A stretch of 64,000 nt of DNA from the NCBI RefSeq assembly GCF_019972115.1, contig NZ_BPFJ01000002.1, forward strand, positions 372,001 to 436,000, given 5' to 3'. A program made the translations under genes and the position numbers. The DNA is from Sulfurovum sp. TSL6 (GTDB lineage: Bacteria > Campylobacterota > Campylobacteria > Campylobacterales > Sulfurovaceae). The notes beneath the pieces were generated by a model. That model was not told the origin of the DNA, searched no databases, and saw only the letters and a list, made by a program, of their open reading frames with translations. Below, one piece after another: positions 1 through 64,000 of this stretch. Numbering within the stretch: position 1 is the first letter of the stretch; every line of letters starts with the position of its first letter.

Positions 1-698
1 GATCACTTTCGGTGGGTATGTTTCCAAAAATAAAAAATTTTCTAAAAAAATATATTAATCAACAACCAAATATTAGAATTTTTTTAAATGAAACTATTGC
101 AAATGAAATGAATTTTAAAGACAAGGTACCAGAGATATTTATAGATATGGGCGTGCCAGAAAAAATTCTTAAAAATAAAGAGACCAATAAAAATAGTTAT
201 CAATTTGATTTTATTTATGTTGGAGATATTTCTTTTGAAAGAGAAACAGATAAATTAATAGAAAAATTTCAAAAAAAACATCAAAAAAAAACTTTAATGC
301 TGGTAGGAACGTACGAAGAATTGATTTTCAAGGAATATCATACATATGAAAATGTTTTTTTTACTGGGCGTTTACCTCAATATGAAGTTTTCAATATGAT
401 ACAAAAATCAGAATTCGCATTAAATTTTATTCCTAATAAATACCCTTATTCGTTTCAAACCTCGACAAAGCTTTTGGAATATGCTTCACTGGGTAAAAAG
501 ATAATAACTTCATTCACACAAGCAAATAAAATAACTCTTGAAAAGTATAAAATAAATAGTTTGATAGTAGATGATTATAATTTTCCTGATGAAAATGAGC
601 TTAAAAAAATTGTTGACAATAATGCATTTGAGGTTTCTACAGTTTTATGGAAAAAAATAATTGAGGAAAGTAATATTGAATACTTATTATTACAATAG
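1..698 (+). CDS. Glycosyltransferase, C-terminal part (5' end outside window)
   Basis: The reading frame is open to the left edge, from the codon at position 3, so the gene begins outside the window. A GTG at 12 is only an internal codon that could pass for a start. The visible 230 or so residues look like the C-terminal Rossmann half of a GT-B glycosyltransferase. A strand-loop FIYVGD opens the domain, a VGTYEEL and VFFTGRLP pair follows, and KLLEYASLGKKII lies where GT4 enzymes have the donor-binding acidic loop. It probably transfers a sugar in assembly of the surface polysaccharide made by the following genes. The DNA is very AT-rich (13 G/C in the line 601-660), suggesting acquired sequence. 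The 3' end overlaps the next gene by 38 nt. The exact sugar cannot be told. Confidence 0.7.
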   Translation, partial: SLSVGMFPKIKNFLKKYINQQPNIRIFLNETIANEMNFKDKVPEIFIDMGVPEKILKNKETNKNSYQFDFIYVGDISFERETDKLIEKFQKKHQKKTLMLVGTYEELIFKEYHTYENVFFTGRLPQYEVFNMIQKSEFALNFIPNKYPYSFQTSTKLLEYASLGKKIITSFTQANKITLEKYKINSLIVDDYNFPDENELKKIVDNNAFEVSTVLWKKIIEESNIEYLLLQ

Positions 699-1857
699 TA
701 CAATATATAAATTTGTTTTTCCTTTTTTTGTATTATTCAACCTATTGGCATATGAACAAAATCTATTTACAGGTTTTTCAAATCTCATCATGTTAATGTC
801 GGTGAGTTTTTTAATATTTTGTTTAGTGATATTGAAAAACAATATAAAGACAAAATCAGTTATAGGTAACAAAGTCTTAGCTTTTTTATTACTAAGTATT
901 GTATTGTCAGAATGGATAAGTACATTATCTTCACAAGTATTGGATATAAGTCAGTATTCTGATTGGCATTTATTATTAAAATTACTTTTGATAAACATCT
1001 GGTTAGTGTTTATGCTTTTGTACCTAGAGCTATCCGATATTAAAGAGCTTTTAGAGTCATATTATAAAATTGGAATTCTACTTGCAATTATTAACTTATT
1101 AATTATGTATAATGGCAGCTTCTTATTTTGGAACAAAATATACATTGTGAGAGGTGCATCAATATTTTATGACCCTAATTTCTTTGGTGCTTTTAATATG
1201 TTCTTACTTCTTTATTACATTTTATTTAAATTGAATAAAAGTACAAAATCTTTCTTAGTCACAGGAATACTGATACTCAGTTTAATTTTAACTTTTTCAA
1301 AAGCATCAGTTGCAGCATTTGTCATATCACTTTTTTTTTATTTTTTCTTGAAAACAACTTTATTGAAGAAAATATTAGCCATCGTTATATTTATGGTAAC
1401 AAGTATTTTAGTTTATTTCATATTTACAAAACTAGATTTTTTTAGATTTTCCATGGGATTTAATAATAGAGATAATATGGCATCTTTTTTTCTAGATAAA
1501 ATTTCTGAATCACCTCTTTTTGGTTATGGAGCAAACGATTTAAAAGTGCATTTGTTGAATAATGATTTATTGAATAGGAGTTTTCATAATTATTTATTGG
1601 ACACAATTTTTGCATACGGCTTTATCACTGGAGCTATAATTGTTTTAGTAATAACATGTACCTTTTTTATTTTAAAAAAATACGATTTAAAATTAGCAAT
1701 TTTGTTTTTCGCATTAGTACTTAATGCAAATTTTATTAGTTATTCAATCGGTGGATTTGGCGCAATGTCAATTTTGTTAACCTTGCCAGTAATTTATGCT
1801 ATTAAAATTATTAGTTTGAAAGACCAAATAGTTATCTTTATTAAGGAAAAAAAATGA
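661..1857 (+). CDS. O-antigen polymerase/ligase-like membrane protein (Wzy/WaaL type)
   Basis: This is a 398-residue, very hydrophobic protein with about ten to twelve predicted membrane segments spread over its whole length. Near the C-terminus, after a polar loop, is a HN-centred motif (SFHNYLLDTIFAYG) of the kind found in the large periplasmic loop of Wzy polymerases and WaaL ligases. Such proteins polymerise O-units or attach glycans to lipid A core at the periplasmic face. The start used is TTG at 661, inside the preceding gene; the next ATG codons (about 790) would remove the first membrane segments. The stop overlaps the following ATG in an ATGA arrangement, so translation is probably coupled. 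Composition is AT-rich like the gene before it. Polymerase and ligase cannot be separated from sequence alone. Confidence 0.75.
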   Translation: MRKVILNTYYYNSTIYKFVFPFFVLFNLLAYEQNLFTGFSNLIMLMSVSFLIFCLVILKNNIKTKSVIGNKVLAFLLLSIVLSEWISTLSSQVLDISQYSDWHLLLKLLLINIWLVFMLLYLELSDIKELLESYYKIGILLAIINLLIMYNGSFLFWNKIYIVRGASIFYDPNFFGAFNMFLLLYYILFKLNKSTKSFLVTGILILSLILTFSKASVAAFVISLFFYFFLKTTLLKKILAIVIFMVTSILVYFIFTKLDFFRFSMGFNNRDNMASFFLDKISESPLFGYGANDLKVHLLNNDLLNRSFHNYLLDTIFAYGFITGAIIVLVITCTFFILKKYDLKLAILFFALVLNANFISYSIGGFGAMSILLTLPVIYAIKIISLKDQIVIFIKEKK

Positions 1858-2924
1858 AAATAGTCCACATTGTTGAATCATTCGCTGGCGGTGTTTTTGA
1901 TTTTCTAGTCGACCTGACCAGTGGAATGCCTGAAAACGAGTTTATTATTATTTATGGTGAACGAGAGCACACTCCTGAAAATTTTGAAAAATATTTTCCA
2001 CAGGGTACACAGTTTTTTGCGTGGAAAGATGCGACCAGAGAAATTAACCCCAAAAAGGACATTCTTGCCTTTATACAAATTGTAAAACTGCTTAAGCCGC
2101 TAAATAATGTAGATGTTATTCATCTGCATTCATCAAAAGCGGGTTTTTTGGGAAGGGTTGCTGCAAGAATATTATGGGTTCAAAAAAAAGTTCTTTATAC
2201 ACCTCATGGCGTTTCATTTTTGCGTAAAGATGTATCTCCCACTAAACATAAAGTTTTTATTTTTCTGGAGAAAATTGGGGCTTGGTTCGGCGGGCGAGTA
2301 GTCGCTTGCTCAAAATCAGAGTCCGAAGCATTTCATGAATATGGGATAGAGTCAAATTATGTCAATAATGGTATAAAATGCGATCTGTCTTTTCAAGTAA
2401 ATAAAAAAACAGATTGTGAAAAAATTACAATTGGTACGATAGGAAGAATAACCTATCCAAAAAATCCTACATTGTTTCATGAAATAGCACAAAGTTTTAG
2501 TACCAATAAGTCAATTGAATTTTTATGGATAGGTGGCGGGGAGTTGAAAGAAGAGCTAAGCGCCGATAATATTAACGTAACTGGCTGGTTATCTAGAGAT
2601 GAAGTAGATCAGCAATTGGGTAAAATAGATATCTTTCTCTCAACTTCTTTGTGGGAAGGCTTGCCTCTTTCTGTACTCCAGGCCATGTGTGCGGCAAAAC
2701 CTTTAGTGTTGTCTAATTGTGTCGGTAACAAAGATTTGGTAAAAGAAAGTATTAATGGCGTACTCTTTGATGAAAAAACTGATGCAGTAAAAGCCTTAAA
2801 TGATATGATTGAAAATCTCGACAGAGTGGAAGTTTTTGGATTGCATTCACAGGAATTGGTTCAGAAAGAATTTTCGATAGATCAAATGATTGAAGGGTAC
2901 TTGAGTCTTTATCAAAGTTGTTGA
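1854..2924 (+). CDS. Glycosyltransferase family 4 protein
   Basis: This 356-residue GT-B enzyme starts MKIVHIVESFAGG, the usual first beta strand and glycine-rich acceptor loop. HLHSSKAG (about 91-98) and LYTPHG (about 114-119) are typical GT4 N-domain elements. The C-domain begins near ITIGTIGRITYPKNP (191-205). The donor-site acidic motif is SLWEGLPLSVLQAM: the first Glu is E268, but the position of the second Glu of the EX7E motif is Gln (Q276). This is a modest departure from the canonical pair. The ATG overlaps the preceding stop (ATGA). The stop codon TGA overlaps the ATG of a 42-codon ORF (TGATG). It is expected to work at the cytoplasmic face on an undecaprenyl-linked acceptor made by the downstream sugar transferase. 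Confidence 0.88.
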   Translation: MKIVHIVESFAGGVFDFLVDLTSGMPENEFIIIYGEREHTPENFEKYFPQGTQFFAWKDATREINPKKDILAFIQIVKLLKPLNNVDVIHLHSSKAGFLGRVAARILWVQKKVLYTPHGVSFLRKDVSPTKHKVFIFLEKIGAWFGGRVVACSKSESEAFHEYGIESNYVNNGIKCDLSFQVNKKTDCEKITIGTIGRITYPKNPTLFHEIAQSFSTNKSIEFLWIGGGELKEELSADNINVTGWLSRDEVDQQLGKIDIFLSTSLWEGLPLSVLQAMCAAKPLVLSNCVGNKDLVKESINGVLFDEKTDAVKALNDMIENLDRVEVFGLHSQELVQKEFSIDQMIEGYLSLYQSC

Positions 2925-3052
2925 TGTTATTTTCAAGAAGTAAAAAATTCACCACGTCTATATATTATGAAGTAGGTGAAAAAATTGTAACCAAAGATGT
3001 ATTTGAATATAATCACATAAAAAAACTTGGAGAAATATGCAGACAAATATAA
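2924..3052 (+). CDS. Possible small protein (42 codons) between glycosyltransferase and sugar transferase
   Basis: An ATG at 2924 overlaps the preceding TGA as TGATG and opens 42 codons ending at TAA 3050-3052, overlapping the next gene start by 16 nt. The peptide begins MLFSRSKKFTTS and is basic and soluble-looking, without a signal or membrane segment. The stop/start arrangement is typical of translational coupling, which is why it is listed. I do not recognise the peptide. It could instead be the leftover beginning of a longer gene lost by recombination, since the neighbouring gene shows mosaic composition. Confidence 0.35.
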   Translation: MLFSRSKKFTTSIYYEVGEKIVTKDVFEYNHIKKLGEICRQI

Positions 3053-4368
3053 AGGATTTATTATCTAAAACCATTCTTATTTCTCTTGATATGGTAGCCG
3101 TTTTTGTATCTATCTATCTGGCTTACTTTTTTAGGGTGGCTTTGGATAAACATTTTTTTGTGATGCACTCACAGCCACTTGCACATTATCTGGATTTTTC
3201 ACTTATTTATTTGGCTACCTTTACTATGTTAGCCTACGAAGGTTCTTATACTCGGCGCTACGACTTCTGGCATGAGAGTAGGCAGGTCCTCAAAGCAATT
3301 AGCTTTGCCTTCCTCATCATTCTTTCCTACCTGGCGATGACCAAAAGCGTTGGGGAGTATTCACGTGCTGTGGTTATCTTCACGTTTCTACTGATGGCTA
3401 TTTTGATCCCGCTTTTCAAGAACATCGGCAAAAAGCAACTATTCCGGTTAGGGATTTGGCAGCGTGAGGCTAAGGTGTACGGAAATGACCCATTCCTTAT
3501 CGAGGAGATATTTAGAAATCCCTATCTTGGGTATATTGAAGTAATAAGAAAAGAACCTAAGACCGTCTTTATTAATTCCAAAGGGACAAATACCCAGGAA
3601 CTCCGCCGCATTATCGGCCAGGAGATCCGCAACAAACATGAAGTTGTTTTCATTCCGCTGATAGATGAATACGACCTGACCCAGTCCCATATCTACGAGC
3701 TTTCTAACACGAGGACAAATCTTATTGTCTTTCAGAATCGTTTAAAAAGTAGATATCGTGTTCTAATGCAGCAAGTGTTCAATTATATATTAGCAATCTT
3801 GTTATTACCTGTACTCCTGCCTATTATTGCAATTTTAGCTTTTTTAATTAAAAGAGAATCGCCTGGTCCAGTATTTTTCGCACATAATCGCATAGGCCAA
3901 GATGGTCGAATTATTCCTACCCTAAAGTTTAGAAGTATGTATAGCGATGCAAAAGAGAGACTAGAAAAACTTTTGGCTGAAGATGAAGAGATTAAGAAAG
4001 AATGGGAAACGAACTTTAAATTAAAAAATGATCCCCGTGTAACAAAAATAGGTGCATTTTTGCGTAAAACATCTCTTGATGAGTTACCACAAATATTTAA
4101 TGTTCTCAAAGGTGAAATGAATTTCGTAGGTCCACGCCCAGTAATACAGCAAGAGATCGATCAGTATTACAAAGATGATGCCGAGTACTATTTCATGGTA
4201 AAACCTGGAATTACAGGACTTTGGCAAGTCAGTGGTCGAAGTGATACAGATTATGACTTTAGAGTTGCTACAGATAAATGGTATGTATCGAACTGGTCAC
4301 TTTGGCTGGATATCGTTATCTTATTTAAAACAGTCAAAGTGGTTCTTTTCAGAGAAGGTGCTTATTAA
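3037..4368 (+). CDS. Polyprenyl glycosylphosphotransferase (WbaP/WcaJ type) initiating surface-glycan synthesis
   Basis: The 443-residue product has the layout of the large bacterial sugar transferases. Four N-terminal membrane helices occupy roughly 12-130, a soluble CoA-binding-like middle region follows, and a membrane hairpin at about 247-268 precedes the cytosolic catalytic domain. Family motifs are SPGPVFFAHNRIG, TLKFRSMY, KTSLDELPQ with the catalytic Asp-Glu pair at D348/E349, NFVGPRPV and KPGITGLWQVSGRS. Enzymes of this family move a sugar phosphate from a UDP-sugar to undecaprenyl phosphate, the first committed step. Hand counts give 30 of 60 G/C at 3241-3300 but only 17 of 60 at 3781-3840, so the gene looks mosaic, with the catalytic half of different origin. 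A second, in-frame copy of its last codons follows the stop. Confidence 0.92.
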   Translation: MQTNIKDLLSKTILISLDMVAVFVSIYLAYFFRVALDKHFFVMHSQPLAHYLDFSLIYLATFTMLAYEGSYTRRYDFWHESRQVLKAISFAFLIILSYLAMTKSVGEYSRAVVIFTFLLMAILIPLFKNIGKKQLFRLGIWQREAKVYGNDPFLIEEIFRNPYLGYIEVIRKEPKTVFINSKGTNTQELRRIIGQEIRNKHEVVFIPLIDEYDLTQSHIYELSNTRTNLIVFQNRLKSRYRVLMQQVFNYILAILLLPVLLPIIAILAFLIKRESPGPVFFAHNRIGQDGRIIPTLKFRSMYSDAKERLEKLLAEDEEIKKEWETNFKLKNDPRVTKIGAFLRKTSLDELPQIFNVLKGEMNFVGPRPVIQQEIDQYYKDDAEYYFMVKPGITGLWQVSGRSDTDYDFRVATDKWYVSNWSLWLDIVILFKTVKVVLFREGAY

Positions 4369-4377
4369 AATATAAAA

Positions 4378-4455
4378 AACTGGAATCTTTGGATGGATCT
4401 AGTTATTTTACTCAAAACAGTTAAAAAAGTACTTATTCATGAAGATGCTAGTTAA
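4378..4455 (+). pseudogene. Remnant of a second sugar-transferase 3' end
   Basis: Downstream of the stop at 4366-4368, and in the same frame, the sequence reads NWNLWMDLVILLKTVKKVL and ends in its own TAA at 4453-4455. This parallels the true C-terminus NWSLWLDIVILFKTVKVVL in the gene just before it, with several substitutions. It is therefore a leftover tail of a homologous but not identical polyprenyl glycosylphosphotransferase. It was most likely left behind when recombination replaced the rest of the gene. It has no start of its own. Confidence 0.85.
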
Positions 4456-4509
4456 AGAAAACTTAGTAGCTTTTCTAGTATAATCACATCATTAAAAAAA
4501 GGGTAAACA

Positions 4510-5127
4510 TTGCAAAACAACACTCAATACATACAAGAAGATAAAATTTATCTAAGAGAACTTTTTTCTATACTTAAAAAACGTAAGAAACTAATATTAG
4601 GAGTGACTGTACTCTTTACTCTACTTGCAGTAATTTATGCATTCAATGCAAAAGCCATATATCAGGGTCAAGCACTTATAGAAATTGGTGAAGTTGTCAA
4701 TGAAAATCAAGTTGTAAATGACAATCATCAAAAGACAATTATTTCACTTGATAATATTAATAACTTAAAGAATATTGTTATTCAAGCAAAGAAAATTGAT
4801 GCTACTGTCCCTAAAAACACCAATAACCTTTTAATATTGACAAGTAACGGCTCAGATATTGAGGAAATAAATATCCATATACAAACTGCAATCGATTATA
4901 TATTACAGCGTCATAAAGATAAAATAAAACTTTACAAAGGTTCTAATGCCAAAGTACGAATGACACAAACTATTGGGAATATCATAATAAGTGATAAGCC
5001 TATCAAACCCAAAAAAATGCTAATTACTATTGTAGCATTTATTACCGGTTTAATGTTTTCTATATTTTTAGCATTCTTTATAGAATTTTTACAAGGTATA
5101 AAGGAAGAAGAAAAAGAAGAAGTTTAG
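4510..5127 (+). CDS. Wzz-like chain-length determinant / polysaccharide co-polymerase protein
   Basis: The 205-residue protein has a cytosolic N-terminus, a membrane helix at about 28-47 (LILGVTVLFTLLAVIYAF), a polar periplasmic part, and a second helix near 172-195, followed by an acidic, Glu/Lys-rich tail. Two flanking helices around a periplasmic domain are the hallmark of Wzz/PCP proteins that set polysaccharide length. The periplasmic part is shorter than in most Wzz proteins (about 300 residues or more). The start is TTG at 4510, preceded by a weak AAAGGG. The context next to an initiating transferase and a Wzy/WaaL-type protein supports the call. It lacks the Tyr-kinase domain of PCP2a proteins. 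Confidence 0.78.
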   Translation: MQNNTQYIQEDKIYLRELFSILKKRKKLILGVTVLFTLLAVIYAFNAKAIYQGQALIEIGEVVNENQVVNDNHQKTIISLDNINNLKNIVIQAKKIDATVPKNTNNLLILTSNGSDIEEINIHIQTAIDYILQRHKDKIKLYKGSNAKVRMTQTIGNIIISDKPIKPKKMLITIVAFITGLMFSIFLAFFIEFLQGIKEEEKEEV

Positions 5128-5596
5128 ATAATTTCCTTCTTCTTTTAGAATAAGCCAGATCATTACTCTACAACTACTCACTCATTTGTGTACTATATCC
5201 ATCTTTTTATCATACACTTCTACATCAGTATGGGACAGGACATCCAGTACATTTTCCCTCTGAAGTCCTTTTTTTTTGGGGGGGGGTATCATATTCACTT
5301 CTATAATAAATAGTGAACATACAAGGTACAGAAACTACCCTAGTGGTCGCACATGAATACATGTTTGAAAAATTGATGATATCCTCTTATTTGATCAGTG
5401 GATTGGTCTCTATTTGATAACCATTCAGTGAAAATAATCTGCACGTATCTCTTCACTAACAACCAATAATCACTACTTTTCTTTTTTCTCTTTTAAAGCA
5501 ATTTAAGCATACTATTTTAACAGAACATGTAGAATATTAAAAACATAATTATCCAGAAAAAAACTGATCTACATACGGCAAGGAAAACTTATCTAA
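5128..5596. other. 469-bp gap with homopolymer tract and no convincing gene
   Basis: Between the Wzz-like gene and the ligase gene I find no long ORF. The stretch contains a T9G9 tract and two short minus-strand frames meeting at it: 36 codons from ATG 5290-5292 to TGA 5182-5184, and 48 codons in another frame starting further right. The right end (about 5480-5590) is AT-rich and probably holds the promoter of the gene at 5597. The region may be a decayed gene or a short variable locus. Confidence 0.5.
5269..5286. repeat. T9G9 double homopolymer tract
   Basis: Nine T (5269-5277) run directly into nine G (5278-5286). On the minus strand this is C9A9 and, in one frame, lies two codons after an ATG (codons ATG ATA, then Pro x3, Lys x3). 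Poly-G/C runs of this length in Campylobacterota are classical sites of slipped-strand length change in surface-glycan loci. Here the associated reading frames are short, so a phase-variable product is not established. Confidence 0.6.
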
Positions 5597-7435
5597 ATGA
5601 TAAAATATATCACACGAACACTATTACTTATCTCTTTCTTAATTCTCTTTTTTCTCTATAGTTTTCCAAATTTAATAAACTGCAGCGGTTGCTTACCCCT
5701 TAAAAAAAATGACTATAAACTAGAAACATATAACATCAAAAAAGACAATAAATGGGCAACTTTTAGAGAAGAAAAAAATGGTACATTTTTTATTCATACC
5801 GGCGAGAGTGATCCATCAATAGGAGTATATACTTTTAAGAAAAATTTAAACTTGATCTTAACTTTTTCAATCCGTTCTGGATCAAAAACCGGTGATATCG
5901 ATTTTAGCATTAAAAAAAATAATCTAAAATTAAATGAGATTATCATTACACCAAAGATAACTAGGCAAATATTTGTCTCCGTCATTAAAAATGACACCCT
6001 TACAATAATTGCCGACAAGCATGGGTCTACTAGTGCTGATTGGGGTAACCTAAAAATTGAGAATCAATCTGATTTAAAACAATACACATTATCAAAAATT
6101 TATAATGATATATTAATCTATAAAAATAAAATAATTATCTTCCTTTGGTTATTAATTATTATTTTACTCCACATTGAATTTAAAAATTATCAACCATTAC
6201 AAAATTTTTATACCTTTATTTTCACTGAAAACACTAAAATGATAAATTATCTTATCATACTATATGCACTAATGATTCCTTTATCTTTGGATATAGTGCG
6301 TGCAACAGCAATTCTCATGATCATTTTCTGGATTCGTGAAGGGGAATTTACAAAGAAACTTGTATATATAAAAAAGCAGCCATTGTTTATAGCACTCTTT
6401 TTTCTAATATGCCTACTACTTCTCTCTCTCTTATGGACCGATTATGAAAACCTGCGTACAGGAGTCAAATATATCACAAGATATTGGTATATCATACCCA
6501 TGTTTGTGATATATACATCCATAGATAAAAAGTTTATCCCCATAACTCTATCTGCATTCCTTACAGGTATGCTAATCAGTGAACTGGTTTCATATAGTAT
6601 ATTTTTTGAATTTATGACTATTGAAGGACACAGTCATAAAGACCCTAGTCCATTCATGCACCATACACTCTATAGTGTTTTTCTTGCTTTTAGTGCTGGT
6701 ATTTTATTGAATCGTATATTAACATCCGAATACATAAAGCATAAAATTGTTTACACAATATTTTTTACTACAATTACAGCCAATCTATTCATAAACTCAG
6801 GTCGTACTGGCCAGTTTTTATTTTTGTTTGTATTGGCATCTGTGTTAGTCGGGCATTATAAAATTACATTCAAGTCCGTATTTACTACACTCTCTTTACT
6901 ACTGATTATTCCATATTTAGCATTTACATTTAGTCCGAACTTCAAAACACGAATGATTCAAACATACCAGAATATAAACAACATCTCATATTCAACTGCT
7001 ATTGGAGCAAGGATAGGACTAAATATTGTTGCTAAAGATATCTTCTTGGAAAACCCGATTATTGGTATTGGTGTGGGTGACTACCTAAGTAAAAAAGATG
7101 AAATGGTTCAAGAAAAATATCCAGATAGAAAAACTGTAAAAGAATTGGTTCACTATCACAATCAATTTGCAGAATTTGCTGTTATCGCAGGGATATTTGG
7201 ACTGTTTTCATATATATTTATCTTTATATCTCTCATCAGAACTAAAGTAACAGATATAAGAATGAATACCATTAAATACATTTTAGTATCAACTATAGCG
7301 CTTGCATCTCTTAGCGATGCGATGTTCCATCTGAACCGACCACTTAGTCTCTTTGCTCTTTTTGCGGGTTTGATAGTTGCACAGTATCGATATGAAAGGC
7401 TAACAACTATCTCAGAGAACAGCCATCAAGCCTAA
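5597..7435 (+). CDS. O-antigen ligase family membrane protein with N-terminal periplasmic domain
   Basis: This 612-residue protein begins with one membrane helix (about 6-25), followed by about 150 polar residues predicted to lie in the periplasm. About ten to twelve membrane segments follow from residue 178 onward. The late loop carries GIGVGDYLSKKDE and then HYHNQFAEFAVIAGIFG, matching the Wzy_C/WaaL pattern in which a HN motif in the large periplasmic loop is essential. It probably ligates or polymerises glycan on the periplasmic side. The extra N-terminal periplasmic domain is unusual for WaaL proteins, which are generally about 400 residues; it begins with a CSGC motif. Its neighbour on the right is convergent. 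Which of this protein and the one at 661 is the polymerase is an open point. Confidence 0.82.
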   Translation: MIKYITRTLLLISFLILFFLYSFPNLINCSGCLPLKKNDYKLETYNIKKDNKWATFREEKNGTFFIHTGESDPSIGVYTFKKNLNLILTFSIRSGSKTGDIDFSIKKNNLKLNEIIITPKITRQIFVSVIKNDTLTIIADKHGSTSADWGNLKIENQSDLKQYTLSKIYNDILIYKNKIIIFLWLLIIILLHIEFKNYQPLQNFYTFIFTENTKMINYLIILYALMIPLSLDIVRATAILMIIFWIREGEFTKKLVYIKKQPLFIALFFLICLLLLSLLWTDYENLRTGVKYITRYWYIIPMFVIYTSIDKKFIPITLSAFLTGMLISELVSYSIFFEFMTIEGHSHKDPSPFMHHTLYSVFLAFSAGILLNRILTSEYIKHKIVYTIFFTTITANLFINSGRTGQFLFLFVLASVLVGHYKITFKSVFTTLSLLLIIPYLAFTFSPNFKTRMIQTYQNINNISYSTAIGARIGLNIVAKDIFLENPIIGIGVGDYLSKKDEMVQEKYPDRKTVKELVHYHNQFAEFAVIAGIFGLFSYIFIFISLIRTKVTDIRMNTIKYILVSTIALASLSDAMFHLNRPLSLFALFAGLIVAQYRYERLTTISENSHQA

Positions 7436-7492
7436 GAATAGGTCACTTCTCTATAGCACATGCCATTTAAGCAATATATACTTGCGCTATTT

Positions 7493-9667
7493 TTATTTGT
7501 CCCATAATGTTTTATACTCATGATATATAGTCTCTTGGTCAAACTTTTCAATACTCTCATCTTTAATGCAAATATCAGATGCAAAGGCTTCATCTATTTT
7601 AATAGCCAAAGCTTGAGGGTCCCCAACAGGAACTAGCCAATCTGCCAATTCATCAGTTAAAATTTCACGTGGTCCAGTAGGACAATCTGTACTGATCACA
7701 GGAGTACCTAAAATCAAAGATTCTATGACTACAGTAGGTAATCCTTCCCTGTCAGATGACAATAGTAATAATCTAGCATTTTTAATATATTTATATGGAT
7801 TTTGTTGAAACCCTGCAATTACAACTTTATCTTCAAGTCCTCTTTCTTTAATCATCTCTTTCAGTTTTGTATTTGCTTTAGAAAGAATTAACAACTTAAT
7901 ATCTTTTTTTACCATTTTAAATGCATCAAGCATCATATCGTATCTTTTTCCTTTTCTAAACGCAGATGCAGAAATGATATATTCATAGTCTAATGCAACT
8001 TCTTCATATCCTTTTTTTCGAATTTCTTGAATATCAAATGGGTTATAAATTGTCTTAATACTCTTATAATGTATACCTAACTCATGAAAATCCTCTATCA
8101 TTCCTCTTGAAATAGTAACGAGGTTTTCATTATGATATATTTCTCTATATAGCTTTAATTTATTATTAGCACGCAATGATTTAAATTTATCTATCTCAGT
8201 TCTATAAGACGTATGTATGACAAAATATTTATTTGAATGATTTAAGAGTTTCACTGCCCTATCGGCTCTTGGTAAATTGGAAAATACTATGTCAAATTCT
8301 CCAAATTGTTTCATTTTTGATTCTAGTATCTTAGCGTAAGTATAATCTCCAACTTTACCTAAACCTTTATACATATTTTTATATTTTGTCAAGGCTACAA
8401 TGGGAAAATCAAAATGACTTGTATCATATGTTTGTACATCTTCAAGTAGAAATAAAACAACATAATGACCTTTTTCTCTAAAAAGTTTTGCTTGTGCCAT
8501 TGCAACTTTTTCTCCGCCACTTCCAGCCAAATTAGTCACTACAATCGCTATACTTTTAGAGTTCACAGAAGGACTCGAATTTAATGATTCTCCAAAGATT
8601 TTAAAATCATCAATATAGACTGTTGGAAAAATATTTTTATTCTTGTATACTTTTTCAATAGCATTAAACAACTTATATTTGTTGGTATTCCATGATAAAG
8701 GTACTAATGGATAGTTTTGTAACTTTGCTACACCCTCATTCTTAAATGTATTTCCAGAAAAAGGTACATAAGGGACTTCATAAATATATGCAAAGATATT
8801 GGGGTGCTGCCGTCCCCCCACCAATATCTCAGCATTTGCAATGATTGCCATAGCATCTTGATATTTTGTTGGGGGTTCAATAATTGTTAGGTTAAATTCA
8901 TTTTCCAATTTATGGGCTATCCAAATATCAGTTTTGGCATTAGCCATAAATACTATAGGCATATGAAAATATTCTTGAAGATATTGTATAATTTTTTTAA
9001 CTTGTATTAATGATTTCTTATCTCTTTTTAGAATGGAAGAGCCAGTAACTGTAATATATCTATCTGGCACTTGATACTTTGAAACTATTTCATTTATTTC
9101 ATACTTATCCATCTTCGGTAAACCATAAACAGCATCAGGAATTAGTTTCACATTCCTTATACCTATTTTTATTGCATACTCATAAGAAATAGGCTCTCTA
9201 ACTGACACAAAATCAACACTATTGTACACTTTACTTAAAACTGCTTCAAGTATTGGTTCATCATTAAGATCTATAGTTTGATTTATTGCTGCTACAACCT
9301 TACCTTGCTTTTTCGCAATATAAAGCAGTCCCATGAACACTCTAATATGTCCTGACTTAGAATGAACTGCACCCTCACCATTAAAACATATATGAGAGAA
9401 ACCATCAAATAATGTACTTGATATATTCATTTTTTTTAAATAATAATACACTTGCTCAAGATCATCCATCATGATTGATTTAACTAATTTATACTCATAA
9501 TACTTTCTTAATATTTTAATCTTTTTAAAGGGTAAAACAGGTAAATCAAGTGGTACAAATTGAGCTTCAGGATAAGTATGATTAAGCATATACTCAATTC
9601 CAGAAGAAGTTGCCTGGCCACCCCAATTAATTGATTTGAATGTATTAATAAAGTATGCGATTTTCAT
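7493..9667 (-). CDS. Fusion of polysaccharide pyruvyl transferase-like domain and GT4 glycosyltransferase
   Basis: The 724-residue product joins two enzymes. Residues about 1-350 look like the polysaccharide pyruvyl transferase superfamily: MKIAYFINTFKS with a WGGQAT loop, FNGEGAVHS, FVSVREPIS, then AEILVGGRQHPNIFA. Residues about 372-724 are a GT4 enzyme beginning IAIVVTNLAGSGGEKVA, with ISASAFRKGKRYD and the donor-site EX7E in REGLPTVVIES. One protein could therefore both transfer a sugar and add a pyruvate ketal (or act as a related transferase). I chose the ATG at 9667 because it overlaps the preceding stop as ATGA and has a GGAG about ten bases upstream; an ATG three codons earlier has no properly spaced site. 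It is the last gene of the operon. Activity of the first domain is inferred from fold-level motifs only. Confidence 0.82.
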   Translation of the reverse strand: MKIAYFINTFKSINWGGQATSSGIEYMLNHTYPEAQFVPLDLPVLPFKKIKILRKYYEYKLVKSIMMDDLEQVYYYLKKMNISSTLFDGFSHICFNGEGAVHSKSGHIRVFMGLLYIAKKQGKVVAAINQTIDLNDEPILEAVLSKVYNSVDFVSVREPISYEYAIKIGIRNVKLIPDAVYGLPKMDKYEINEIVSKYQVPDRYITVTGSSILKRDKKSLIQVKKIIQYLQEYFHMPIVFMANAKTDIWIAHKLENEFNLTIIEPPTKYQDAMAIIANAEILVGGRQHPNIFAYIYEVPYVPFSGNTFKNEGVAKLQNYPLVPLSWNTNKYKLFNAIEKVYKNKNIFPTVYIDDFKIFGESLNSSPSVNSKSIAIVVTNLAGSGGEKVAMAQAKLFREKGHYVVLFLLEDVQTYDTSHFDFPIVALTKYKNMYKGLGKVGDYTYAKILESKMKQFGEFDIVFSNLPRADRAVKLLNHSNKYFVIHTSYRTEIDKFKSLRANNKLKLYREIYHNENLVTISRGMIEDFHELGIHYKSIKTIYNPFDIQEIRKKGYEEVALDYEYIISASAFRKGKRYDMMLDAFKMVKKDIKLLILSKANTKLKEMIKERGLEDKVVIAGFQQNPYKYIKNARLLLLSSDREGLPTVVIESLILGTPVISTDCPTGPREILTDELADWLVPVGDPQALAIKIDEAFASDICIKDESIEKFDQETIYHEYKTLWDK

Positions 9668-10671
9668 TTTCCACATACTCCAATTTCACTAAGTTTTTCT
9701 GCAATCTCATCAATAGATGTTCTTTCTAGCGGAACAAATAAATTTGGATCTAAAACCTTTGTATTCAGTAAACTCATCTTTTCTCTTCTTATTCGACCCT
9801 CTTTTTGAAATTTATCTAATATCTCAGCATAGTTTCTATCGGCATCATGAATTTTTGGAACCAGTGTCACTACAGGCTTTCTGGAGGCTACTCCTTCACT
9901 CACCATAGAGGCGCTCTCTTCTGTAACAAAGACTGCACTGCTAAGTTCCAAAAAGCCTGCAACAACTTTTTGTGGATTTTTATGGTAAGCAATAAAACAT
10001 TCTGCTTTCATCTCTTTTTCCATTTTTTCTTCATACGCTACAGGAGTTCGTCGTGACGTCGTGACCAGCCACTTCACCTTGTCTGCTGTAGCATTGACAA
10101 AAGTAATGAGTTTCTCAATATCTTCTTCATCATACTGATATCCTGAACCATCACCTCCTATCAAGAGTGTATAATACTCACTTTGGAGATCAAGACCGTA
10201 TTTATTTGCAAATTCATTCAAATCACCACTATATGAAAGTGTCGGTGCCACATCCAAAACAATCTGGTTATCAAACCCTAAATCTAAAACAGTAAAAACA
10301 GCAGTAAAAAGGTGATGGTCTAATTTTTTAGGATGCCCTATAAAAAAGTTTTTACTTCCATATGTTAAGGCCAGCAAAGCATTCAGTAAAGAGGTATCTT
10401 TTCCCGCAGAAATGATAATGTCTGGTTCCTTATCCCAAGTATATCCTTCATATAACAGATGAATAAACTTCAACAAATAAGAACCTTCACATAGTTTTTG
10501 ACCTAGGCCTGCATTTAAGAATGCACGTAAAAAATATTTTCCAAATTTTTTAATTTTTACTTCTATATATTTCACTTCTACTACATCAAGTTTTTTCATA
10601 GCTTCAGCCACGGCAAGGCTTTGGTTAAAATGTCCCGGTCTACCATCACTTAATATTAATACCTTTTTCAT
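9664..10671 (-). CDS. ELM1/GtrOC-like family protein (putative glycan glycosyltransferase), copy b
   Basis: The 335-residue protein begins MKKVLILSDGRPGHFNQSL, the signature of the family named after plant mitochondrial fission protein ELM1; bacterial members sit in lipopolysaccharide gene clusters. Further support is DIIISAGKDTSL (about 84-95), a glycine-rich LLIGGDGSGY near 169-178, TTSRRTP, and a C-terminal TEESASMVSEGVASRKPVV resembling the donor site of GT-B enzymes such as MurG. It is most likely a GT-B-fold glycosyltransferase, but the substrate is not known from sequence. The start overlaps the stop of the preceding gene by 4 nt, and its own stop overlaps the fusion gene. A divergent paralogue lies at 13581-14471 in the same operon. 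Confidence 0.75.
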   Translation of the reverse strand: MKKVLILSDGRPGHFNQSLAVAEAMKKLDVVEVKYIEVKIKKFGKYFLRAFLNAGLGQKLCEGSYLLKFIHLLYEGYTWDKEPDIIISAGKDTSLLNALLALTYGSKNFFIGHPKKLDHHLFTAVFTVLDLGFDNQIVLDVAPTLSYSGDLNEFANKYGLDLQSEYYTLLIGGDGSGYQYDEEDIEKLITFVNATADKVKWLVTTSRRTPVAYEEKMEKEMKAECFIAYHKNPQKVVAGFLELSSAVFVTEESASMVSEGVASRKPVVTLVPKIHDADRNYAEILDKFQKEGRIRREKMSLLNTKVLDPNLFVPLERTSIDEIAEKLSEIGVCGK

Positions 10672-11681
10672 CCCTTTACAACCTTGTCATAACTATTTAA
10701 AACTTGTTTTACCATAGCATCCAATGTAAAGTTTTCACCTGCAAAGTGAAAACTTTGTTCGTAATTTTCTAAAACACTTTGATAATTTTCTTGCATCCAA
10801 TGTAAAGTATCAGTCAATTTTTTTTCATCATTTACAGGTACCACAAACACATTGGGTAAAATCTTTTTCATATCTCCCACATCTGTAGATACAACTGGAA
10901 TACTCAACAGTAATGCTTCTGCCATAACATAAGAAAAACCTTCTCTCTCTGAGCTAATTGCACAGATATCTGAATTAACAATAATATTGAGTACATCTTC
11001 TCTAAAACCAGTAAATACTACTTTATCTTCTATACCTAGCTCTTTCACTAGATGCTTGAGTGATTCGGCTTCACTGCCCTCCCCTACGATAATAAGCTTT
11101 ACATCCAAATCTTTAATAGCACGAATCAATAAAGGGAAGTTTTTAACTTTTTCAAGCCTTCCAACTGCAGAAATAACAAACTCATCTTTAATCCCAAACT
11201 GTGATAAGTACTTGGGATCTTTCTCTATATGTGTCAATTCAATACCATTATAGATGACACTCTGATGAGGATTTTTCAAATCTTTCAAAACTTCATGTGA
11301 AACACCGATAACATGATCAAAACGTTCAAAGCCTTTAAGATTACGTTTTTTACTGTGTAATGTAGCGATTATTTTTATTGATGGATGCAAAAAATGTTTG
11401 ATAGATACTATCATATCCACAGCTTTATTTGCATGAGCATGAAGAATATCTGGATGAATATCGTTGATAATTTTTCGTAATTTGTAGAGAATAACAAGAT
11501 TTCTACGACCTTTAGAAAGGTCAAGTGCATGAAAAATTATTTTTGGATCAAAACGTTTTCTATACTTTTCATGGGCTATAACATGAATTTCATGACAAGA
11601 TACCAATCTATTGCATAATTCTTCAAAGTGTTTCTCCAATCCACCTTCTTCATCACCGGCTAAAATTTGACATATTCTCAT
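10668..11681 (-). CDS. Glycosyltransferase family 4 protein
   Basis: A 337-residue GT-B enzyme. The N-domain starts MRICQILAGDEEGGLEKH (residues 1-18), with the glycine-rich acceptor loop, and has DILHAHANKA. The C-domain starts VISAVGRLEKVKNFPLL. The donor-site acidic pair is intact in SSEREGFSYVMAEALL (EX7E). VVFTGFREDV precedes it, as in many lipopolysaccharide core and teichoic acid transferases. The ATG overlaps the upstream deacetylase stop by 4 nt and its own stop overlaps the next start by 4 nt, so the gene is embedded in the coupled operon. It is soluble or membrane-peripheral and expected on the cytoplasmic side. Sugar and acceptor cannot be predicted. Confidence 0.88.
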   Translation of the reverse strand: MRICQILAGDEEGGLEKHFEELCNRLVSCHEIHVIAHEKYRKRFDPKIIFHALDLSKGRRNLVILYKLRKIINDIHPDILHAHANKAVDMIVSIKHFLHPSIKIIATLHSKKRNLKGFERFDHVIGVSHEVLKDLKNPHQSVIYNGIELTHIEKDPKYLSQFGIKDEFVISAVGRLEKVKNFPLLIRAIKDLDVKLIIVGEGSEAESLKHLVKELGIEDKVVFTGFREDVLNIIVNSDICAISSEREGFSYVMAEALLLSIPVVSTDVGDMKKILPNVFVVPVNDEKKLTDTLHWMQENYQSVLENYEQSFHFAGENFTLDAMVKQVLNSYDKVVKG

Positions 11682-12502
11682 TTTTTCACACCCCGTTTTC
11701 CCATACGCAATTTTAACCAGAAAGCAAAAAAATTATCTTTACCACTTACCGTCACACGAGGAATTTTAAAAGGATCACACTCATGTAGATCTGCTATACC
11801 TACTTCTGTTGTCACCGCATTGGTATAACCACAATCTGCAACGATCTTTTCATCTTTAGCCTCATAAAGTCCAAAAGGATAGGCAAAACTCTGACAAACT
11901 GTTTGGAACTGCTCTTCTATCTGTTCTTTTGAAGTACATATCTCCCTATGGCTCTCTGATTCATCGAGATTTTTCAAATTTGCATGAGTCAAAGTATGTG
12001 CTCCGATCTCTATCAAACTACTATCTAACAGCTCTCTCACCTCATCATCAGCAAGTTTAGGCTCATCTTTAAGTCCTGCCCCTTCATTTTTAGCTTTACG
12101 ATACCCTGACCAATCACGATTATGACGATCATTCACTAAATATATGGTTGCTTTAAACCCATATTTTTGTAAAATTGGGAGCGCATTTGTTAAATTATCT
12201 TGGTATCCATCATCAAAAGTAATCACCACGCTTTTTTGTGGCAGATACTCCTTTTTTTCTATTGCTTCTGCCATTGTATAGGAGTGCCATCTAGTATCAT
12301 GTAAATACTTGATTTGCCTTTCAAAATTTTTAGGAGAAACACGCAGAGAATTAAACTTTTTACCAGGAATGGCATCACGTACCATATGATACATCAAGAT
12401 CCTTGGATATCGATAATCAATAGTTCTCTTCCACCACGCATAACGATAGGAAAAATAAACAAATATTAACAGAAGTATCATGATGATCAGCCAAATGTTC
12501 AT
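11678..12502 (-). CDS. Membrane-anchored NodB-type polysaccharide deacetylase
   Basis: The 274-residue protein has one N-terminal membrane helix (about 3-20) followed by a carbohydrate esterase 4 (NodB) domain. Metal and catalytic motifs are present: VVITFDDGYQDN with the Asp pair D97/D98, the metal-binding HxxxH in GAHTLTHAN (H169 and H173), and FAYPFGLY. Such enzymes remove N-acetyl (or formyl) groups from amino sugars. Within an envelope-glycan operon it may deacetylate a core sugar or a lipid-linked intermediate, much as the Francisella and Helicobacter deacetylases alter lipid A-core sugars. The start overlaps the preceding gene by 4 nt. Whether the domain faces the periplasm depends on helix orientation, which is not settled here. 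Confidence 0.88.
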   Translation of the reverse strand: MNIWLIIMILLLIFVYFSYRYAWWKRTIDYRYPRILMYHMVRDAIPGKKFNSLRVSPKNFERQIKYLHDTRWHSYTMAEAIEKKEYLPQKSVVITFDDGYQDNLTNALPILQKYGFKATIYLVNDRHNRDWSGYRKAKNEGAGLKDEPKLADDEVRELLDSSLIEIGAHTLTHANLKNLDESESHREICTSKEQIEEQFQTVCQSFAYPFGLYEAKDEKIVADCGYTNAVTTEVGIADLHECDPFKIPRVTVSGKDNFFAFWLKLRMGKRGVKK

Positions 12503-13584
12503 ACTAGCCTCTTATAAACATGTAGCGTGCTTTGTATCATTTTTTGCAGTGAAAAATTTGCAGTAATATAGTGATATCCATCAAATTCTAAATTTCTACA
12601 TCTCTCAATAGTCTTAGCTAATACTTCACTTTCACCAACCGGATAAAAGAAACCATTTCCACCTTCTACAATAATATCCAATACTCCACCATGATTTGTT
12701 GCAACAACCGGTGTATTAAGCGCCAAAGCTTCAGCTACACTTCTACCAAAGCTCTCTGGTTTTTTAGAACTGCTGACCACTACATCACTTAAAGCATAGA
12801 TTTCAGCAACTTTATTTTGTGAACCAGTAAAGATAATATTCTCCTCTAAACCTAACTCTTTAACCAAACCTTCCAAAGAATGGAAATACTCCTGTTTATC
12901 TTCACGTATCCCACCAACGATCAAACCTATAATGTTTGGATCATTTTTTTTCAGTAAATCAATCGCACGGATAAAGGTCTGATGGTCTTTGAGTTGCGTG
13001 ATACGTCCTACCGTTGTGATGATTCGTTTATCTTCTAAATGATACTCTTTTTTAAAATCTTCGATAAATGTTTGATCAAGATTTTGAGGATTGAATTTTT
13101 CTAAGTCTATCCCTCTGGGGATCACGGTGATTTTCTTCTCTTCTGTCTGGTAATGTTCTTGAATATACGTTTTGATGGCACTACTCACACAAATCACGCT
13201 GTCGCCTTTTGCCATGATAGCACTATAGGAACTTACACTATTGAATCCATGAACTGTGGTCACAAAAGGAATGTGGAGTTTTTTATTTGCAAGATACGTC
13301 AGCCACGCCGGTACTCTGCTTCGTGCATGAAGGATATCAGGATCTAATGCTCTCAAGATTTTTCGTAATTGAATCATACGCAAAGGTACAGTCAAAGGAT
13401 TTTTGGAACAGACATCAAAAGTGATATGTATACCACCGTCTTTTTTGATCTGCTCTTCCAGCTTCCCCCCAGCACTGATCACAATACTCTCATGCCCCAA
13501 CTTTACTAATTCACGACTCAACTCCATCGTACCGCGTTCCACACCGCCTTCATTCAGTTCTGGTAATAACTGTACGATCTTCAC
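12499..13584 (-). CDS. Glycosyltransferase family 4 protein
   Basis: A 361-residue GT-B enzyme. It begins MKIVQLLPELNEGGVERGT, a textbook acceptor-loop start for GT4 core-glycan transferases. The N-domain continues with DILHARSRVPAW and TTVHGFNSVS. The C-domain has VTTVGRITQLKDHQ-type sequence (ITTVGRITQLKDH) and the acidic donor motif SSKKPESFGRSVAEALAL (EX7E intact), followed by TPVVATNHGG. It overlaps its upstream ELM1-like neighbour and downstream deacetylase by 4 nt each. It is likely to add a hexose or heptose to the lipid A core or to a related glycolipid; the identity is not determined. Confidence 0.88.
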   Translation of the reverse strand: MKIVQLLPELNEGGVERGTMELSRELVKLGHESIVISAGGKLEEQIKKDGGIHITFDVCSKNPLTVPLRMIQLRKILRALDPDILHARSRVPAWLTYLANKKLHIPFVTTVHGFNSVSSYSAIMAKGDSVICVSSAIKTYIQEHYQTEEKKITVIPRGIDLEKFNPQNLDQTFIEDFKKEYHLEDKRIITTVGRITQLKDHQTFIRAIDLLKKNDPNIIGLIVGGIREDKQEYFHSLEGLVKELGLEENIIFTGSQNKVAEIYALSDVVVSSSKKPESFGRSVAEALALNTPVVATNHGGVLDIIVEGGNGFFYPVGESEVLAKTIERCRNLEFDGYHYITANFSLQKMIQSTLHVYKRLV

Positions 13585-14471
13585 AGTTTTACTTCTTCAA
13601 GGTATGATTTAAACGCTATTTTTTTATTTTTAGACTTGATAGTTCCATCGAAAATATGCAAATATCCCTCTTCTTCCAAAGTATCTATGAATCGGGTGAA
13701 TTTATTTTCTTTTTTACTCTCTAAAGGCAAAACAACAATATTAGCTTTACCATAAGATACTGCTTCAGATATCATCGAAGTACTGTCACCTGTAATAAAC
13801 ACTGTCTCACACTGCTCAAGAAAATCAGGGATAGGGTTTATTGGATTTTTCGAAAATATTACCTCATAATCAAAAGCATATGACTCTATCAAATCTTCTA
13901 TCTCTTCACTTGTTCTAGGAGAAGTAGTGATGACAATCTCATGATCTTTGTATGCGTCAACTATCGTATCCAATTGTGCTTGTAGTTTTTCTTTTGACAT
14001 AGTGAAAATTTTATTGTCCCCGCCAATAACGATACCTATGGATTTCTTCTTTGCCTGGTATAACCCTTTAGGTTCCACATAAGAAAAATTTGCAGGTATT
14101 TCTATAATGTTATTTTGCTTAGGCGGATTGTCATGGCTTTGAGCAAAAATGATATCAAAATCATAACGATATCCGCGAGGCAACATCATCGCTATAGATT
14201 TAGCATGCATTTTTTTAGCTAGCATTTTAGTTGCATAGGAAGTTGTAGAGCCTGTCCCCACAATTAGATCATACTTCTTGTCTATCTGAATATCAAACAA
14301 TTTTTCAGTATAGATACCTATTTTGTCAAATATATAACTCAGGAACTTGTACCATTTACGTCTAAACTTTACAGATACGACATCATGAGAAAGATCTGAA
14401 TATTTCACAAATGCCAACGATTGGTTAAGATGCCCCATACGGTCATCACTGAGGATAAGGGCTCTACTCAC
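13581..14471 (-). CDS. ELM1/GtrOC-like family protein (putative glycan glycosyltransferase), copy a
   Basis: About 296 residues. The N-terminus RALILSDDRMGHLNQSLAF contains the same D-x-R-x-G-H-x-N-Q-S-L element as copy b at 9664. It then has DLIVGTGSTTSYAT, a IGIVIGGDNKIF glycine-rich turn, VITTSPRTSEE, and FITGDSTSMISEAVSYGKA near the C-terminus. These give a GT-B-like plan with a donor-type C-terminal motif. Two GTG codons can serve as start. The one at 14471 makes a GTGA overlap with the acyltransferase stop and has AGG eight bases upstream; the one at 14480 adds three residues. The two paralogues differ enough to suggest different specificities rather than a recent duplication. Confidence 0.75.
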   Translation of the reverse strand: MSRALILSDDRMGHLNQSLAFVKYSDLSHDVVSVKFRRKWYKFLSYIFDKIGIYTEKLFDIQIDKKYDLIVGTGSTTSYATKMLAKKMHAKSIAMMLPRGYRYDFDIIFAQSHDNPPKQNNIIEIPANFSYVEPKGLYQAKKKSIGIVIGGDNKIFTMSKEKLQAQLDTIVDAYKDHEIVITTSPRTSEEIEDLIESYAFDYEVIFSKNPINPIPDFLEQCETVFITGDSTSMISEAVSYGKANIVVLPLESKKENKFTRFIDTLEEEGYLHIFDGTIKSKNKKIAFKSYLEEVKL

Positions 14472-15358
14472 ACTCTCCACCTGTTATGCATCCAGAACCA
14501 TTGCGAAGGATATTTTTTTACGATATTTTCTATAGCTTGATTGTATTTCAAAGTCATCGCTTCTAACTTCTTCTGCTGATCTTCGATCTCGTCGGCCACA
14601 TACTCAACAGGTTCACTGATAACCAACTCATACAGCCCATCACAGTCTCTCACTACAAAAACAGGTACAATTAAAGGATCCAGCTTCAATTTAAGTGAAG
14701 CGACAGATAAGGTGGTTTCAGCAGGTTTGCCAAAGAAATCGATCTTCGCACTGTGTGAACCTCCCGCTTTTTGGTCAATAAGTAATCCTACATTGCCCTT
14801 AGCCTTCAATCTTTTCATCATCAACAGCATCGCTTTATCTTTGCTTGCAGCACTGTTCCCGTATTTTTCACGAAACGGGGTTGTAATGTTGTCTTCTATC
14901 AGTCTATTGTTTCCCTTGCGTCCTATGACGATCATAGGAAGTTTGTTTTTTGCGATAAAGTGCGCCATAAGTTCCCAGTTAGAGAAATGTGCTGTCATAA
15001 AGACAATGCCATGTGGGCTGTTTTCTGCCAGTTTTTGTAATTTCTCTTTGGCTTCATCTCTGTTTTTTATCGCATTTTCAATATCGAACTTTCCTGTAAA
15101 CATCAACAGAATTTCAGTAATGGTTTTAGAGAGTTCACTATATACTTCTTTAGAAAGTGATTTTATCTCTTCAGACGTTTTCTCGGGAAATGCCATAGTG
15201 AGATTTGTGATTGTAAGGTTACGTCTTTTTTTATCCAAATGATAAACAAGAAGGGTAAGACCTTTCATAGTGGCATAGATAAATGATTTTGGTGCTATCT
15301 TTGCCAACCATAAAAATAGTTTTACCAAGCTATATTCTGTTTTTTCTCTCATACCCAA
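14468..15358 (-). CDS. Lipid A biosynthesis acyltransferase (LpxL/LpxM/HtrB family)
   Basis: The 296-residue protein has a hydrophobic N-terminal segment (about 10-40) and the family's catalytic H-x4-E in VFMTAHFSNWEL (H124 and E129). It also has the conserved IGRKGNN, GLLIDQKAG and C-terminal QWFWMHNRW elements. LpxL-type enzymes transfer an acyl chain from acyl-ACP to the Kdo-lipid A precursor at the inner membrane. As the first gene of the minus-strand operon it links the downstream glycosyltransferases to lipid A/core assembly. Two possible starts (15358 and 15352) lie close together. The promoter should lie in 15359-15440, shared divergently with hisH. Confidence 0.92.
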   Translation of the reverse strand: MGMREKTEYSLVKLFLWLAKIAPKSFIYATMKGLTLLVYHLDKKRRNLTITNLTMAFPEKTSEEIKSLSKEVYSELSKTITEILLMFTGKFDIENAIKNRDEAKEKLQKLAENSPHGIVFMTAHFSNWELMAHFIAKNKLPMIVIGRKGNNRLIEDNITTPFREKYGNSAASKDKAMLLMMKRLKAKGNVGLLIDQKAGGSHSAKIDFFGKPAETTLSVASLKLKLDPLIVPVFVVRDCDGLYELVISEPVEYVADEIEDQQKKLEAMTLKYNQAIENIVKKYPSQWFWMHNRWRV

Positions 15359-15438
15359 CCTGACTTCTTTAATGCGATATTTTACCCAAATAGCCTAAAG
15401 GATGTAGAATAAAAGTATCTGCTTTCAATTTAATTTGC

Positions 15439-15444
15439 TATAAT
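15439..15444 (+). promoter_or_regulatory. -10 element of the hisH promoter
   Basis: A perfect TATAAT lies 35 bases ahead of the hisH start in the 121-bp divergent region between the minus-strand acyltransferase operon and hisH. No good -35 is visible 17 bases upstream (TATCTG), which is normal for sigma-70 promoters of Campylobacterota, where the -10 box and T-rich upstream sequence dominate. Confidence 0.55.
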
Positions 15445-15479
15445 CATGGTAATTTATAGCGTGTTAAAGGAACAATATC

Positions 15480-16103
15480 GTGATAGGAATCGTCGATTAC
15501 AAGATGGGGAATCTTGCTTCTGTTATCAATGCTTTTGCGAAAGTTGGAGCTGATGCTACTTTAGAGAGTGACCCTGCTAAACTGAACCAGTATGACAAAC
15601 TTATCTTACCTGGTGTAGGTGCATATGGTGATGCTATGGAACACTTAAGAGCAAATGGTATGGATGAAGCAGTCATTGGTTTTGCTGCTTCAGGGAAACC
15701 ACTTTTGGGTATCTGTTTGGGCATGCAGTTGCTTTTTGAAAGTTCTGAAGAGTTTGCAAAAGATGAGAATGGTACACAAGGTTTGGGACTCATTCCGGGT
15801 AAGGTAGTCGCTTTTGATGAAAAGAAATTTGATCATCCTCTCAAAGTCCCGCATATGGGCTGGAATGAATTGTTTCAACAAAAAGAAACGGCTATTTTTG
15901 CTGGGCTAAATAAAGACTTTTATCTCTACTTTGTCCACTCATTCCATGCAGTATGTGACGACCAGTACGTCATAGGAAAAACACACTATGGCTATGAGTT
16001 TGTATCGGCCGTACAAAACGGAAACATTTACGGCATCCAACCACACCCTGAAAAAAGCCATGAAAATGGTTTAAAGATCATAGAAAATTTTGCAAAATTA
16101 TAG
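15480..16103 (+). CDS. hisH: Imidazole glycerol phosphate synthase glutaminase subunit HisH
   Basis: The 207-residue protein is a class I glutamine amidotransferase. The nucleophile elbow is GICLGMQLLFES (C79), the oxyanion strand is LILPGVGAYGDAM, and the His-Glu pair is in GIQPHPEKSH near the C-terminus. HisH releases ammonia from glutamine to the HisF cyclase in histidine synthesis. hisF is not in the window. The start is GTG at 15480, with AAAGGAA about seven bases upstream; no in-frame ATG fits the conserved beginning IGIVDYKMGNL. It is followed 11 bases later by hisA, the preceding step of the pathway. Confidence 0.97.
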   Translation: MIGIVDYKMGNLASVINAFAKVGADATLESDPAKLNQYDKLILPGVGAYGDAMEHLRANGMDEAVIGFAASGKPLLGICLGMQLLFESSEEFAKDENGTQGLGLIPGKVVAFDEKKFDHPLKVPHMGWNELFQQKETAIFAGLNKDFYLYFVHSFHAVCDDQYVIGKTHYGYEFVSAVQNGNIYGIQPHPEKSHENGLKIIENFAKL

Positions 16104-16114
16104 GAAAAAAATAA

Positions 16115-16828
16115 ATGACAATACTACCAGCAATTGACCTTAAAGACGGTAAAGCAGTAAGACTAAGCAAAGGGCTTATGGAGTCTGCAAAAATTTACTC
16201 GGATGAACCTTGGCAAGTGGCTAAACGATTTGAAGAACTTGGGTCTGAATGGGTTCACCTTGTTGACCTTAACGGTGCCTTCGCAGGTAAGCCTGAGAAC
16301 CTGGAGCAGATCAGACAAATTCGTGAGCACTGCAACCTCAAACTTGAACTGGGCGGCGGTATCCGTGATGAAGAGACCATCAAGATGTATTTGGAACTGG
16401 GTATCGATAGATTGATCTTGGGTTCTATCGCTGTAAAAGATGCACAATTTGTTAAAGATATGGCAGCAAAATACCCTATCGTTGTGGGTATCGATGCGAT
16501 AGACGGTATGGTAGCCGTAGAAGGCTGGGGAGAAGTGAGTGACATGAAAGCCACTGACCTAGCACGGGAATTTGCCAATGCAGGTGTACAAGCCATTATC
16601 TGTACCGATGTAGGCCGTGACGGAATGATGACGGGGGTTAATGTAGATTTTACGCTGGAAATTCAAAAGGCTTCAGGACTTGAAACGATCGCATCTGGCG
16701 GATTAAAAGATATGACAGATATCAATGCTCTTATTGATGCGGGCATCGATGGTACGATTGTGGGTAAAGCCTTCTACGAAGGTACGCTTGACCTTGAAGA
16801 AGCATTTAAGGTATCTAATGCAAGATAA
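16115..16828 (+). CDS. hisA: ProFAR isomerase HisA
   Basis: The 237-residue TIM-barrel protein catalyses the Amadori isomerisation of ProFAR to PRFAR in histidine synthesis. [18 protein letters not shown] carries the first catalytic Asp (AIDLK). [10 protein letters not shown] and the [10 protein letters not shown]-type element [14 protein letters not shown] carry the phosphate site and the second catalytic Asp. IASGGLKDM forms the second phosphate loop. The length is standard (about 240). Its 3' end overlaps prmA by 11 nt, so the two are translationally linked. It follows hisH directly. Confidence 0.97.
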
Positions 16829-17645
16829 GTATTATGAACTGACCATCACACTTGATGATGATTTTGTCGATTTTATAGCAGACTTCGTTGCCAATATTTA
16901 TGGTGAAGGACTGGAACTTGGTACAGGAAAGATCATCGTACGAAGTGAATCTGATTTAACTTTCGTTAAAGATGCACTTGTATCATTGTCAGGTACTTTA
17001 AGTAATGCCATCAAAATGGACTATACACTCGAAGAGAAAGAAAATGTAGACTGGATAAAGACGTATCAGGATTCTATCCAACCTATAGAAGCTGGTAAGT
17101 TCTACATCTTTCCAAGCTGGTATGAGCCTAAAGAAGAATGTATCAATATTAAAATAGACCCTGCACTTGCTTTTGGTTCAGGACATCATGCAACAACATT
17201 TTCATGTTTAGAAGCAATAAGTTCTTATGTCGATGCCGGTAAGTCTGTCATAGATGTCGGTTGTGGTTCGGGTATTTTAGGTCTTGCTTGTAAAAAGCTG
17301 GGGGCAAACGTAGAACTTTGTGACACAGACCCTCTCTCTGTTGAAAGTTGTAAAGAAAATTTTGCACTCAATGAAGAAAACTATGACAAACTCTGGGAAG
17401 GGTCTGTAGATAAAGCAGAAGGTAGCTATGATGTGGTCATCGCAAATATCATAGCAGATGTACTCAGATTTATTGCGAAAGATTTAAAATCTGCCTGTAA
17501 AGAGGATGGACTATTGATACTTTCAGGTATTTTAGATAAAAAAGAAAACCTAGTGGTAGAATCATTTAATGAGCTGACACTGGTACAAAGAATACTTAAA
17601 GATGAGTGGGTCACACTCGTATATAAGAAGGAAATAAATGGCTAA
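16818..17645 (+). CDS. prmA: Ribosomal protein L11 methyltransferase PrmA
   Basis: The 275-residue protein trimethylates ribosomal protein L11 using SAM. A long alternative frame opens at 16725, but the conserved start [14 protein letters not shown] puts the ATG at 16818, overlapping hisA by 11 nt. The N-terminal L11-binding domain is followed by [19 protein letters not shown] and the SAM-binding [19 protein letters not shown], then [12 protein letters not shown], the catalytic NIIADVL motif of the family. The stop overlaps ftsH by 8 nt. It is somewhat shorter than the Escherichia coli protein (293). Confidence 0.95.
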
Positions 17646-19608
17646 GCAAAATAATAACCAAGATAATAATAACAATAATAATTTTTTTAACAATAATCCA
17701 CTGTTGGCATTTGCACTCTTTTCTATCGTTATCATCATGATCTTTAAATCATTTGTAGGTGATAGTGGTGGTCTGGGTAATATGTTGGACAGCAACAATG
17801 TCACACAAACCAAAACAGTAAAATACTCAGAGATCAAGAGTGAAATAGCAAAAGGGACGATCACGTCAGTAAAGCTTACTCCTACAACAATAGAAGCTAT
17901 CGCTGATATTGATGGACGTAAAACGCGTTTTGTTGCTCAAAATGTCCCTACCTATGATAAAGAGCTTATCCCTCTCTTGGAAGAAAAAAAGATTACCTAT
18001 GAAGGTATCATGGGTGGCGGCTTTCTTTCTGACCTGTTAGGTTCACTGCTTCCTATCCTCATATTCTTTGGTATTTGGATCTTTTTAGCCAAAAAAATGT
18101 CTAAAGGTATGGGTGGTGGCATACTGGGTGCAGGTAAAGCCGACAAGCTCATAAACTCTGAAAAACCCGACACAAAATTTAATGATGTGCAGGGAGTTGA
18201 GGAAGCCAAAGATGAAGTGAAAGAGATCGTTGATTTCCTTAAATTTCCTGAACGATACATAGAACTCGGGGCAAAGATCCCCAAAGGTTTACTTTTAGTA
18301 GGACCTCCAGGAACTGGTAAAACACTGCTTGCAAAAGCTGTTGCAGGTGAAGCCTCTGTACCATTCTTCTCTGTCAGCGGTTCAAGTTTCATTGAAATGT
18401 TTGTGGGTGTAGGAGCAAGCCGTGTGCGTGACCTTTTTGCCCAGGCTAAAAAAGAAGCACCCGCTATTATCTTTATTGATGAGATCGATGCCATTGGTAA
18501 GAGCCGTGCATCTGGCGGACAGATGGGTGGAAATGATGAAAGAGAACAAACACTCAACCAACTACTTGCAGAGATGGATGGGTTTGGTGCAAACACCCCT
18601 GTTATCGTATTGGCTGCGACGAACAGACCGGAAACCCTCGATGCTGCACTGCTTCGAGCAGGACGTTTTGACAGACAAGTCCTTGTAGACAAACCTGACT
18701 ATGACGGACGTTTAGCTATCTTAAAAGTACACTCTAAGGATGTGAAACTTTCAGCCAATGTTGACTTGAGGATCGTTGCAAAACAAACAGCTGGTTTGGC
18801 AGGTGCAGATTTGGCGAATATCATCAATGAAGCCGCTCTTCTAGCGGGAAGGTTTAACAAAAAAGAGATAGAACAAGAAGATCTTTTAGAATCTATAGAG
18901 CGTTCATTTGTGGGACTTGAAAAGAAAAACAGAAAGATCTCAGAAGTTGAGAAAAAGATCGTCGCCTATCATGAAAGTGGTCATGCGCTGATGGCAGAAC
19001 TTACACCAGGGGCAACACGTGTGACTAAAGTCTCTATCATTCCTAGAGGATTGGGTGCACTGGGCTATACCCTGCACCTTCCTGAAGATGAAGAGCGTTT
19101 CTTAAAACAAAAGCATGAGCTTATGGCTGAGATAGATGTACTTCTAGGTGGACGTGCGGCTGAAGAAATTTTCATCGGTGAGATAAGTACAGGTGCGGGT
19201 AATGACCTTGACCGTGCTACGGCTATCTTAAAAGATATGATCTCTGTCTATGGGATGACCGATGTAGCAGGACTCATGGTTCTTTCTCGTAGCCAAAACT
19301 CTTTCCTTGGCGGTGGTGCAGTATCAACAGACTATAGTGAGAAAATGGCAGAAGATATGGATAACTATATCCGTTCCACTTTGAATGAACGTTATACGTA
19401 TGTCAAGAATACGTTAACTGAATACCATCAAGCGATAGAAAACATGACTGCAGTACTTTTAGATGTTGAAGTGATAGAAGGTAAAAAAGTACGTGAGATC
19501 ATAGAGACATATGAAAAAGAAAATAATCTAAAGAGCCGTTTGGCTCATGGTGACAAGATAGCAAAAGCAGAAGCTGCTGCTAAAGAAGAATCAGATACCG
19601 ATGCCTAA
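17638..19608 (+). CDS. ftsH: ATP-dependent zinc metalloprotease FtsH
   Basis: The 656-residue inner-membrane AAA protease degrades membrane and regulatory proteins. The N-terminus is very Asn-rich (residues 4-20) before the first membrane helix. A periplasmic domain and second helix (about 132-150) follow. The AAA module has Walker A GPPGTGKT (222-229), Walker [12 protein letters not shown] and the SRH region [10 protein letters not shown]. The protease has HESGH (H445/H449) and a downstream Asp in AGNDLDRAT. The ATG overlaps prmA by 8 nt. The C-terminus is Ala/Glu-rich as usual. All catalytic features are intact. Confidence 0.98.
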
Positions 19609-19615
19609 TCAACAT

Positions 19616-19639
19616 GCCCATATGACCAGCCGTATGGGC
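19616..19639 (+). terminator. Hairpin between ftsH and pssA
   Basis: GCCCATA at 19616-19622 pairs with TATGGGC at 19633-19639, a seven-base-pair stem just after the ftsH stop. No T-run follows, so it is more likely an mRNA processing or stabilising hairpin or a weak terminator than a full intrinsic terminator; pssA starts 24 bases later. Confidence 0.45.
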
Positions 19640-19662
19640 AAAGCACAAAAGGTCTCCTTTTA

Positions 19663-20379
19663 ATGAAAAACGCAAATCTTATCTATATCCTGCCAAATCT
19701 GTTTACTGCAAGCAGTATCTTTGTAGGAGTGATAAGTATAGTGGAAGCGAGTAAAGGAAACTTTGTTCTTGCATCCTGGCTCATACTCTTGGCACTTGTC
19801 TTTGATGGTTTGGATGGTCGTATTGCACGTATGACAAACACAACCAGCCAGTTTGGTGTAGAGTTTGACTCTTTGGCAGACATTATCTCTTTTGGTATCG
19901 CTCCAGCCATGTTACTCCACTTTTTCATAGGCAATGAATTTGGACGTTTTGGTATCCTGGTCTCTGCACTCTATGTGATCTTTGGTGCTATCCGTTTAGC
20001 ACGATTTAACATCTCTACTGCAAAGACTGATCCCAACGTATTTATAGGGCTACCCATTCCTACTGCAGCTATATTTGTCTCCATGTGGATACTTCTCTTT
20101 CACAAATACACACTTGAAGATTACGCTATTATCTTACTTTTTCTGACACTTGGGATCGCAGTACTGATGGTCAGCAATTTTCGTTACCCATCATTTAAGA
20201 AAGTAAGCTTAGACAAACCTATGGTCTTTAAAACCATGATCATGCTCATGCTGACGGCTTCTCTGCTCTATCTTTTTTCAGCAGAAGGCTTTGCCATTGT
20301 GATCTTGGGATATACGCTTTATGGTCCTCTACGTGCACTGTATACACTCAATCTTAGAAAGATCAATATTAAAAGATAA
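19663..20379 (+). CDS. pssA: CDP-diacylglycerol--serine O-phosphatidyltransferase
   Basis: The 238-residue integral membrane protein makes phosphatidylserine from CDP-diacylglycerol and serine, the first step to phosphatidylethanolamine. The CDP-alcohol phosphatidyltransferase signature is complete: DGLDGRIARMTN continuing to the QFGVEFDSLAD block, giving the D-G-x2-A-R-x8-G-x3-D-x3-D pattern. About six to seven hydrophobic segments are visible. The ATG at 19663 follows a CTCCTTTTA stretch and lies 54 bases from the ftsH stop. The short type II form (about 240 residues) is typical of this lineage. Confidence 0.95.
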   Translation: MKNANLIYILPNLFTASSIFVGVISIVEASKGNFVLASWLILLALVFDGLDGRIARMTNTTSQFGVEFDSLADIISFGIAPAMLLHFFIGNEFGRFGILVSALYVIFGAIRLARFNISTAKTDPNVFIGLPIPTAAIFVSMWILLFHKYTLEDYAIILLFLTLGIAVLMVSNFRYPSFKKVSLDKPMVFKTMIMLMLTASLLYLFSAEGFAIVILGYTLYGPLRALYTLNLRKINIKR

Positions 20380-20441
20380 TTATTATCTCTTGTATTTTAG
20401 TTTCAAATAGTGTATAATTTCTGAAATTTAAAGGAGAGATT

Positions 20442-20513
20442 ATGAAAACTATCATAAACCAACATACTATTTTCACTAAAGATAGCTCTCTCCTGCTGCT
20501 GCTCGCACTCTAA
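20442..20513 (+). CDS. leuL: Leucine leader peptide of leuA
   Basis: An ATG at 20442, preceded by the strong ribosome-binding site AAAGGAGAG, opens 23 codons ending at TAA 20511-20513. The peptide ends SSLLLLLAL: five consecutive Leu codons (CTC CTG CTG CTG CTC), then Ala and Leu, just before the stop. It lies about 190 bases ahead of the 2-isopropylmalate synthase gene, in the position and with the composition of classical leu attenuation leader peptides. The inference is that ribosome stalling at scarce leucyl-tRNA changes folding of the downstream RNA. The peptide itself probably has no other role. Confidence 0.85.
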   Translation: MKTIINQHTIFTKDSSLLLLLAL

Positions 20514-20704
20514 TCGTCTAACGATCCATACCACTTTTTACACAATAATAAAACAATTAGTTTCTAATAACTACAATTTAGGTAGAATTAGACAATCATT
20601 TACACCCATACTTTAAAAGAGTATGTTATTATCCCTCACTGCTAGGTGTAGCTTGAGTGAGAGGAATAATAATGTGGCGTTGCCGCATTATGAGGAGAAA
20701 CAGA
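20514..20704 (+). promoter_or_regulatory. leuA leader region with candidate attenuator hairpins
   Basis: Downstream of the leader peptide are three clear hairpins. CATACTTT (20607-20614) pairs with AGAGTATG (20618-20625), followed by TTATTAT. CCCTCACT-GCTA (20633-20644) pairs with TAGC and AGTGAGAGG (20649-20664). ATAATGTGG (20669-20677) pairs with CCGCATTAT (20683-20691), ending directly at the leuA ribosome-binding site GAGGAG. The first could be a terminator; the last could occlude leuA translation. A shorter TCTAAT/ATTAGA pairing upstream could act as antiterminator. The exact switch was not modelled. Confidence 0.6.
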
Positions 20705-22255
20705 ATGGAAACCATAAAAATATTTGATACCACATTAAGAGACGGTGAGCAAAGCCCCGGGGCTTCCATGAACACTGAAGAAAAGATCCAGATCGCTGCA
20801 CAGTTGGAGCGTTTGGGTGTAGACATCATTGAAGCGGGATTTGCAGCTGCAAGTCCCGGAGATTTTGATGCGATCGATAAAATATCACAACGGGTGACAA
20901 ACTCGACGGTTTGTTCTTTAGCCAGAGCCATTGACTCAGATGTGAAAGCGGCAGGGGAAGCCATAGCCAAAGCAAAGATGAGACGTATCCATACATTCAT
21001 CGCCACGTCAAGCATACATATGGAACATAAGCTTAAGATGAAACCTGATGAAGTGATCAAAAGAGCTGTAAGAGCTGTTGAATATGCCCGTACATTTGTG
21101 GATGACGTAGAGTTTTCCTGTGAAGATGCAGGCCGTTCAGATATCGGTTTTATGAAAGAGATATCTGATGCTGTCATAGAGGCAGGTGCAAGTACCATAA
21201 ACTTGCCCGATACAGTCGGGTTCAGACTTCCTTTTGAAATCGGTGCCATGGTCAAAGAGATGAGTGAATACACCAAAGGCAGAGCGATCATTTCTGTACA
21301 TAATCACAATGACTTAGGTTTGGGTGTCGCAAACTCTTTAGAGGCTGTGATCAATGGTGCAAGACAGGTAGAGTGTACCATCAACGGTTTAGGTGAGAGA
21401 GCAGGAAATGCTGCACTTGAAGAGATAGTCATGGCATTAAAAACACGTTCTGATGTTTTTGCAGACTATCAAACAAATATCAATACAAAAGAGATCTATC
21501 CATCAAGCCGTTTAATTGCCAACATTACAGGCATAGAACCTCAGCCAAACAAAGCCATTGTCGGTAAAAATGCTTTTGCACATGAGAGCGGCATACACCA
21601 AGACGGTATGTTGAAAAATAAAGAGACCTATGAGATCATCCGTCCTGAAGATATCGGATTAGATATGGATGACACGTTGGTCTTAGGTAAGCATTCTGGC
21701 CGTGCAGCCTTTAAAGACAAATTGACCAAGTTAGGGTTTACTTTAAGTGATGAGGCATTAAATGCCTCTTTTGAACGCTTTAAGATCATGGCAGATAAGA
21801 AAAAAGATATTTATGATGATGACTTAAGGGCTTTGGTCACTGATGAGATGACTACGGCACCTAAAGTATTTGAATTGGTCTCTTTACAGTTAATGGATTG
21901 TTCCAATGGTGTACCCTCTGCAGCTGTCAGTATCAAAAAAGATGAGAATGAGATCATTGATGCAGGTATAGGTGAAGGAACGATCGATGCGGTCTTTAAA
22001 ACCATAGACAGAATCTCCGGCTATGAGGGTCAATTAATGGACTACAAAGTAAAATCAGTAAGTGAAGGGAAAGATGCCTTGGCAAATGTAACCGTTAAAG
22101 TCTCATTTAACGGTGAACCTGCCATCATAGGGCACGGATTGAACATAGACACGATGCTGGCCTCTGCAAGAGCCTACATCGGTGCTTTAAATTCCTATTT
22201 GAGCATGAAAGGGAAGTTAAAGTCTCGTCATAGTGACAGTTCTAAAACTGTGTAA
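20705..22255 (+). CDS. leuA: 2-isopropylmalate synthase
   Basis: The 516-residue enzyme condenses acetyl-CoA with 2-ketoisovalerate, the first step of leucine synthesis. The N-terminal HMG-CoA-lyase-like TIM barrel begins [18 protein letters not shown] (metal Asp and Arg) and contains [16 protein letters not shown] (metal His pair) and [13 protein letters not shown]. The C-terminal 150 residues form the LeuA dimer/leucine-feedback domain. The frame is open from 20657, but ATG 20705 matches the family start and has GAGGAG seven bases upstream. A citramalate synthase would share the barrel, but the leucine leader peptide upstream argues for LeuA. The closest Campylobacterota LeuA proteins have this length. 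Confidence 0.96.
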
Positions 22256-22280
22256 GCTTTTCTCTCAAACTATACTACAT

Positions 22281-22299
22281 CCTCGGGATAATCCCGAGG
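22281..22299. terminator. Hairpin after leuA / distal to the serS fragment
   Basis: CCTCGGG (22281-22287) pairs with CCCGAGG (22293-22299) around a five-base loop. It follows leuA by 25 bases. On the other strand it follows the serS fragment, and its CCTCGGG core matches the serS terminator at 23329-23347, so it is probably the original serS terminator now serving leuA. T-runs are poor. Confidence 0.6.
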
Positions 22300-22310
22300 C
22301 ATTTCATCCA

Positions 22311-22450
22311 CATATATTTTTTACATACCTCAGTAATCTCTTTCATTCCATTTTCATTTCGATAAATCTCTATAATAGCCACTATTATACGGCTTACCTC
22401 AAATGCTGAGCCATTTAAAATATATACAAAACTGTTTCTCACCATCTTTT
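22311..22450 (-). pseudogene. Decayed copy of the serS 3' end
   Basis: Read on the minus strand this segment gives KDGEK, then (after a two-base deletion relative to serS) SFVYILNGSA, later IIVAIIEIYRNENG, and finally KKYM. The intact serS at 23356 reads [16 protein letters not shown], then [13 protein letters not shown], and ends QKYM. Similarity stops abruptly at about 22450. The stop codon is lost and a CCTCGGG hairpin follows, as behind intact serS. It covers motif 3 of a class II synthetase but is far too short and frameshifted to function. It is either the displaced 3' end left by an insertion at serS or the remains of a tandem duplication. Confidence 0.85.
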
Positions 22451-22558
22451 ACATATATTTGCTTTATGTTTAAATATTTGATATAGTTATAATTAGGTGT
22501 TCGTTTATATAAGGATTGTGATAAAAATAAAAAGTTAACGCAATAAAAGGGATATATA

Positions 22559-22951
22559 ATGAAGAAGTCTTTTTTTTATAAAGGATTGTTTTTAATGCTT
22601 TTGGTTCTCGGTATAGGTAGTCAAACTATTGCAGATGCACCTAGTTCAAATTATGATAATCCAGTATATACGGGTGACATTGTTGGTCAAATTAATACGT
22701 GTTTAGTTTTAGGTTCGAGTGAAGGTGTTAGGGTTTATATACCTGGCTCTTCTTTTGAGGCCATTACAGGTTCAGTTGGCAATTTTAAAATGAGTCATGT
22801 TCAGTCAGGTACATACAACTTGGTTGTAACACAAGACGGACATAATATAGGTAGTATTCCTAATGTAACTGTTATGCCAAAACAAATTAGCGATATTGGA
22901 ACAGTTACATTATGCTTAAATAATGAAGGTGATAGCTTACAAAAGAGGTGA
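22559..22951 (+). CDS. Exported carboxypeptidase-regulatory-like domain protein
   Basis: The 130-residue protein has a signal peptide (about 1-26: a basic start, then LFLMLLVLGIG, and a cut near TIADA). One beta-sandwich domain follows, with the pattern GVRVYIPGSSFEAITGSVG, FKMSHVQSGTYNLVVTQDG and PNVTVMPKQISDIGTVTL. This matches the carboxypeptidase regulatory-like (CarboxypepD_reg) fold, in which a small repeat-like domain is found in exported and outer-membrane proteins. It has no catalytic domain. It lies in the short cassette between the serS fragment and intact serS, five bases ahead of a GlsB-family gene. Function is unknown. Confidence 0.7.
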   Translation: MKKSFFYKGLFLMLLVLGIGSQTIADAPSSNYDNPVYTGDIVGQINTCLVLGSSEGVRVYIPGSSFEAITGSVGNFKMSHVQSGTYNLVVTQDGHNIGSIPNVTVMPKQISDIGTVTLCLNNEGDSLQKR

Positions 22952-22955
22952 TACA

Positions 22956-23207
22956 ATGGATATAACAGGATTAGTGATTTTTTTAGTCATAGGTGCAGTA
23001 GCAGGTTGGTTGGCCGGAACTTTAATAAAAGGTGGTGGCTTTGGTCTGCTTGGTAATATCGTTATCGGAATTATTGGTGCAGTAGTTGGAGGCTTTGTAT
23101 TTAGCTTACTTGGCATTTCTACAGGAGGTTTAATTGGTTCAATTATTACAGCAACTGCCGGGGCCATTATATTGCTATTCATTATCAGGCTTATTAAACA
23201 GGTATAA
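22956..23207 (+). CDS. GlsB/YeaQ/YmgE family small membrane protein
   Basis: The 83-residue protein is almost entirely hydrophobic, with three membrane segments and many glycines: VIGAVAGWLAGTLIKGGGFG, then LLGNIVIGIIGAVVGGFVFS, matching the transglycosylase-associated / GlsB-YeaQ-YmgE family seen in stress-induced loci. The ATG at 22956 has AGAGGTGA at a good distance and matches the family start, so the 11 codons further upstream are excluded. Its partner gene ends five bases earlier, so the two form a pair. A strong hairpin follows at 23284. Confidence 0.88.
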   Translation: MDITGLVIFLVIGAVAGWLAGTLIKGGGFGLLGNIVIGIIGAVVGGFVFSLLGISTGGLIGSIITATAGAIILLFIIRLIKQV

Positions 23208-23283
23208 TAGAAAAAGAATATAAAAAGTTGATAACTTATGTTAGAGGGGATAAAAGAAGAAAAAGATTAATAATTGTGGCAGC

Positions 23284-23309
23284 AAATAGGCAGTTCAATC
23301 TGCCTATTT
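23284..23309. terminator. Terminator after the GlsB-family gene
   Basis: AAATAGGCAG (23284-23293) and CTGCCTATTT (23300-23309) form a perfect ten-base-pair stem around TTCAAT. A/T-rich flanks on both sides let it work in either direction, between the plus-strand cassette and minus-strand serS. Confidence 0.8.
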
Positions 23310-23321
23310 ATAGTTATTTAA

Positions 23322-23347
23322 TAAAAATCCTCGAAAGAAACCCGAGG
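23322..23347 (-). terminator. serS terminator
   Basis: On the minus strand CCTCGGG after the serS stop pairs with CGAGG, followed by ATTTTTATT, an intrinsic terminator. The same CCTCGGG core occurs behind the serS fragment at 22281. Confidence 0.75.
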
Positions 23348-23355
23348 TTTATAAA

Positions 23356-24603
23356 TTACATATACTTTTGAAGAACAGTAGGGATAGAGATTGTTCCATC
23401 TTCATTCTGATAATTCTCCATAATAGCGATCAGAGTACGTCCTACCGCGAGTGCCGAGCCATTTAGTGTGTGTACAAAACTGTTTTTCTTACCGTCTTTA
23501 AAACGGATCTTTGCACGTCTTGCTTGGAAATCTCTTGTATTAGAGATAGAAGATATTTCGCGGTATTTGTTTTGTCCCGGGAGCCAAACTTCCAGGTCAA
23601 TAGTAGTTGCGGCAGAGAAACCTAGGTCACCATGACAAAGTTCTACCACCCTGTGAGGCAGACCTAGTGATGTCAATATATCTGAAGCATTTTGTACCAT
23701 CATTTCAAATACCTCATCCGATTTATCCGGATGCGCAATGGCCACCATCTCTACTTTATCGAACTGGTGTTGGCGTATCATACCGCGTGTGTCACGTCCT
23801 GCCGATCCCGCTTCTTTTCTGAAACATGGTGTGTACCCTGTCATCAATACAGGAAGCTCTTTCTCTGTAAGTATCTCATCATGGTACATATTGGTCAATG
23901 GCACTTCTGCTGTAGGAATAAGGTAAAGATCTTCTCCCTCTACTTTAAAAAGATCATCTTCAAACTTAGGCAGCTGTCCTGTACCTTGAAGCATTGTAGC
24001 ATTGTTCATAAACGGTACACAAAGCTCTTCAAATCCTTTTGCAGCATTCGTGTCCAGGAAGAAGTTAATAAGCGCTCTTTCCAGTTTTGCAGCTTCACCA
24101 CGAAGTACAGAGAAACGACTTTTGGCAAGTTTCACTCCACGTTCAAAGTCTATCCATCCATTAGCCTCGGCTAAAGCCCAGTGCTCTTTGGGTTCAAAAG
24201 AGAAACTTTTTGGCTCTAATACTTTACGAAGTTCTACATTATCTTCTTCATCCGCACCCTCCGGCACACTGTCGTCCGGAAAGTTAGGCATTGCAAGTGC
24301 AACATTATAGAGTGCTTCTTCCGCTTTCCTCGCCTTCTCTTGAAGAGGACCCATCGCTTCTTTATTTGCATCCACCTTTGCTTTAAGTTCAGTAATGTCT
24401 TTACCTTCACGCATATACTGGCCAAAAAGTTTAGACATACTGTTCTGCTCTGCTTTTGCAGCTTCCAATGTAGCATTGGCTTCTTTTAGAGATGCAAAAA
24501 GACTTTTAAGATTTTCAAGCGTAGCTGTATCTACACCTTTTTTTTGCAGTTTTGCACTGGCTTCGTCAAAATTGTTTTGAAGATATTTTAAATCAATCAT
24601 CAT
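23356..24603 (-). CDS. serS: Seryl-tRNA synthetase
   Basis: The 415-residue class II synthetase charges tRNA-Ser (and tRNA-Sec). The N-terminal about 100 residues form the long antiparallel coiled-coil arm. Motif 2 is in [18 protein letters not shown] with the catalytic Arg, preceded by [13 protein letters not shown]. Motif 3 is [17 protein letters not shown] near the C-terminus. Length and domains are normal. The start may be either of two adjacent ATGs (24603 or 24600). A degraded copy of its last 45 or so codons lies 900 bases downstream, but this gene looks intact and functional. Confidence 0.97.
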
Positions 24604-24798
24604 ATTTACCTAGATGTGGAATGTTTATAAAATTATAGTGGAAAGTGTTGAGAATAAGATTACCGATTACCCTATACTATGACTATATATGACGATTCAT
24701 CTATAAACACAATGAAGAAAAATAGTTATAGGTATTTTACTTTATGTACTCCATATGCAAGAATGATGGATTAGATGAACTTAAGAAAATTTTTTATA

Positions 24799-24818
24799 TA
24801 GTGTTCACTAGTTATAAT
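24799..24818 (+). promoter_or_regulatory. Promoter with TAGTG-tt-CACTA inverted repeat upstream of the superoxide reductase-like gene
   Basis: TATAAT at 24813-24818 lies 19 bases before the ATG. Immediately upstream is the inverted repeat TAGTG-TT-CACTA (24799-24810) in the spacer, a candidate operator where a dimeric repressor would block the polymerase. Confidence 0.45.
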
Positions 24819-24837
24819 CATAAAAAAAGGAATAGAG

Positions 24838-25266
24838 ATGAATAGAAGAGATGCATTAAAAGTTGCAGGTGTGACAGCAATGATGGCAGCAGTAAGTGCT
24901 GAAGCAAAAATGGGCGTAGCACATATGAATCGTATGGAGATGAAACCAAAAGATCCATCAAATATGGACAAAGGTGAACTCAAACACTCTCCACTTGTAA
25001 CACTAAAAGAAAAAGATGCCAATGGATATACACTAGTTGAGATCACTGTAGGTCAAGGTGGGATCATTCATCCAAGCACACCAGATCACTGGATTGACTT
25101 TATAGAGCTTTATGCAGATGATAAACTGGTAGGTAAAAGTACACTTGAACCAGAAATTTCACGTGGTGCAGCTTCATTTGCAGTGAAACTTGATAATGTC
25201 AAAGTATTAAAAGCAAAATCAGGTTGTAATCTACATGGTATTTGGACAACAACGGTAACATTATAA
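24838..25266 (+). CDS. Exported superoxide reductase-like (neelaredoxin/desulfoferrodoxin-type) protein
   Basis: The 142-residue protein begins MNRRDALKVAGVTAMM, a twin-arginine-like signal ending near SAEAK. The rest is a superoxide reductase-type iron domain with all the expected ligands: H50 (ELKHSPLV), H78 and H84 (IIHPSTPDHWIDFIEL), C130 and H133 (CNLHGIW), i.e. the His4-Cys site of class II enzymes without the N-terminal rubredoxin-like domain. Such enzymes reduce superoxide to peroxide without making oxygen. The Tat-type leader suggests a folded, metal-loaded periplasmic form. The closest alternative is an uncharacterised thiosulfate-oxidation SoxZ-like fold, but the ligand set favours superoxide reductase. 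A DUF3147-like membrane gene follows after 26 bases. Confidence 0.8.
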   Translation: MNRRDALKVAGVTAMMAAVSAEAKMGVAHMNRMEMKPKDPSNMDKGELKHSPLVTLKEKDANGYTLVEITVGQGGIIHPSTPDHWIDFIELYADDKLVGKSTLEPEISRGAASFAVKLDNVKVLKAKSGCNLHGIWTTTVTL

Positions 25267-25292
25267 TCTAATATAAACAAAGGAAGTGACCA

Positions 25293-25643
25293 TTGGCTTA
25301 CTATATAACAAAACTCGTTATTACTACGATTTTGATTGTATTGATATCTGAGATTTCCAAGAGAAGCAGTTTGATAGGTGCCATTTTGGCAGCTATCCCT
25401 TTGGTATCCATATTGGCTATGACATGGATGTATATAGACACAAACAGCAGCAACAAGGCAGTGGAGTTTTCACAAAACATTGTTTGGCTCATTGCCCCAT
25501 CCATGACACTGTTTATCTCTTTTCCTTTTCTAATAAAAAAAGGGCTCAGCTTTTATCCAAGTATGCTTATCTCGATCTTTTTAACTGTTTTTGCTTATTA
25601 CAGTGTCATCTTTCTTCTCCATAAATTAGGCATTAGAGCATAA
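25293..25643 (+). CDS. DUF3147 family membrane protein
   Basis: The 116-residue protein has four membrane segments: TKLVITTILIVLISEIS, IGAILAAIPLVSILAM, IVWLIAPSMTLFISF and a last one at 86-110. Pattern and length match the DUF3147 family, whose role is unknown. The start is TTG at 25293 with AGGAAG seven bases upstream; no ATG in frame precedes the first helix. It is 26 bases behind the superoxide reductase-like gene and likely co-transcribed, but there is no evidence for a functional link. Confidence 0.75.
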   Translation: MAYYITKLVITTILIVLISEISKRSSLIGAILAAIPLVSILAMTWMYIDTNSSNKAVEFSQNIVWLIAPSMTLFISFPFLIKKGLSFYPSMLISIFLTVFAYYSVIFLLHKLGIRA

Positions 25644-25726
25644 ATATTCAGATGTTTGTCCGACACCCTTTTGAGAGATGAAATGTACAAAATTTTACAA
25701 ATGATTGCCTTGATATAAGTCACTCT

Positions 25727-25944
25727 TTACAATGTCCTATGTGTTCCATCACAAAACGGAAGGTTTCCACTTTTTTACAGGCACACAGAGAATACTCCTT
25801 TGTTGTATCTACAGTAAATGGCTGTGGTTTATAGCTTGTACCTTTATGGGTGCCGTCACACAGTACTCCGTCTGCACTGTTACCACAAGTACAGAAATAG
25901 TGTGTTTTATTTGCTTCTAACTTGACTTTTACTGGTGTTGCCAT
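25727..25944 (-). pseudogene. Dual CDGSH iron-sulfur protein gene with a one-base frameshift
   Basis: The frame starting at 25944 encodes one full CDGSH motif, CTCGNSADGVLCDGTH, then YSLCACKK. It then runs into unrelated residues and stops at 25720 (74 residues). If one A is added to the A6 run (minus strand; T6 at 25771-25776), the frame continues CKKSGNLPFCDGTH and stops at 25727-25729, giving the second CDGSH motif of the usual dual-motif bacterial proteins (2Fe-2S, 3Cys-1His). The DNA is thus a two-motif gene broken by a one-base deletion in a homopolymer. It may be a true mutation, a slippage switch or a sequencing error. The single-motif product could still bind one cluster. Confidence 0.8.
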
Positions 25945-26392
25945 TATGTGTCCTTTTTTGACTGATTTATTTACTTACGGTTTTATACCTTCAATCTCAA
26001 GATTGGTCTTTACTTCATCACCTACAGCAGAGCCACCTCTTTTTAGTATTTTAAGGGAACAGCATGTTATAGGCTTTACGACTTATTGTACCATGAAGTT
26101 CAAATTCTGTGAATACAGAATCAGTACGCTATGCCAATAAGTCCATGCAACCTTTTAAAACAAAAAAGCAACGTACGCAATACAATATATCACTTTGTAC
26201 GGTTTTTTCTCGTAAGATTTTTTCTAATTTTTTCAATGAAAGACCCGAAGCATTTTTAAAACATATAAAAAGCTCTTATATCCGGTGCTTAATTACAATT
26301 CAACCTCCGATTCATCTAGTTTACATACAAAAAATTACTGCACAGGCATTACACACTTTCATAATATTCTATAAATAAAAAGGAGCATAATT
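25945..26392. other. 448-bp gap: YceI remnant and unassigned sequence
   Basis: The left third holds the remains of a YceI-family gene on the minus strand. From about 26116 to 26392 I see no convincing gene on either strand. An 89-codon frame at 26109-26378 has no ribosome-binding site or recognisable features. The last bases, AAAAGGAGCATAATT, provide the ribosome-binding site of the gene at 26393. Confidence 0.5.
25975..26115 (-). pseudogene. Remnant of a YceI-family periplasmic protein gene (3' end)
   Basis: On the minus strand one frame reads TEFELHGTISRKAYNMLF. After a frameshift the next reads KILKRGGSAVGDEVKTNLEI and ends EGIKP-stop at 25975. Together these give the C-terminal strands of a YceI-like lipid-binding beta barrel (pattern FELxGxIxRKxY...GGxAVGDEVxxxxxIEGxK). 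The upstream two thirds of the gene are missing. It lies just upstream of the frameshifted CDGSH gene, in the same orientation. Confidence 0.7.
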
Positions 26393-26611
26393 ATGAAAAG
26401 ATTAAACATTAAAAACATTTTAGTTGCTATTTCAGTTGCAGGAATGATGTCAGGATGTGCTCAGCCTGGCCCAAAAACACAAAAAGGTGCTCTGATTGGA
26501 GCCGGTACTGGAGCAGTGGTTGGTGCTGTATCTGGACGTTCAGTACTTAAATCAGCAGCCGTTGGTACAGCTATAGGTGCAGGTGTTGGATATTACGAAG
26601 ACACAAAATAA
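26393..26611 (+). CDS. Glycine-zipper lipoprotein
   Basis: The 72-residue precursor has a signal peptide with a lipobox (GMMSGC, lipidated Cys at about 22). A glycine-zipper segment follows: ALIGAGTGAVVGAVSGRSVL and GTAIGAGVGYYED, with Gly every three or four residues as in YMGG/OmpA-like glycine-zipper proteins. It is probably an outer-membrane-attached lipoprotein whose zipper inserts in or packs on the membrane. The ribosome-binding site AAAGGAG is strong. A terminator hairpin follows at 26636. Specific role unknown. Confidence 0.85.
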   Translation: MKRLNIKNILVAISVAGMMSGCAQPGPKTQKGALIGAGTGAVVGAVSGRSVLKSAAVGTAIGAGVGYYEDTK

Positions 26612-26635
26612 GATAAACACCCTTTTTAACAATCA

Positions 26636-26664
26636 GGAGAACTAGATTCTAATACAAGTTCTCC
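26636..26664 (+). terminator. Terminator after the glycine-zipper gene
   Basis: GGAGAACT (26636-26643) pairs with AGTTCTCC (26657-26664), an eight-base-pair perfect stem 25 bases after the stop. The T-run is absent, so strength is uncertain. Confidence 0.5.
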
Positions 26665-26743
26665 GATCTAACGCATAATAGAATTACTCTACTATACAAT
26701 CTACTTAAATTTTTAAATAAAATCTTTTTTAAAGTTTAGAAAC

Positions 26744-26921
26744 AAAAATCGGGACAAATTTGGGACAAAAGATTAGACCCGAGGGTCAAAAACTGGAAAA
26801 TATAAATATGTGAATTATTTTGATTAATCTTCAGGAAGTTAAGTAAATAAAGGATTTGTTGATAATTTGATTTGAATGGTGTCAAGAGAGGCACTTGAAC
26901 CCTCGACCTCCGGCTTATGAG
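26744..26921. repeat. Long direct repeat, copy A (contains 45-nt 3' half of a tRNA gene)
   Basis: This 178-bp block is closely similar, with a few substitutions and two short gaps, to 30063-30224 in the same orientation. Its right 45 bases (26877-26921) equal the 3' half of the CAU tRNA gene, from the anticodon loop to CCA, with one mismatch (C at 26892 for G at 30195). Beyond 26921 the rest of the tRNA is absent. The left 130 bases match the sequence downstream of the intact tRNA. It is an att-like scar. Confidence 0.85.
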
Positions 26922-27114
26922 TAAGCTAGATGAACTGACGATGTCCTACAGAACCCTTACGAAAGAGCTGTTTCATAAAACTATTGAGTCAAAAATGGGT
27001 CTTTTTTTGAAGTCTTTCAAGGTCGATTCAGCTAGGTTTCCTTAGACAAACTTTTTTGAGTTATACTTAAAATTATTTGAAATAACAATGATACTACCTA
27101 CCCGTTAAATCTGA

Positions 27115-27573
27115 TTATTCGTCAACAGATAAAGATGTAGATTTTAATTCTTCCATACATAATGCATTATCAACAATTCTTAAGTGCGGTCTTCCAACAA
27201 AAAATCCTACACCTACTTCACCTTTGATACAATACATTTTATTTGCCTGTGCATCAATTGTTACAGAACTTGTTGATTCTGTTTTTGCCCAAAACTCTAT
27301 TTCATCAGGTTTTGTCTTATATTTTAGATAACCACCACTCTTCAAATTACCTATTACGACATCAGATCCATCAGATTTTTTTGCATGTACATCATAAGTA
27401 ACTCCACCCCCAACAAAAGCAGAAGGTCGATAGACATATACTACACTCTTGTTTTTTTCAATTTTTTCCATTTCAGTAAACTTAGGACCTTTAGCTGAAC
27501 ATCCTAATAATAAAAAAGTACTACTCACCCCTATTATTACTAATGATGTAGATTTAAATATAGTTTTCATCAC
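27115..27573 (-). CDS. DUF2846-like lipoprotein
   Basis: The 152-residue precursor has a hydrophobic signal and lipobox (FLLLGCSA). The mature part contains SVVYVYRPSAFVGGGVTYDV and a later SGGYLKYKTKPDEIEFWA, the pattern of DUF2846 lipoproteins, small beta-rich envelope proteins of unknown role. Two Cys in the C-terminal part (MYCIKGEV and ALCMEEL) could form a disulfide. The first ATG (27573) overlaps the preceding lipoprotein gene stop by 4 nt (ATGA), so the pair is translated together. It lies in the segment bounded by the tRNA-associated repeats. Confidence 0.75.
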   Translation of the reverse strand: MMKTIFKSTSLVIIGVSSTFLLLGCSAKGPKFTEMEKIEKNKSVVYVYRPSAFVGGGVTYDVHAKKSDGSDVVIGNLKSGGYLKYKTKPDEIEFWAKTESTSSVTIDAQANKMYCIKGEVGVGFFVGRPHLRIVDNALCMEELKSTSLSVDE

Positions 27574-28082
27574 CTCTCCCTCTTTTTATATTTATTCGAA
27601 ATTTGTGTATCAATATTGTATCTTATTTTCAACAAACATTTTTTTCTATCTTCACTACTCCCACCGGTATCAAATAAGTTCCTTGTATCCTTTGCAACAC
27701 AAGAGGATTCATAGGTTTCTATCACTTTTCCATACTTTAATACAGTTAATTTTCCACTTACTAATAAATCTGATTCACTTAGTGGAAATCCTACAAAGAG
27801 CAAAGGATTAAATAAATTCAAGGCATCATGTTCTACACCTTCAGTATTGTATTTAACCGTATACCTATATCTAAGTGTAAGATTTGTATTACCTTTCTCT
27901 ATCATTGTAGGAAGATAGTCTTTATTAGTTTTATCATAATCTATTGTACCACTCAATAATGATTTTTTAGACACATGGGTATCTTTTACATCGGGTTTTA
28001 CTATAATTGTTGATGTTGCACAGCCTGTAAACATAAGTATTATGCTTAGGAAGAGTATAAAAGCTTTTCCGTACTTATCCAT
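27570..28082 (-). CDS. Lipoprotein of unknown function
   Basis: The 170-residue precursor has a signal peptide and a lipobox, LMFTGCATS (Cys at about 21). The mature region has a motif-poor, beta-strand-like character: TLRYRYTVKYN, DLLVSGKLTVLKYGK, then two Cys (SSCVAKD and KKCLLKI) that could pair. I do not recognise a family. It is the first gene of a two-gene unit with the DUF2846-like lipoprotein (4-nt overlap), divergent from the delta-60 lipoprotein at 28329. Probably both coat the periplasmic side of the outer membrane. Confidence 0.7.
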   Translation of the reverse strand: MDKYGKAFILFLSIILMFTGCATSTIIVKPDVKDTHVSKKSLLSGTIDYDKTNKDYLPTMIEKGNTNLTLRYRYTVKYNTEGVEHDALNLFNPLLFVGFPLSESDLLVSGKLTVLKYGKVIETYESSCVAKDTRNLFDTGGSSEDRKKCLLKIRYNIDTQISNKYKKRER

Positions 28083-28328
28083 ATTTATCCTTCCTAAGTT
28101 CTTATTTTTTAATTATAGACTAATTCTTGAAATGAATTAAAGGTAAAACATTTATTCTTCTCTCAACATACCATTTTAAGACACTAAGAACTAGATTCTT
28201 GTCCATATGAGTTGTTGGTCAGGTACGTTCAAAGACCTACAGAAAAAAGATTTGTGGCTATACTATAATTTTATATTACGATATTATATTAATATAGTAA
28301 TATTATAAATAGTTAAAAGGAAATAATT
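28083..28328. promoter_or_regulatory. Divergent promoter region between the lipoprotein pair and the delta-60 lipoprotein
   Basis: This 246-bp stretch separates two divergent transcription units. The right 60 bases are almost pure A/T (ATTATATTAATATAG, TATTATAAATAG), with -10-like TATAAA ahead of AAAAGGAAATAATT at 28329. GAACTAGATTCT near 28190 also occurs at 26639, the terminator loop of the glycine-zipper gene. No ORF is seen. Confidence 0.45.
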
Positions 28329-29975
28329 ATGAAACCATTTAAAATACTTTTACTTACAAGTATCGGAATACTTATCACAGCATGTGGTGGAAGTGGTGGA
28401 AGTAGTAGTGAACCAATGCCAGAACCAGTGCCAGAGGGCGTGAGTCCTGTCATTTCAAACTTAAATATTGTTACACCAGTTTCAGCAACAATCAATGAAG
28501 GAAAGGGATCGACATATATTGGTGGTACTTTTGATTTTGTAGACCCTGATGGTGATGTAGTTACTGTTAGGTTAACCACGTCCAGCGGTGCAGATATCTC
28601 TACAAATATTACACCGGGAGCTACTAGTGGTACACTTGAAGCATTTTATGAAGTTTCGACAGTATTAGCAGGTTCTTATAATTATAATATTTGGGTTGAA
28701 GATAGTCAGGGTAACGATTCTAATGTATTTTCAGGTACCTATACTGTAACAGAGGACCTTGATGTCTCTTTTGGTCAAGAAGGTATTGTCATTTTTGATG
28801 ATGCAGCGAGTGGTTTTGATGAAGAAGCTTTAGGCTCTGTGTTACAGAGTGATGGGAAAATTGTCGTAGTTGGGAGACAATACAATGGTTTAAATGATGA
28901 TGTTCTTGTTCAGAGATATACTACTGATGGCTCATTAGATACAAATTTTGCTAATAATGGTACACTTGTTTATAATAGTGGAGATCATGAAATAGCATAC
29001 GATGTTGCTTTGCAAAACGATGGTAAAATTATTTTAGTTGGATACATTAGAGAATTTGGTGCAGGAGAGAAAAATATCCTGATTATACGTTTAAATACAG
29101 ATGGAACCTACGACACAACATTTGGTGGAGATGGTATTGTCACGACCAATGTTAGTGAATATGGTGAGTACGGATATGCCATAGCTATACAAGGTGATGG
29201 CAAGATAATTATAGCCGGAGAAGTATCAATTGGTGGGGCCGATGTGCAGGCACTAATAGCTAGATATAACAGTGATGGTACAATAGATAACACTTTTGGA
29301 AGCGCAGGGATAACCACATATGATGGTATTGGTTGGGATATTGCATACGGGGTTACTGTTCAGCCTGATGGGAAGATTGTAACTACAGGAAGTACATCTG
29401 AAGAAGCTTACCCTGGTGTAGCATTGACTGACCTATTGTTATTACGACTTAATACAGATGGAACTCCAGATGATACATTTGGAACTAATGGTGTAGTAAC
29501 GTATAATAGTATTTATGAATCAGGAAGAGCAGTACGTATACAAAATGATGGAAAAATTATTGTTGCTGGGACAAGGTGGTCTTATTCTAGTATTGAGAAT
29601 GCAGCATTATTGATACGCTACAACAGTGATGGTAGTATGGATACTACTTTTGCAGAAAACGGGGTATTAATATACAAAAAAGAGTACGGTTTTCCTTCAA
29701 TCGCAGGTCATGCCATAAGTTTATTGGATAATGGCGAAATTGTAATGGCTGGCTTTGTTAATACTGATGGTTTTGTAATACGTGTTACTAATGATGGCAT
29801 ATATGATAATACATTAAGTATTGATGGAATCAGTGCTGTTGTGAGTGGTGGATATGCACAGTTGAAAAGTGTACTGGTACAAAGTGATGGGAAAATTGTT
29901 GTAGCTGGTAATAGTACATTGCATGATAACTACAGTGACAAAGCCCTTTTCTTGGCAAGGTTGACTGGAGATTAA
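28329..29975 (+). CDS. Delta-60 repeat lipoprotein
   Basis: The 548-residue precursor has a signal peptide and lipobox (LITACGGSG, Cys 19). A Ser/Pro/Glu-rich linker and a beta-sandwich-like domain (about 35-140) follow. Then come about seven to eight delta-60 repeats, each of the type QSDGKIVVVGR, then a strand, then RYTTDGSLDTNFANNGTLV. These roughly 55-residue repeats (SDGKI...DTTFGxxGxxT) probably form one beta-propeller-like disc on the cell surface or in the periplasm. Large delta-60 proteins are common in Bacteroidota and some Gammaproteobacteria; function is unproven. It is AT-rich and lies in the repeat-bounded segment, consistent with recent gain. Confidence 0.85.
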   Translation: MKPFKILLLTSIGILITACGGSGGSSSEPMPEPVPEGVSPVISNLNIVTPVSATINEGKGSTYIGGTFDFVDPDGDVVTVRLTTSSGADISTNITPGATSGTLEAFYEVSTVLAGSYNYNIWVEDSQGNDSNVFSGTYTVTEDLDVSFGQEGIVIFDDAASGFDEEALGSVLQSDGKIVVVGRQYNGLNDDVLVQRYTTDGSLDTNFANNGTLVYNSGDHEIAYDVALQNDGKIILVGYIREFGAGEKNILIIRLNTDGTYDTTFGGDGIVTTNVSEYGEYGYAIAIQGDGKIIIAGEVSIGGADVQALIARYNSDGTIDNTFGSAGITTYDGIGWDIAYGVTVQPDGKIVTTGSTSEEAYPGVALTDLLLLRLNTDGTPDDTFGTNGVVTYNSIYESGRAVRIQNDGKIIVAGTRWSYSSIENAALLIRYNSDGSMDTTFAENGVLIYKKEYGFPSIAGHAISLLDNGEIVMAGFVNTDGFVIRVTNDGIYDNTLSIDGISAVVSGGYAQLKSVLVQSDGKIVVAGNSTLHDNYSDKALFLARLTGD

Positions 29976-30062
29976 AATCGTAAGTTCATACAATTAATTG
30001 AGTTTTATAGATAGAAATACTGTCTGACTTCATAGATTTAAAATGACATTTTTATTCGGGTC

Positions 30063-30224
30063 AAAAATCGGGACAAAAAATTAGACCTGCGGCTCAAAAA
30101 CTGAAAAATACAAATACGTGCATTATTTTGATAAATCTTCAGGAAGTTAAGTAAATAAGGGGATTGTTGATAATTTGAATGGTGTCAAGAGAGGGACTTG
30201 AACCCTCGACCTCCGGCTTATGAG
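30063..30224. repeat. Long direct repeat, copy B (overlaps the intact tRNA 3' half)
   Basis: This 162-bp block matches 26744-26921 in direct orientation. It covers the tRNA 3' half (30180-30224) and the 117 bases beyond the tRNA 3' end. The shared flank includes AAAAATCGGGACAAA and CTTCAGGAAGTTAAGTAAAT. Copies A and B bound a segment of about 3.1 kb. Confidence 0.85.
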
Positions 30225-30256
30225 ACCAGCGCTCTAACCAGCTGAGCTACCTTGAC
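30180..30256 (-). tRNA. tRNA with CAU anticodon (tRNA-Met, or Ile2)
   Basis: A 77-nt cloverleaf on the minus strand with encoded CCA. The acceptor arms GTCAAGG and TCTTGAC pair (one G-U). The D loop is AGCTGGTTA, the anticodon loop CTCATAA with CAU at 30222-30220, and the T loop GTTCAAGTC. The acceptor first pair is G-C, so it is not an initiator tRNA. Elongator Met is the simplest reading; an Ile tRNA with lysidine at C34 cannot be excluded. Its 3' half is repeated at 26877-26921. Confidence 0.95.
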
Positions 30257-30405
30257 ATGTTTGTGAAGAGACGGAATTCTATCTAAAGATACCTTTATTG
30301 TCAACACATTTTATAAAAATAAGGTAAAAAGCCCTTAATATTTTTTAGATTACAAATAGTTTAGTCTATATCACTCATATTAATTAAATAATTTAAAGAA
30401 ACTTA

Positions 30406-30434
30406 TTGACATTTTTAGAAAAAATCACTACAAT
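30406..30434 (+). promoter_or_regulatory. groESL promoter
   Basis: TTGACA (30406-30411), a 17-base spacer and TACAAT (30429-30434) form the best sigma-70 promoter in the window, 38 bases before the groES ATG. No CIRCE inverted repeat (TTAGCACTC) is present. Confidence 0.85.
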
Positions 30435-30472
30435 GCAACTATAAAAATGTAATCATATATAAAGGAGTTACT

Positions 30473-30739
30473 ATGGCATTTGAACCATTAAAAGACAGAC
30501 TACTTGTTCTTCGTGAAGAGCAGTCAAATCAAACCGCTTCTGGGCTATATATTCCAGATACAGCCAAAGAAAAACCACTAGAAGGAAAAGTCATTGCAGT
30601 TGGTCCTGATGCAAAAGAGGATGGTATTAATGTAGATGATACTGTAGTCTTTGCAAACTTTACCGGAATGGAAATCATGATCGAAGGTACAGAGTACCTC
30701 ATATTAACAAGCAAAGAAGTGCTTGGTTTAATCAAATAA
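30473..30739 (+). CDS. groES: Co-chaperonin GroES
   Basis: The 88-residue protein forms the heptameric lid of the GroEL chamber. It starts MAFEPLKDRLLVLREEQ and has the mobile loop NQTASGLYIPDTAKEKP that contacts GroEL. Its end, YLILTSKEVLGLIK, is typical. The ribosome-binding site AAAGGAG is seven bases from the ATG, and groEL follows after 17 bases. The product is slightly shorter than the E. coli protein (97). Confidence 0.98.
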   Translation: MAFEPLKDRLLVLREEQSNQTASGLYIPDTAKEKPLEGKVIAVGPDAKEDGINVDDTVVFANFTGMEIMIEGTEYLILTSKEVLGLIK

Positions 30740-30753
30740 TTTTAAGGAGATAA

Positions 30754-32385
<1,632 letters not shown>

Positions 32386-32412
32386 CCCGGACATTACGTC
32401 TGATTTACACCT

Positions 32413-32443
32413 CACAAAACCTCATGAAGAAAGAGGTTTTGTG
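32413..32443 (+). terminator. groESL terminator
   Basis: CACAAAACCTC (32413-32423) pairs perfectly with GAGGTTTTGTG (32433-32443), an 11-base-pair stem 27 bases after the groEL stop. There is no T-run directly after it. Confidence 0.75.
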
Positions 32444-32667
32444 AACTTCTAAAACTCTCTTTTCCAATAGATCCTACCACCTTTATTCAAAACAAATATA
32501 TATCAAATTAAGTCATCCAAATATTGGATACTATCAGCAAACCAATGATGAAATATAAGAAAAAAAGAGTGATAAAATTGGCTTAATTTTTGTAAAAAAT
32601 TTACACTTTATTAACACTTTATTGGCTATACTTCCAGCCTCAAAATAACTTAAAGAATAGAAGCATA

Positions 32668-32694
32668 CTTATCTAGCCCCTCCCTCTAGATAAG
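32668..32694 (+). ncRNA. Candidate structured RNA hairpin with C-rich loop
   Basis: CTTATCTAG (32668-32676) pairs with CTAGATAAG (32686-32694) around the nine-base loop CCCCTCCCT. A TATACT -10-like box lies 40 bases upstream. C/U-rich hairpin loops that pair with G-rich targets are known in Helicobacter small RNAs (RepG). Here the following sequence is not a T-run, so it may equally be the 5' leader of the small ORF at 32801. Confidence 0.35.
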
Positions 32695-32800
32695 ACCATA
32701 AGTGTTTCTGTCCTTTATAACTTTTTCCGTCACGTTTTTAAAGATGAAACGGTATAGGGTATGAGTTGGTTATTTGATAATTAAAGAAGAAAGGACGAGA

Positions 32801-32890
32801 ATGGAGTTACAATATATCTTTTTTGGTATCCTGACAGCATTAGTAATTACTACAGGTGCTATTGTGGCAATGACTAACGCTAAAAACTAG
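32801..32890 (+). CDS. Putative 29-residue single-span membrane peptide
   Basis: ATG 32801 has AAAGGACGAGA just upstream and opens 29 codons to TAG 32888-32890. The peptide starts MELQYIFFGILTALVITTGA and ends AMTNAKN: one membrane helix with short tails, the profile of small subunits or modulators of membrane complexes. I do not recognise it, and there is no partner gene beside it. A good ribosome-binding site and correct hydrophobic topology make it credible; conservation would decide. Confidence 0.5.
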   Translation: MELQYIFFGILTALVITTGAIVAMTNAKN

Positions 32891-32986
32891 ACTGGAGAAA
32901 CAGGACAAGACATTCCGACTACGTCCAAACTCACAAAAGTCATTCATTCAATCATAAATAGAATTGAGAATAATTAATTAGGGGGA

Positions 32987-33015
32987 AAGCTACCAAACAG
33001 AGTGTTCAGTAGCTT
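32987..33015 (-). terminator. Terminator after the EAL-domain gene
   Basis: On the minus strand AAGCTAC (33015-33009) pairs with GTAGCTT (32993-32987), followed by TCCCCC. It lies 33 bases beyond the stop of the gene ending at 33048. The T-run is poor. Confidence 0.5.
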
Positions 33016-33047
33016 CTCTATATGTTCTAATGATTGTCAAATACCCA

Positions 33048-34874
33048 TTATCTGATAAGTTTTTGAAATTCAAACACAGGTAATGGTTTTGAGAAATGAT
33101 ACCCTTGCATATAATCACATCCATAAGAGATCATCATATCCACCATTTCTTTATTTTCAATACCTTCAACCACTATTTTCATGCCTAAAGTATGTGCCAA
33201 TTCTATGATCGCTTTTACAATTCTTTGATCTTCTTCGTTGGTTAAGATGTAATCGACCAGACTTTTGTCGATTTTTAAAATATCTGCGGGAAATTTCTTC
33301 AAGTATCCAAAAGAGGTATACCCTGTACCGAAATCATCCAATGATATGCCGACTCCCAATTTTTTTAATGCAAGAAAGTATTTGACAGTCTGCGCTTCAT
33401 TGAGCATGGCGATACCCTCTGTAATCTCAAACTTGATACATTCCGGATCAAGCTGATGCTCAGCCAGTTTTCTTTCTACATGCTGGACAAACTCACCCGT
33501 ATTGATCTCAATCATGGAGACGTTAATCGAAACCTCGATATTCTTAAAATTGAACAGTTCCCAACGCTTTTGCTGTTTGAGTACTTCATCCAGTATAAAT
33601 TGGCCCAACTTCACGATAAAACCTGTTTTCTCCATTAAAGAGATAAAGACATCCGGTGGGATCATACCATATTGCGGATGTTTCCATCGGATCAGGGCTT
33701 CGGCCGCTACAACTTCCTCATCCTGGGCCCTAACAATAGGTTGATAGTATACTTCAAATTCACCGTTGCTTAATGCACTCGGCATATCACTATGGAGTCT
33801 TAATTCATCATACGCAGCTGTGAATTTTTCAGGTAAGAATATGGTGATGTTATTGTCACCCTCTTTTTCTGCTTCTGCCAACGCTTTATATCCATGATCA
33901 AGCAGTAGACGTATATGTCCACTATCTGGATAGATAGCAATACCTGCCGAAACGGTTAAATGCAAATGGACTCCATCCATTTTATAAAATGTGGACAATT
34001 TCTTTTGAATATCTTCTACAAACACTTTTGCCTCATCTATAGAGTTCAAGTTCGTTACGGTCAGTAAGAAATGGTTATCAAAAGTATGATAGACCGATAC
34101 ATTGACATTCTTTGCCAAAGTCTCCAAATAGGTAGCAAATTTTTTAAGTATATCATTGGTCTGTTCATCTCCGATAATGGAACGTAACCTTGAAAGATTG
34201 TCCAGACTCATAAGCATTAAAGCCAATTTATTTTTTTCTAAATGCGCTTTCGATAAAAATGCCGGCAGATCATTGTAGACCTGTAGTTGATTGGGTAAAT
34301 GTGTCAGTGGATGTTTAAAGTCCGCAGCAGAGCGTTCCTTGGCTTTACTTAGATCCTGTATCGATATCACATCACACAACATCTCCTTTGGCATTTCCAT
34401 CACGATACTATCCAAATAGACATTCACAGGTATCTCATCTTCTTCTGAGATCTTTAACGTCACATGAGGGTATGCAAGCACTTTATCTTTAGATGATGTA
34501 CGATGCTCTTGAATAAATTGATCTAACCCTACCCACTCTTTTTTTACTTTTATCTGAACCGTACTTTTTAATGATTTCGATAAAAAATCACTTTTTAGGT
34601 CCAGCAGTCGTACCATGCCGTTACTTGCATACATCACATTATTTTTAGGAGAGAGTATCAATACGGCATCATCAGAAATATCAAAGGCCTTTTGAAAAAC
34701 CTTCAGATTATTATCAAGCGTTACTCTGAGTTTCTTTTTTTGTCTTGAGAGAAAATAGGTAGAGAGTACAAAGAAAATGGATATAAGTACTATTACCAGT
34801 GTTGCCACTGTTACATACTCCTCTTGTGTGATTTGTACTAGTATCTCTTGAAGTTTTTCCAATGTGATATCCAT
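33048..34874 (-). CDS. Cyclic-di-GMP phosphodiesterase-type protein (PAS-like, degenerate GGDEF, EAL)
   Basis: The 608-residue protein has one membrane helix (about 20-43), a PAS-like sensor (about 60-165), a GGDEF-fold domain (about 195-340) and an EAL domain (about 355-605). The cyclase signature is gone: where RGGDEF belongs it reads TFDNHFLL, so this half should be inactive or regulatory. The EAL half keeps VVAAEALIRWKHP, the metal-site motif DDFGTGYTSFGYL, then LKIDKSLV and VVEGIEN, so it should hydrolyse cyclic di-GMP. A terminator follows on the minus strand. It is probably monocistronic: xseA ends 51 bases upstream. A membrane-bound, sensor-controlled phosphodiesterase fits. Confidence 0.92.
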   Translation of the reverse strand: MDITLEKLQEILVQITQEEYVTVATLVIVLISIFFVLSTYFLSRQKKKLRVTLDNNLKVFQKAFDISDDAVLILSPKNNVMYASNGMVRLLDLKSDFLSKSLKSTVQIKVKKEWVGLDQFIQEHRTSSKDKVLAYPHVTLKISEEDEIPVNVYLDSIVMEMPKEMLCDVISIQDLSKAKERSAADFKHPLTHLPNQLQVYNDLPAFLSKAHLEKNKLALMLMSLDNLSRLRSIIGDEQTNDILKKFATYLETLAKNVNVSVYHTFDNHFLLTVTNLNSIDEAKVFVEDIQKKLSTFYKMDGVHLHLTVSAGIAIYPDSGHIRLLLDHGYKALAEAEKEGDNNITIFLPEKFTAAYDELRLHSDMPSALSNGEFEVYYQPIVRAQDEEVVAAEALIRWKHPQYGMIPPDVFISLMEKTGFIVKLGQFILDEVLKQQKRWELFNFKNIEVSINVSMIEINTGEFVQHVERKLAEHQLDPECIKFEITEGIAMLNEAQTVKYFLALKKLGVGISLDDFGTGYTSFGYLKKFPADILKIDKSLVDYILTNEEDQRIVKAIIELAHTLGMKIVVEGIENKEMVDMMISYGCDYMQGYHFSKPLPVFEFQKLIR

Positions 34875-34925
34875 CCCCTACCCTTGTAGTTATTAAACTA
34901 ACTTATATTATACCAATATTCAAGT

Positions 34926-36176
34926 TCAAGTTTTACTTAAACATAATGCTTCTATTCGTGTTTCTGCATCTTGAACCGTAAATTTTTGATCGACCTTTAT
35001 GGCACCCAGTTCAATGGTCTTACCCTCTGCAGATATTTGTGCCCAGCCTTTACGACACTGCAGTTTAGGATCATTCATCGTCAGTTTTTTACTTATATAC
35101 TCTAAATACTGGCTTTTTTGCTCCAGTATGAACACCAGATTTTGTCTATACTTTTTAACCATTTCAGGTAAAGAAGAAGAAAAACGCTCTAACTTATACG
35201 TCATGACTCTCTTAAATTCATCTTCTAAGCGTATAAATTCCATCTGAATCTCTTTGAGTTGTCTGCTGGGCGAACTGCGTAATAAGATCTCTTCAGTATG
35301 TTTTAATTCACGTGCCAGGTGCTGCAGCTTTTGATTCATCACATAGGTAAATCGTTCACTGAGATCATTTAAAGTATAGAGTATCTCTCTCATATCAGGA
35401 AGTATCATCTCCATCGCTGCACTCGGGGTTGGTGCACGAAGATCTGCCACAAAATCACTTATCATCACATCCACTTCATGTCCAACGGCACTTACTACTG
35501 GTGTTTGCATAGCAAAAAGAGCATCTGCTACTATTTCTTCGTTAAAGCACCACAGGTCTTCTGCACTTCCCCCGCCGCGTCCTACGACGATGACATCAAC
35601 ACCTAAACTGTCCGCATAACGCAAAGCATGGGCTATCTGAGAAGCTGCTTCATCACCCTGGACCAATGTATCGACGATCATCACTTCGAGTAAAGGCCAA
35701 CGCTGTTCTATGATTTTCAACATATCATAAAGTGCTGCACTCTCTTTTGCTGTGACCAATGCGATTTTTCTGATATGTTTAGGAATAGGTTTTTTTCTTT
35801 GTGCATCAAAGTACCCCTTTTCCTTTAAGCGTTCTTTGAGCTGTTCATAGGCCAATGCCAAAGCACCCTTGCCATAAGGTTCAACATGTACCGCATAGAA
35901 TTGATATTCACCCCTGGGTGTATAGACCCCTACGGAACCTTCTATGACGATATGCATCCCTTTTTCTATACGAAATTTCAATTTTGAAACCGAAGAGCGC
36001 CACATGACACATTTGATACTGCTCTTCTGATCTTTAATGGAAAAATAGATATGTCCTGAAGTATGATAGGTGACGGACGCCACTTCACCTTCAACAAGGA
36101 TATGCATAAATGTGGCTTCTAGCAGTGATTTTATTTTTGTATTGAGTGAGGAGACACTCATCATTGATTGACTCAT
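34926..36176 (-). CDS. xseA: Exodeoxyribonuclease VII large subunit
   Basis: The 416-residue protein is the catalytic large subunit of ExoVII, which trims single-stranded DNA. An OB-fold N-domain (HILVEGEVASVTYHTSGHIYF, about 25-45, and KCVMWRSS) is followed by the nuclease domain with VTAKESAALYDML, DVIVVGRGGGSAEDLWCFNE and VSAVGHEVDVMISD. A coiled-coil C-terminal region follows. It is a little shorter than the E. coli protein (456). It ends 51 bases before the next gene. xseB is not in the window. Confidence 0.95.
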   Translation of the reverse strand: MSQSMMSVSSLNTKIKSLLEATFMHILVEGEVASVTYHTSGHIYFSIKDQKSSIKCVMWRSSVSKLKFRIEKGMHIVIEGSVGVYTPRGEYQFYAVHVEPYGKGALALAYEQLKERLKEKGYFDAQRKKPIPKHIRKIALVTAKESAALYDMLKIIEQRWPLLEVMIVDTLVQGDEAASQIAHALRYADSLGVDVIVVGRGGGSAEDLWCFNEEIVADALFAMQTPVVSAVGHEVDVMISDFVADLRAPTPSAAMEMILPDMREILYTLNDLSERFTYVMNQKLQHLARELKHTEEILLRSSPSRQLKEIQMEFIRLEDEFKRVMTYKLERFSSSLPEMVKKYRQNLVFILEQKSQYLEYISKKLTMNDPKLQCRKGWAQISAEGKTIELGAIKVDQKFTVQDAETRIEALCLSKT

Positions 36177-36201
36177 GGTACTCCTTTTTTTGATCTATTG
36201 G

Positions 36202-36939
36202 TTATATTTTTTGTGCCACGAGAAGGGTCGATATACCCATAGAGAAAGATTTGATATATTTCATCTCAAATCCAGCTTCTTCCAACTCTTTGGCTAACAT
36301 TTCTGTGGTTAAGAACTCTTCTATCGATTCCGGAAGATATTTATAGGCTTCATAATTCTTTGAAATAAGTCCACCCACTCGTGGAAGCACGTTCTTCATA
36401 CCAAAATCAACGATCTTGTTGACCACACCACTTCTGTCTTGTTTTGTAAATTCCAAGATCACTACAATCCCGTTTGGCTTTAATGCACGGTTAAACTCTT
36501 GCAGTGCCTCTACTCTATCTACCACGTTACGAATACCATAAGAGATGGAAATAACATCCGTACTCTCATCTGCTATAGGGAGCTTCTGCGCTTTACCTTC
36601 AATAAACTCTGCAAAATCTACTTTTTTCCTTGCCACTTCCAGCATACCTACAGAGGGATCAACTCCTACATATTTTTCGATGTTTACACCATTTTTTTTG
36701 GCTTGTTCTTTCCAGTAAATGAGCAGATCACCAGTACCTGTCGCTACATCTGTCACCTGTGTTAACTCTTTTTTATCCAAGATCTCAAAGGCTTTATCAC
36801 ACCCTTTTTTACGCCACTGTATATCGATACCAAAGCTTAATACCCTGTTCGCCAGGTCATAAGTTGATGCGATATCATCAAACATTGTGACAATTTTTTC
36901 TTGTTTTTCTTCTTTATTTGTGAGTTTTTCAATGCCCAA
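36202..36939 (-). CDS. ubiE: Demethylmenaquinone/2-octaprenyl-benzoquinol methyltransferase
   Basis: The 245-residue SAM-dependent methyltransferase carries the UbiE/MenG pattern: MFDDIASTYDLANRVLSFG, then SAM motif I VTDVATGTGDLL, VGVDPSVGMLEVA, ISYGIRNVVDRVEAL and the C-terminal GISTLLVAQK. It makes the final C-methylation of the quinone; in Campylobacterota this is menaquinone (MenG role), since they lack ubiquinone. The start overlaps ribD by 11 nt. ATG 36939 fits the family N-terminus. Confidence 0.94.
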   Translation of the reverse strand: MGIEKLTNKEEKQEKIVTMFDDIASTYDLANRVLSFGIDIQWRKKGCDKAFEILDKKELTQVTDVATGTGDLLIYWKEQAKKNGVNIEKYVGVDPSVGMLEVARKKVDFAEFIEGKAQKLPIADESTDVISISYGIRNVVDRVEALQEFNRALKPNGIVVILEFTKQDRSGVVNKIVDFGMKNVLPRVGGLISKNYEAYKYLPESIEEFLTTEMLAKELEEAGFEMKYIKSFSMGISTLLVAQKI

Positions 36940-37921
36940 TTTGTTTGCTCCATATCATCAGATCTACATCTTTTTTGTTTTGATGTAAAAAACGTAAATT
37001 CATAGTGGTATTATAGGTTAAATTATTCGTAGAGAGCTTAGGTGTTTGGTAAAGCAGGACCCAATCTATCTTCTCTTTGAGTGCTTCCAGCATACCCTCA
37101 CCACCTTCCACCATGACAAATGAAGGTGTCTCTAAAAAATCCAATGTGTTGATGATCTCTACACTCCTTTTCTCAACAGTGAAAAGTGGAATCTCTCTAT
37201 CGAAATAATCTTTTTTTGCATAGATCTTGACATCAGGGGCCTGCGCTTGGATAAATCGGCAATCCAAAGTAGGCCTGTCTTCTCTTACGGTATTTCCACC
37301 TATGAGCAATGTATCACACACTGCCCTTAGCTGATGTACATGGGTCAGGGAAGCTTGAGAGCTCAAATAGCCACCACCGATACGTCCGTTGGTAGTTTGT
37401 GCCAGTTTAAACAATACAAAGGCCCTCTTTTGCCAAATGAGAAAAGGCTCTATGAGAGCATTGCACTCCTCTTCCAGTACACCTACGGTTACATGCTCCA
37501 GTCTATTCCTGCCACCGTCATGCCCCTCTATAGGGTCCTTTATACCTATCACTACCCTGCTTAATGCAAGTGACTGCAATAAAGAAGCACAAGAAGGTGT
37601 TTTCCCCTGATGAGAACAAGGTTCAAGTGTCACATAAATAGTGCATTGAGAAAAAAAATCTTTAGGAAGTGTTAAAAGAAAGGCATGTGCCTTATGGGAA
37701 TCATTGGGATCAAAATCTATAGATGTGTTTGAGAGTGTTTCATAGGCTGAGAGCAGAGCCAATACTTCAGCATGGGAAGTCCCTGCTTTTTGATGCGCAG
37801 CTATAGATAAAATATTACCCTTAAGAGTCACTACGGCACCTACTGCAGGATTGGGGTATGTTAAACCTTGGTATTCCCAAGCTTTATCCAGAGCAAGCTG
37901 CATATAAAATTCATCTCTCAC
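36929..37921 (-). CDS. ribD: Riboflavin biosynthesis deaminase/reductase RibD
   Basis: The 330-residue bifunctional enzyme performs steps two and three of riboflavin synthesis. The N-terminal deaminase has PNPAVGAVV, the zinc motif HAEVLAL and TLEPCSHQGKTPSC. The C-terminal reductase domain has TLLIGGNTVREDRPTLDCR and a late FVMVEGGEGML. The C-terminal part is divergent, as is usual in this phylum. It overlaps ubiE by 11 nt and follows rimP by 30 bases. It is likely in one operon with infB-rbfA-rimP. Confidence 0.92.
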   Translation of the reverse strand: MRDEFYMQLALDKAWEYQGLTYPNPAVGAVVTLKGNILSIAAHQKAGTSHAEVLALLSAYETLSNTSIDFDPNDSHKAHAFLLTLPKDFFSQCTIYVTLEPCSHQGKTPSCASLLQSLALSRVVIGIKDPIEGHDGGRNRLEHVTVGVLEEECNALIEPFLIWQKRAFVLFKLAQTTNGRIGGGYLSSQASLTHVHQLRAVCDTLLIGGNTVREDRPTLDCRFIQAQAPDVKIYAKKDYFDREIPLFTVEKRSVEIINTLDFLETPSFVMVEGGEGMLEALKEKIDWVLLYQTPKLSTNNLTYNTTMNLRFLHQNKKDVDLMIWSKQIGH

Positions 37922-37951
37922 AGCAACCTCTCCTTTACGTAAAAGCTAAAA

Positions 37952-38383
37952 CTAGTTCCAGTCAAAATAGGTTTTTGCTGTACCTAATGCTCCATATTCA
38001 AATCTTTCATCACCCTGCTTTGTTTCCACAACGATACCATCGTTATCAGCACTTTTGAGTGTTCCTTTCACTTTGTCACCGCCTGAGATCTTGAGCTTCA
38101 CTTTTTCACCGATAGCATTTTGAAAATGCACAGGTTTTGTTAACTTTCTTTCGATACCCGGAGAACTGACCTCCAAACGGTATTTTTGACTCATTGGGGG
38201 ATGTACATCTAAAAAAGGGGACAGCTCATGAGAAATAGTTGCACACAAGTCGAGATCTACACCACCCGTTTTTGTCACTAAAACACGAAAAATGGTCTCT
38301 TCAAATTCTGTCACTATCTCTATATCATACAAGGATGCACCATTGGCTTCTATGATCTTAGCTATTTGTGTTTCAAGATTCAT
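37952..38383 (-). CDS. rimP: Ribosome maturation factor RimP
   Basis: About 143 residues: a RimP N-domain followed by a small beta-barrel C-domain. Hallmarks are ANGASLYDIEI, DLDLCATISHELSPFLD and YRLEVSSPGIERKLTKPVHF. It helps 30S assembly. The frame is open further upstream, but the ATG at 38383 has GAGGAG six bases ahead and gives the family start MNLETQIAKII. It overlaps rbfA by 11 nt, so rbfA and rimP are coupled. Confidence 0.95.
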   Translation of the reverse strand: MNLETQIAKIIEANGASLYDIEIVTEFEETIFRVLVTKTGGVDLDLCATISHELSPFLDVHPPMSQKYRLEVSSPGIERKLTKPVHFQNAIGEKVKLKISGGDKVKGTLKSADNDGIVVETKQGDERFEYGALGTAKTYFDWN

Positions 38384-38759
38384 CTTTTGACTCCTCATCA
38401 TCATTAGACTTTCTAGTCGATATCTGTTTAAAAAGGTCTTCCATACGACTCACTTTTTCTAACTGATGATCAAATTCAAACGTAAAACGTGGGGCCTTGA
38501 ACCACCCTTCACTTTGCTTACAATGGTTTTGTATATACCCAGCGACCGCTCGTAATTGCCTGAGTGCTTCATTCTGTTCTTTTTCATTCAGAAATGAAGT
38601 ATCAAGATAAACCTTAGCATCCGATCTACCTTTTGAACAGACCACATCAGTCACTGTCAGTCCGTTAATACGCTCATCGTCCAAACTACCCAGTGCCTCA
38701 GGAATGATCTCTTTGAGTACTGACTCTACCCTATGCCGTTTAATCTCTTCTTGAGTCAT
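38373..38759 (-). CDS. rbfA: Ribosome-binding factor A
   Basis: The 128-residue protein is an RbfA-type KH-fold factor that matures 16S rRNA, with RVESVLKEIIPEA, then LTVTDVVCSKGRSDAKVYL. The C-terminal tail is acidic (SNDDEESKDES). It lies 97 bases downstream of infB and overlaps rimP by 11 nt: the classical infB-rbfA-rimP unit, here with rimP last. Its ATG at 38759 is well supported. Confidence 0.94.
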   Translation of the reverse strand: MTQEEIKRHRVESVLKEIIPEALGSLDDERINGLTVTDVVCSKGRSDAKVYLDTSFLNEKEQNEALRQLRAVAGYIQNHCKQSEGWFKAPRFTFEFDHQLEKVSRMEDLFKQISTRKSNDDEESKDES

Positions 38760-38856
38760 GTTAGAACCTTTCCTAAAATGCGACTAGTCGTATGAGCACT
38801 CTGCTGAAGAGAACTCAATGTCAACGTTGTAATTTGGGCTTTGCTCAAATTCTGTC

Positions 38857-41523
38857 CTATAATGTAACCTGCTCTTCAACATCTTTAAATGTTTCGATCA
38901 CATCACCCTCTTTAATGTCATTAAAGTTTTCAAGCATGATACCACACTCATAACCATTCTTGACTTCTTTCGCATCTTCATTGAAACGTTTCAATGAAGC
39001 AATCTTACTTTCATAGACTACAACACCATCACGGATAAGTCTTGCTTTGGAGTTTCTTGTGATCACACCATCAGACACTTTACACCCGGCGATCGTACCC
39101 ACTTTACCGACAACAAATGTCTCACGTACATCTGCCTGTCCAGTCACTTCTTCAGAGATCACAGGACTCATCATACCGCCAAGTAGTGCTTTTACATCAT
39201 CAAGAAGATCATAAATGATAGAATACGTACGTATCTCTACACCCAACTCTTTTGATTTCTTCTTCACTGCACCTGTCGGACGTACATTAAATCCAAGTAC
39301 AACCGCATGTTCAGATGCATCGGCAAGCGTAAGATCACTCTCTGTGACTCCACCTACACCTTCATGAATAATATTAACTTTTACTTCTTCATTTCTAAGC
39401 TTCTCTAGGCTTCCTTTGATCGCTTCAAGGGAACCTTGGACATCTGCTTTGATAATCACAGGAAGTGACTTGAGCTGTCCTTCGGCAATAAGTGCAGAAA
39501 GATCATCAAGCGATGCTTTTGTACTCTTGGAGAGTGCTTTTGCTCTATCATACTCCGCTCTTTTCTCAGCCAATTCCCGCACTTCTTTATCTGTATCCAT
39601 CACGATAAGTTCATCACCCGCGCCTGGCACTTCATTCAGTCCTACAATAGCTGCCGGTGTACTTGGACCGATCTCTTTAACATTACTTCCGTCATCCAAT
39701 TTAATGGCTTTGATACGCCCGTATGTCTTACCTACGATCACATTATCACCTACGTGTAATGTACCATTTTTAATGATCACATTGGCCACTGGTCCAAAGC
39801 CTTTTTCAAGAGAACTTTCTACCACAACCGCTTTTGCTTTTCTATTTGGGTTGGCTTTGAGTTCCATCACTTCTGCTTGTAAAAGAATCGTTTCAAGTAA
39901 GTCATCTATACCCATACCCGTATGTGCTGAAACAGGAACGAATTCATACTCTCCACCCCAGTCTGCTGCCATAACACCTATCTCAGAAAGTTGGGCCTTC
40001 ACATTATCAGGGTTTGCACTCTCTTTATCCATTTTATTGATCGCAACGATGAGAGGTACACCCGCTGCTTTGGTGTGAGAGATCGCTTCTTTGGTTTGAG
40101 GCATTACACCGTCATCTGCTGCCACAACGATAATAACAATATCTGTTGCCTGTGCTCCACGTGAACGCATTTCTGTAAAGGCTTCGTGACCCGGAGTATC
40201 CACAAACGTGATCTTCTTACCATTTTTTTCTACTTGGTAAGCACCTACGTGCTGTGTAATACCGCCTGCTTCCTTATCTGCTACTTTTGACGTACGAATT
40301 CTGTCAAGCAGTGAGGTCTTACCGTGGTCAACATGTCCCATGATCGTGATTACAGGTGGTCTCTCTTCAAGATTCGCCTCATCCTCTTGGGCATCTTGAT
40401 CCTCTACAATTTCAAGTTCATCAAGAGGATTAACCGTCGTCACTTCAACTTCAAACTCTTCGGCCAATATCTCGATTTCATCTTTACTTAAAAAGTCATT
40501 CTTTGTTACCATCATACCCAATGCAAAAAGTACACCGATCACTTCACCTATAGAACGGTTGACTTTTTCAGCAAACTCATACACCCTTACGTTTTCAGGG
40601 ATTTCTACAGAAGTGACTACTTCAGTATTTTCTACTTTTTCATACTTCTTACGTTTACCGCCACGTTTAAGTGAACGTTTTTTCTGAGGACGGAATGCTT
40701 GTTTACCTTTAACAGGTCCACCACTTGCTGCTTCTCTTTTCTTCGCTTCTTCTTTACGTTTTTGTTCTTGGCGCATCATATCTTCATAGATATTTTTATC
40801 AGAGAAGTCTAAAAGTACTACCTCTTCACCACCAAGACCGCTATCGATATCACCACTCATACTGTCATGGTTGAAAATATCTATTTTCTTACCGGTATCT
40901 CTGGCTTCAGCTACTTTCTTTGGCTTCTTTTTTGCCACATAAGCTGTTTGCTCATCCATAGATATCTTCGTTGCAGCTCTTGCAGGTGCAGGTTTTGCTT
41001 TTCTCACAATTTTGATGCCGCCTCGAGAAAGTGTTTTTCTCTTTGGTGCCTCTTCAGCTTCTTTTGCAGAAACAGGTACTTCAGGTTCTGTTTTCTTGCT
41101 TACAACAGAGATACCTTTGCGTTTCTTCACCTTTTTGACTTCAGGCTCTTCCGTGCTTTCTGCAGTTACTTCTGGAGTCTCTGTCTCAACTTTCTCTTCC
41201 GTTGTCGCTTCAGGAGTCTCGACTGTAGTTTCAGGTGCTGGTTTTTCTGCAGCCTCAGTTTCAACTTCTGGAGTTGAAGCTTTTTTCTCTACAGTTTCCA
41301 CTTTTTTCTTTACTACAGTAATTTTTGATTTGCTACCGGGTTTTTTAAACCCTTTTGGTAATGTACCGCTAATCGCATAATCTACGAGGATACCAGCATT
41401 TTCCATGCTGATAGTACTGTTGGCTGCTTTTACATCAAAACCTAACTCTTTGGCTTTGTCTAGCAAATCTCCATTTGACAATCCTGCTTCATCTGCTATT
41501 TCTTGGATTTTAACTTTATCCAT
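38857..41523 (-). CDS. infB: Translation initiation factor IF-2
   Basis: The 888-residue GTPase delivers fMet-tRNA to the ribosome. The first 300 residues are low-complexity (Lys/Glu/Thr/Pro/Ala repeats, typical of the N-terminal extension), starting with an IF2-N-like [20 protein letters not shown]. The G domain has GHVDHGKTS at about residue 396, DTPGHEAF and NKMDKE. Domains III and IV end with [13 protein letters not shown]. It is complete. It follows ylxR by 30 bases, and rbfA-rimP follow. Confidence 0.98.
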
Positions 41524-41552
41524 TCTTGATTAACTCCTTTAATATAATGCAA

Positions 41553-41807
41553 CTAGTTGCATGTGTCGGCTTCATTAGCCAACTCTTCCAATAACTTAGT
41601 AAATCGTCCTGCATCTTGTTTAAAACGCTTCACTAAGCCTTTGATTTTTTTCTCATTATGTATACAAATATCACAGAGGTAAAAGCTTCTTCCTTTACCA
41701 TCAAATCCTACTACCTCGTCACCCTCTTGTTTTAAACGAATCAAAGTGTTCTGAGGAAGTCTACTTCGGCAAGCGATGCACATACGTGTTGGCTGTGATT
41801 TTTTCAT
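41553..41807 (-). CDS. ylxR: YlxR/DUF448 family protein
   Basis: The 84-residue protein is a YlxR-type RNA-binding protein with the family signature RMCIACRSRLPQNTLIRL and KGRSFYLCDICI, giving two pairs of Cys. YlxR sits upstream of infB in most bacteria and in some has been linked to RNase P or transcription control. Here it is between thrB and infB, 30 bases from infB, and probably in the same transcript. Confidence 0.9.
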   Translation of the reverse strand: MKKSQPTRMCIACRSRLPQNTLIRLKQEGDEVVGFDGKGRSFYLCDICIHNEKKIKGLVKRFKQDAGRFTKLLEELANEADTCN

Positions 41808-41829
41808 GCGTATTATACCTAAAAAGAGA

Positions 41830-41846
41830 TTAAGCGTACAGCTTAA
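41830..41846 (-). terminator. Terminator after thrB
   Basis: On the minus strand TTAAGC (41846-41841) pairs with GCTTAA (41835-41830), followed by TCTCTTTTT. The stem overlaps the thrB stop codon. This good intrinsic terminator separates thrB from ylxR-infB, which suggests a new start for the latter. Confidence 0.7.
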
Positions 41847-42724
41847 CTTTTGGTGATGACACCATTATTGTCTAAAGAGAGAATAAAAACCCTGAATTGA
41901 GGGAAACGTGCCTGTAGTGCTTGTGCTATTTTATTTGCATCTTTCTCGTATGCAAGGTTAAAAAATGTGGAACCTGAACCGGAAAGTGTACTCATCAGTG
42001 CACCATGCTTCAGTGCCAACTTCTGTACATCGAACAATTCAGGCATCATTTTCATTCGTCTTGCCTGATGTAGCTTATCTTTGGATGCGATACGCAAAAG
42101 ATCCCAGGATTCGCTCATAAACAGTGCTGTCATATAGGACGAACGTGATAGTGAATAGACTGTCTCTTCTTTTCTATACATTTTGGGCAAGACAGTACGC
42201 GATCTTGCCGTAGATATGGTACGGTTAGGTACAACCACTACCGCTTTTAAATAGTCGGGCATACGCCTTTTTTTACTGTAGACCCTGTCACCTTCTACAC
42301 AGGCGACATTAAATCCACCCATCACTGCGGGTGTAATGTTGTCCGGGTGATGTTCATAGCGTAATGCCTGATTGAGTATTTCTCTTTTGTTATATCTCTT
42401 ACCTGCCGCGGTATACGCTGCACTCAATGCAGCCACAATAACCGCAGAAGAACTTCCCAATCCTCTTGAGATGGGAATACGGTTATGAAACTCAAACCTA
42501 AAATTATCATCTCTACCGGTGAGTCTTTTATAATTTTCATTAAAAATACTTAAAAACAGAGAATTCTTCTTTATTTTAGGATTGTCATCACCCTCTCCAT
42601 GTGTCGAAAGACTTAAAAATTTTGAAGGTGTGATAGTAATTTCATTTCTTAGATCTACTGCAAGACCCAAGGTATCAAATCCAGGGCCTAAGTTTGCAGA
42701 GGTTGCGGGTACGCTTATAAACAT
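41843..42724 (-). CDS. thrB: Homoserine kinase
   Basis: The 293-residue GHMP kinase phosphorylates homoserine in threonine synthesis. Family motifs are [16 protein letters not shown] at the N-terminus, the ATP-binding [15 protein letters not shown], and the C-terminal [11 protein letters not shown]. Two adjacent ATGs (42727 and 42724) are possible. AAGGA is better spaced for the second, and the frame upstream of them is not conserved. A 13-base inverted repeat lies between it and tsaB, and a terminator overlaps its stop. Confidence 0.95.
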
Positions 42725-42796
42725 CATTGTCCTTATTTTGAACGCTTTTAGAGAACTCTCCAAAAACTACGCTGACGCCATGTCAACTTCAGCTAT

Positions 42797-42824
42797 GGAA
42801 CCATGTAACAGGTTACATGGTTCC
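42797..42824. repeat. 13-bp perfect inverted repeat at the tsaB stop
   Basis: GGAACCATGTAAC (42797-42809) and GTTACATGGTTCC (42812-42824) are exact reverse complements, two bases apart, and begin at the last base of the tsaB stop codon. CAGCT and AGCTG just outside extend the pairing after small loops. It lacks a T-run on either strand, so it is a cruciform/processing type element rather than a standard terminator. Confidence 0.7.
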
Positions 42825-43294
42825 TACACAGCTGGCAGTATATACTCAGGTGTTGATTCTTCATCCAATTCAAGATCTTGAATACTCTGAGGTAATGTAA
42901 ATTTTACATTCATTGCTTGTTCATATTTTTTTGTAATTATAGTCTCTTTTTCCTTGATAAAATAAAGGTTACCTATCGCTTTGATAGGTTCCCCTCCATT
43001 TAAGGCAAAACCACTGCATCCGACACACTCAATACCTTGTACAATTTCTATCGTTTTAAGCATAATATAGGTGAGTTTTATAGCCATATAGGAGCCAGGA
43101 CCTCGGGTATAAATGATCCTGCTAATATCATATCTGTCTAGACACTCTTTAATCAAGGGTAAAAGAATTTCGGAAGTTTTTAAATCACTGGATATCGTGT
43201 CAATAAGCCTGCCCTCTTCATAGACCCCTAACATCAGAGGTGAAGAGATAGATATAATGAGAAGTTCGTATCTCTTAGGCAAAGCTTTTTGCAA
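42824..43294 (-). CDS. tsaB: tRNA threonylcarbamoyladenosine biosynthesis protein TsaB (short form)
   Basis: About 156 residues or slightly fewer. It looks like the N-terminal half of an ASKHA-fold TsaB: ELLIISISSPLMLGVYEEG, LLPLIKECLDRYDIS, IIYTRGPGSYMAIKLTYIML (the family reads GPGSFTGLRIG) and a later CSGFAL. TsaB partners TsaD and TsaE in t6A37 synthesis; Campylobacterota carry short divergent versions. No ATG start is available: TTG codons at 43294 or 43282 are the choices, both inside the lpxC 3' end (overlap about 20 or 8 nt). Assignment rests on the GPGS block and gene context. Confidence 0.75.
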   Translation of the reverse strand: MQKALPKRYELLIISISSPLMLGVYEEGRLIDTISSDLKTSEILLPLIKECLDRYDISRIIYTRGPGSYMAIKLTYIMLKTIEIVQGIECVGCSGFALNGGEPIKAIGNLYFIKEKETIITKKYEQAMNVKFTLPQSIQDLELDEESTPEYILPAV

Positions 43295-44159
43295 ATGCCC
43301 TACTTTGTAACTCTTCTACTGCTACAAGATCATAGTTTTTACTGTCTGAAAGCAATTTGGATGTCAGTTTATAATTGAGATCATGACTTCCTGCAAATGA
43401 TTCATATTTAGCTAGAATGTTATGGCCAGAGACCAACATATCACCCATGGCATCCAAGATCTTATGTCTTGCAAATTCATTCTCAAAACGTAATCCTTCA
43501 GGATTAAGTACTTTATGGTCATCGAGCCCTATGGCATTTTGAAGTGTTGCACCAAGCGCTAAGTTTTGACTTTGCAGATACTGTATATCTTTCGCAAATC
43601 CAAATGTTCTTGCTCTTGCGATCTCTTCTACAAACGCTTTGGTACTAAACTCAAAATGCTCTTTCTGATCACCGATCACAGGATGGTCAAACTTGATACG
43701 AAAGTCAAATTGTGCACTCTCATGAGGTAAAAGACGTACAAATTTATCACCTTCACTTACCTCAACAGGTTGCTTGACACGGATAATTTTCTTTGGAGCA
43801 TCCTGTTCCTGAATACCCGCTTCTTCCAACAAAAGACAAAAAGAGATGGATGAACCATCCATGATCGGCATCTCATTTCCGTCCACGATCACACGCATAT
43901 TGTCTATACCATACGCGTATACGGCAGAGAGAAAGTGCTCTATTGTAGAGATATACCCTTTCTCATTTCCTATGACCGTAGCCATACGTGTATCTATGAC
44001 CGAGTCAGGAGAAAGTGGTATTCTCATCGCTAGATCTTCACGATAAAACATAATACCGGAATCTACATCAAGCGGCTCAAGTCTTAACTTGATCGGCTCA
44101 CCTTTATGCAGACCTATACCTATCACTTCAACAGGTTTTTTCAGTGTTCTTTGTTGCAT
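43275..44159 (-). CDS. lpxC: UDP-3-O-acyl-N-acetylglucosamine deacetylase LpxC
   Basis: The 294-residue zinc enzyme makes the committed step of lipid A synthesis. Motifs are TLKKPVEVIGIGLHKGEPIK, STIEHFLSAVYAYGIDN with the zinc His (H in EHF), RTFGFAKD, and the second metal site in ARHKILDAMGDM. The start used is ATG 44159, with GGAGG in good position; 44177 would add six non-conserved residues. A sigma-70 promoter with a palindrome lies upstream. Overlaps tsaB. Confidence 0.97.
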   Translation of the reverse strand: MQQRTLKKPVEVIGIGLHKGEPIKLRLEPLDVDSGIMFYREDLAMRIPLSPDSVIDTRMATVIGNEKGYISTIEHFLSAVYAYGIDNMRVIVDGNEMPIMDGSSISFCLLLEEAGIQEQDAPKKIIRVKQPVEVSEGDKFVRLLPHESAQFDFRIKFDHPVIGDQKEHFEFSTKAFVEEIARARTFGFAKDIQYLQSQNLALGATLQNAIGLDDHKVLNPEGLRFENEFARHKILDAMGDMLVSGHNILAKYESFAGSHDLNYKLTSKLLSDSKNYDLVAVEELQSRAFAKSFA

Positions 44160-44191
44160 GACTTCCTCCTTTCTCATTTTTTATTGGGCGT

Positions 44192-44232
44192 ATTATAGTA
44201 TAATATAATAATTATTGCAAAGTGTACACTTT
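44192..44232 (-). promoter_or_regulatory. lpxC promoter with 14-bp palindrome
   Basis: On the minus strand TTGCAA (44220-44215), a 17-base spacer and TATAAT (44197-44192) precede lpxC. The perfect palindrome AAAGTGTACACTTT (44219-44232) lies directly upstream and touches the -35, an ideal site for a dimeric regulator. It is close to the M23 peptidase stop (44253). Confidence 0.7.
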
Positions 44233-44252
44233 TGCTATGTATAATTTTTAGG

Positions 44253-45644
44253 CTATTTACCTTGAATGATCTTATCCGCAGCCTTAAAAATATTATCCAC
44301 ATTTTTTCTGATCCACTCTTGATCAAACCATTCTACCGGTCTGACCTCTACACCTTGAACCAAAAGACCAAAATGCAGGTGATCACCCAATGCCAAACCA
44401 GAAACACCCGTTTTTGCTATGGCATCTCCCGCATCTACTTCATCGCCCTCATTCACCAATAGTTGAGAGCAGTGCCCATAGAGTGAATAAAGACCCAATC
44501 CATGATCGATCATAGGCATATTTCCATAAATTCCATTTTCATTCGCAAATACTACTTTACCTGCGTTTGAAGTTTTAATCGTAGCCATTTTTGTACTTGC
44601 AAGATCATACCCTACATGATAGGAGTGAGATACTTCATTCTCTTTGTTTCCATAGTAGTAATGTCTTTCATCACCATAACTCGCAACCTTTTGTCCATTT
44701 CTAAGCGGGTAGAACTTTTTCATTTTCCAGCTTTCCAACACATCAGAAGAGACCTCTTTACTTAAGGAGTGGATCAAGGCTTCATTTTTCAAACGCATGG
44801 TTTCATTGATCGCTCTTAACTTTTCCAGTTTATCGTCGATATGGGCATATTCAGGATCACTTGATGCAAGATCCGTGATCTTTCCATCGATAAATTTATC
44901 TTTTGCTCTGATCCATGAAACTTTATACTCATGGTTTTTGACATAAAAAGGAATGTCAGCAGTACGTATGTTTTTGGCAGCGTCTATCGCTATGACCTCA
45001 GCTTTAAACTCTGTTTGCGTAAATGGCCATGCGATAAGTGCGGCATAGTATCCTTCTTTTTTATACGGTTGTGCTTTAAATTTCTCTTCTCCTACTTTCA
45101 CATAAAGCATATCAAGATTTTCATCTTCTGCTTGAAATACAACTAAAGCACTTCCGCCTTGCGTAATGCTGTAAGAGTTTGCAAGTATGTTTACATTGGG
45201 TCTTTTAAAGTCAACATTGATGTCGATCACTTGTTCACTCTTGTTTCCCTTACCAAAGTTCCATAGACTGCTATCATTGACCAACACTTTTAATTTTAGC
45301 TTGCTTGCTTTTGTATCCAGTGTTTTACTTTGTGGATAGTTCACCAGAAGCGTTTGCTCTTTTGGTTTTCCTTCAAAGGTTCCCTCTCCAACAATAAGAC
45401 TCTTTTGCCCGTCGCTCAAGATCAGTTGAAAACGTTTTAATCCTTCATTATCAGTGAGTTGCACTTTTAATGGATCCTTTCGGTTCCAAAACATATTTTG
45501 CTCACTGTAGACTTTGGGGACTTCTCTTTCAAATTCCGGTGCCGTATACACATACCCCGCTCCAGCAAGTAAACCCACTAATACCACTAAAAATAATCCG
45601 CCTACGATTTTTGCTCCGCCTTTTTTACCACTTCTATTTCTCAT
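44253..45644 (-). CDS. M23-family peptidoglycan endopeptidase, membrane-anchored
   Basis: The 463-residue protein has one N-terminal membrane helix (about 13-33), a long periplasmic region of about 270 residues with beta-sandwich-like segments, and a LytM/M23 domain in the last 130. The zinc motifs are present: SHSYHVGYDLAS (H-x3-D), GLYSLYGH and GDHLHFGLLVQG (HxH). It should cut peptide cross-links of peptidoglycan. Campylobacterota helical-shape proteins Csd1-3/Pgp2-3 belong to this family, but the layout here is not decisive. The start overlaps the DHH gene by 11 nt. Confidence 0.92.
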   Translation of the reverse strand: MRNRSGKKGGAKIVGGLFLVVLVGLLAGAGYVYTAPEFEREVPKVYSEQNMFWNRKDPLKVQLTDNEGLKRFQLILSDGQKSLIVGEGTFEGKPKEQTLLVNYPQSKTLDTKASKLKLKVLVNDSSLWNFGKGNKSEQVIDINVDFKRPNVNILANSYSITQGGSALVVFQAEDENLDMLYVKVGEEKFKAQPYKKEGYYAALIAWPFTQTEFKAEVIAIDAAKNIRTADIPFYVKNHEYKVSWIRAKDKFIDGKITDLASSDPEYAHIDDKLEKLRAINETMRLKNEALIHSLSKEVSSDVLESWKMKKFYPLRNGQKVASYGDERHYYYGNKENEVSHSYHVGYDLASTKMATIKTSNAGKVVFANENGIYGNMPMIDHGLGLYSLYGHCSQLLVNEGDEVDAGDAIAKTGVSGLALGDHLHFGLLVQGVEVRPVEWFDQEWIRKNVDNIFKAADKIIQGK

Positions 45645-46614
45645 CTAGTAATCCTAATTCTTCTATCTTTGCTAAAATTGTATCTATACTTTCTTGTAAT
45701 CCGCATTGCGCTCCCTTATCACCTAAGGTAAAACCTGCAGCCACTTTATGCCCGCCGCCCCCAAAAGCCATAGCCACTTTGGATACATCTACTTTTTTAC
45801 TGCGTAAAGAGATACGGATACCATTCGCCAACTCCATCGCAAATATCGCTATCTCAACGGTCGCTAAAGATCTGGCGTAATCCACTACACCTTCCATATC
45901 CGGTACCGTTGCACCTGATGCGTTTATATCTTCTTTGGTTACCATGAGTGCAGCTATCTCCGCGTCATGGTATAAAGATAAAGACGTTAAAGCTCTTTGC
46001 AAAATACGCAATGAACTCAATGGTCGTCTCTGTGTAAAGTGACAGGCTATCTCATCAGGTAAAGCACCCGCATGAACAAGTTCTTTTGCTACGGTAAACA
46101 CTTCTTCATTGACTGAAGAGGTTGTAAAAAATCTTGTATCAGAGAGCAGTGCTGTGTAAAAACAAGTTGCTGCATCAGCCTTTACAGGATAAAGTTCTTT
46201 AAACAATGCAAATGCCACCTGTGACGCAGAGGCATATTCTGCTATCACTACGTTGATACTTCCGTAACGTGTATTACTCTGATGGTGATCGATATTGATA
46301 ATATCTCTACCCTCTAGATCAAATCCCAGTCTATCCACACTCCCGCAGTCACAAGAGACTATCACACTGTCCGCATAATCGATATGATGCTTGATCTTTT
46401 TAAAGTTTGGTAAAAAATCAAGATAAAGGGGTAACTCGGTTGAAGCATTCACTATTTCAACTTTTAGCCTTTTATCTGTACTTAACAATGCATAGAGTCC
46501 TAAAGCCGTACCTAAAGTATCTGCATCAGGGTTCAGATGGGAAAGTATCGTAATAGAACCAGTGTCTTCTATCTTATTTCTGACTTCATCATAAGGGAGA
46601 CCTTCACGTATCAT
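45634..46614 (-). CDS. DHH/DHHA1 phosphoesterase (NrnA-like)
   Basis: The 326-residue protein is of the DHH phosphoesterase superfamily. The metal-binding motifs are SHLNPDADTLG (residues about 25-35), SCDCGS, NIDHHQSN with the name-giving DHH, and the DHHA1 motif GGGGHKVAAGF near the C-terminus. It resembles NrnA-type nano-RNase / pAp phosphatases or cyclic dinucleotide phosphodiesterases. It overlaps the M23 peptidase by 11 nt, a linkage seen in other Campylobacterota. Substrate is unproven. Confidence 0.88.
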   Translation of the reverse strand: MIREGLPYDEVRNKIEDTGSITILSHLNPDADTLGTALGLYALLSTDKRLKVEIVNASTELPLYLDFLPNFKKIKHHIDYADSVIVSCDCGSVDRLGFDLEGRDIINIDHHQSNTRYGSINVVIAEYASASQVAFALFKELYPVKADAATCFYTALLSDTRFFTTSSVNEEVFTVAKELVHAGALPDEIACHFTQRRPLSSLRILQRALTSLSLYHDAEIAALMVTKEDINASGATVPDMEGVVDYARSLATVEIAIFAMELANGIRISLRSKKVDVSKVAMAFGGGGHKVAAGFTLGDKGAQCGLQESIDTILAKIEELGLLDEK

Positions 46615-46680
46615 TGTATTCTTTCATGGTTTAATTTGCACAGTCTGAGATTATATACAAAGAGTGTTAATGAAGTGTTA

Positions 46681-47499
46681 CTACTCTACCTTCATAGAGA
46701 GATCTATCCAATTTGCCTGATGAATGATCGATCCCGAACTAATGGCATCTACTCCCGTACTTGCGATCTTTTCGATCGTATCCAATGTTACATTACCGCT
46801 GGCCTCAAGTAAAATATGCGGATAGTTTTCATTTCTGTATGCAACGACTTTCATGGTCTCTTCTGTAGACATATTATCGCACATCACGATATCTGCTCCT
46901 GATTTCATCGCTTTCTTTGCCATTTCCAAACTCTCACACTCTATTTCTACCTTGGAAGTAAAGGGTATTTTTTGTCGTACTTCTTGCATAAATACATCCA
47001 GATCCTCTATGGTCTGCAAATGTGTATCTTTGAGCATTAGACAGTCATCTAAGCCCATACGGTGATTGATGCCGCCGCCACAGCGTACGGCATACTTTTC
47101 AAATTCACGAAGTAACGGTCTTGTTTTTCTTGTATCCAGTAACTTCACACCCGTGTCTTTAATGGCATTGACATACGAATCTGTCAAGGTTGCTATAGAA
47201 CTTGCATGAATAACCATATCCAAAATAGAACGTTCCAGAGAAAGAATGGTTTTTGAGTCTCCTGAGATAAAAAGAAGTTTTTCACCTTTGCTAAAACGAC
47301 TGCCATCAGATTTTTTCCATTCCAGTGTCAGATCATACATTTTTGCAAAGGCATCTATATACTCCTGGCCGGCGAGTACACCATCGCTCTTGGCAATGAT
47401 ATAAGCCCGAATGGGCTTACCTGAACTGATACGTGAGAAGAGGTCTCCACGTCCTACATCTTCAGCTACTAAAGCCTTTAAAAATGTCTCTTTTAACAT
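46681..47499 (-). CDS. nadC: Nicotinate-nucleotide pyrophosphorylase (quinolinate phosphoribosyltransferase)
   Basis: The 272-residue enzyme converts quinolinate to nicotinate mononucleotide. Motifs include LLDTRKTRPLLREFEKYAVRCGG, with HRMGLDDCLMLKDTH carrying substrate residues, VEIECESLEMA, and ADIVMCDNMS. The C-terminal EASGNVTLDTIEKIASTGVD loop binds phosphate. It shares one base with nadA (TAATG), so the de novo NAD genes are coupled. Confidence 0.96.
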   Translation of the reverse strand: MLKETFLKALVAEDVGRGDLFSRISSGKPIRAYIIAKSDGVLAGQEYIDAFAKMYDLTLEWKKSDGSRFSKGEKLLFISGDSKTILSLERSILDMVIHASSIATLTDSYVNAIKDTGVKLLDTRKTRPLLREFEKYAVRCGGGINHRMGLDDCLMLKDTHLQTIEDLDVFMQEVRQKIPFTSKVEIECESLEMAKKAMKSGADIVMCDNMSTEETMKVVAYRNENYPHILLEASGNVTLDTIEKIASTGVDAISSGSIIHQANWIDLSMKVE

Positions 47500-48506
47500 T
47501 ATTTTATCGCCAACATACGTTCTAATGCTACATTGGCATATTTGATCGTATCGGGATCCACTACAATTTCATTGATAGGCTTATTGTCCTCTATAGACTT
47601 GAGTGTATTGTACAGATCTTCTAAAGTCGTTTCATTCATGGTAGGACACTCCGGCTTCGTGGAAGAGAGTACATAGGTATTACCCTTTCTCATTCTGTTG
47701 ACAAGATTGTACTCTGTACCTATGGCGACTTTTTGTTCTGGATCAAGGTCATTGACATACTTGATCAATTGTGAGGTAGAACCTGAAAAATCTGCTGCCA
47801 GTACGACACTTGGATCACATTCGGGGTGTACAGCTATTTTAATACCCGGGTACTTGTTTCGGTAGAACTCTACGTCATCTACCGTAAAGAGTTGATGTAC
47901 AGAACAGAAACCATTAAAACAAATGATATCTGCTTCTTTAGGATCACACTCTTTGCCCTCTTCTTCTACACCGATCACACAGGATTTCAATCCCATCTGT
48001 ATCGCAAAATTCTGTCCTAAACATCTGTCCGGGACAAAGAGGATCTTCTTCCCGCTCTCCAAGCCTTTCTCGATGATCTTATAGGCATTGGAAGAGGTAC
48101 ATACGAGTCCGCCCATCTTCCCCACCTTTGCCTTGACTGAAGCATCAGAATTGATATAGGTAATAGGCAGGATATCTTCTTTGGTAATACCTCTGTCTAC
48201 CATATACTGTACGGATTCGTCAAAATATGATCCATCCATCATTCGTGCCATAGCACAACATGCGATCTTTGGCATAAGCACACGTTTTTCAGGTGCAATA
48301 ACCTTGACACTTTGCCCCATAAACCCCACACCGCAAAAAACGACCCAAGGGTTTGTGTCTGCCTGACATCTGCGTGCCAACTCAAGACTGTCACCTGTGA
48401 TATCAGCCATTTCAAAGACTTCATCACGCTGATAATAGTGTGCCACTACCGTGACATCCAATTCTTTTTTTAGTCTGTTTATCTCAGCTTTATAATCTAT
48501 ACTCAT
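47499..48506 (-). CDS. nadA: Quinolinate synthase A
   Basis: The 335-residue 4Fe-4S enzyme joins iminoaspartate and dihydroxyacetone phosphate. Motifs are VVAHYYQRDEVFEMADITGDS, the cluster-Cys area IACCAMARM, HPECDPSV, and GTEYNLVNRM followed by KPECPTMNETTLEDLY. Three cysteines fit the cluster. It is coupled to nadC by a one-base overlap. nadB is not in the window. Divergent from plsY, 118 bases away. Confidence 0.97.
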   Translation of the reverse strand: MSIDYKAEINRLKKELDVTVVAHYYQRDEVFEMADITGDSLELARRCQADTNPWVVFCGVGFMGQSVKVIAPEKRVLMPKIACCAMARMMDGSYFDESVQYMVDRGITKEDILPITYINSDASVKAKVGKMGGLVCTSSNAYKIIEKGLESGKKILFVPDRCLGQNFAIQMGLKSCVIGVEEEGKECDPKEADIICFNGFCSVHQLFTVDDVEFYRNKYPGIKIAVHPECDPSVVLAADFSGSTSQLIKYVNDLDPEQKVAIGTEYNLVNRMRKGNTYVLSSTKPECPTMNETTLEDLYNTLKSIEDNKPINEIVVDPDTIKYANVALERMLAIK

Positions 48507-48623
48507 CTTATATATCCTTAACTATTGTGGCTATTTTATCAAAATTCGGATAAAATTGCACTATTCAAGCACTTATAACATTTTCAAGATAAGTGCCGTA
48601 TAAATTTTAATAGTGGACGACTC

Positions 48624-49247
48624 ATGGACTTTTTAACAAATCAAAATATTTTACTCTATCTTGCGGCATATCTTATAGCCGGGATCCCTTTTGGATACTT
48701 ACTTGCCAAAAAATTTGCAGGCGTTGACATCAAAGAAGCAGGTAGCGGTAATATCGGTGCGACCAATGTACTTCGTGTGGTCAAAGAACAAGACCCGAAA
48801 CTGGCAAAAAAATTAGGAGCAATCACACTCTTTTTGGATGCCATCAAAGGTGTGGTTGTGATACTTATAGCTATGATGCTTGGTGCTCCTGAAAGTGTAC
48901 TCTGGACCATTGCAGTACTTGCCGTTGTCGGTCACTGTTTTTCGGCATTTTTGTTTTTTGAAGGAGGGAAAGGTGTGGCAACAGGCTTTGGTGTACTGCT
49001 TATTATGATGCCTATCCCTGCACTGATTGCCATTGTTGTTTGGCTGGTTGCAGCCAAAGGGTTGAAGATATCATCACTCTCGTCACTTATTGGTCTCATA
49101 GCATTCATTATCGCCTCTTATATACTCTATCCTGAAGTGCCTGGTATAGGTTCTCATGCACCTATCTGGATCATTGCATTCATCATCTTTTATAAACATA
49201 TCCCAAATATCGTAAGACTCTTTAAAAAAGAAGAAGGCAAAGTCTAA
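48624..49247 (+). CDS. plsY: Glycerol-3-phosphate acyltransferase PlsY
   Basis: The 207-residue membrane protein uses acyl-phosphate to acylate glycerol 3-phosphate, the first phospholipid step. Signature motifs are IKEAGSGNIGATNVLR, VGHCFSAFLFFEGGKGVATG and a C-terminal FIIFYKHIPNIVRLFKKEE. About five membrane segments are seen. It starts at ATG 48624. folB begins one base after the stop, so the two are co-transcribed. Confidence 0.96.
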   Translation: MDFLTNQNILLYLAAYLIAGIPFGYLLAKKFAGVDIKEAGSGNIGATNVLRVVKEQDPKLAKKLGAITLFLDAIKGVVVILIAMMLGAPESVLWTIAVLAVVGHCFSAFLFFEGGKGVATGFGVLLIMMPIPALIAIVVWLVAAKGLKISSLSSLIGLIAFIIASYILYPEVPGIGSHAPIWIIAFIIFYKHIPNIVRLFKKEEGKV

Positions 49248-49248
49248 C

Positions 49249-49575
49249 ATGACCATTCACATAGAAGATCTGACTTTTGATGTCATCATTGGCTTACTGG
49301 ACTTTGAACGAGACAGACCTCAACGTGTCATCATCAACCTTCAAGCTTCCTATGATTACAGCGATGATCAATTTATCGATTATGCGGATATGGTACTGTT
49401 GATACAAAATGAACTCAAAGAAAAACGCTATGAACTTTTGGAAAATGCGCTTTTAGGACTCAAAGAGGTACTCTATACAACCTACCCACAGCTTCAAACA
49501 CTTTCACTCAAGATATCTAAACCCGATATCTTAGCCCAATGCAACGTTTCCTTAAGTAAAACTTGGAATTTTTAA
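49249..49575 (+). CDS. folB: Dihydroneopterin aldolase FolB
   Basis: The 108-residue protein has the FolB pattern MTIHIEDLTFDVIIGLLDFE, followed by RPQRVIINLQASYDYS, and LLENALLGLKEVLYTTYPQL, ending LSLKISKPD. In folate synthesis it splits dihydroneopterin to 6-hydroxymethyl-dihydropterin. It is slightly shorter than usual (about 120). Start is one base after plsY. AT-rich sequence with an extended -10 box follows before hsrA. Confidence 0.82.
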   Translation: MTIHIEDLTFDVIIGLLDFERDRPQRVIINLQASYDYSDDQFIDYADMVLLIQNELKEKRYELLENALLGLKEVLYTTYPQLQTLSLKISKPDILAQCNVSLSKTWNF

Positions 49576-49602
49576 ATTTTTTTTAAAAAGCACTATTTTT
49601 TA

Positions 49603-49611
49603 TGTTATAAT
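49603..49611 (+). promoter_or_regulatory. Extended -10 element of the hsrA promoter
   Basis: TGTTATAAT (TG at 49603-49604, TATAAT 49606-49611) forms an extended -10 box 39 bases before the start used for hsrA. No -35 is clear. Confidence 0.55.
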
Positions 49612-49649
49612 ATTAAATAAATCTTAAAGATAGAACAAAGGTGCATGTT

Positions 49650-50324
49650 ATGAGAATATTGATCATAGAAAATGAAGTGACACAGAGTAAGACACTTTCA
49701 GATACGTTGACACAAGAGGGTTATCAGAATGATGTAGCTGAAAATCTTGATGATGCAAGATATTTTCTGCAGATCAGAAACTATGACCTGGTGCTACTTG
49801 GATGGCCATCTGGCAGTGACAAAAATTTGGATATCATCTCCACTATCAAAACAGAAGCACACAAAACATCTGTCATTGTTCTCTCTGAACGGGAAGACAA
49901 AGAGAGCGAGATCAAAGCACTGAGATCCGGTGCGGATGATTTTATCAGAAAACCTCTTGATTTTGATATTTTACTGGTACGTATTGAGGCAAAATTACGC
50001 TTTGGTGTCTCTAACATTATCGAAATAGATGACCTTATCATTAATCCTGAAGAAGAGAAGATCATTTATGAGGGTGAAGAGATAGAACTCAAAGGTAAAC
50101 CATTTGAGGTCTTGACGCATTTGGCCATGCATAAAGATCAGATCGTCTCTAAAGAGCAACTGCTTGATGCTATCTGGGAAGAACCGGAGCTTGTCACACC
50201 GAATGTGATTGAAGTTGCTATTAATCAGATCCGTCAGAAGATGGATAAACCTTTGGATATTACTACCATTGAAACGGTCAGAAGACGCGGTTATAGATTT
50301 TGCTTTCCTAAAAAGATCTCATAG
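49650..50324 (+). CDS. hsrA: HsrA-type orphan atypical response regulator
   Basis: The 224-residue OmpR-family regulator has an N-terminal receiver and a C-terminal winged helix (VLTHLAMHKDQIVSKEQLLD, about 140-159; ETVRRRGYRF). The receiver is atypical: the phosphoacceptor Asp is Gly51 (DLVLLGWPSG), as expected of HP1043/HsrA proteins that work without phosphorylation. In Helicobacter and Campylobacter this orphan regulator is essential and controls energy and stress genes. No kinase gene is adjacent. I start it at ATG 49650 (MRILIIENE); 49641 adds three residues. A terminator follows at 50338. Confidence 0.9.
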   Translation: MRILIIENEVTQSKTLSDTLTQEGYQNDVAENLDDARYFLQIRNYDLVLLGWPSGSDKNLDIISTIKTEAHKTSVIVLSEREDKESEIKALRSGADDFIRKPLDFDILLVRIEAKLRFGVSNIIEIDDLIINPEEEKIIYEGEEIELKGKPFEVLTHLAMHKDQIVSKEQLLDAIWEEPELVTPNVIEVAINQIRQKMDKPLDITTIETVRRRGYRFCFPKKIS

Positions 50325-50672
50325 GTCAAACTCCCATGAAAACGTTTTGGCGTTTTCCTCCTATGTGGATGAAAACAGCGCATCCAACCCATAAAGCCAT
50401 TCTTTTTTTATAATAGGACTTGTACATTCGGCACTATATAGTTTATTATCACAAAGATAAGTCAATGCATATCTAATATATTACGGGGTTTTGTCTATGA
50501 TTTCATCGCAAAAATACGATAAAAAATTGCAGGTAAAATAGACCCTAAATCCTCTCCTCTTTTACCGAAAAACTACCAAAGTAAAATTTTATTATAAATT
50601 CACAGATAATTTAACTTAAGCATAAGCTTTGTTCCGTTATAACTCGTATAAATAACATATACAGAGGAAACC
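50325..50672. other. 348-bp gap: terminator, no gene seen
   Basis: It holds the hsrA terminator at 50338, an AT-rich stretch and the promoter of the ferredoxin gene (a GTATAAATAA run near 50645). A short minus-strand frame (about 40 codons, 50385-50500) has no start or recognisable features and is not called as a gene. Confidence 0.5.
50338..50357 (+). terminator. hsrA terminator
   Basis: GAAAACG (50338-50344) pairs with CGTTTTC (50351-50357) around TTTTGG, 13 bases after the hsrA stop; it ends CTCC without a long T-run. Confidence 0.65.
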
Positions 50673-50924
50673 ATGGCATTAGTAATAACTGACGAATGTA
50701 TTGCATGTGATGCATGTAGAGAAGAATGTCCGAATGAGGCAATCGAAGAAAATGATCCGGTTTATATTATCGATCCTGATAGATGTACAGAGTGTGTAGG
50801 TCATTTTGATGAACCTCAATGTATTGCTGTATGTCCTGTAGACTGTATTGTCCCGGACCCAGACAATGTTGAGAACGTGGAAGAGTTAAAATTCAAATAT
50901 GACAAACTGCAAGAAGAAGAGTAG
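50673..50924 (+). CDS. YfhL-type 2[4Fe-4S] ferredoxin
   Basis: The 83-residue ferredoxin carries two cluster motifs: CIACDACREECPNEAI, and the second CTECVGHFDEPQCIAVCPVD, with the six- to eight-residue insertion typical of the YfhL/Fdx family of long ferredoxins. It transfers electrons to unspecified partners; in Campylobacterota such ferredoxins accept from pyruvate or 2-oxoglutarate oxidoreductases. The ribosome-binding site is AGAGGAAA. ppx/gppA starts seven bases after its stop. Confidence 0.94.
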   Translation: MALVITDECIACDACREECPNEAIEENDPVYIIDPDRCTECVGHFDEPQCIAVCPVDCIVPDPDNVENVEELKFKYDKLQEEE

Positions 50925-50931
50925 TTAGAGC

Positions 50932-52455
50932 ATGTCAAAACGAACTGCTATCATTGATATCGGTTCAAACTCAGCAAGACTTGTAATATTTGAAAAAACA
51001 AGTCGTTATGGCTTTCATCTTATCTGCGAACAAAAATCCAAAGTTCGTATTGGTGAAGGCGCTTATGAAAAAGAGGGTTATCTTCAACCCATTGGTATCA
51101 AAAGAGCCTACCTCACTTTAAAATCTTTCCTTCACACTATAGACAAATACCAGGTAAATAAAACACTTTGTATCGCTACTTCTGCACTTAGGGATGCACC
51201 AAACGGAAAAGAGTTCGTCCAATGGATCAAACAAGAGCTTGGTCTCTCTATCAAGATCATCGATGGAAACAAAGAAGCAAAATATGGTGGTATCGCAGCA
51301 GTCAATTTACTGCCTATCAGTGAGGGGATCAGTATAGACATCGGAGGGGGGTCCTCCGATATGACACTCATAAAAAATGGTCAAATCGTTGATACCTATT
51401 CCCTTGATCTTGGTACCGTAAGACTCAAAGAACTGTTTTTTGACAAAGGGGTAAACCCTTCAGAGATCAATGAAAAAGCAAAAGCATACATACAACATGC
51501 CTTAGATCAACTTCCAAAGCATTTTAAACATACAATGGCCATCGGTATAGGGGGTACTGCAAGAACGCTTTCTAAGGGTATTATGAAGCAAGTCTCATAC
51601 CCTTTAGATAAGCTGCATGCTTTTTCCTATAACGTGAAAGAACATCAATCCTACCTCGATGCCATCCCTCTCTCCAGTGCCAAAAACCTTAAAAAATTCG
51701 GATTGAAAAAAAACCGCTATGATACGATACGCGAAGGGACACTGATCTTTAATGAAATACTTTCCCATATAGGTACAATAACGGTTATTTCAAGTGCAGC
51801 TGGTGTAAGAGAAGGGGTATTCCTGGAACAACTTCTTAAAAAAGATAACCTCAAATTCCCAAGCCGTATCAATCCCAGTGTTGTCTCTATATTGGATAGA
51901 TTTCAACCTTTGGTCAACATACAAAAAAACCAGAAAACAAAACGTAAACTGGCTTCAAACCTTTATACTGTACTACAAAAAGATATTGATGATGGGAAAC
52001 AATATGAAAAAGAACTTCTGTGGGCAGTAACACTCTCCAGTATCGGACAAACACTGACTGTTTACAGGTCACATCAACATGCTTTCTATATCGCCATGCA
52101 AGAGCTGAATTACGGTTTTACCCATGAAGAGATACTTCTTATATCATTATTGTTGAGAATGTATGGCAAGGAGCTTTTAAACAAACCTCTCTTTAAACAC
52201 TATAAACCGCTTCTTCCAGAAAAGAATGCACTGCTTTGGTTAAGCTTTATCTATACGCTTACTGTACTCCTACAAGAAGCTTCCAACAGTGCGAATCTCT
52301 CATTTAGCTATGAAAATAGAACCCTTCGTATCACATCAGACAGGCCCTTATACCTGGCAAAAGAGAATGTAAAAGCTTTGGAAAAACCTATACCGTTTGC
52401 CATCATTATAGAAGACGAAAGTAGATTGCCTAAAAATAAAAAGTTGGGAATTTAA
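50932..52455 (+). CDS. ppx: Exopolyphosphatase / guanosine pentaphosphate phosphohydrolase (Ppx/GppA)
   Basis: The 507-residue ASKHA-fold enzyme hydrolyses polyphosphate or pppGpp. N-terminal TAIIDIGSNSARLVIFEK is the phosphate-binding motif. ISIDIGGGSSDMTLIKNG and IGIGGTARTLSKGI complete the site. The C-terminal part (about 310-500) is a HD-like helical domain, as in Ppx2. Which of the two substrates it prefers cannot be told from sequence. It follows the ferredoxin by seven bases, so both may share a transcript. Confidence 0.92.
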   Translation: MSKRTAIIDIGSNSARLVIFEKTSRYGFHLICEQKSKVRIGEGAYEKEGYLQPIGIKRAYLTLKSFLHTIDKYQVNKTLCIATSALRDAPNGKEFVQWIKQELGLSIKIIDGNKEAKYGGIAAVNLLPISEGISIDIGGGSSDMTLIKNGQIVDTYSLDLGTVRLKELFFDKGVNPSEINEKAKAYIQHALDQLPKHFKHTMAIGIGGTARTLSKGIMKQVSYPLDKLHAFSYNVKEHQSYLDAIPLSSAKNLKKFGLKKNRYDTIREGTLIFNEILSHIGTITVISSAAGVREGVFLEQLLKKDNLKFPSRINPSVVSILDRFQPLVNIQKNQKTKRKLASNLYTVLQKDIDDGKQYEKELLWAVTLSSIGQTLTVYRSHQHAFYIAMQELNYGFTHEEILLISLLLRMYGKELLNKPLFKHYKPLLPEKNALLWLSFIYTLTVLLQEASNSANLSFSYENRTLRITSDRPLYLAKENVKALEKPIPFAIIIEDESRLPKNKKLGI

Positions 52456-52466
52456 ATAGGTATAGA

Positions 52467-52488
52467 GAGCGAGGGACAACCCTGGCTC
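52467..52488. terminator. Bidirectional terminator between ppx and bamA
   Basis: GAGC-G-AGGG (52467-52475) pairs with CCCT-G-GCTC (52480-52488) around ACAA, one G.G mismatch. It lies between convergent genes. Confidence 0.5.
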
Positions 52489-52504
52489 AGTATAGAGTCT
52501 ATCT

Positions 52505-54808
52505 CTAGAATTTGCTTCCCATAGAGAACTCAAATACCGCTGTTTGGTCACCTTCTTGTTCATCGATCGGATAAGAAAATACGAGATTGATCGGTCCAAA
52601 TCCTGACTGCCATTCCAGGACCACACCGGTTGACGATCTTGTGATATCGTTAAAATTATCCTCACCGATCATACCGTAATCATAGAAAAATGCCAATCTC
52701 ATCTTTGCTGCTTCAGAGAGCGGTATACTAGCTTCGACACTGGTGGAAGCTCTATGGAGACCTCCTTTACGGCCACTGTAGGGATCATTTGGATCATTTA
52801 ATGGTGAAAGAGAATAAGGATTATACCCTCTTACAGATCCTATACCCCCTAAAAAGAGCTTTTCAGCGATAGGAAGATACGTGCCATTATCACTTGCAAT
52901 CGTTGTCATTCTTCCTTTAAGACGTAAGATAAGATCATAATCGATCCAATCTTCCAATCCATAATAGAGTCCTACTTTTGCACTTGTCTTTATGATATCT
53001 GCATAACCATTAGGATATTGAGTAGCATTATAATCATCGCCATCCAATTGTCCATACTCAAGATTCAGAGCTGCGATCATTCCTTCTCTTGGTGTATAAA
53101 AATCATCCGTGTTATCAAAACTTACACTTGCAAAGAGAGAAGTCTTTTTGTACTGGTCATTATAAAGATTAAAATAATACTCATCAAACAGTGTAGTATT
53201 TGTATCATTCATCGTTGACTGGTTATCAACATATCCCACTCCTACAGAAGCATGATAATATCTGTAGAATTCTCTACCTACGTTCAGAGATCCACCTAAC
53301 TGGTCTTGCGTATAGTCTATATACTCATACTCTTTTTTATAAAGACTGAGTCCTAAACTGTACATGCTGTCCCACACTTTTGGATTGACAAACGAGAGAT
53401 TGTAGTTTGTTGAGATTTTTGATATTTCAAAACCTAAGGTTGTATTGATACCTGAACCAAAAAAGTTTCTATCTGAAATAGACGCATTAAGCATTACCCC
53501 TTCATAACTTCCGTATCCACCACCTGCAGAGATCGTACCTGTAGATGTCTCTTTGACTTTCACAAGAAGATTGATCTTATTCGCTGAGATCCTCTGACTC
53601 TCAACATCGACTTTTTCAAAAAACCCTGTTCTTCCCAATGCATTCTTTGAATCTTTAAGGTCTCTAGCACTGAATGTATCGCCAGGTGCCAAATAGATAT
53701 AACGGCGGATCACCCTGTCTTTAGTCGTATCGTTACCCGAAATGATCACATCATTGATCGACACAACTTCTCCTGGTTGAACCACATAGTTCAGGTTAAT
53801 GATCTTCTTTTCGGGATCTTTATGCATTTGTGGAGCAACTTTTACAAATGCATAACCAAGATTACCTACTTCTTCTTCCAAAATACTGATATCTTTTCGC
53901 ATACGCTTAATGTTAAAGATCTTACCTTCTCTCAAAATCAGTTCATCTTTGAGATCTTCTGTGTTAAGTCCCTTCACATCTTGTGTGATACCTATGGTTC
54001 CCACACGATATTGTACACCCTCGATCACTTGATAATCTACTTTTGCCTTATAGGAACCAAAATCCACTCTCATAAGCGGTTTACTGACATAGGCATCCAA
54101 ATAACCATGTCTCATGTAAACATCTTTGACTCTATATGCATCATATTCCAGTTGATCCACAGTCGCTTCACCACTGTTTCTCCAAGGCATCCAACCAAGA
54201 AAATCTTTTTCTTTGTTCGCAAGGTCTAATTCTAGATCACTTTGAACCAACTCCTCAGCCCCTACAAAGTTTTGTTCTTGGATAATGATCTTCTCACCTT
54301 TGTTTACATCAAATACAATCGCTATACTGCTTTGACCTACAGGGGTCGTGCTCACATCCACCACTGTGTCATAATAGCCCTGACTTTCCAACTTGGAAAT
54401 CAGTGTTCTTTTGGCTTTCTTCACACGTCTTTCATCATAGAGATCACCTTTTTTAAGGCCTATACCCTCCAGAAGCTTCATACCATCATCACCTGATCCA
54501 TACCCTTTGATATCGACATTTGCAATAGCCAGTTTTTCTTTAAAATGATAAATAAGTACCCCGCCCTGTTGGTCTACCCACACATCTTTAAAATATCCTT
54601 GCGCAAATAAGTTTTTAATGGAATCATTGATCTTACCAGCATGTATCTCTTCACCCACTCGGATGCCGGCAATCTCTTTTGCACTTGTTGGAGAAAGATG
54701 CGCAAGTCCTTCAAATTTAATCTGTGTGACTTTCTGCGCTGAAAGGAGTGAACCAACAAGCATCCAAGAAAGTAGTATCTGAACCAGTGCCATCTTTTTG
54801 ATCATCAT
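52505..54808 (-). CDS. bamA: Outer membrane protein assembly factor BamA
   Basis: The 767-residue protein starts with a signal peptide (about 1-24) and has five POTRA repeats (about 25-430; e.g. KVTQIKFEGLAHLSPTSA, IIIQEQNFVGAEELVQ, VVSINDVIISGNDTTKDRV). A 16-strand barrel follows, carrying the family hallmark GGIGSVRGYNPYSLSP. It ends in a C-terminal Phe, the usual barrel-insertion signal. BamA folds outer-membrane beta-barrels. It is divergent from tyrA and convergent with ppx. A hairpin lies at its 3' side. Confidence 0.96.
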   Translation of the reverse strand: MMIKKMALVQILLSWMLVGSLLSAQKVTQIKFEGLAHLSPTSAKEIAGIRVGEEIHAGKINDSIKNLFAQGYFKDVWVDQQGGVLIYHFKEKLAIANVDIKGYGSGDDGMKLLEGIGLKKGDLYDERRVKKAKRTLISKLESQGYYDTVVDVSTTPVGQSSIAIVFDVNKGEKIIIQEQNFVGAEELVQSDLELDLANKEKDFLGWMPWRNSGEATVDQLEYDAYRVKDVYMRHGYLDAYVSKPLMRVDFGSYKAKVDYQVIEGVQYRVGTIGITQDVKGLNTEDLKDELILREGKIFNIKRMRKDISILEEEVGNLGYAFVKVAPQMHKDPEKKIINLNYVVQPGEVVSINDVIISGNDTTKDRVIRRYIYLAPGDTFSARDLKDSKNALGRTGFFEKVDVESQRISANKINLLVKVKETSTGTISAGGGYGSYEGVMLNASISDRNFFGSGINTTLGFEISKISTNYNLSFVNPKVWDSMYSLGLSLYKKEYEYIDYTQDQLGGSLNVGREFYRYYHASVGVGYVDNQSTMNDTNTTLFDEYYFNLYNDQYKKTSLFASVSFDNTDDFYTPREGMIAALNLEYGQLDGDDYNATQYPNGYADIIKTSAKVGLYYGLEDWIDYDLILRLKGRMTTIASDNGTYLPIAEKLFLGGIGSVRGYNPYSLSPLNDPNDPYSGRKGGLHRASTSVEASIPLSEAAKMRLAFFYDYGMIGEDNFNDITRSSTGVVLEWQSGFGPINLVFSYPIDEQEGDQTAVFEFSMGSKF

Positions 54809-54879
54809 TAAGCCTTAGAGTAATTTGCCAATATTCTATCTGTTTTTCAATAAGAATCTCATAAGAAACAGATAAATCA

Positions 54880-54888
54880 TGCTATACT
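54880..54888 (+). promoter_or_regulatory. Extended -10 promoter element of tyrA
   Basis: TGCTATACT (54880-54888) forms an extended -10 element 26 bases upstream of the tyrA ATG. Confidence 0.55.
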
Positions 54889-54914
54889 CTTCCAAAAATT
54901 GAGGTAGGTATTTT

Positions 54915-55757
54915 ATGGCTAAAATCAAAGTCGGTATAGTGGGTCTAGGACTTATGGGGGGATCTTTAAGTCTTGCGCTTAAAAAGCTCTCCAAAGACTA
55001 TTATTTCATAGGACTGGATCATAATGAACTGCATTGTTCACAAGCACTTGAACTCGGTCTCGTTGATGAAATTTGTACCTCTACCGAAGCACTCAAAAAT
55101 TGCGAGATCATTTTCCTTAGTATACCTGTAGATGGCATAATCTCTGTAGCTCAACAGTTAGGTGCTTTACCTGATACATGTACCGTGATTGATCTGGGAA
55201 GTACCAAAGAGAAGATCTCTCTTTCTATCCCTTCTGATATTCGACCTAATTTTGTGGCTGCACACCCTATGACAGGTACCGAAAAATTTGGTCCTACTGC
55301 TGCACTTGAAGATCTTTATACAGACAAAGTTGTCGTACTCTGTGATCTTGAAAAGAGTGGATCACATCAGCAAAATGTTGCCAAAAAACTTTTTAATGAC
55401 ATAGGCATGAATATCGTCTGTATGGGTGCTAAAGAGCATGATAGACATGCTGCCTTCATCTCCCACATGCCCCATGCGATAAGTTATTCCTTGGCAAATT
55501 CTGTGATGGCACAGGAAGATTCAAAAAGTATTATCGCTCTGGCAGGCGGTGGATTTAAAGACATGAGCCGTATCGCTAAATCTTCTCCTAATATGTGGGA
55601 AGATATCTTTAGACAAAACAAGACCAATGTGCTTAAAGCCATACACTCATTTCAGTCAGAACTGAAAAAATGCCAAAAAATGGTCGAGAATGAAGAGTGG
55701 GAAACGTTGAATGACTGGATGAGGGAAGCCAATACTTTACATGATATTTTAGACTAA
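54915..55757 (+). CDS. tyrA: Prephenate dehydrogenase TyrA
   Basis: The 280-residue NAD-dependent enzyme makes 4-hydroxyphenylpyruvate for tyrosine. The Rossmann start is VGIVGLGLMGGSLSLALKK. The catalytic prephenate site is in FVAAHPMTGTEKFGP and HDRHAAFISHMPHAISYSLA (His). It has no fused chorismate mutase or ACT domain. ATG 54915 follows GAGGTAGG. No terminator is obvious; the gene is monocistronic and divergent from bamA. Confidence 0.95.
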   Translation: MAKIKVGIVGLGLMGGSLSLALKKLSKDYYFIGLDHNELHCSQALELGLVDEICTSTEALKNCEIIFLSIPVDGIISVAQQLGALPDTCTVIDLGSTKEKISLSIPSDIRPNFVAAHPMTGTEKFGPTAALEDLYTDKVVVLCDLEKSGSHQQNVAKKLFNDIGMNIVCMGAKEHDRHAAFISHMPHAISYSLANSVMAQEDSKSIIALAGGGFKDMSRIAKSSPNMWEDIFRQNKTNVLKAIHSFQSELKKCQKMVENEEWETLNDWMREANTLHDILD

Positions 55758-55855
55758 TACGGCCTCTCCATCTTCTCTTTGGGATAGGATCCTACCTAAA
55801 ATGCTAGCTTTGATTCCGACCACTTCGTTTCTATTCACTACCATCGTGAAACTGT

Positions 55856-57361
55856 TCACGATTGCTTCACGCGGTTCACCATCTCTTTAAGTACTTTTTT
55901 GTCTATCTGAACCGATTTATCGCCATTTTTACGGGCATAAAGTTTACGGACCATCTCTTCTATTTCGGCATCCTCACTCATATGACCATACAATATCTTC
56001 AATGCTTCTGACTCATTATAGGGACTTGCAGTTCGTGTTCTTACACGAGGCAACCATCTTAGAACAAACATCATTAGCATACCTAAAGAAAAGGCTGCCG
56101 CCAACATCCACCATGCGATACTTTTAACCTCTACTTGTTTTTCTACTACCACTTCTTTAGGCTGTGCAGGTTGTGATATCTTTCTTTGCACCACACCATT
56201 TGTATGGGGTTTTGTAGTTGCAGAAGATGCAGTAGATGACTTCTTCTTAATGCTAATATCGTAGGTATTCACCGTAAGCTCTTTGAGCTGTTTATCTTTT
56301 GGTGTCAACATAGAAAAACTTCGTGCCGGGATCATAAAGTCCTCTTCTGAGATAAAGGCAAAACTTTTACTGTAACTGCTGTAGAGCTCTCCATCCACAA
56401 CTTTCGTCTCTATTTTAGCTTCATCACTGTATACGGTTACCCCATCTATCTCATATTTAGGGAATTCAAAACTTTCCAGATTACCTTTTCCCTCTATCTT
56501 CACTGTGAGGTTGACCGGTTTGTTGGCTTTGACCTCTTGTGCATCTATCGTCGTATCGATCGTGAAATCACCTACGAGATCACTCTCTTGTGCTTGAGGT
56601 AAAACATCTATCTGCAGACTGTTAGATGCTACTTTCTTCCATTGTGTTCCAAAGGTCATACCAAAAATATCCCTTCTGCTTCTGTCTGCTACACCTACTT
56701 TGGCATAGGCCGGACTTGCTGTAAAGTTCCCTTCTGCTTGTGGTGTAAGAATATAACGTACTTCCTGAACTTGATAGTTGCCTTTGATATACGCATTTTG
56801 CTCGCCGCCTTCTGTCACGATAAAGCCTGGAAAACTCGGTGCACTATATTGTATATCCTGTGATAGTCTCACACCGTTCTTTAAAGAAAAATAGACAGTT
56901 ACCATAAGTGATTCACCTACCATTACCTTCGTTTTATTGGCACGCATCTGTAAAGTAAACATCTCATTATTCTGCCCTACAGAGGCATTGGATGTAACGA
57001 TTTTTATCTCAATGGGTTGGGTTTTATAACTTTTGCCATCTATCTTCACTTCATAAGCTGGAATGGTCACATTTTGGTCGGGAACGAAAGTAAATGTTTT
57101 TGTCGTGGTATGCTCACTTTTCATCGTCCCGTTTATATAGCTATAGGAACTGCTGCTCCCGGAGTGCGTTCCTATGATACTATGTCCATCAATCATTTGA
57201 ATATCTGGAAATTCTGCATCATCCCCTATCGCTTTAATGCGTAACTCAACAGTATTACCCCTGACAACCTCTGTACTTGATACAGTAGCCTCTACTCCAT
57301 CAGCCCACATCACTTGTACAACCAATGTTATCACCAATAATACTTTACCAAGGTTTCGCAT
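55856..57361 (-). CDS. batD: BatD family protein
   Basis: About 501 residues: signal peptide, several beta-sandwich-like periplasmic segments (FTLQMRANKTKVMVGESLMV, with repeated strand patterns), then a membrane helix near the C-terminus (about 425-445: SIAWWMLAAAFSLGMLMMFV) and a cytosolic tail. That is the plan of BatD proteins of the aerotolerance operon. ATG 57361 (MRNLGKVLL) is preferred over the more upstream in-frame start because it overlaps batC by 17 nt and the signal peptide begins there. Last gene of the operon. Role: likely envelope complex with BatA/B/C. Confidence 0.85.
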   Translation of the reverse strand: MRNLGKVLLVITLVVQVMWADGVEATVSSTEVVRGNTVELRIKAIGDDAEFPDIQMIDGHSIIGTHSGSSSSYSYINGTMKSEHTTTKTFTFVPDQNVTIPAYEVKIDGKSYKTQPIEIKIVTSNASVGQNNEMFTLQMRANKTKVMVGESLMVTVYFSLKNGVRLSQDIQYSAPSFPGFIVTEGGEQNAYIKGNYQVQEVRYILTPQAEGNFTASPAYAKVGVADRSRRDIFGMTFGTQWKKVASNSLQIDVLPQAQESDLVGDFTIDTTIDAQEVKANKPVNLTVKIEGKGNLESFEFPKYEIDGVTVYSDEAKIETKVVDGELYSSYSKSFAFISEEDFMIPARSFSMLTPKDKQLKELTVNTYDISIKKKSSTASSATTKPHTNGVVQRKISQPAQPKEVVVEKQVEVKSIAWWMLAAAFSLGMLMMFVLRWLPRVRTRTASPYNESEALKILYGHMSEDAEIEEMVRKLYARKNGDKSVQIDKKVLKEMVNRVKQS

Positions 57362-58202
57362 CTTCACTCCTTTGACCTTTTTTACCTTCACCCATCTGAT
57401 ACATCATCGTAGGTGTTTTTTTCTGTCCCATCTTTTTCATCAGACGTTTTAGCTCTTGCTCTTTGAGCTTCTCTTCTTTACTCATCTTCTTTTGCTCTTT
57501 AGGCTGATCTGGCGCTTGATCACCTTTTTTATCTTGGGGCTTTTTCTCTTTTTTGGCATCAGATTTGTCTTTATCACCCTCTTTTTTCTTTTGATCTTCT
57601 TTCTTTTTCTTCTCTTTGTCTTTTTGATCTTGATTTTGTTTGTCTTGTTGTTTCTTCTCTTGATCTTTGTTTCTTTGCTCTTGTTGTTTCTTATCTTGCT
57701 CTTTTTGCTCTTTATTCTGTTTTTGATCCTGCTTTTGTTTATCGTTTTTATTTTGTTCCTGATCTTTATTTTGATCTTGTTGTTCCTGCTGTTTTTTCTC
57801 TTCTTCTTTTTGCTTCTGTTTTTTAGCTAACTCAAGATTAAATCTTGTATCCTCATCCTCTTTCATTTCCAAGGCTTTTTCATACGACTCTATGGCTTTG
57901 TCCCACTCTTTTTTCTGAAACTGGGTGTTACCTATGTTATGCAGTCTAGTTGCTTCATCTATACCTTCTGCTTTTTCATAGGCTTTGATCGCCTCATCAT
58001 ATTTTTTATCTTTGTACAATGCATTTCCTATGTCATACTGTTTTTGGGGACTCTTTGTATCCAAACTGTTTAACAGGGCTGCACTCTTGCCATACGCTTT
58101 AGCCTCATAGGCCTGATTTGCCTCTTTGATGGTTTTGAAGTCGGTTAGCCCGGCATGGAGTAAGGCACCTGCACTCAGTATCCCTAAGATCATCCTTCTC
58201 AT
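57345..58202 (-). CDS. batC: BatC-like TPR protein with charged low-complexity tail
   Basis: The 285-residue protein has a signal peptide (about 1-18) and tetratricopeptide repeats (about 27-120; KSAALLNSLDTKSPQKQYDI, DEAIKAYEKAEG, KAIESYEKALEM). A tail from residue 123 to about 250 is almost wholly Lys, Gln, Glu and Asp. Such Bat proteins scaffold the VWA proteins in the envelope. The charged region is longer than in many homologues, and its repetitive codons could permit length changes. It overlaps batB by 4 nt (ATGA) and batD by 17 nt. Confidence 0.85.
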   Translation of the reverse strand: MRRMILGILSAGALLHAGLTDFKTIKEANQAYEAKAYGKSAALLNSLDTKSPQKQYDIGNALYKDKKYDEAIKAYEKAEGIDEATRLHNIGNTQFQKKEWDKAIESYEKALEMKEDEDTRFNLELAKKQKQKEEEKKQQEQQDQNKDQEQNKNDKQKQDQKQNKEQKEQDKKQQEQRNKDQEKKQQDKQNQDQKDKEKKKKEDQKKKEGDKDKSDAKKEKKPQDKKGDQAPDQPKEQKKMSKEEKLKEQELKRLMKKMGQKKTPTMMYQMGEGKKGQRSEDAKPW

Positions 58203-59170
58203 ACTTCTCTCCTTCTAGGCATCGAACTCAATGAAATGAGTAGCAGTAACAGTCCAAGTCCCAATGGGTAATAAAAATATTCCACACGTTCTTTCACTGT
58301 CACTTCGCCCTGCTGTTGGTTTTGATATTTGCCTTTTATCACAGATGCCAGTTGCGTGATATCTTCTTTACCCGTACTTGCTACTACGTACGCACCATCA
58401 TTTTCTTTGGCAACTTCACCCAATGCATCATTTCTTTGCGTGATCGCTATGGTACTGTCCTCAAGCGTAAATGGTTTGCCATTCTCGTCGATCACAGGCG
58501 CTCCTTTTTCAGTCCCTACCAGTACTACATAAAGGTCTATCTCATTTTCTTTAAGTATCTGGGTAAAGCCTGCGATGGCTTCTTCATCTCCACCATCAGT
58601 GAAAAGTACCATGATCTTAGGCTTCTTATCTTCGAGTAAAGAACTTGCCAGTTCTCCTAAGGCTGAAAAATCTGTAGATCCCATGCTAATATAGCTGTCA
58701 TCTACGCCTTCGACCATCATTTTCAACGTTTCTTTATCACTCGAAAAAGGCGCCAATACAAAAGGACTGTAAGCAAAGGCCACTACCCCTATCTCATCGC
58801 TTGGCATGGCATCAAAAAATGTGTTCATCTTCTTTTTAGCGAAGGTCAAACGGTTGGGATAGACATCCGTACTCCTCATAGAACCGGAGATATCCAGTGC
58901 AGTCAACAGTGTCAATCCCTGTACTTCTACGGTCCTATCCCCTTTTTCTATCACAGGTCTGGCCATCGCAACGATCATTAAAAAGAGTGCTAAGAGCATC
59001 AGTATATTACGTACGACCAAAGGCATACTCTCATCTGTCGCACTCAAACGTTTCAGTACCTTTTCATCAAAGATACGTGCAAGCCTCTCTTTGTTTGTAG
59101 AAATGAGAAACGCAAAGATGACAAAAGGAACGATGAGTGCCCAAAAAAATTGTGGATTTACAAAACTCAT
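58199..59170 (-). CDS. batB: VWA-domain membrane protein BatB
   Basis: The 323-residue protein has N-terminal membrane segments (about 7-25 and 55-73), then a von Willebrand factor A domain with the intact MIDAS motif DISGS (about 93-97) and LFTDGGDEE. A C-terminal membrane segment (about 300-318) follows. BatA/BatB bind metal and protein partners in the periplasm. It overlaps batC by 4 nt and starts two bases after batA. It is similar in plan to its neighbour BatA, the pair having arisen by duplication. Confidence 0.9.
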   Translation of the reverse strand: MSFVNPQFFWALIVPFVIFAFLISTNKERLARIFDEKVLKRLSATDESMPLVVRNILMLLALFLMIVAMARPVIEKGDRTVEVQGLTLLTALDISGSMRSTDVYPNRLTFAKKKMNTFFDAMPSDEIGVVAFAYSPFVLAPFSSDKETLKMMVEGVDDSYISMGSTDFSALGELASSLLEDKKPKIMVLFTDGGDEEAIAGFTQILKENEIDLYVVLVGTEKGAPVIDENGKPFTLEDSTIAITQRNDALGEVAKENDGAYVVASTGKEDITQLASVIKGKYQNQQQGEVTVKERVEYFYYPLGLGLLLLLISLSSMPRRREV

Positions 59171-59172
59171 CT

Positions 59173-60090
59173 CTAGACTCCTTTACTGTTTCTAAAATAA
59201 ATAAACAATAACAAGCTCATTATTGCTAAAAAGAGTGGATAGATGTACAAGTAGGTATGCTGCACTATCTTTTTGTCATCGATCTTGGTTGCTTCAAGTT
59301 TATCTATCTCCTCATAGATTTGAGAGAGTGTCGTTGCATCTTGTGCACCAAATGCCAATCCTTTACCCGCATCTGCCAATGCCTGTAAATATTGTGCATT
59401 ATAATCACGTGCATCCCCTACACCTATGGCATAGAGTTTAATATCACGTTTTTCTATAAGACTTTTTACATCTCCGAACGCTACTTTGCTCATATTGTCT
59501 ATACCATCGGTAAGTAAAATGGCTATCTTGGAACTGGCTTTGCTTTTACTCAAGAGATTGTAACTCTGCACGATAGCATCGTTGATCGCCGTTCGTTTCC
59601 CTGCCATGCCCATCTCTTGCATTTTTGTGATGTCTGTTAAAAACTTCTTTTCAAACGTCAGAGGTGATGCGATAAAAGCAATGTCTGCAAATGTGACCAT
59701 ACCTAACCGGTCATTCTCTCTTTTTTCTATAAAGTCACCCACAACTTCTTTGACTACATCAAACTTGTTTTTCCATGGATCAGAAGGATCAAACCCTTGC
59801 TGTCGCATCGAATCACTCGAATCAATGATCAATACAATGTCACGTCCCTCTTTTTTGGTGTTTGAATAACTTTTTGTGATAACCGGTGAAGCCAAAGCGA
59901 TCACCGCTGCTGTAATACCCACCCACTTTAATACAGATAGCAAGGAAGACTTACCTGCACTCTTTGCCATCAGTGTTTTGACATGAGGGAAAAAAAGTGC
60001 GCGGCTTCTCTCTTTGCACCAAATGCTGCACACGATGAAGAGAAGCAATATCCCTAACAGGGCCGGATGCTCAAAACTAAACTGACTCAT
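59173..60090 (-). CDS. batA: VWA-domain membrane protein BatA
   Basis: The 305-residue protein has the Bat plan: N-terminal membrane segments, a VWA domain with MIDAS DSSDS (in LIIDSSDSMRQQG) and LLTDGIDNMS, and a C-terminal membrane helix (about 285-303). The ATG at 60090 overlaps the previous gene by 14 nt and gives the expected start MSQFSFEHP. It sits upstream of batB. Together with MoxR and DUF58 it forms the canonical chaperone-linked envelope complex. Confidence 0.9.
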   Translation of the reverse strand: MSQFSFEHPALLGILLLFIVCSIWCKERSRALFFPHVKTLMAKSAGKSSLLSVLKWVGITAAVIALASPVITKSYSNTKKEGRDIVLIIDSSDSMRQQGFDPSDPWKNKFDVVKEVVGDFIEKRENDRLGMVTFADIAFIASPLTFEKKFLTDITKMQEMGMAGKRTAINDAIVQSYNLLSKSKASSKIAILLTDGIDNMSKVAFGDVKSLIEKRDIKLYAIGVGDARDYNAQYLQALADAGKGLAFGAQDATTLSQIYEEIDKLEATKIDDKKIVQHTYLYIYPLFLAIMSLLLFIYFRNSKGV

Positions 60091-60493
60091 CGGCCACCTG
60101 CACATAAAGATTGAATTTGTTGAGGGTATCTTGATCTACAGTATCTACCTCTTTTTTATATTTATACTGTTCAAGTAGTGGTTCGAGTTGAGAAAAAAGT
60201 TCTTTTCGTCTCTCATCTGTGGCTAAAAGTCTTGCATAATGTGTGGCTTCATAGGCAGACTTCTTGGTCTCTTTCCAGTCTATCTTTTTCATGGCTTCAA
60301 GGTAGCCTTTTGCAAGATTGATCTTTCTGTTATCCCAAAGTTTTTTCCCTACAAAAAACAAAATAGCCGCCACCAATAAAATTGCAAAGTCGATCAAACC
60401 CCAATAGATATAATAGGAACTGTCCGGTATCTCAAGTAAAGGTTTGATGTCTCTGAGTTGCTCATTGATGTTTGCTGTTTGATTCGTATCCAT
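60077..60493 (-). CDS. Bat-operon small membrane protein (DUF4381-like)
   Basis: The product has about 138 residues. It has a polar N-terminus, one membrane helix (about 28-50, YIYWGLIDFAILLVAAILFF), and a charged helical C-part ending KFNLYVQVADES. Size, single helix and place between DUF58 and BatA fit the DUF4381/BatE-like protein of MoxR operons. I start it at ATG 60493, which has GAGGTGAT ahead; a GTG at 60502 is another option. It overlaps batA by 14 nt. Confidence 0.75.
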   Translation of the reverse strand: MDTNQTANINEQLRDIKPLLEIPDSSYYIYWGLIDFAILLVAAILFFVGKKLWDNRKINLAKGYLEAMKKIDWKETKKSAYEATHYARLLATDERRKELFSQLEPLLEQYKYKKEVDTVDQDTLNKFNLYVQVADESV

Positions 60494-60498
60494 GCCTA

Positions 60499-61326
60499 TC
60501 ACCTCATTCTTTTCATTAATTTGAGTGCTGGTTCTTCATGCGTATAGATCTTGGTGAACCGTACACCCTGCTTTTTAAACTGCTTATAGAGTTTTTCATC
60601 ATTATCATGTAACGCTTTTTTGTAGTTTTTCAGTGTGGCACTATCCACATCACCTTCAAAACTCTGTCTGCTTTCCATATCTATGAGTCTGAGGTACCCC
60701 AGTTCAGAAGGATCTTCTTCAAACCTGTCACGAACCATGACTGCAAAAACATCATGTTTTTTACTCAGTAGCTTCAAGTCTATATCTCCTACAAAATCAG
60801 ACACGATAAAAAGCAAAGACTTCTTTTTCAAACGGTGATGCAGTGTCTCGACCAAGGCAGAAAAATCACCCTCTTTTCCTAGTGGATCAAATTCAAAAAC
60901 ATCTTCCACTGCTTTATGTACAGAAAAAAGTTTTTTACTTACTTTACTGACTTCATACAGTTGATCTGCAAAGATCATATGTGAAAACAAATCAGAGTTT
61001 TTTACAGCAGAAAAACCAAGGGTAGCCACTACTTCTGCGATAACGTCTGATTTTTGTTTCACGGTACCAAAATAGACAGACCCGCCAAGCATCGAAACGA
61101 CCACTACATTCAGCTCTCTCTCCTCTTTATAGATCTTTACAAAAGGTTTGCCCAGTTTTGCAGTGGTTTTCCAGTCGATCTTACGAACATCATCACCATA
61201 CACATACTCACGAAGTTCTGCAAATTCAAAGCCTTCCCCCTGAAAGAGTGAGGCATTGTTTCCCAGCATATCTCCATAGACTTGCTTTTTTGTTTTAAGG
61301 ATAATTTTCTTAACTGCTTTGTTCAA
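60499..61326 (-). CDS. DUF58 domain protein
   Basis: The 275-residue soluble protein is of the DUF58 family (VWA-like fold), with the signature FAELREYVYGDDVRKIDWKT and LGKPFVKIYKEERELNV. DUF58 proteins are encoded directly downstream of moxR in nearly all Bat operons and probably interact with it. It follows moxR by 11 bases. The stop (TGA) overlaps a GTG of the next gene (GTGA). Confidence 0.9.
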   Translation of the reverse strand: MNKAVKKIILKTKKQVYGDMLGNNASLFQGEGFEFAELREYVYGDDVRKIDWKTTAKLGKPFVKIYKEERELNVVVVSMLGGSVYFGTVKQKSDVIAEVVATLGFSAVKNSDLFSHMIFADQLYEVSKVSKKLFSVHKAVEDVFEFDPLGKEGDFSALVETLHHRLKKKSLLFIVSDFVGDIDLKLLSKKHDVFAVMVRDRFEEDPSELGYLRLIDMESRQSFEGDVDSATLKNYKKALHDNDEKLYKQFKKQGVRFTKIYTHEEPALKLMKRMR

Positions 61327-61337
61327 AACATATACCT

Positions 61338-62285
61338 CTACGGAATTGGAACAGCAGCTAAAATCTTCTCTATGATCTCATCTTGTGTCACATCTTCTGC
61401 CTGTGCTTCATAAGAGAGTATGATACGATGGCGAAGGATCTCTTTTGCAATGTAGGCTATCTCTATAGGCGAAACATAATCCTGTCCTTTCAAGTAAGCG
61501 ATCGCACGGGCAGCTTTATACATATCGATACTGGCACGCGGGCTTGCTCCAAATTCGATATACGCTTCAAGCTCTTCAAGGCCATATGCCTTAGGATCAC
61601 GCGTAGCAGCTACGAGTTCTATGATATAGGCTTCTATCTCTTCATCCATATGCACTTGAAGCGCTTCTTCTCTGATCTTATTGAGATCCTCAATGGTTGC
61701 TACTTGTTGGATCTCTCCAAAACTGTTATTCGCAACACGTCTTGCGATCTCCAACTCTTCTTCTTTGGTGTTATAACCGACCACTACTTTCATCATAAAT
61801 CTGTCAAGCTGCGCCTCAGGAAGTTCATAGGCACCTTCTTGTTCTACTGGGTTTTGTGTCGCCATAACTAAAAATGGAAGATCAATTTTGAATGTTTCAT
61901 CTCCGATGGTGACTTGTCTTTCCTGCATCACTTCAAGCAATGCAGACTGTACTTTAGCTGGAGCACGGTTGATCTCATCAGCAAGTAAAAGATTCGTGAA
62001 GATAGGACCTTGTTTGATCTTAAATGTATTGTTAGAAGGATCATAGATCTCAGTACCTATGATGTCAGAAGGAAGGAGGTCGGGGGTGAACTGTACACGT
62101 TTAAAGTCCAGTCCAAGTGTCTTTGCCAAAGCATTGACTGCAGTCGTTTTTGCAAGTCCGGGAACACCCTCTAGCAGGATATGCCCGCGACAAAGTAAAC
62201 CTGCCAAAAGCCCTTCGATCATTTTATCTTGTCCGACAAGCACTTTAGAAATTTCTGTTTTGATGTTTTCTATGGTTTGACTCAA
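61338..62285 (-). CDS. MoxR family AAA ATPase
   Basis: The 315-residue AAA+ ATPase has Walker A GVPGLAKTT and Walker B LLLADEINRAPAKVQ. The sensor-1 and arginine-finger regions follow (MATQNPVEQEGAYELPEAQLDRF). MoxR proteins act as chaperones for VWA-domain complexes; here the neighbouring DUF58, BatA and BatB are the likely clients. It is the first gene of the operon. The start is ATG 62285; the promoter should be in 62286-62357. Confidence 0.95.
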   Translation of the reverse strand: MSQTIENIKTEISKVLVGQDKMIEGLLAGLLCRGHILLEGVPGLAKTTAVNALAKTLGLDFKRVQFTPDLLPSDIIGTEIYDPSNNTFKIKQGPIFTNLLLADEINRAPAKVQSALLEVMQERQVTIGDETFKIDLPFLVMATQNPVEQEGAYELPEAQLDRFMMKVVVGYNTKEEELEIARRVANNSFGEIQQVATIEDLNKIREEALQVHMDEEIEAYIIELVAATRDPKAYGLEELEAYIEFGASPRASIDMYKAARAIAYLKGQDYVSPIEIAYIAKEILRHRIILSYEAQAEDVTQDEIIEKILAAVPIP

Positions 62286-62357
62286 GTTACTCTCCTACAT
62301 ATTGATGTGAAAAGTATACTTTTGTGAGGTTAATTGAAGGTTAATATCTGAGAAACC

Positions 62358-64000
62358 TTACTTCAAATACCCCATGGCTGTAGCGATAATGTCATCATCA
62401 TCTTTACTGCGTGACTTGAGTACCACTCTCTCTTTAGTTTCATCCATGAATTCGATAAAGACATTTTCACCATACGAAGAGACTTTGGAGATACCTTTTT
62501 CTCTTGCCAAGACCTTCATCACAATGACATCAATGAACTGTCTGGTGATCACATCCAGCTTTCCAAATCGGTCTGCTATCTCGGCTTCTATCTCATACAC
62601 TTCTCCTGTACTTTCGCAAAGTGAGAGACGTCGGTAGAGTTCCAAACGCAACCTGTCTTCTTCGATCAGCTCTTCATTCAGGTACGCATCAATGGAGAGT
62701 TTCATATCGATATTCTGTGCCACTTCCTTGTCTTGTCCGGAAAGTTCTTTAATGGCATCTTCAAGCATACGCAAGTAGAGTGAATATCCTATCTGTTTGA
62801 TATGTCCCGACTGTGCTTCACCGATGATATTTCCTCCACCCCGTATCTCAAGGTCATGAAAGGCAAGTACTGCACCGCTTCCTAGATCTGAATGTGACTC
62901 CAATGCAAGCAGACGACGTTTTGCATTGTCTGTAAGACGTTCCTTATCTGTGACCATGAAGTAGCAGTATCCCTCTTTAGCTCCACGTCCTACACGCCCA
63001 CGAAGCTGATGCAAGTCAGCGATACCGAAATTATCCGCACCATCAACGATCATCGTGTTAGCATGAGGCATATGGATCCCAGACTCTACGATCGAAGTAG
63101 AGAGCAGTACATCATACTCTCCCTCTCCAAAAAGCATCATCTCATCTTCAGTCTCTTTTGCTGAGATCTTAGAGTGAAGCACTGCGATACGTAGTTTAGG
63201 AAGTATCTCAAGCAATTGCTTCTTTTTCTCTTCTATCCCTGCAATAGAGTTAAAGACATAAAATATCTGTCCACCACGCCGCATCTCACGAAGTATCGCT
63301 TCTTTGATCACTTTATCATCATAACTCTTCACAAACGTACGTACCCCTTGTCGCTCAGTCGGAGGGGTAAGTATTTCAGAAAAAGACTTGACTTCAGACA
63401 TGGCAAGATTCAAAGATCTTGGGATCGGAGTGGCTGACATACTGAGAAGATGTACATCAATAGCTATCTCTTTGAGTGCCTCTTTCTGTTTCACACCAAA
63501 TTTATGTTCTTCATCGATAATGACAAGTGCCAGGTTTTTAAACTTCGCTTTGAGTAACGCATGGGTTCCCACAACCACATCAATCGTCCCTTCTTGCAAG
63601 CCTTTCAGTGTGGCATTCTTCTCTTTGGTTGTAGAAAACCTGTCCAGCTTGGCTACTTTGATATCATGTCCGGAAAAACGCTCCTTAAGGCTTTTGTAAT
63701 GCTGTGAACTCAGCAGAGTCGTAGGGGCGATCATCATGGCCTGATAACCATTTTTTACCGCTACGAACATCCCGTTCATTGCTACCTCTGTTTTTCCGAA
63801 TCCTACATCTGCAGAAAGCAGTCTGTCCATCATCCGGCCCGAACTCATATCAGCCAACATATCGTTGATGGCTCGTTCCTGGTCTTCGGTATGTACAAAA
63901 CCGGCCTCAGACATAAAGATAGCATGCTCTTCCATGTCGATTTTGAGTTTGATACCTTTTTTCAAATGACGTTGTGCCGAGAGGTTAATGATCTGTGAAG
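62358..64000 (-). CDS. mfd: Transcription-repair coupling factor Mfd (C-terminal part; gene runs off the window)
   Basis: The frame is open to the right edge, so the N-terminus is outside the window. The visible residues show the translocase module: Walker A ADVGFGKTEVA, the DEEH box VIIDEEHKFGV, TATPIPRSLN, GRVGRGAKEGYCYF, and the TRCF C-terminal domain with RLELYRRLSLCES. Mfd removes stalled RNA polymerase and recruits UvrA. The codon for the first visible TTG (63965) is only internal. It precedes moxR by 72 bases; the relationship is probably incidental. Confidence 0.97.
   Translation of the reverse strand, partial: SQIINLSAQRHLKKGIKLKIDMEEHAIFMSEAGFVHTEDQERAINDMLADMSSGRMMDRLLSADVGFGKTEVAMNGMFVAVKNGYQAMMIAPTTLLSSQHYKSLKERFSGHDIKVAKLDRFSTTKEKNATLKGLQEGTIDVVVGTHALLKAKFKNLALVIIDEEHKFGVKQKEALKEIAIDVHLLSMSATPIPRSLNLAMSEVKSFSEILTPPTERQGVRTFVKSYDDKVIKEAILREMRRGGQIFYVFNSIAGIEEKKKQLLEILPKLRIAVLHSKISAKETEDEMMLFGEGEYDVLLSTSIVESGIHMPHANTMIVDGADNFGIADLHQLRGRVGRGAKEGYCYFMVTDKERLTDNAKRRLLALESHSDLGSGAVLAFHDLEIRGGGNIIGEAQSGHIKQIGYSLYLRMLEDAIKELSGQDKEVAQNIDMKLSIDAYLNEELIEEDRLRLELYRRLSLCESTGEVYEIEAEIADRFGKLDVITRQFIDVIVMKVLAREKGISKVSSYGENVFIEFMDETKERVVLKSRSKDDDDIIATAMGYLK

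Follow-up and report, generated by a model that had tools for sequence, protein, structure and literature searches.

The window analysed here, a 64,000-nucleotide stretch of the Sulfurovum sp. TSL6 genome, contains a complete CAU tRNA gene annotated as tRNA-Met at 30180-30256 on the minus strand (ARAGORN and Rfam), the one tRNA found in the window. Its 3′ half (30180-30224, minus strand) recurs at 26877-26921 on the same strand, from the anticodon loop to CCA, with a single mismatch (44 of 45 nt), and no third copy of the half tRNA occurs in the window, the next best place having 20 mismatches. Together with about 125 bp of downstream DNA, the half tRNA is present twice in direct orientation, at 26744-26921 and 30056-30224; the two copies align without gaps at 98% identity across a 52-nt core and at 88% across 115 nt of flank, and the repeat ends precisely in the anticodon loop (CTTATGAG). 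An earlier, sequence-only reading had described this doubling, with the complete tRNA at the right copy only, and the alignment and the single tRNA call bear it out; its limits for the left copy stand, whereas the right copy, which it began at 30063, is traceable with the arm model from about 30056. No additional copy of the repeat lies to the left of 26744 in the window, and a search of the whole genome with the left copy as query returned the query itself and the right copy (E 6.4e-56), with nothing further better than E 0.03.

Conserved non-coding arms adjoin the half tRNA on either side. The outer P′ arm of the left copy (26744-26876, plus strand) bears GGGACAAA iterons, with GGGACAA at 26751-26757 and 26762-26768, and its counterpart beside the tRNA 3′ end (30056-30179, plus strand) carries GGGACAA at 30070-30076; in an alignment of seven genomes, the P′ arm is about 125 bp long and has two GGGACAA-type iterons at its outer end, in invariable placement. 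The P arm on the inner side of the left core (26922-27085, plus strand; about 160 bp) had been overlooked in the earlier reading. It contains GAGTCAAA (26986), AGACAAA-type motifs and a GGGTCTTTTTTT run, and is conserved in five other genomes, with copies in the window, G018 (two), G028, G075 (two), G076 and G017 (two). Models of both arms, run against 175 genomes of the family, matched the known copies, a possible distant one in G066, where similar DNA surrounds the half tRNA, and otherwise weak candidates; all the strong P arms follow a half tRNA and all the strong P′ arms precede one, in a single shared orientation. The att pattern had no match in viral contigs. A core with arms that carry short repeated binding sites is the architecture of integrase attachment sites; the paired repeats 26744-26921 and 30056-30224 are, judged by their sequence, att sites, presumably still functional, and the iterons of the P′ arm are probable integrase binding sites.

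Another reading of the outer end of the P′ arm was tried, as the tail of an integrase gene (frame ...NRDKFGTKD-stop, 26744-26775), which would agree with the common arrangement in which an integrase gene ends in the arm sites. However, no integrase runs into the arm in any compared genome and the frame is not kept in the right copy, so that iterons are the safer reading; 26744-26775 may be the remnant of a very old integrase tail. Further to the left, an 84-bp stretch beside a glycine-zipper gene (26239-26322, on its left) is 77-83% identical to stretches left of two P′ arms in G075 and may belong to the element end as well. A complete att copy, with P′ arm, half tRNA and P arm, was also found in G017 on contig 23 (L046 10667-11002), within about 3-4 kb of ilvC and away from any tRNA on the contig, and would be either a dispersed copy or an assembly join.

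Three lipoprotein genes and nothing else make up the gene content of the segment. The first (27115-27573, minus strand) resembles DUF2846, as had been noted before, at a score (24.9 bits) below the Pfam cut-off of 34.3 bits; the second (27570-28082, minus strand) belongs to no known family; and the third (28329-29975, plus strand) encodes six delta-60 (DUF5122) beta-propeller repeats. Among 77 other Sulfurovum genomes, the first two proteins have no close relative, the sole match being a 31%-identical relative of the first, and the delta-60 protein has just distant relatives in two genomes, 33-43% identical to its repeat part. The genes had been called accessory and AT-rich: their absence from relatives agrees with the former, while the latter holds weakly, the G+C content of the cargo being 33.8% against 37.5 ± 3.1% for equal windows, a mild bias, with the delta-60 gene at the window average. 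No PADLOC model matched the cargo in a search for a defence function, and the export of the lipoproteins suggests a role in the cell envelope.

In nearly all the relatives, the tRNA neighbours groES and groEL, with serS on its other side. The interval between the tRNA and serS measures 5.58 kb in the window, 2.4-13 kb elsewhere and more than 34 kb in G018, and empty sites were found in G036 and G049, where the tRNA 3′ end is 68 and 80 bp from serS, respectively, with no trace of an arm in the flank. This comparison indicates that the whole serS-to-tRNA stretch of the window (24604-30179) is accessory, and that the interval is an integration hotspot. In other Sulfurovum genomes, the arm-core-arm unit at this tRNA encloses quite different cargo. 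G035 shares with the window the left flank up to the start of the arm (453 bp at 93.6%) and the right flank beyond the tRNA, and its slot is occupied by 1.8 kb of different genes, for a Sel1-repeat protein and one other. No relative was found to keep both repeats and all the enclosed genes in synteny.

Such comparisons also bear on another option that the sequence-only reading had left standing: the tRNA 3′ end and the adjoining flank were duplicated in tandem, and the copies were afterwards separated by an insertion or replacement of DNA, no site-specific recombination being involved. The repeat does run about 125 bp beyond the tRNA end, and a real duplication exists at the same locus in G029; that case is nevertheless unlike the one in the window, comprising a whole tRNA with identical flanks on both sides. 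The break here falls precisely within the anticodon loop, where crossovers are known to occur; the P′ arm is missing from the flank of the empty sites; and, on its inner side, the left half tRNA adjoins the arm that also stands beside internal half tRNAs of G018, G028, G075, G076 and G017. A duplication would not produce this conserved inner P arm, and the explanation is therefore rejected as extremely improbable.

The genomes G075 and G076 are 98% identical on both sides of the site and differ by a 3.4-kb insertion at the tRNA in G075, which begins 23 nt inside the tRNA 3′ end and extends to the arm at the tRNA. The insertion contains another P arm together with an eroded half tRNA (L044 8046-8223), so that G075 has at least two stacked layers and the insertion is composite. 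The outer junction, at 23 nt, falls in the T loop rather than the anticodon loop, at the same place as that of an unrelated 13-kb island with its own integrase at this tRNA in G053; these T-loop junctions indicate that different kinds of integrase use different parts of one tRNA. Whether it arose by gain or by loss, the difference between G075 and G076 would need recombination in the tRNA core. This bears on a second alternative, in which homologous recombination put the segment in place or exchanged it, either between the arm repeats within resident arrays or between an array and incoming DNA, with no integrase taking part. The arms are long and 77-88% alike, the content of the slot varies among relatives and G035 retains, of the left arm, just 17 bp at the outer end, all of which would suit it; nevertheless, arms at 80-88% are poor substrates, and the G076 arm is 98% identical to the middle arm of G075 along its entire length, which places the crossover at the tRNA core or within it. 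We consider homologous recombination quite improbable.

No integrase gene was found inside the segment, where none of the integrase matches of the genome falls, and tblastn with four kinds of integrase (the two IntA proteins described below and those of G053 and G028) detected no remnant in the window. Absence today, as stated before, thus stands; the loss that had been assumed to explain it is presumptive, no remnant being detectable. With no integrase present, the unit is non-autonomous. Integrase-bearing elements occur in G018 (Sulfurovum sp. GLR145), where three att sites on contig 76 (WTAE01000068) delimit tandem elements of 19.2 and 14.8 kb (E1 and E2). Each encodes one tyrosine integrase (PF00589; 402 and 401 aa), and these two proteins (IntA) are 68% identical to each other, the next best relative in the family being at 36%; they are located mid-element rather than beside an att site, which is unusual. 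The elements also encode a cytosine methylase, a UvrD helicase, a DUF5906 protein, a type B DNA polymerase and an HNH nuclease. The half-tRNA cores of G018 match the variant tRNA of that genome, as expected if the displaced half derives from the host.

The arms and core of G018 can be aligned with those of the window, at 76% over 266 bp in a plain search with no model and at E 1.6e-43 (P arm) and about 1e-30 (P′ arm) with arm models that were built on all the copies, those of the window included. Given P′ arms that are 58-65% identical to those of the window, integrase specificity may differ between the two. IntA relatives were found neither in the genome of the window at E 1e-15 nor in viral contigs, and those in genome contigs were confined to the record of G018 itself. 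With no relative in the genome and no remnant in the segment, the link to an integrase comes from G018 only (like G017, a fragmented assembly), by analogy with which an IntA-type integrase would act on the arms of the window. In E2 (L041 6012-7893), two adjacent frames beside the integrase resemble a 3′-5′ exonuclease and a viral or organellar type B DNA polymerase, which suggests a self-replicating integrative element. A 610-aa protein of G028 (L043 10233-12065), weakly similar to DUF6538 and not matched by PF00589, adjoins the tRNA of a 16-kb layer, the expected place of an integrase, and is possibly a divergent one.

The repeats, both arms, the empty sites, the exchange of slot content and the integrase-bearing tandem pair of G018 are directly observed. 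In our reading, 26922-30179 is very probably a small att-bounded island that entered by the site-specific action of a tyrosine integrase at the anticodon loop and is now a non-autonomous unit of the CIME type. The integrase would have cut the CAU tRNA in its anticodon loop and joined to it a circular element with a substitute 3′ half in attP. The incoming att site would thereby have supplied the replacement 3′ half (30180-30224) and the P′ arm (30056-30179), restoring the tRNA, while the original 3′ half would have been displaced by 3.3 kb to 26877-26921, still attached to the P′ arm that an older island had brought to this site. The P arm 26922-27085 would be the other end of the island, and 26744-27085 would comprise an older P′ arm, the displaced core and the new P arm. 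The older P′ arm indicates an earlier related element at the same site, whose far end was not found in the window. The island could leave or move only with a compatible integrase, for example one brought by a new element that integrates into this tRNA. It is evidently one of several small mobile islands layered at a site that receives one integration after another. Weighing against the reading are the divergent P′ arms and mid-element integrases of G018, the lack of an IntA relative or remnant in the window's genome and segment, and the composite G075 insertion with its T-loop junction. Integration into the tRNA 3′ end, and the proposal of related elements in tandem there, had both been put forward from the sequence of the window, and the arms, the empty sites, the other genes in the slot of G035, the absence of the cargo from relatives and the tandem elements of G018 support them.

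The small segments could instead be cassettes that were non-autonomous from the start and are mobilised in trans by integrases that larger elements sharing these att sites provide. Most units are 1.8-5.7 kb and show no integrase or remnant (those of the window, G035 and G076, the inner one of G028 and two of G075), integrase-bearing units occur in G018 only, all the small units retain both arms, and the composite 3.4-kb difference between G075 and G076 includes a 2.4-kb integrase-less unit. However, deletion of a mid-element integrase would look alike, no identical cassette was found at two places or in two distant genomes, and no trans mobilisation has been observed. We regard this origin as rather unlikely. 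By extension, Sulfurovum might hold a pool of 2-6 kb att-bounded, integrase-less cassettes that rare integrase-bearing elements move in trans into one tRNA, an idea that we rate as doubtful; if true, the pool would be a tRNA-based counterpart of a cassette array.

Of the known systems, CIMEs are defined as lacking integration and transfer genes while keeping attL and attR, and their tandem accretion at tRNA 3′ ends has been described (PMC5704250). The segment resembles them in having neither integration nor transfer genes, in keeping a core and arms at both ends, as far as sequence tells, and in sharing its tRNA 3′ end with another, tandem layer; it differs in being just 3.3 kb long, in that no parental ICE or IME carrying this cargo was identified among the 77 Sulfurovum genomes and in being known from sequence alone. 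Tandem islands at ssrA in Dehalococcoides, 15 of them without an integration module and suggested to be cis-mobilizable (PMC3146451), likewise show direct repeats of the 3′ end of the target and are often integrase-less; their site is the T loop of tmRNA and their integrase, DsiB, is related to CcrB (PMC3146451), whereas the site here is the anticodon loop of a CAU tRNA and the integrase in G018 is a tyrosine integrase. Anticodon-centred tDNA islands are a common class, and those collected in Islander span 2-200 kb (PMC4383910). The segment shares with them an intact tDNA, a displaced 3′ fragment downstream in the same orientation and a crossover in the anticodon loop, but Islander requires an integrase gene inside the island (PMC4383910), and the segment has none. 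E1 and E2 of G018 agree with it in tRNA, core, orientation and arms recognisable by sequence, and differ in their length of 15-19 kb and in carrying a tyrosine integrase and replication and restriction genes.

The island is thus of a kind already known, an ordinary genomic island, of which the member in the window is new; less usual are the smallness of most units and the good preservation of both arms. A literature search turned up no study of such a hotspot in Sulfurovum. The analysis documents one beside groESL, with the att core and both arms defined by comparison, and overturns nothing established. The att sites are unusually clear, and empty, filled and stacked states are present in related genomes, so that the locus lends itself readily to testing trans movement of small integrase-less islands. 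The hotspot also accounts, for annotation purposes, for differences between species at this tRNA region.

Several further features of the hotspot were observed in relatives. The duplication in G029 (L055 6565-9200) is a genuine tandem copy of groES-tRNA-serS in which groEL and serS are present as broken copies. Its second tRNA is complete, but the anticodon region is shifted and is read by ARAGORN as Arg(TCT). A complete, strongly diverged second CAU tRNA lies within a hotspot cassette in both G075 (L044 3523-3599) and G076 (L045 6465-6541). The hotspot tRNA itself is identical or nearly so in most other relatives, and departs from the usual sequence by 14 bases in G004 (L050 9274-9350) and by 7 in G009 (L052 8906-8982), variants that were possibly replaced through integration. 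In G028 (L042 4962-8837), seven adjacent small secreted-type proteins with a common 'NGHTLPPEPDPKINNSTLLG' form a tandem paralog array, which makes up most of one integrase-less cassette.
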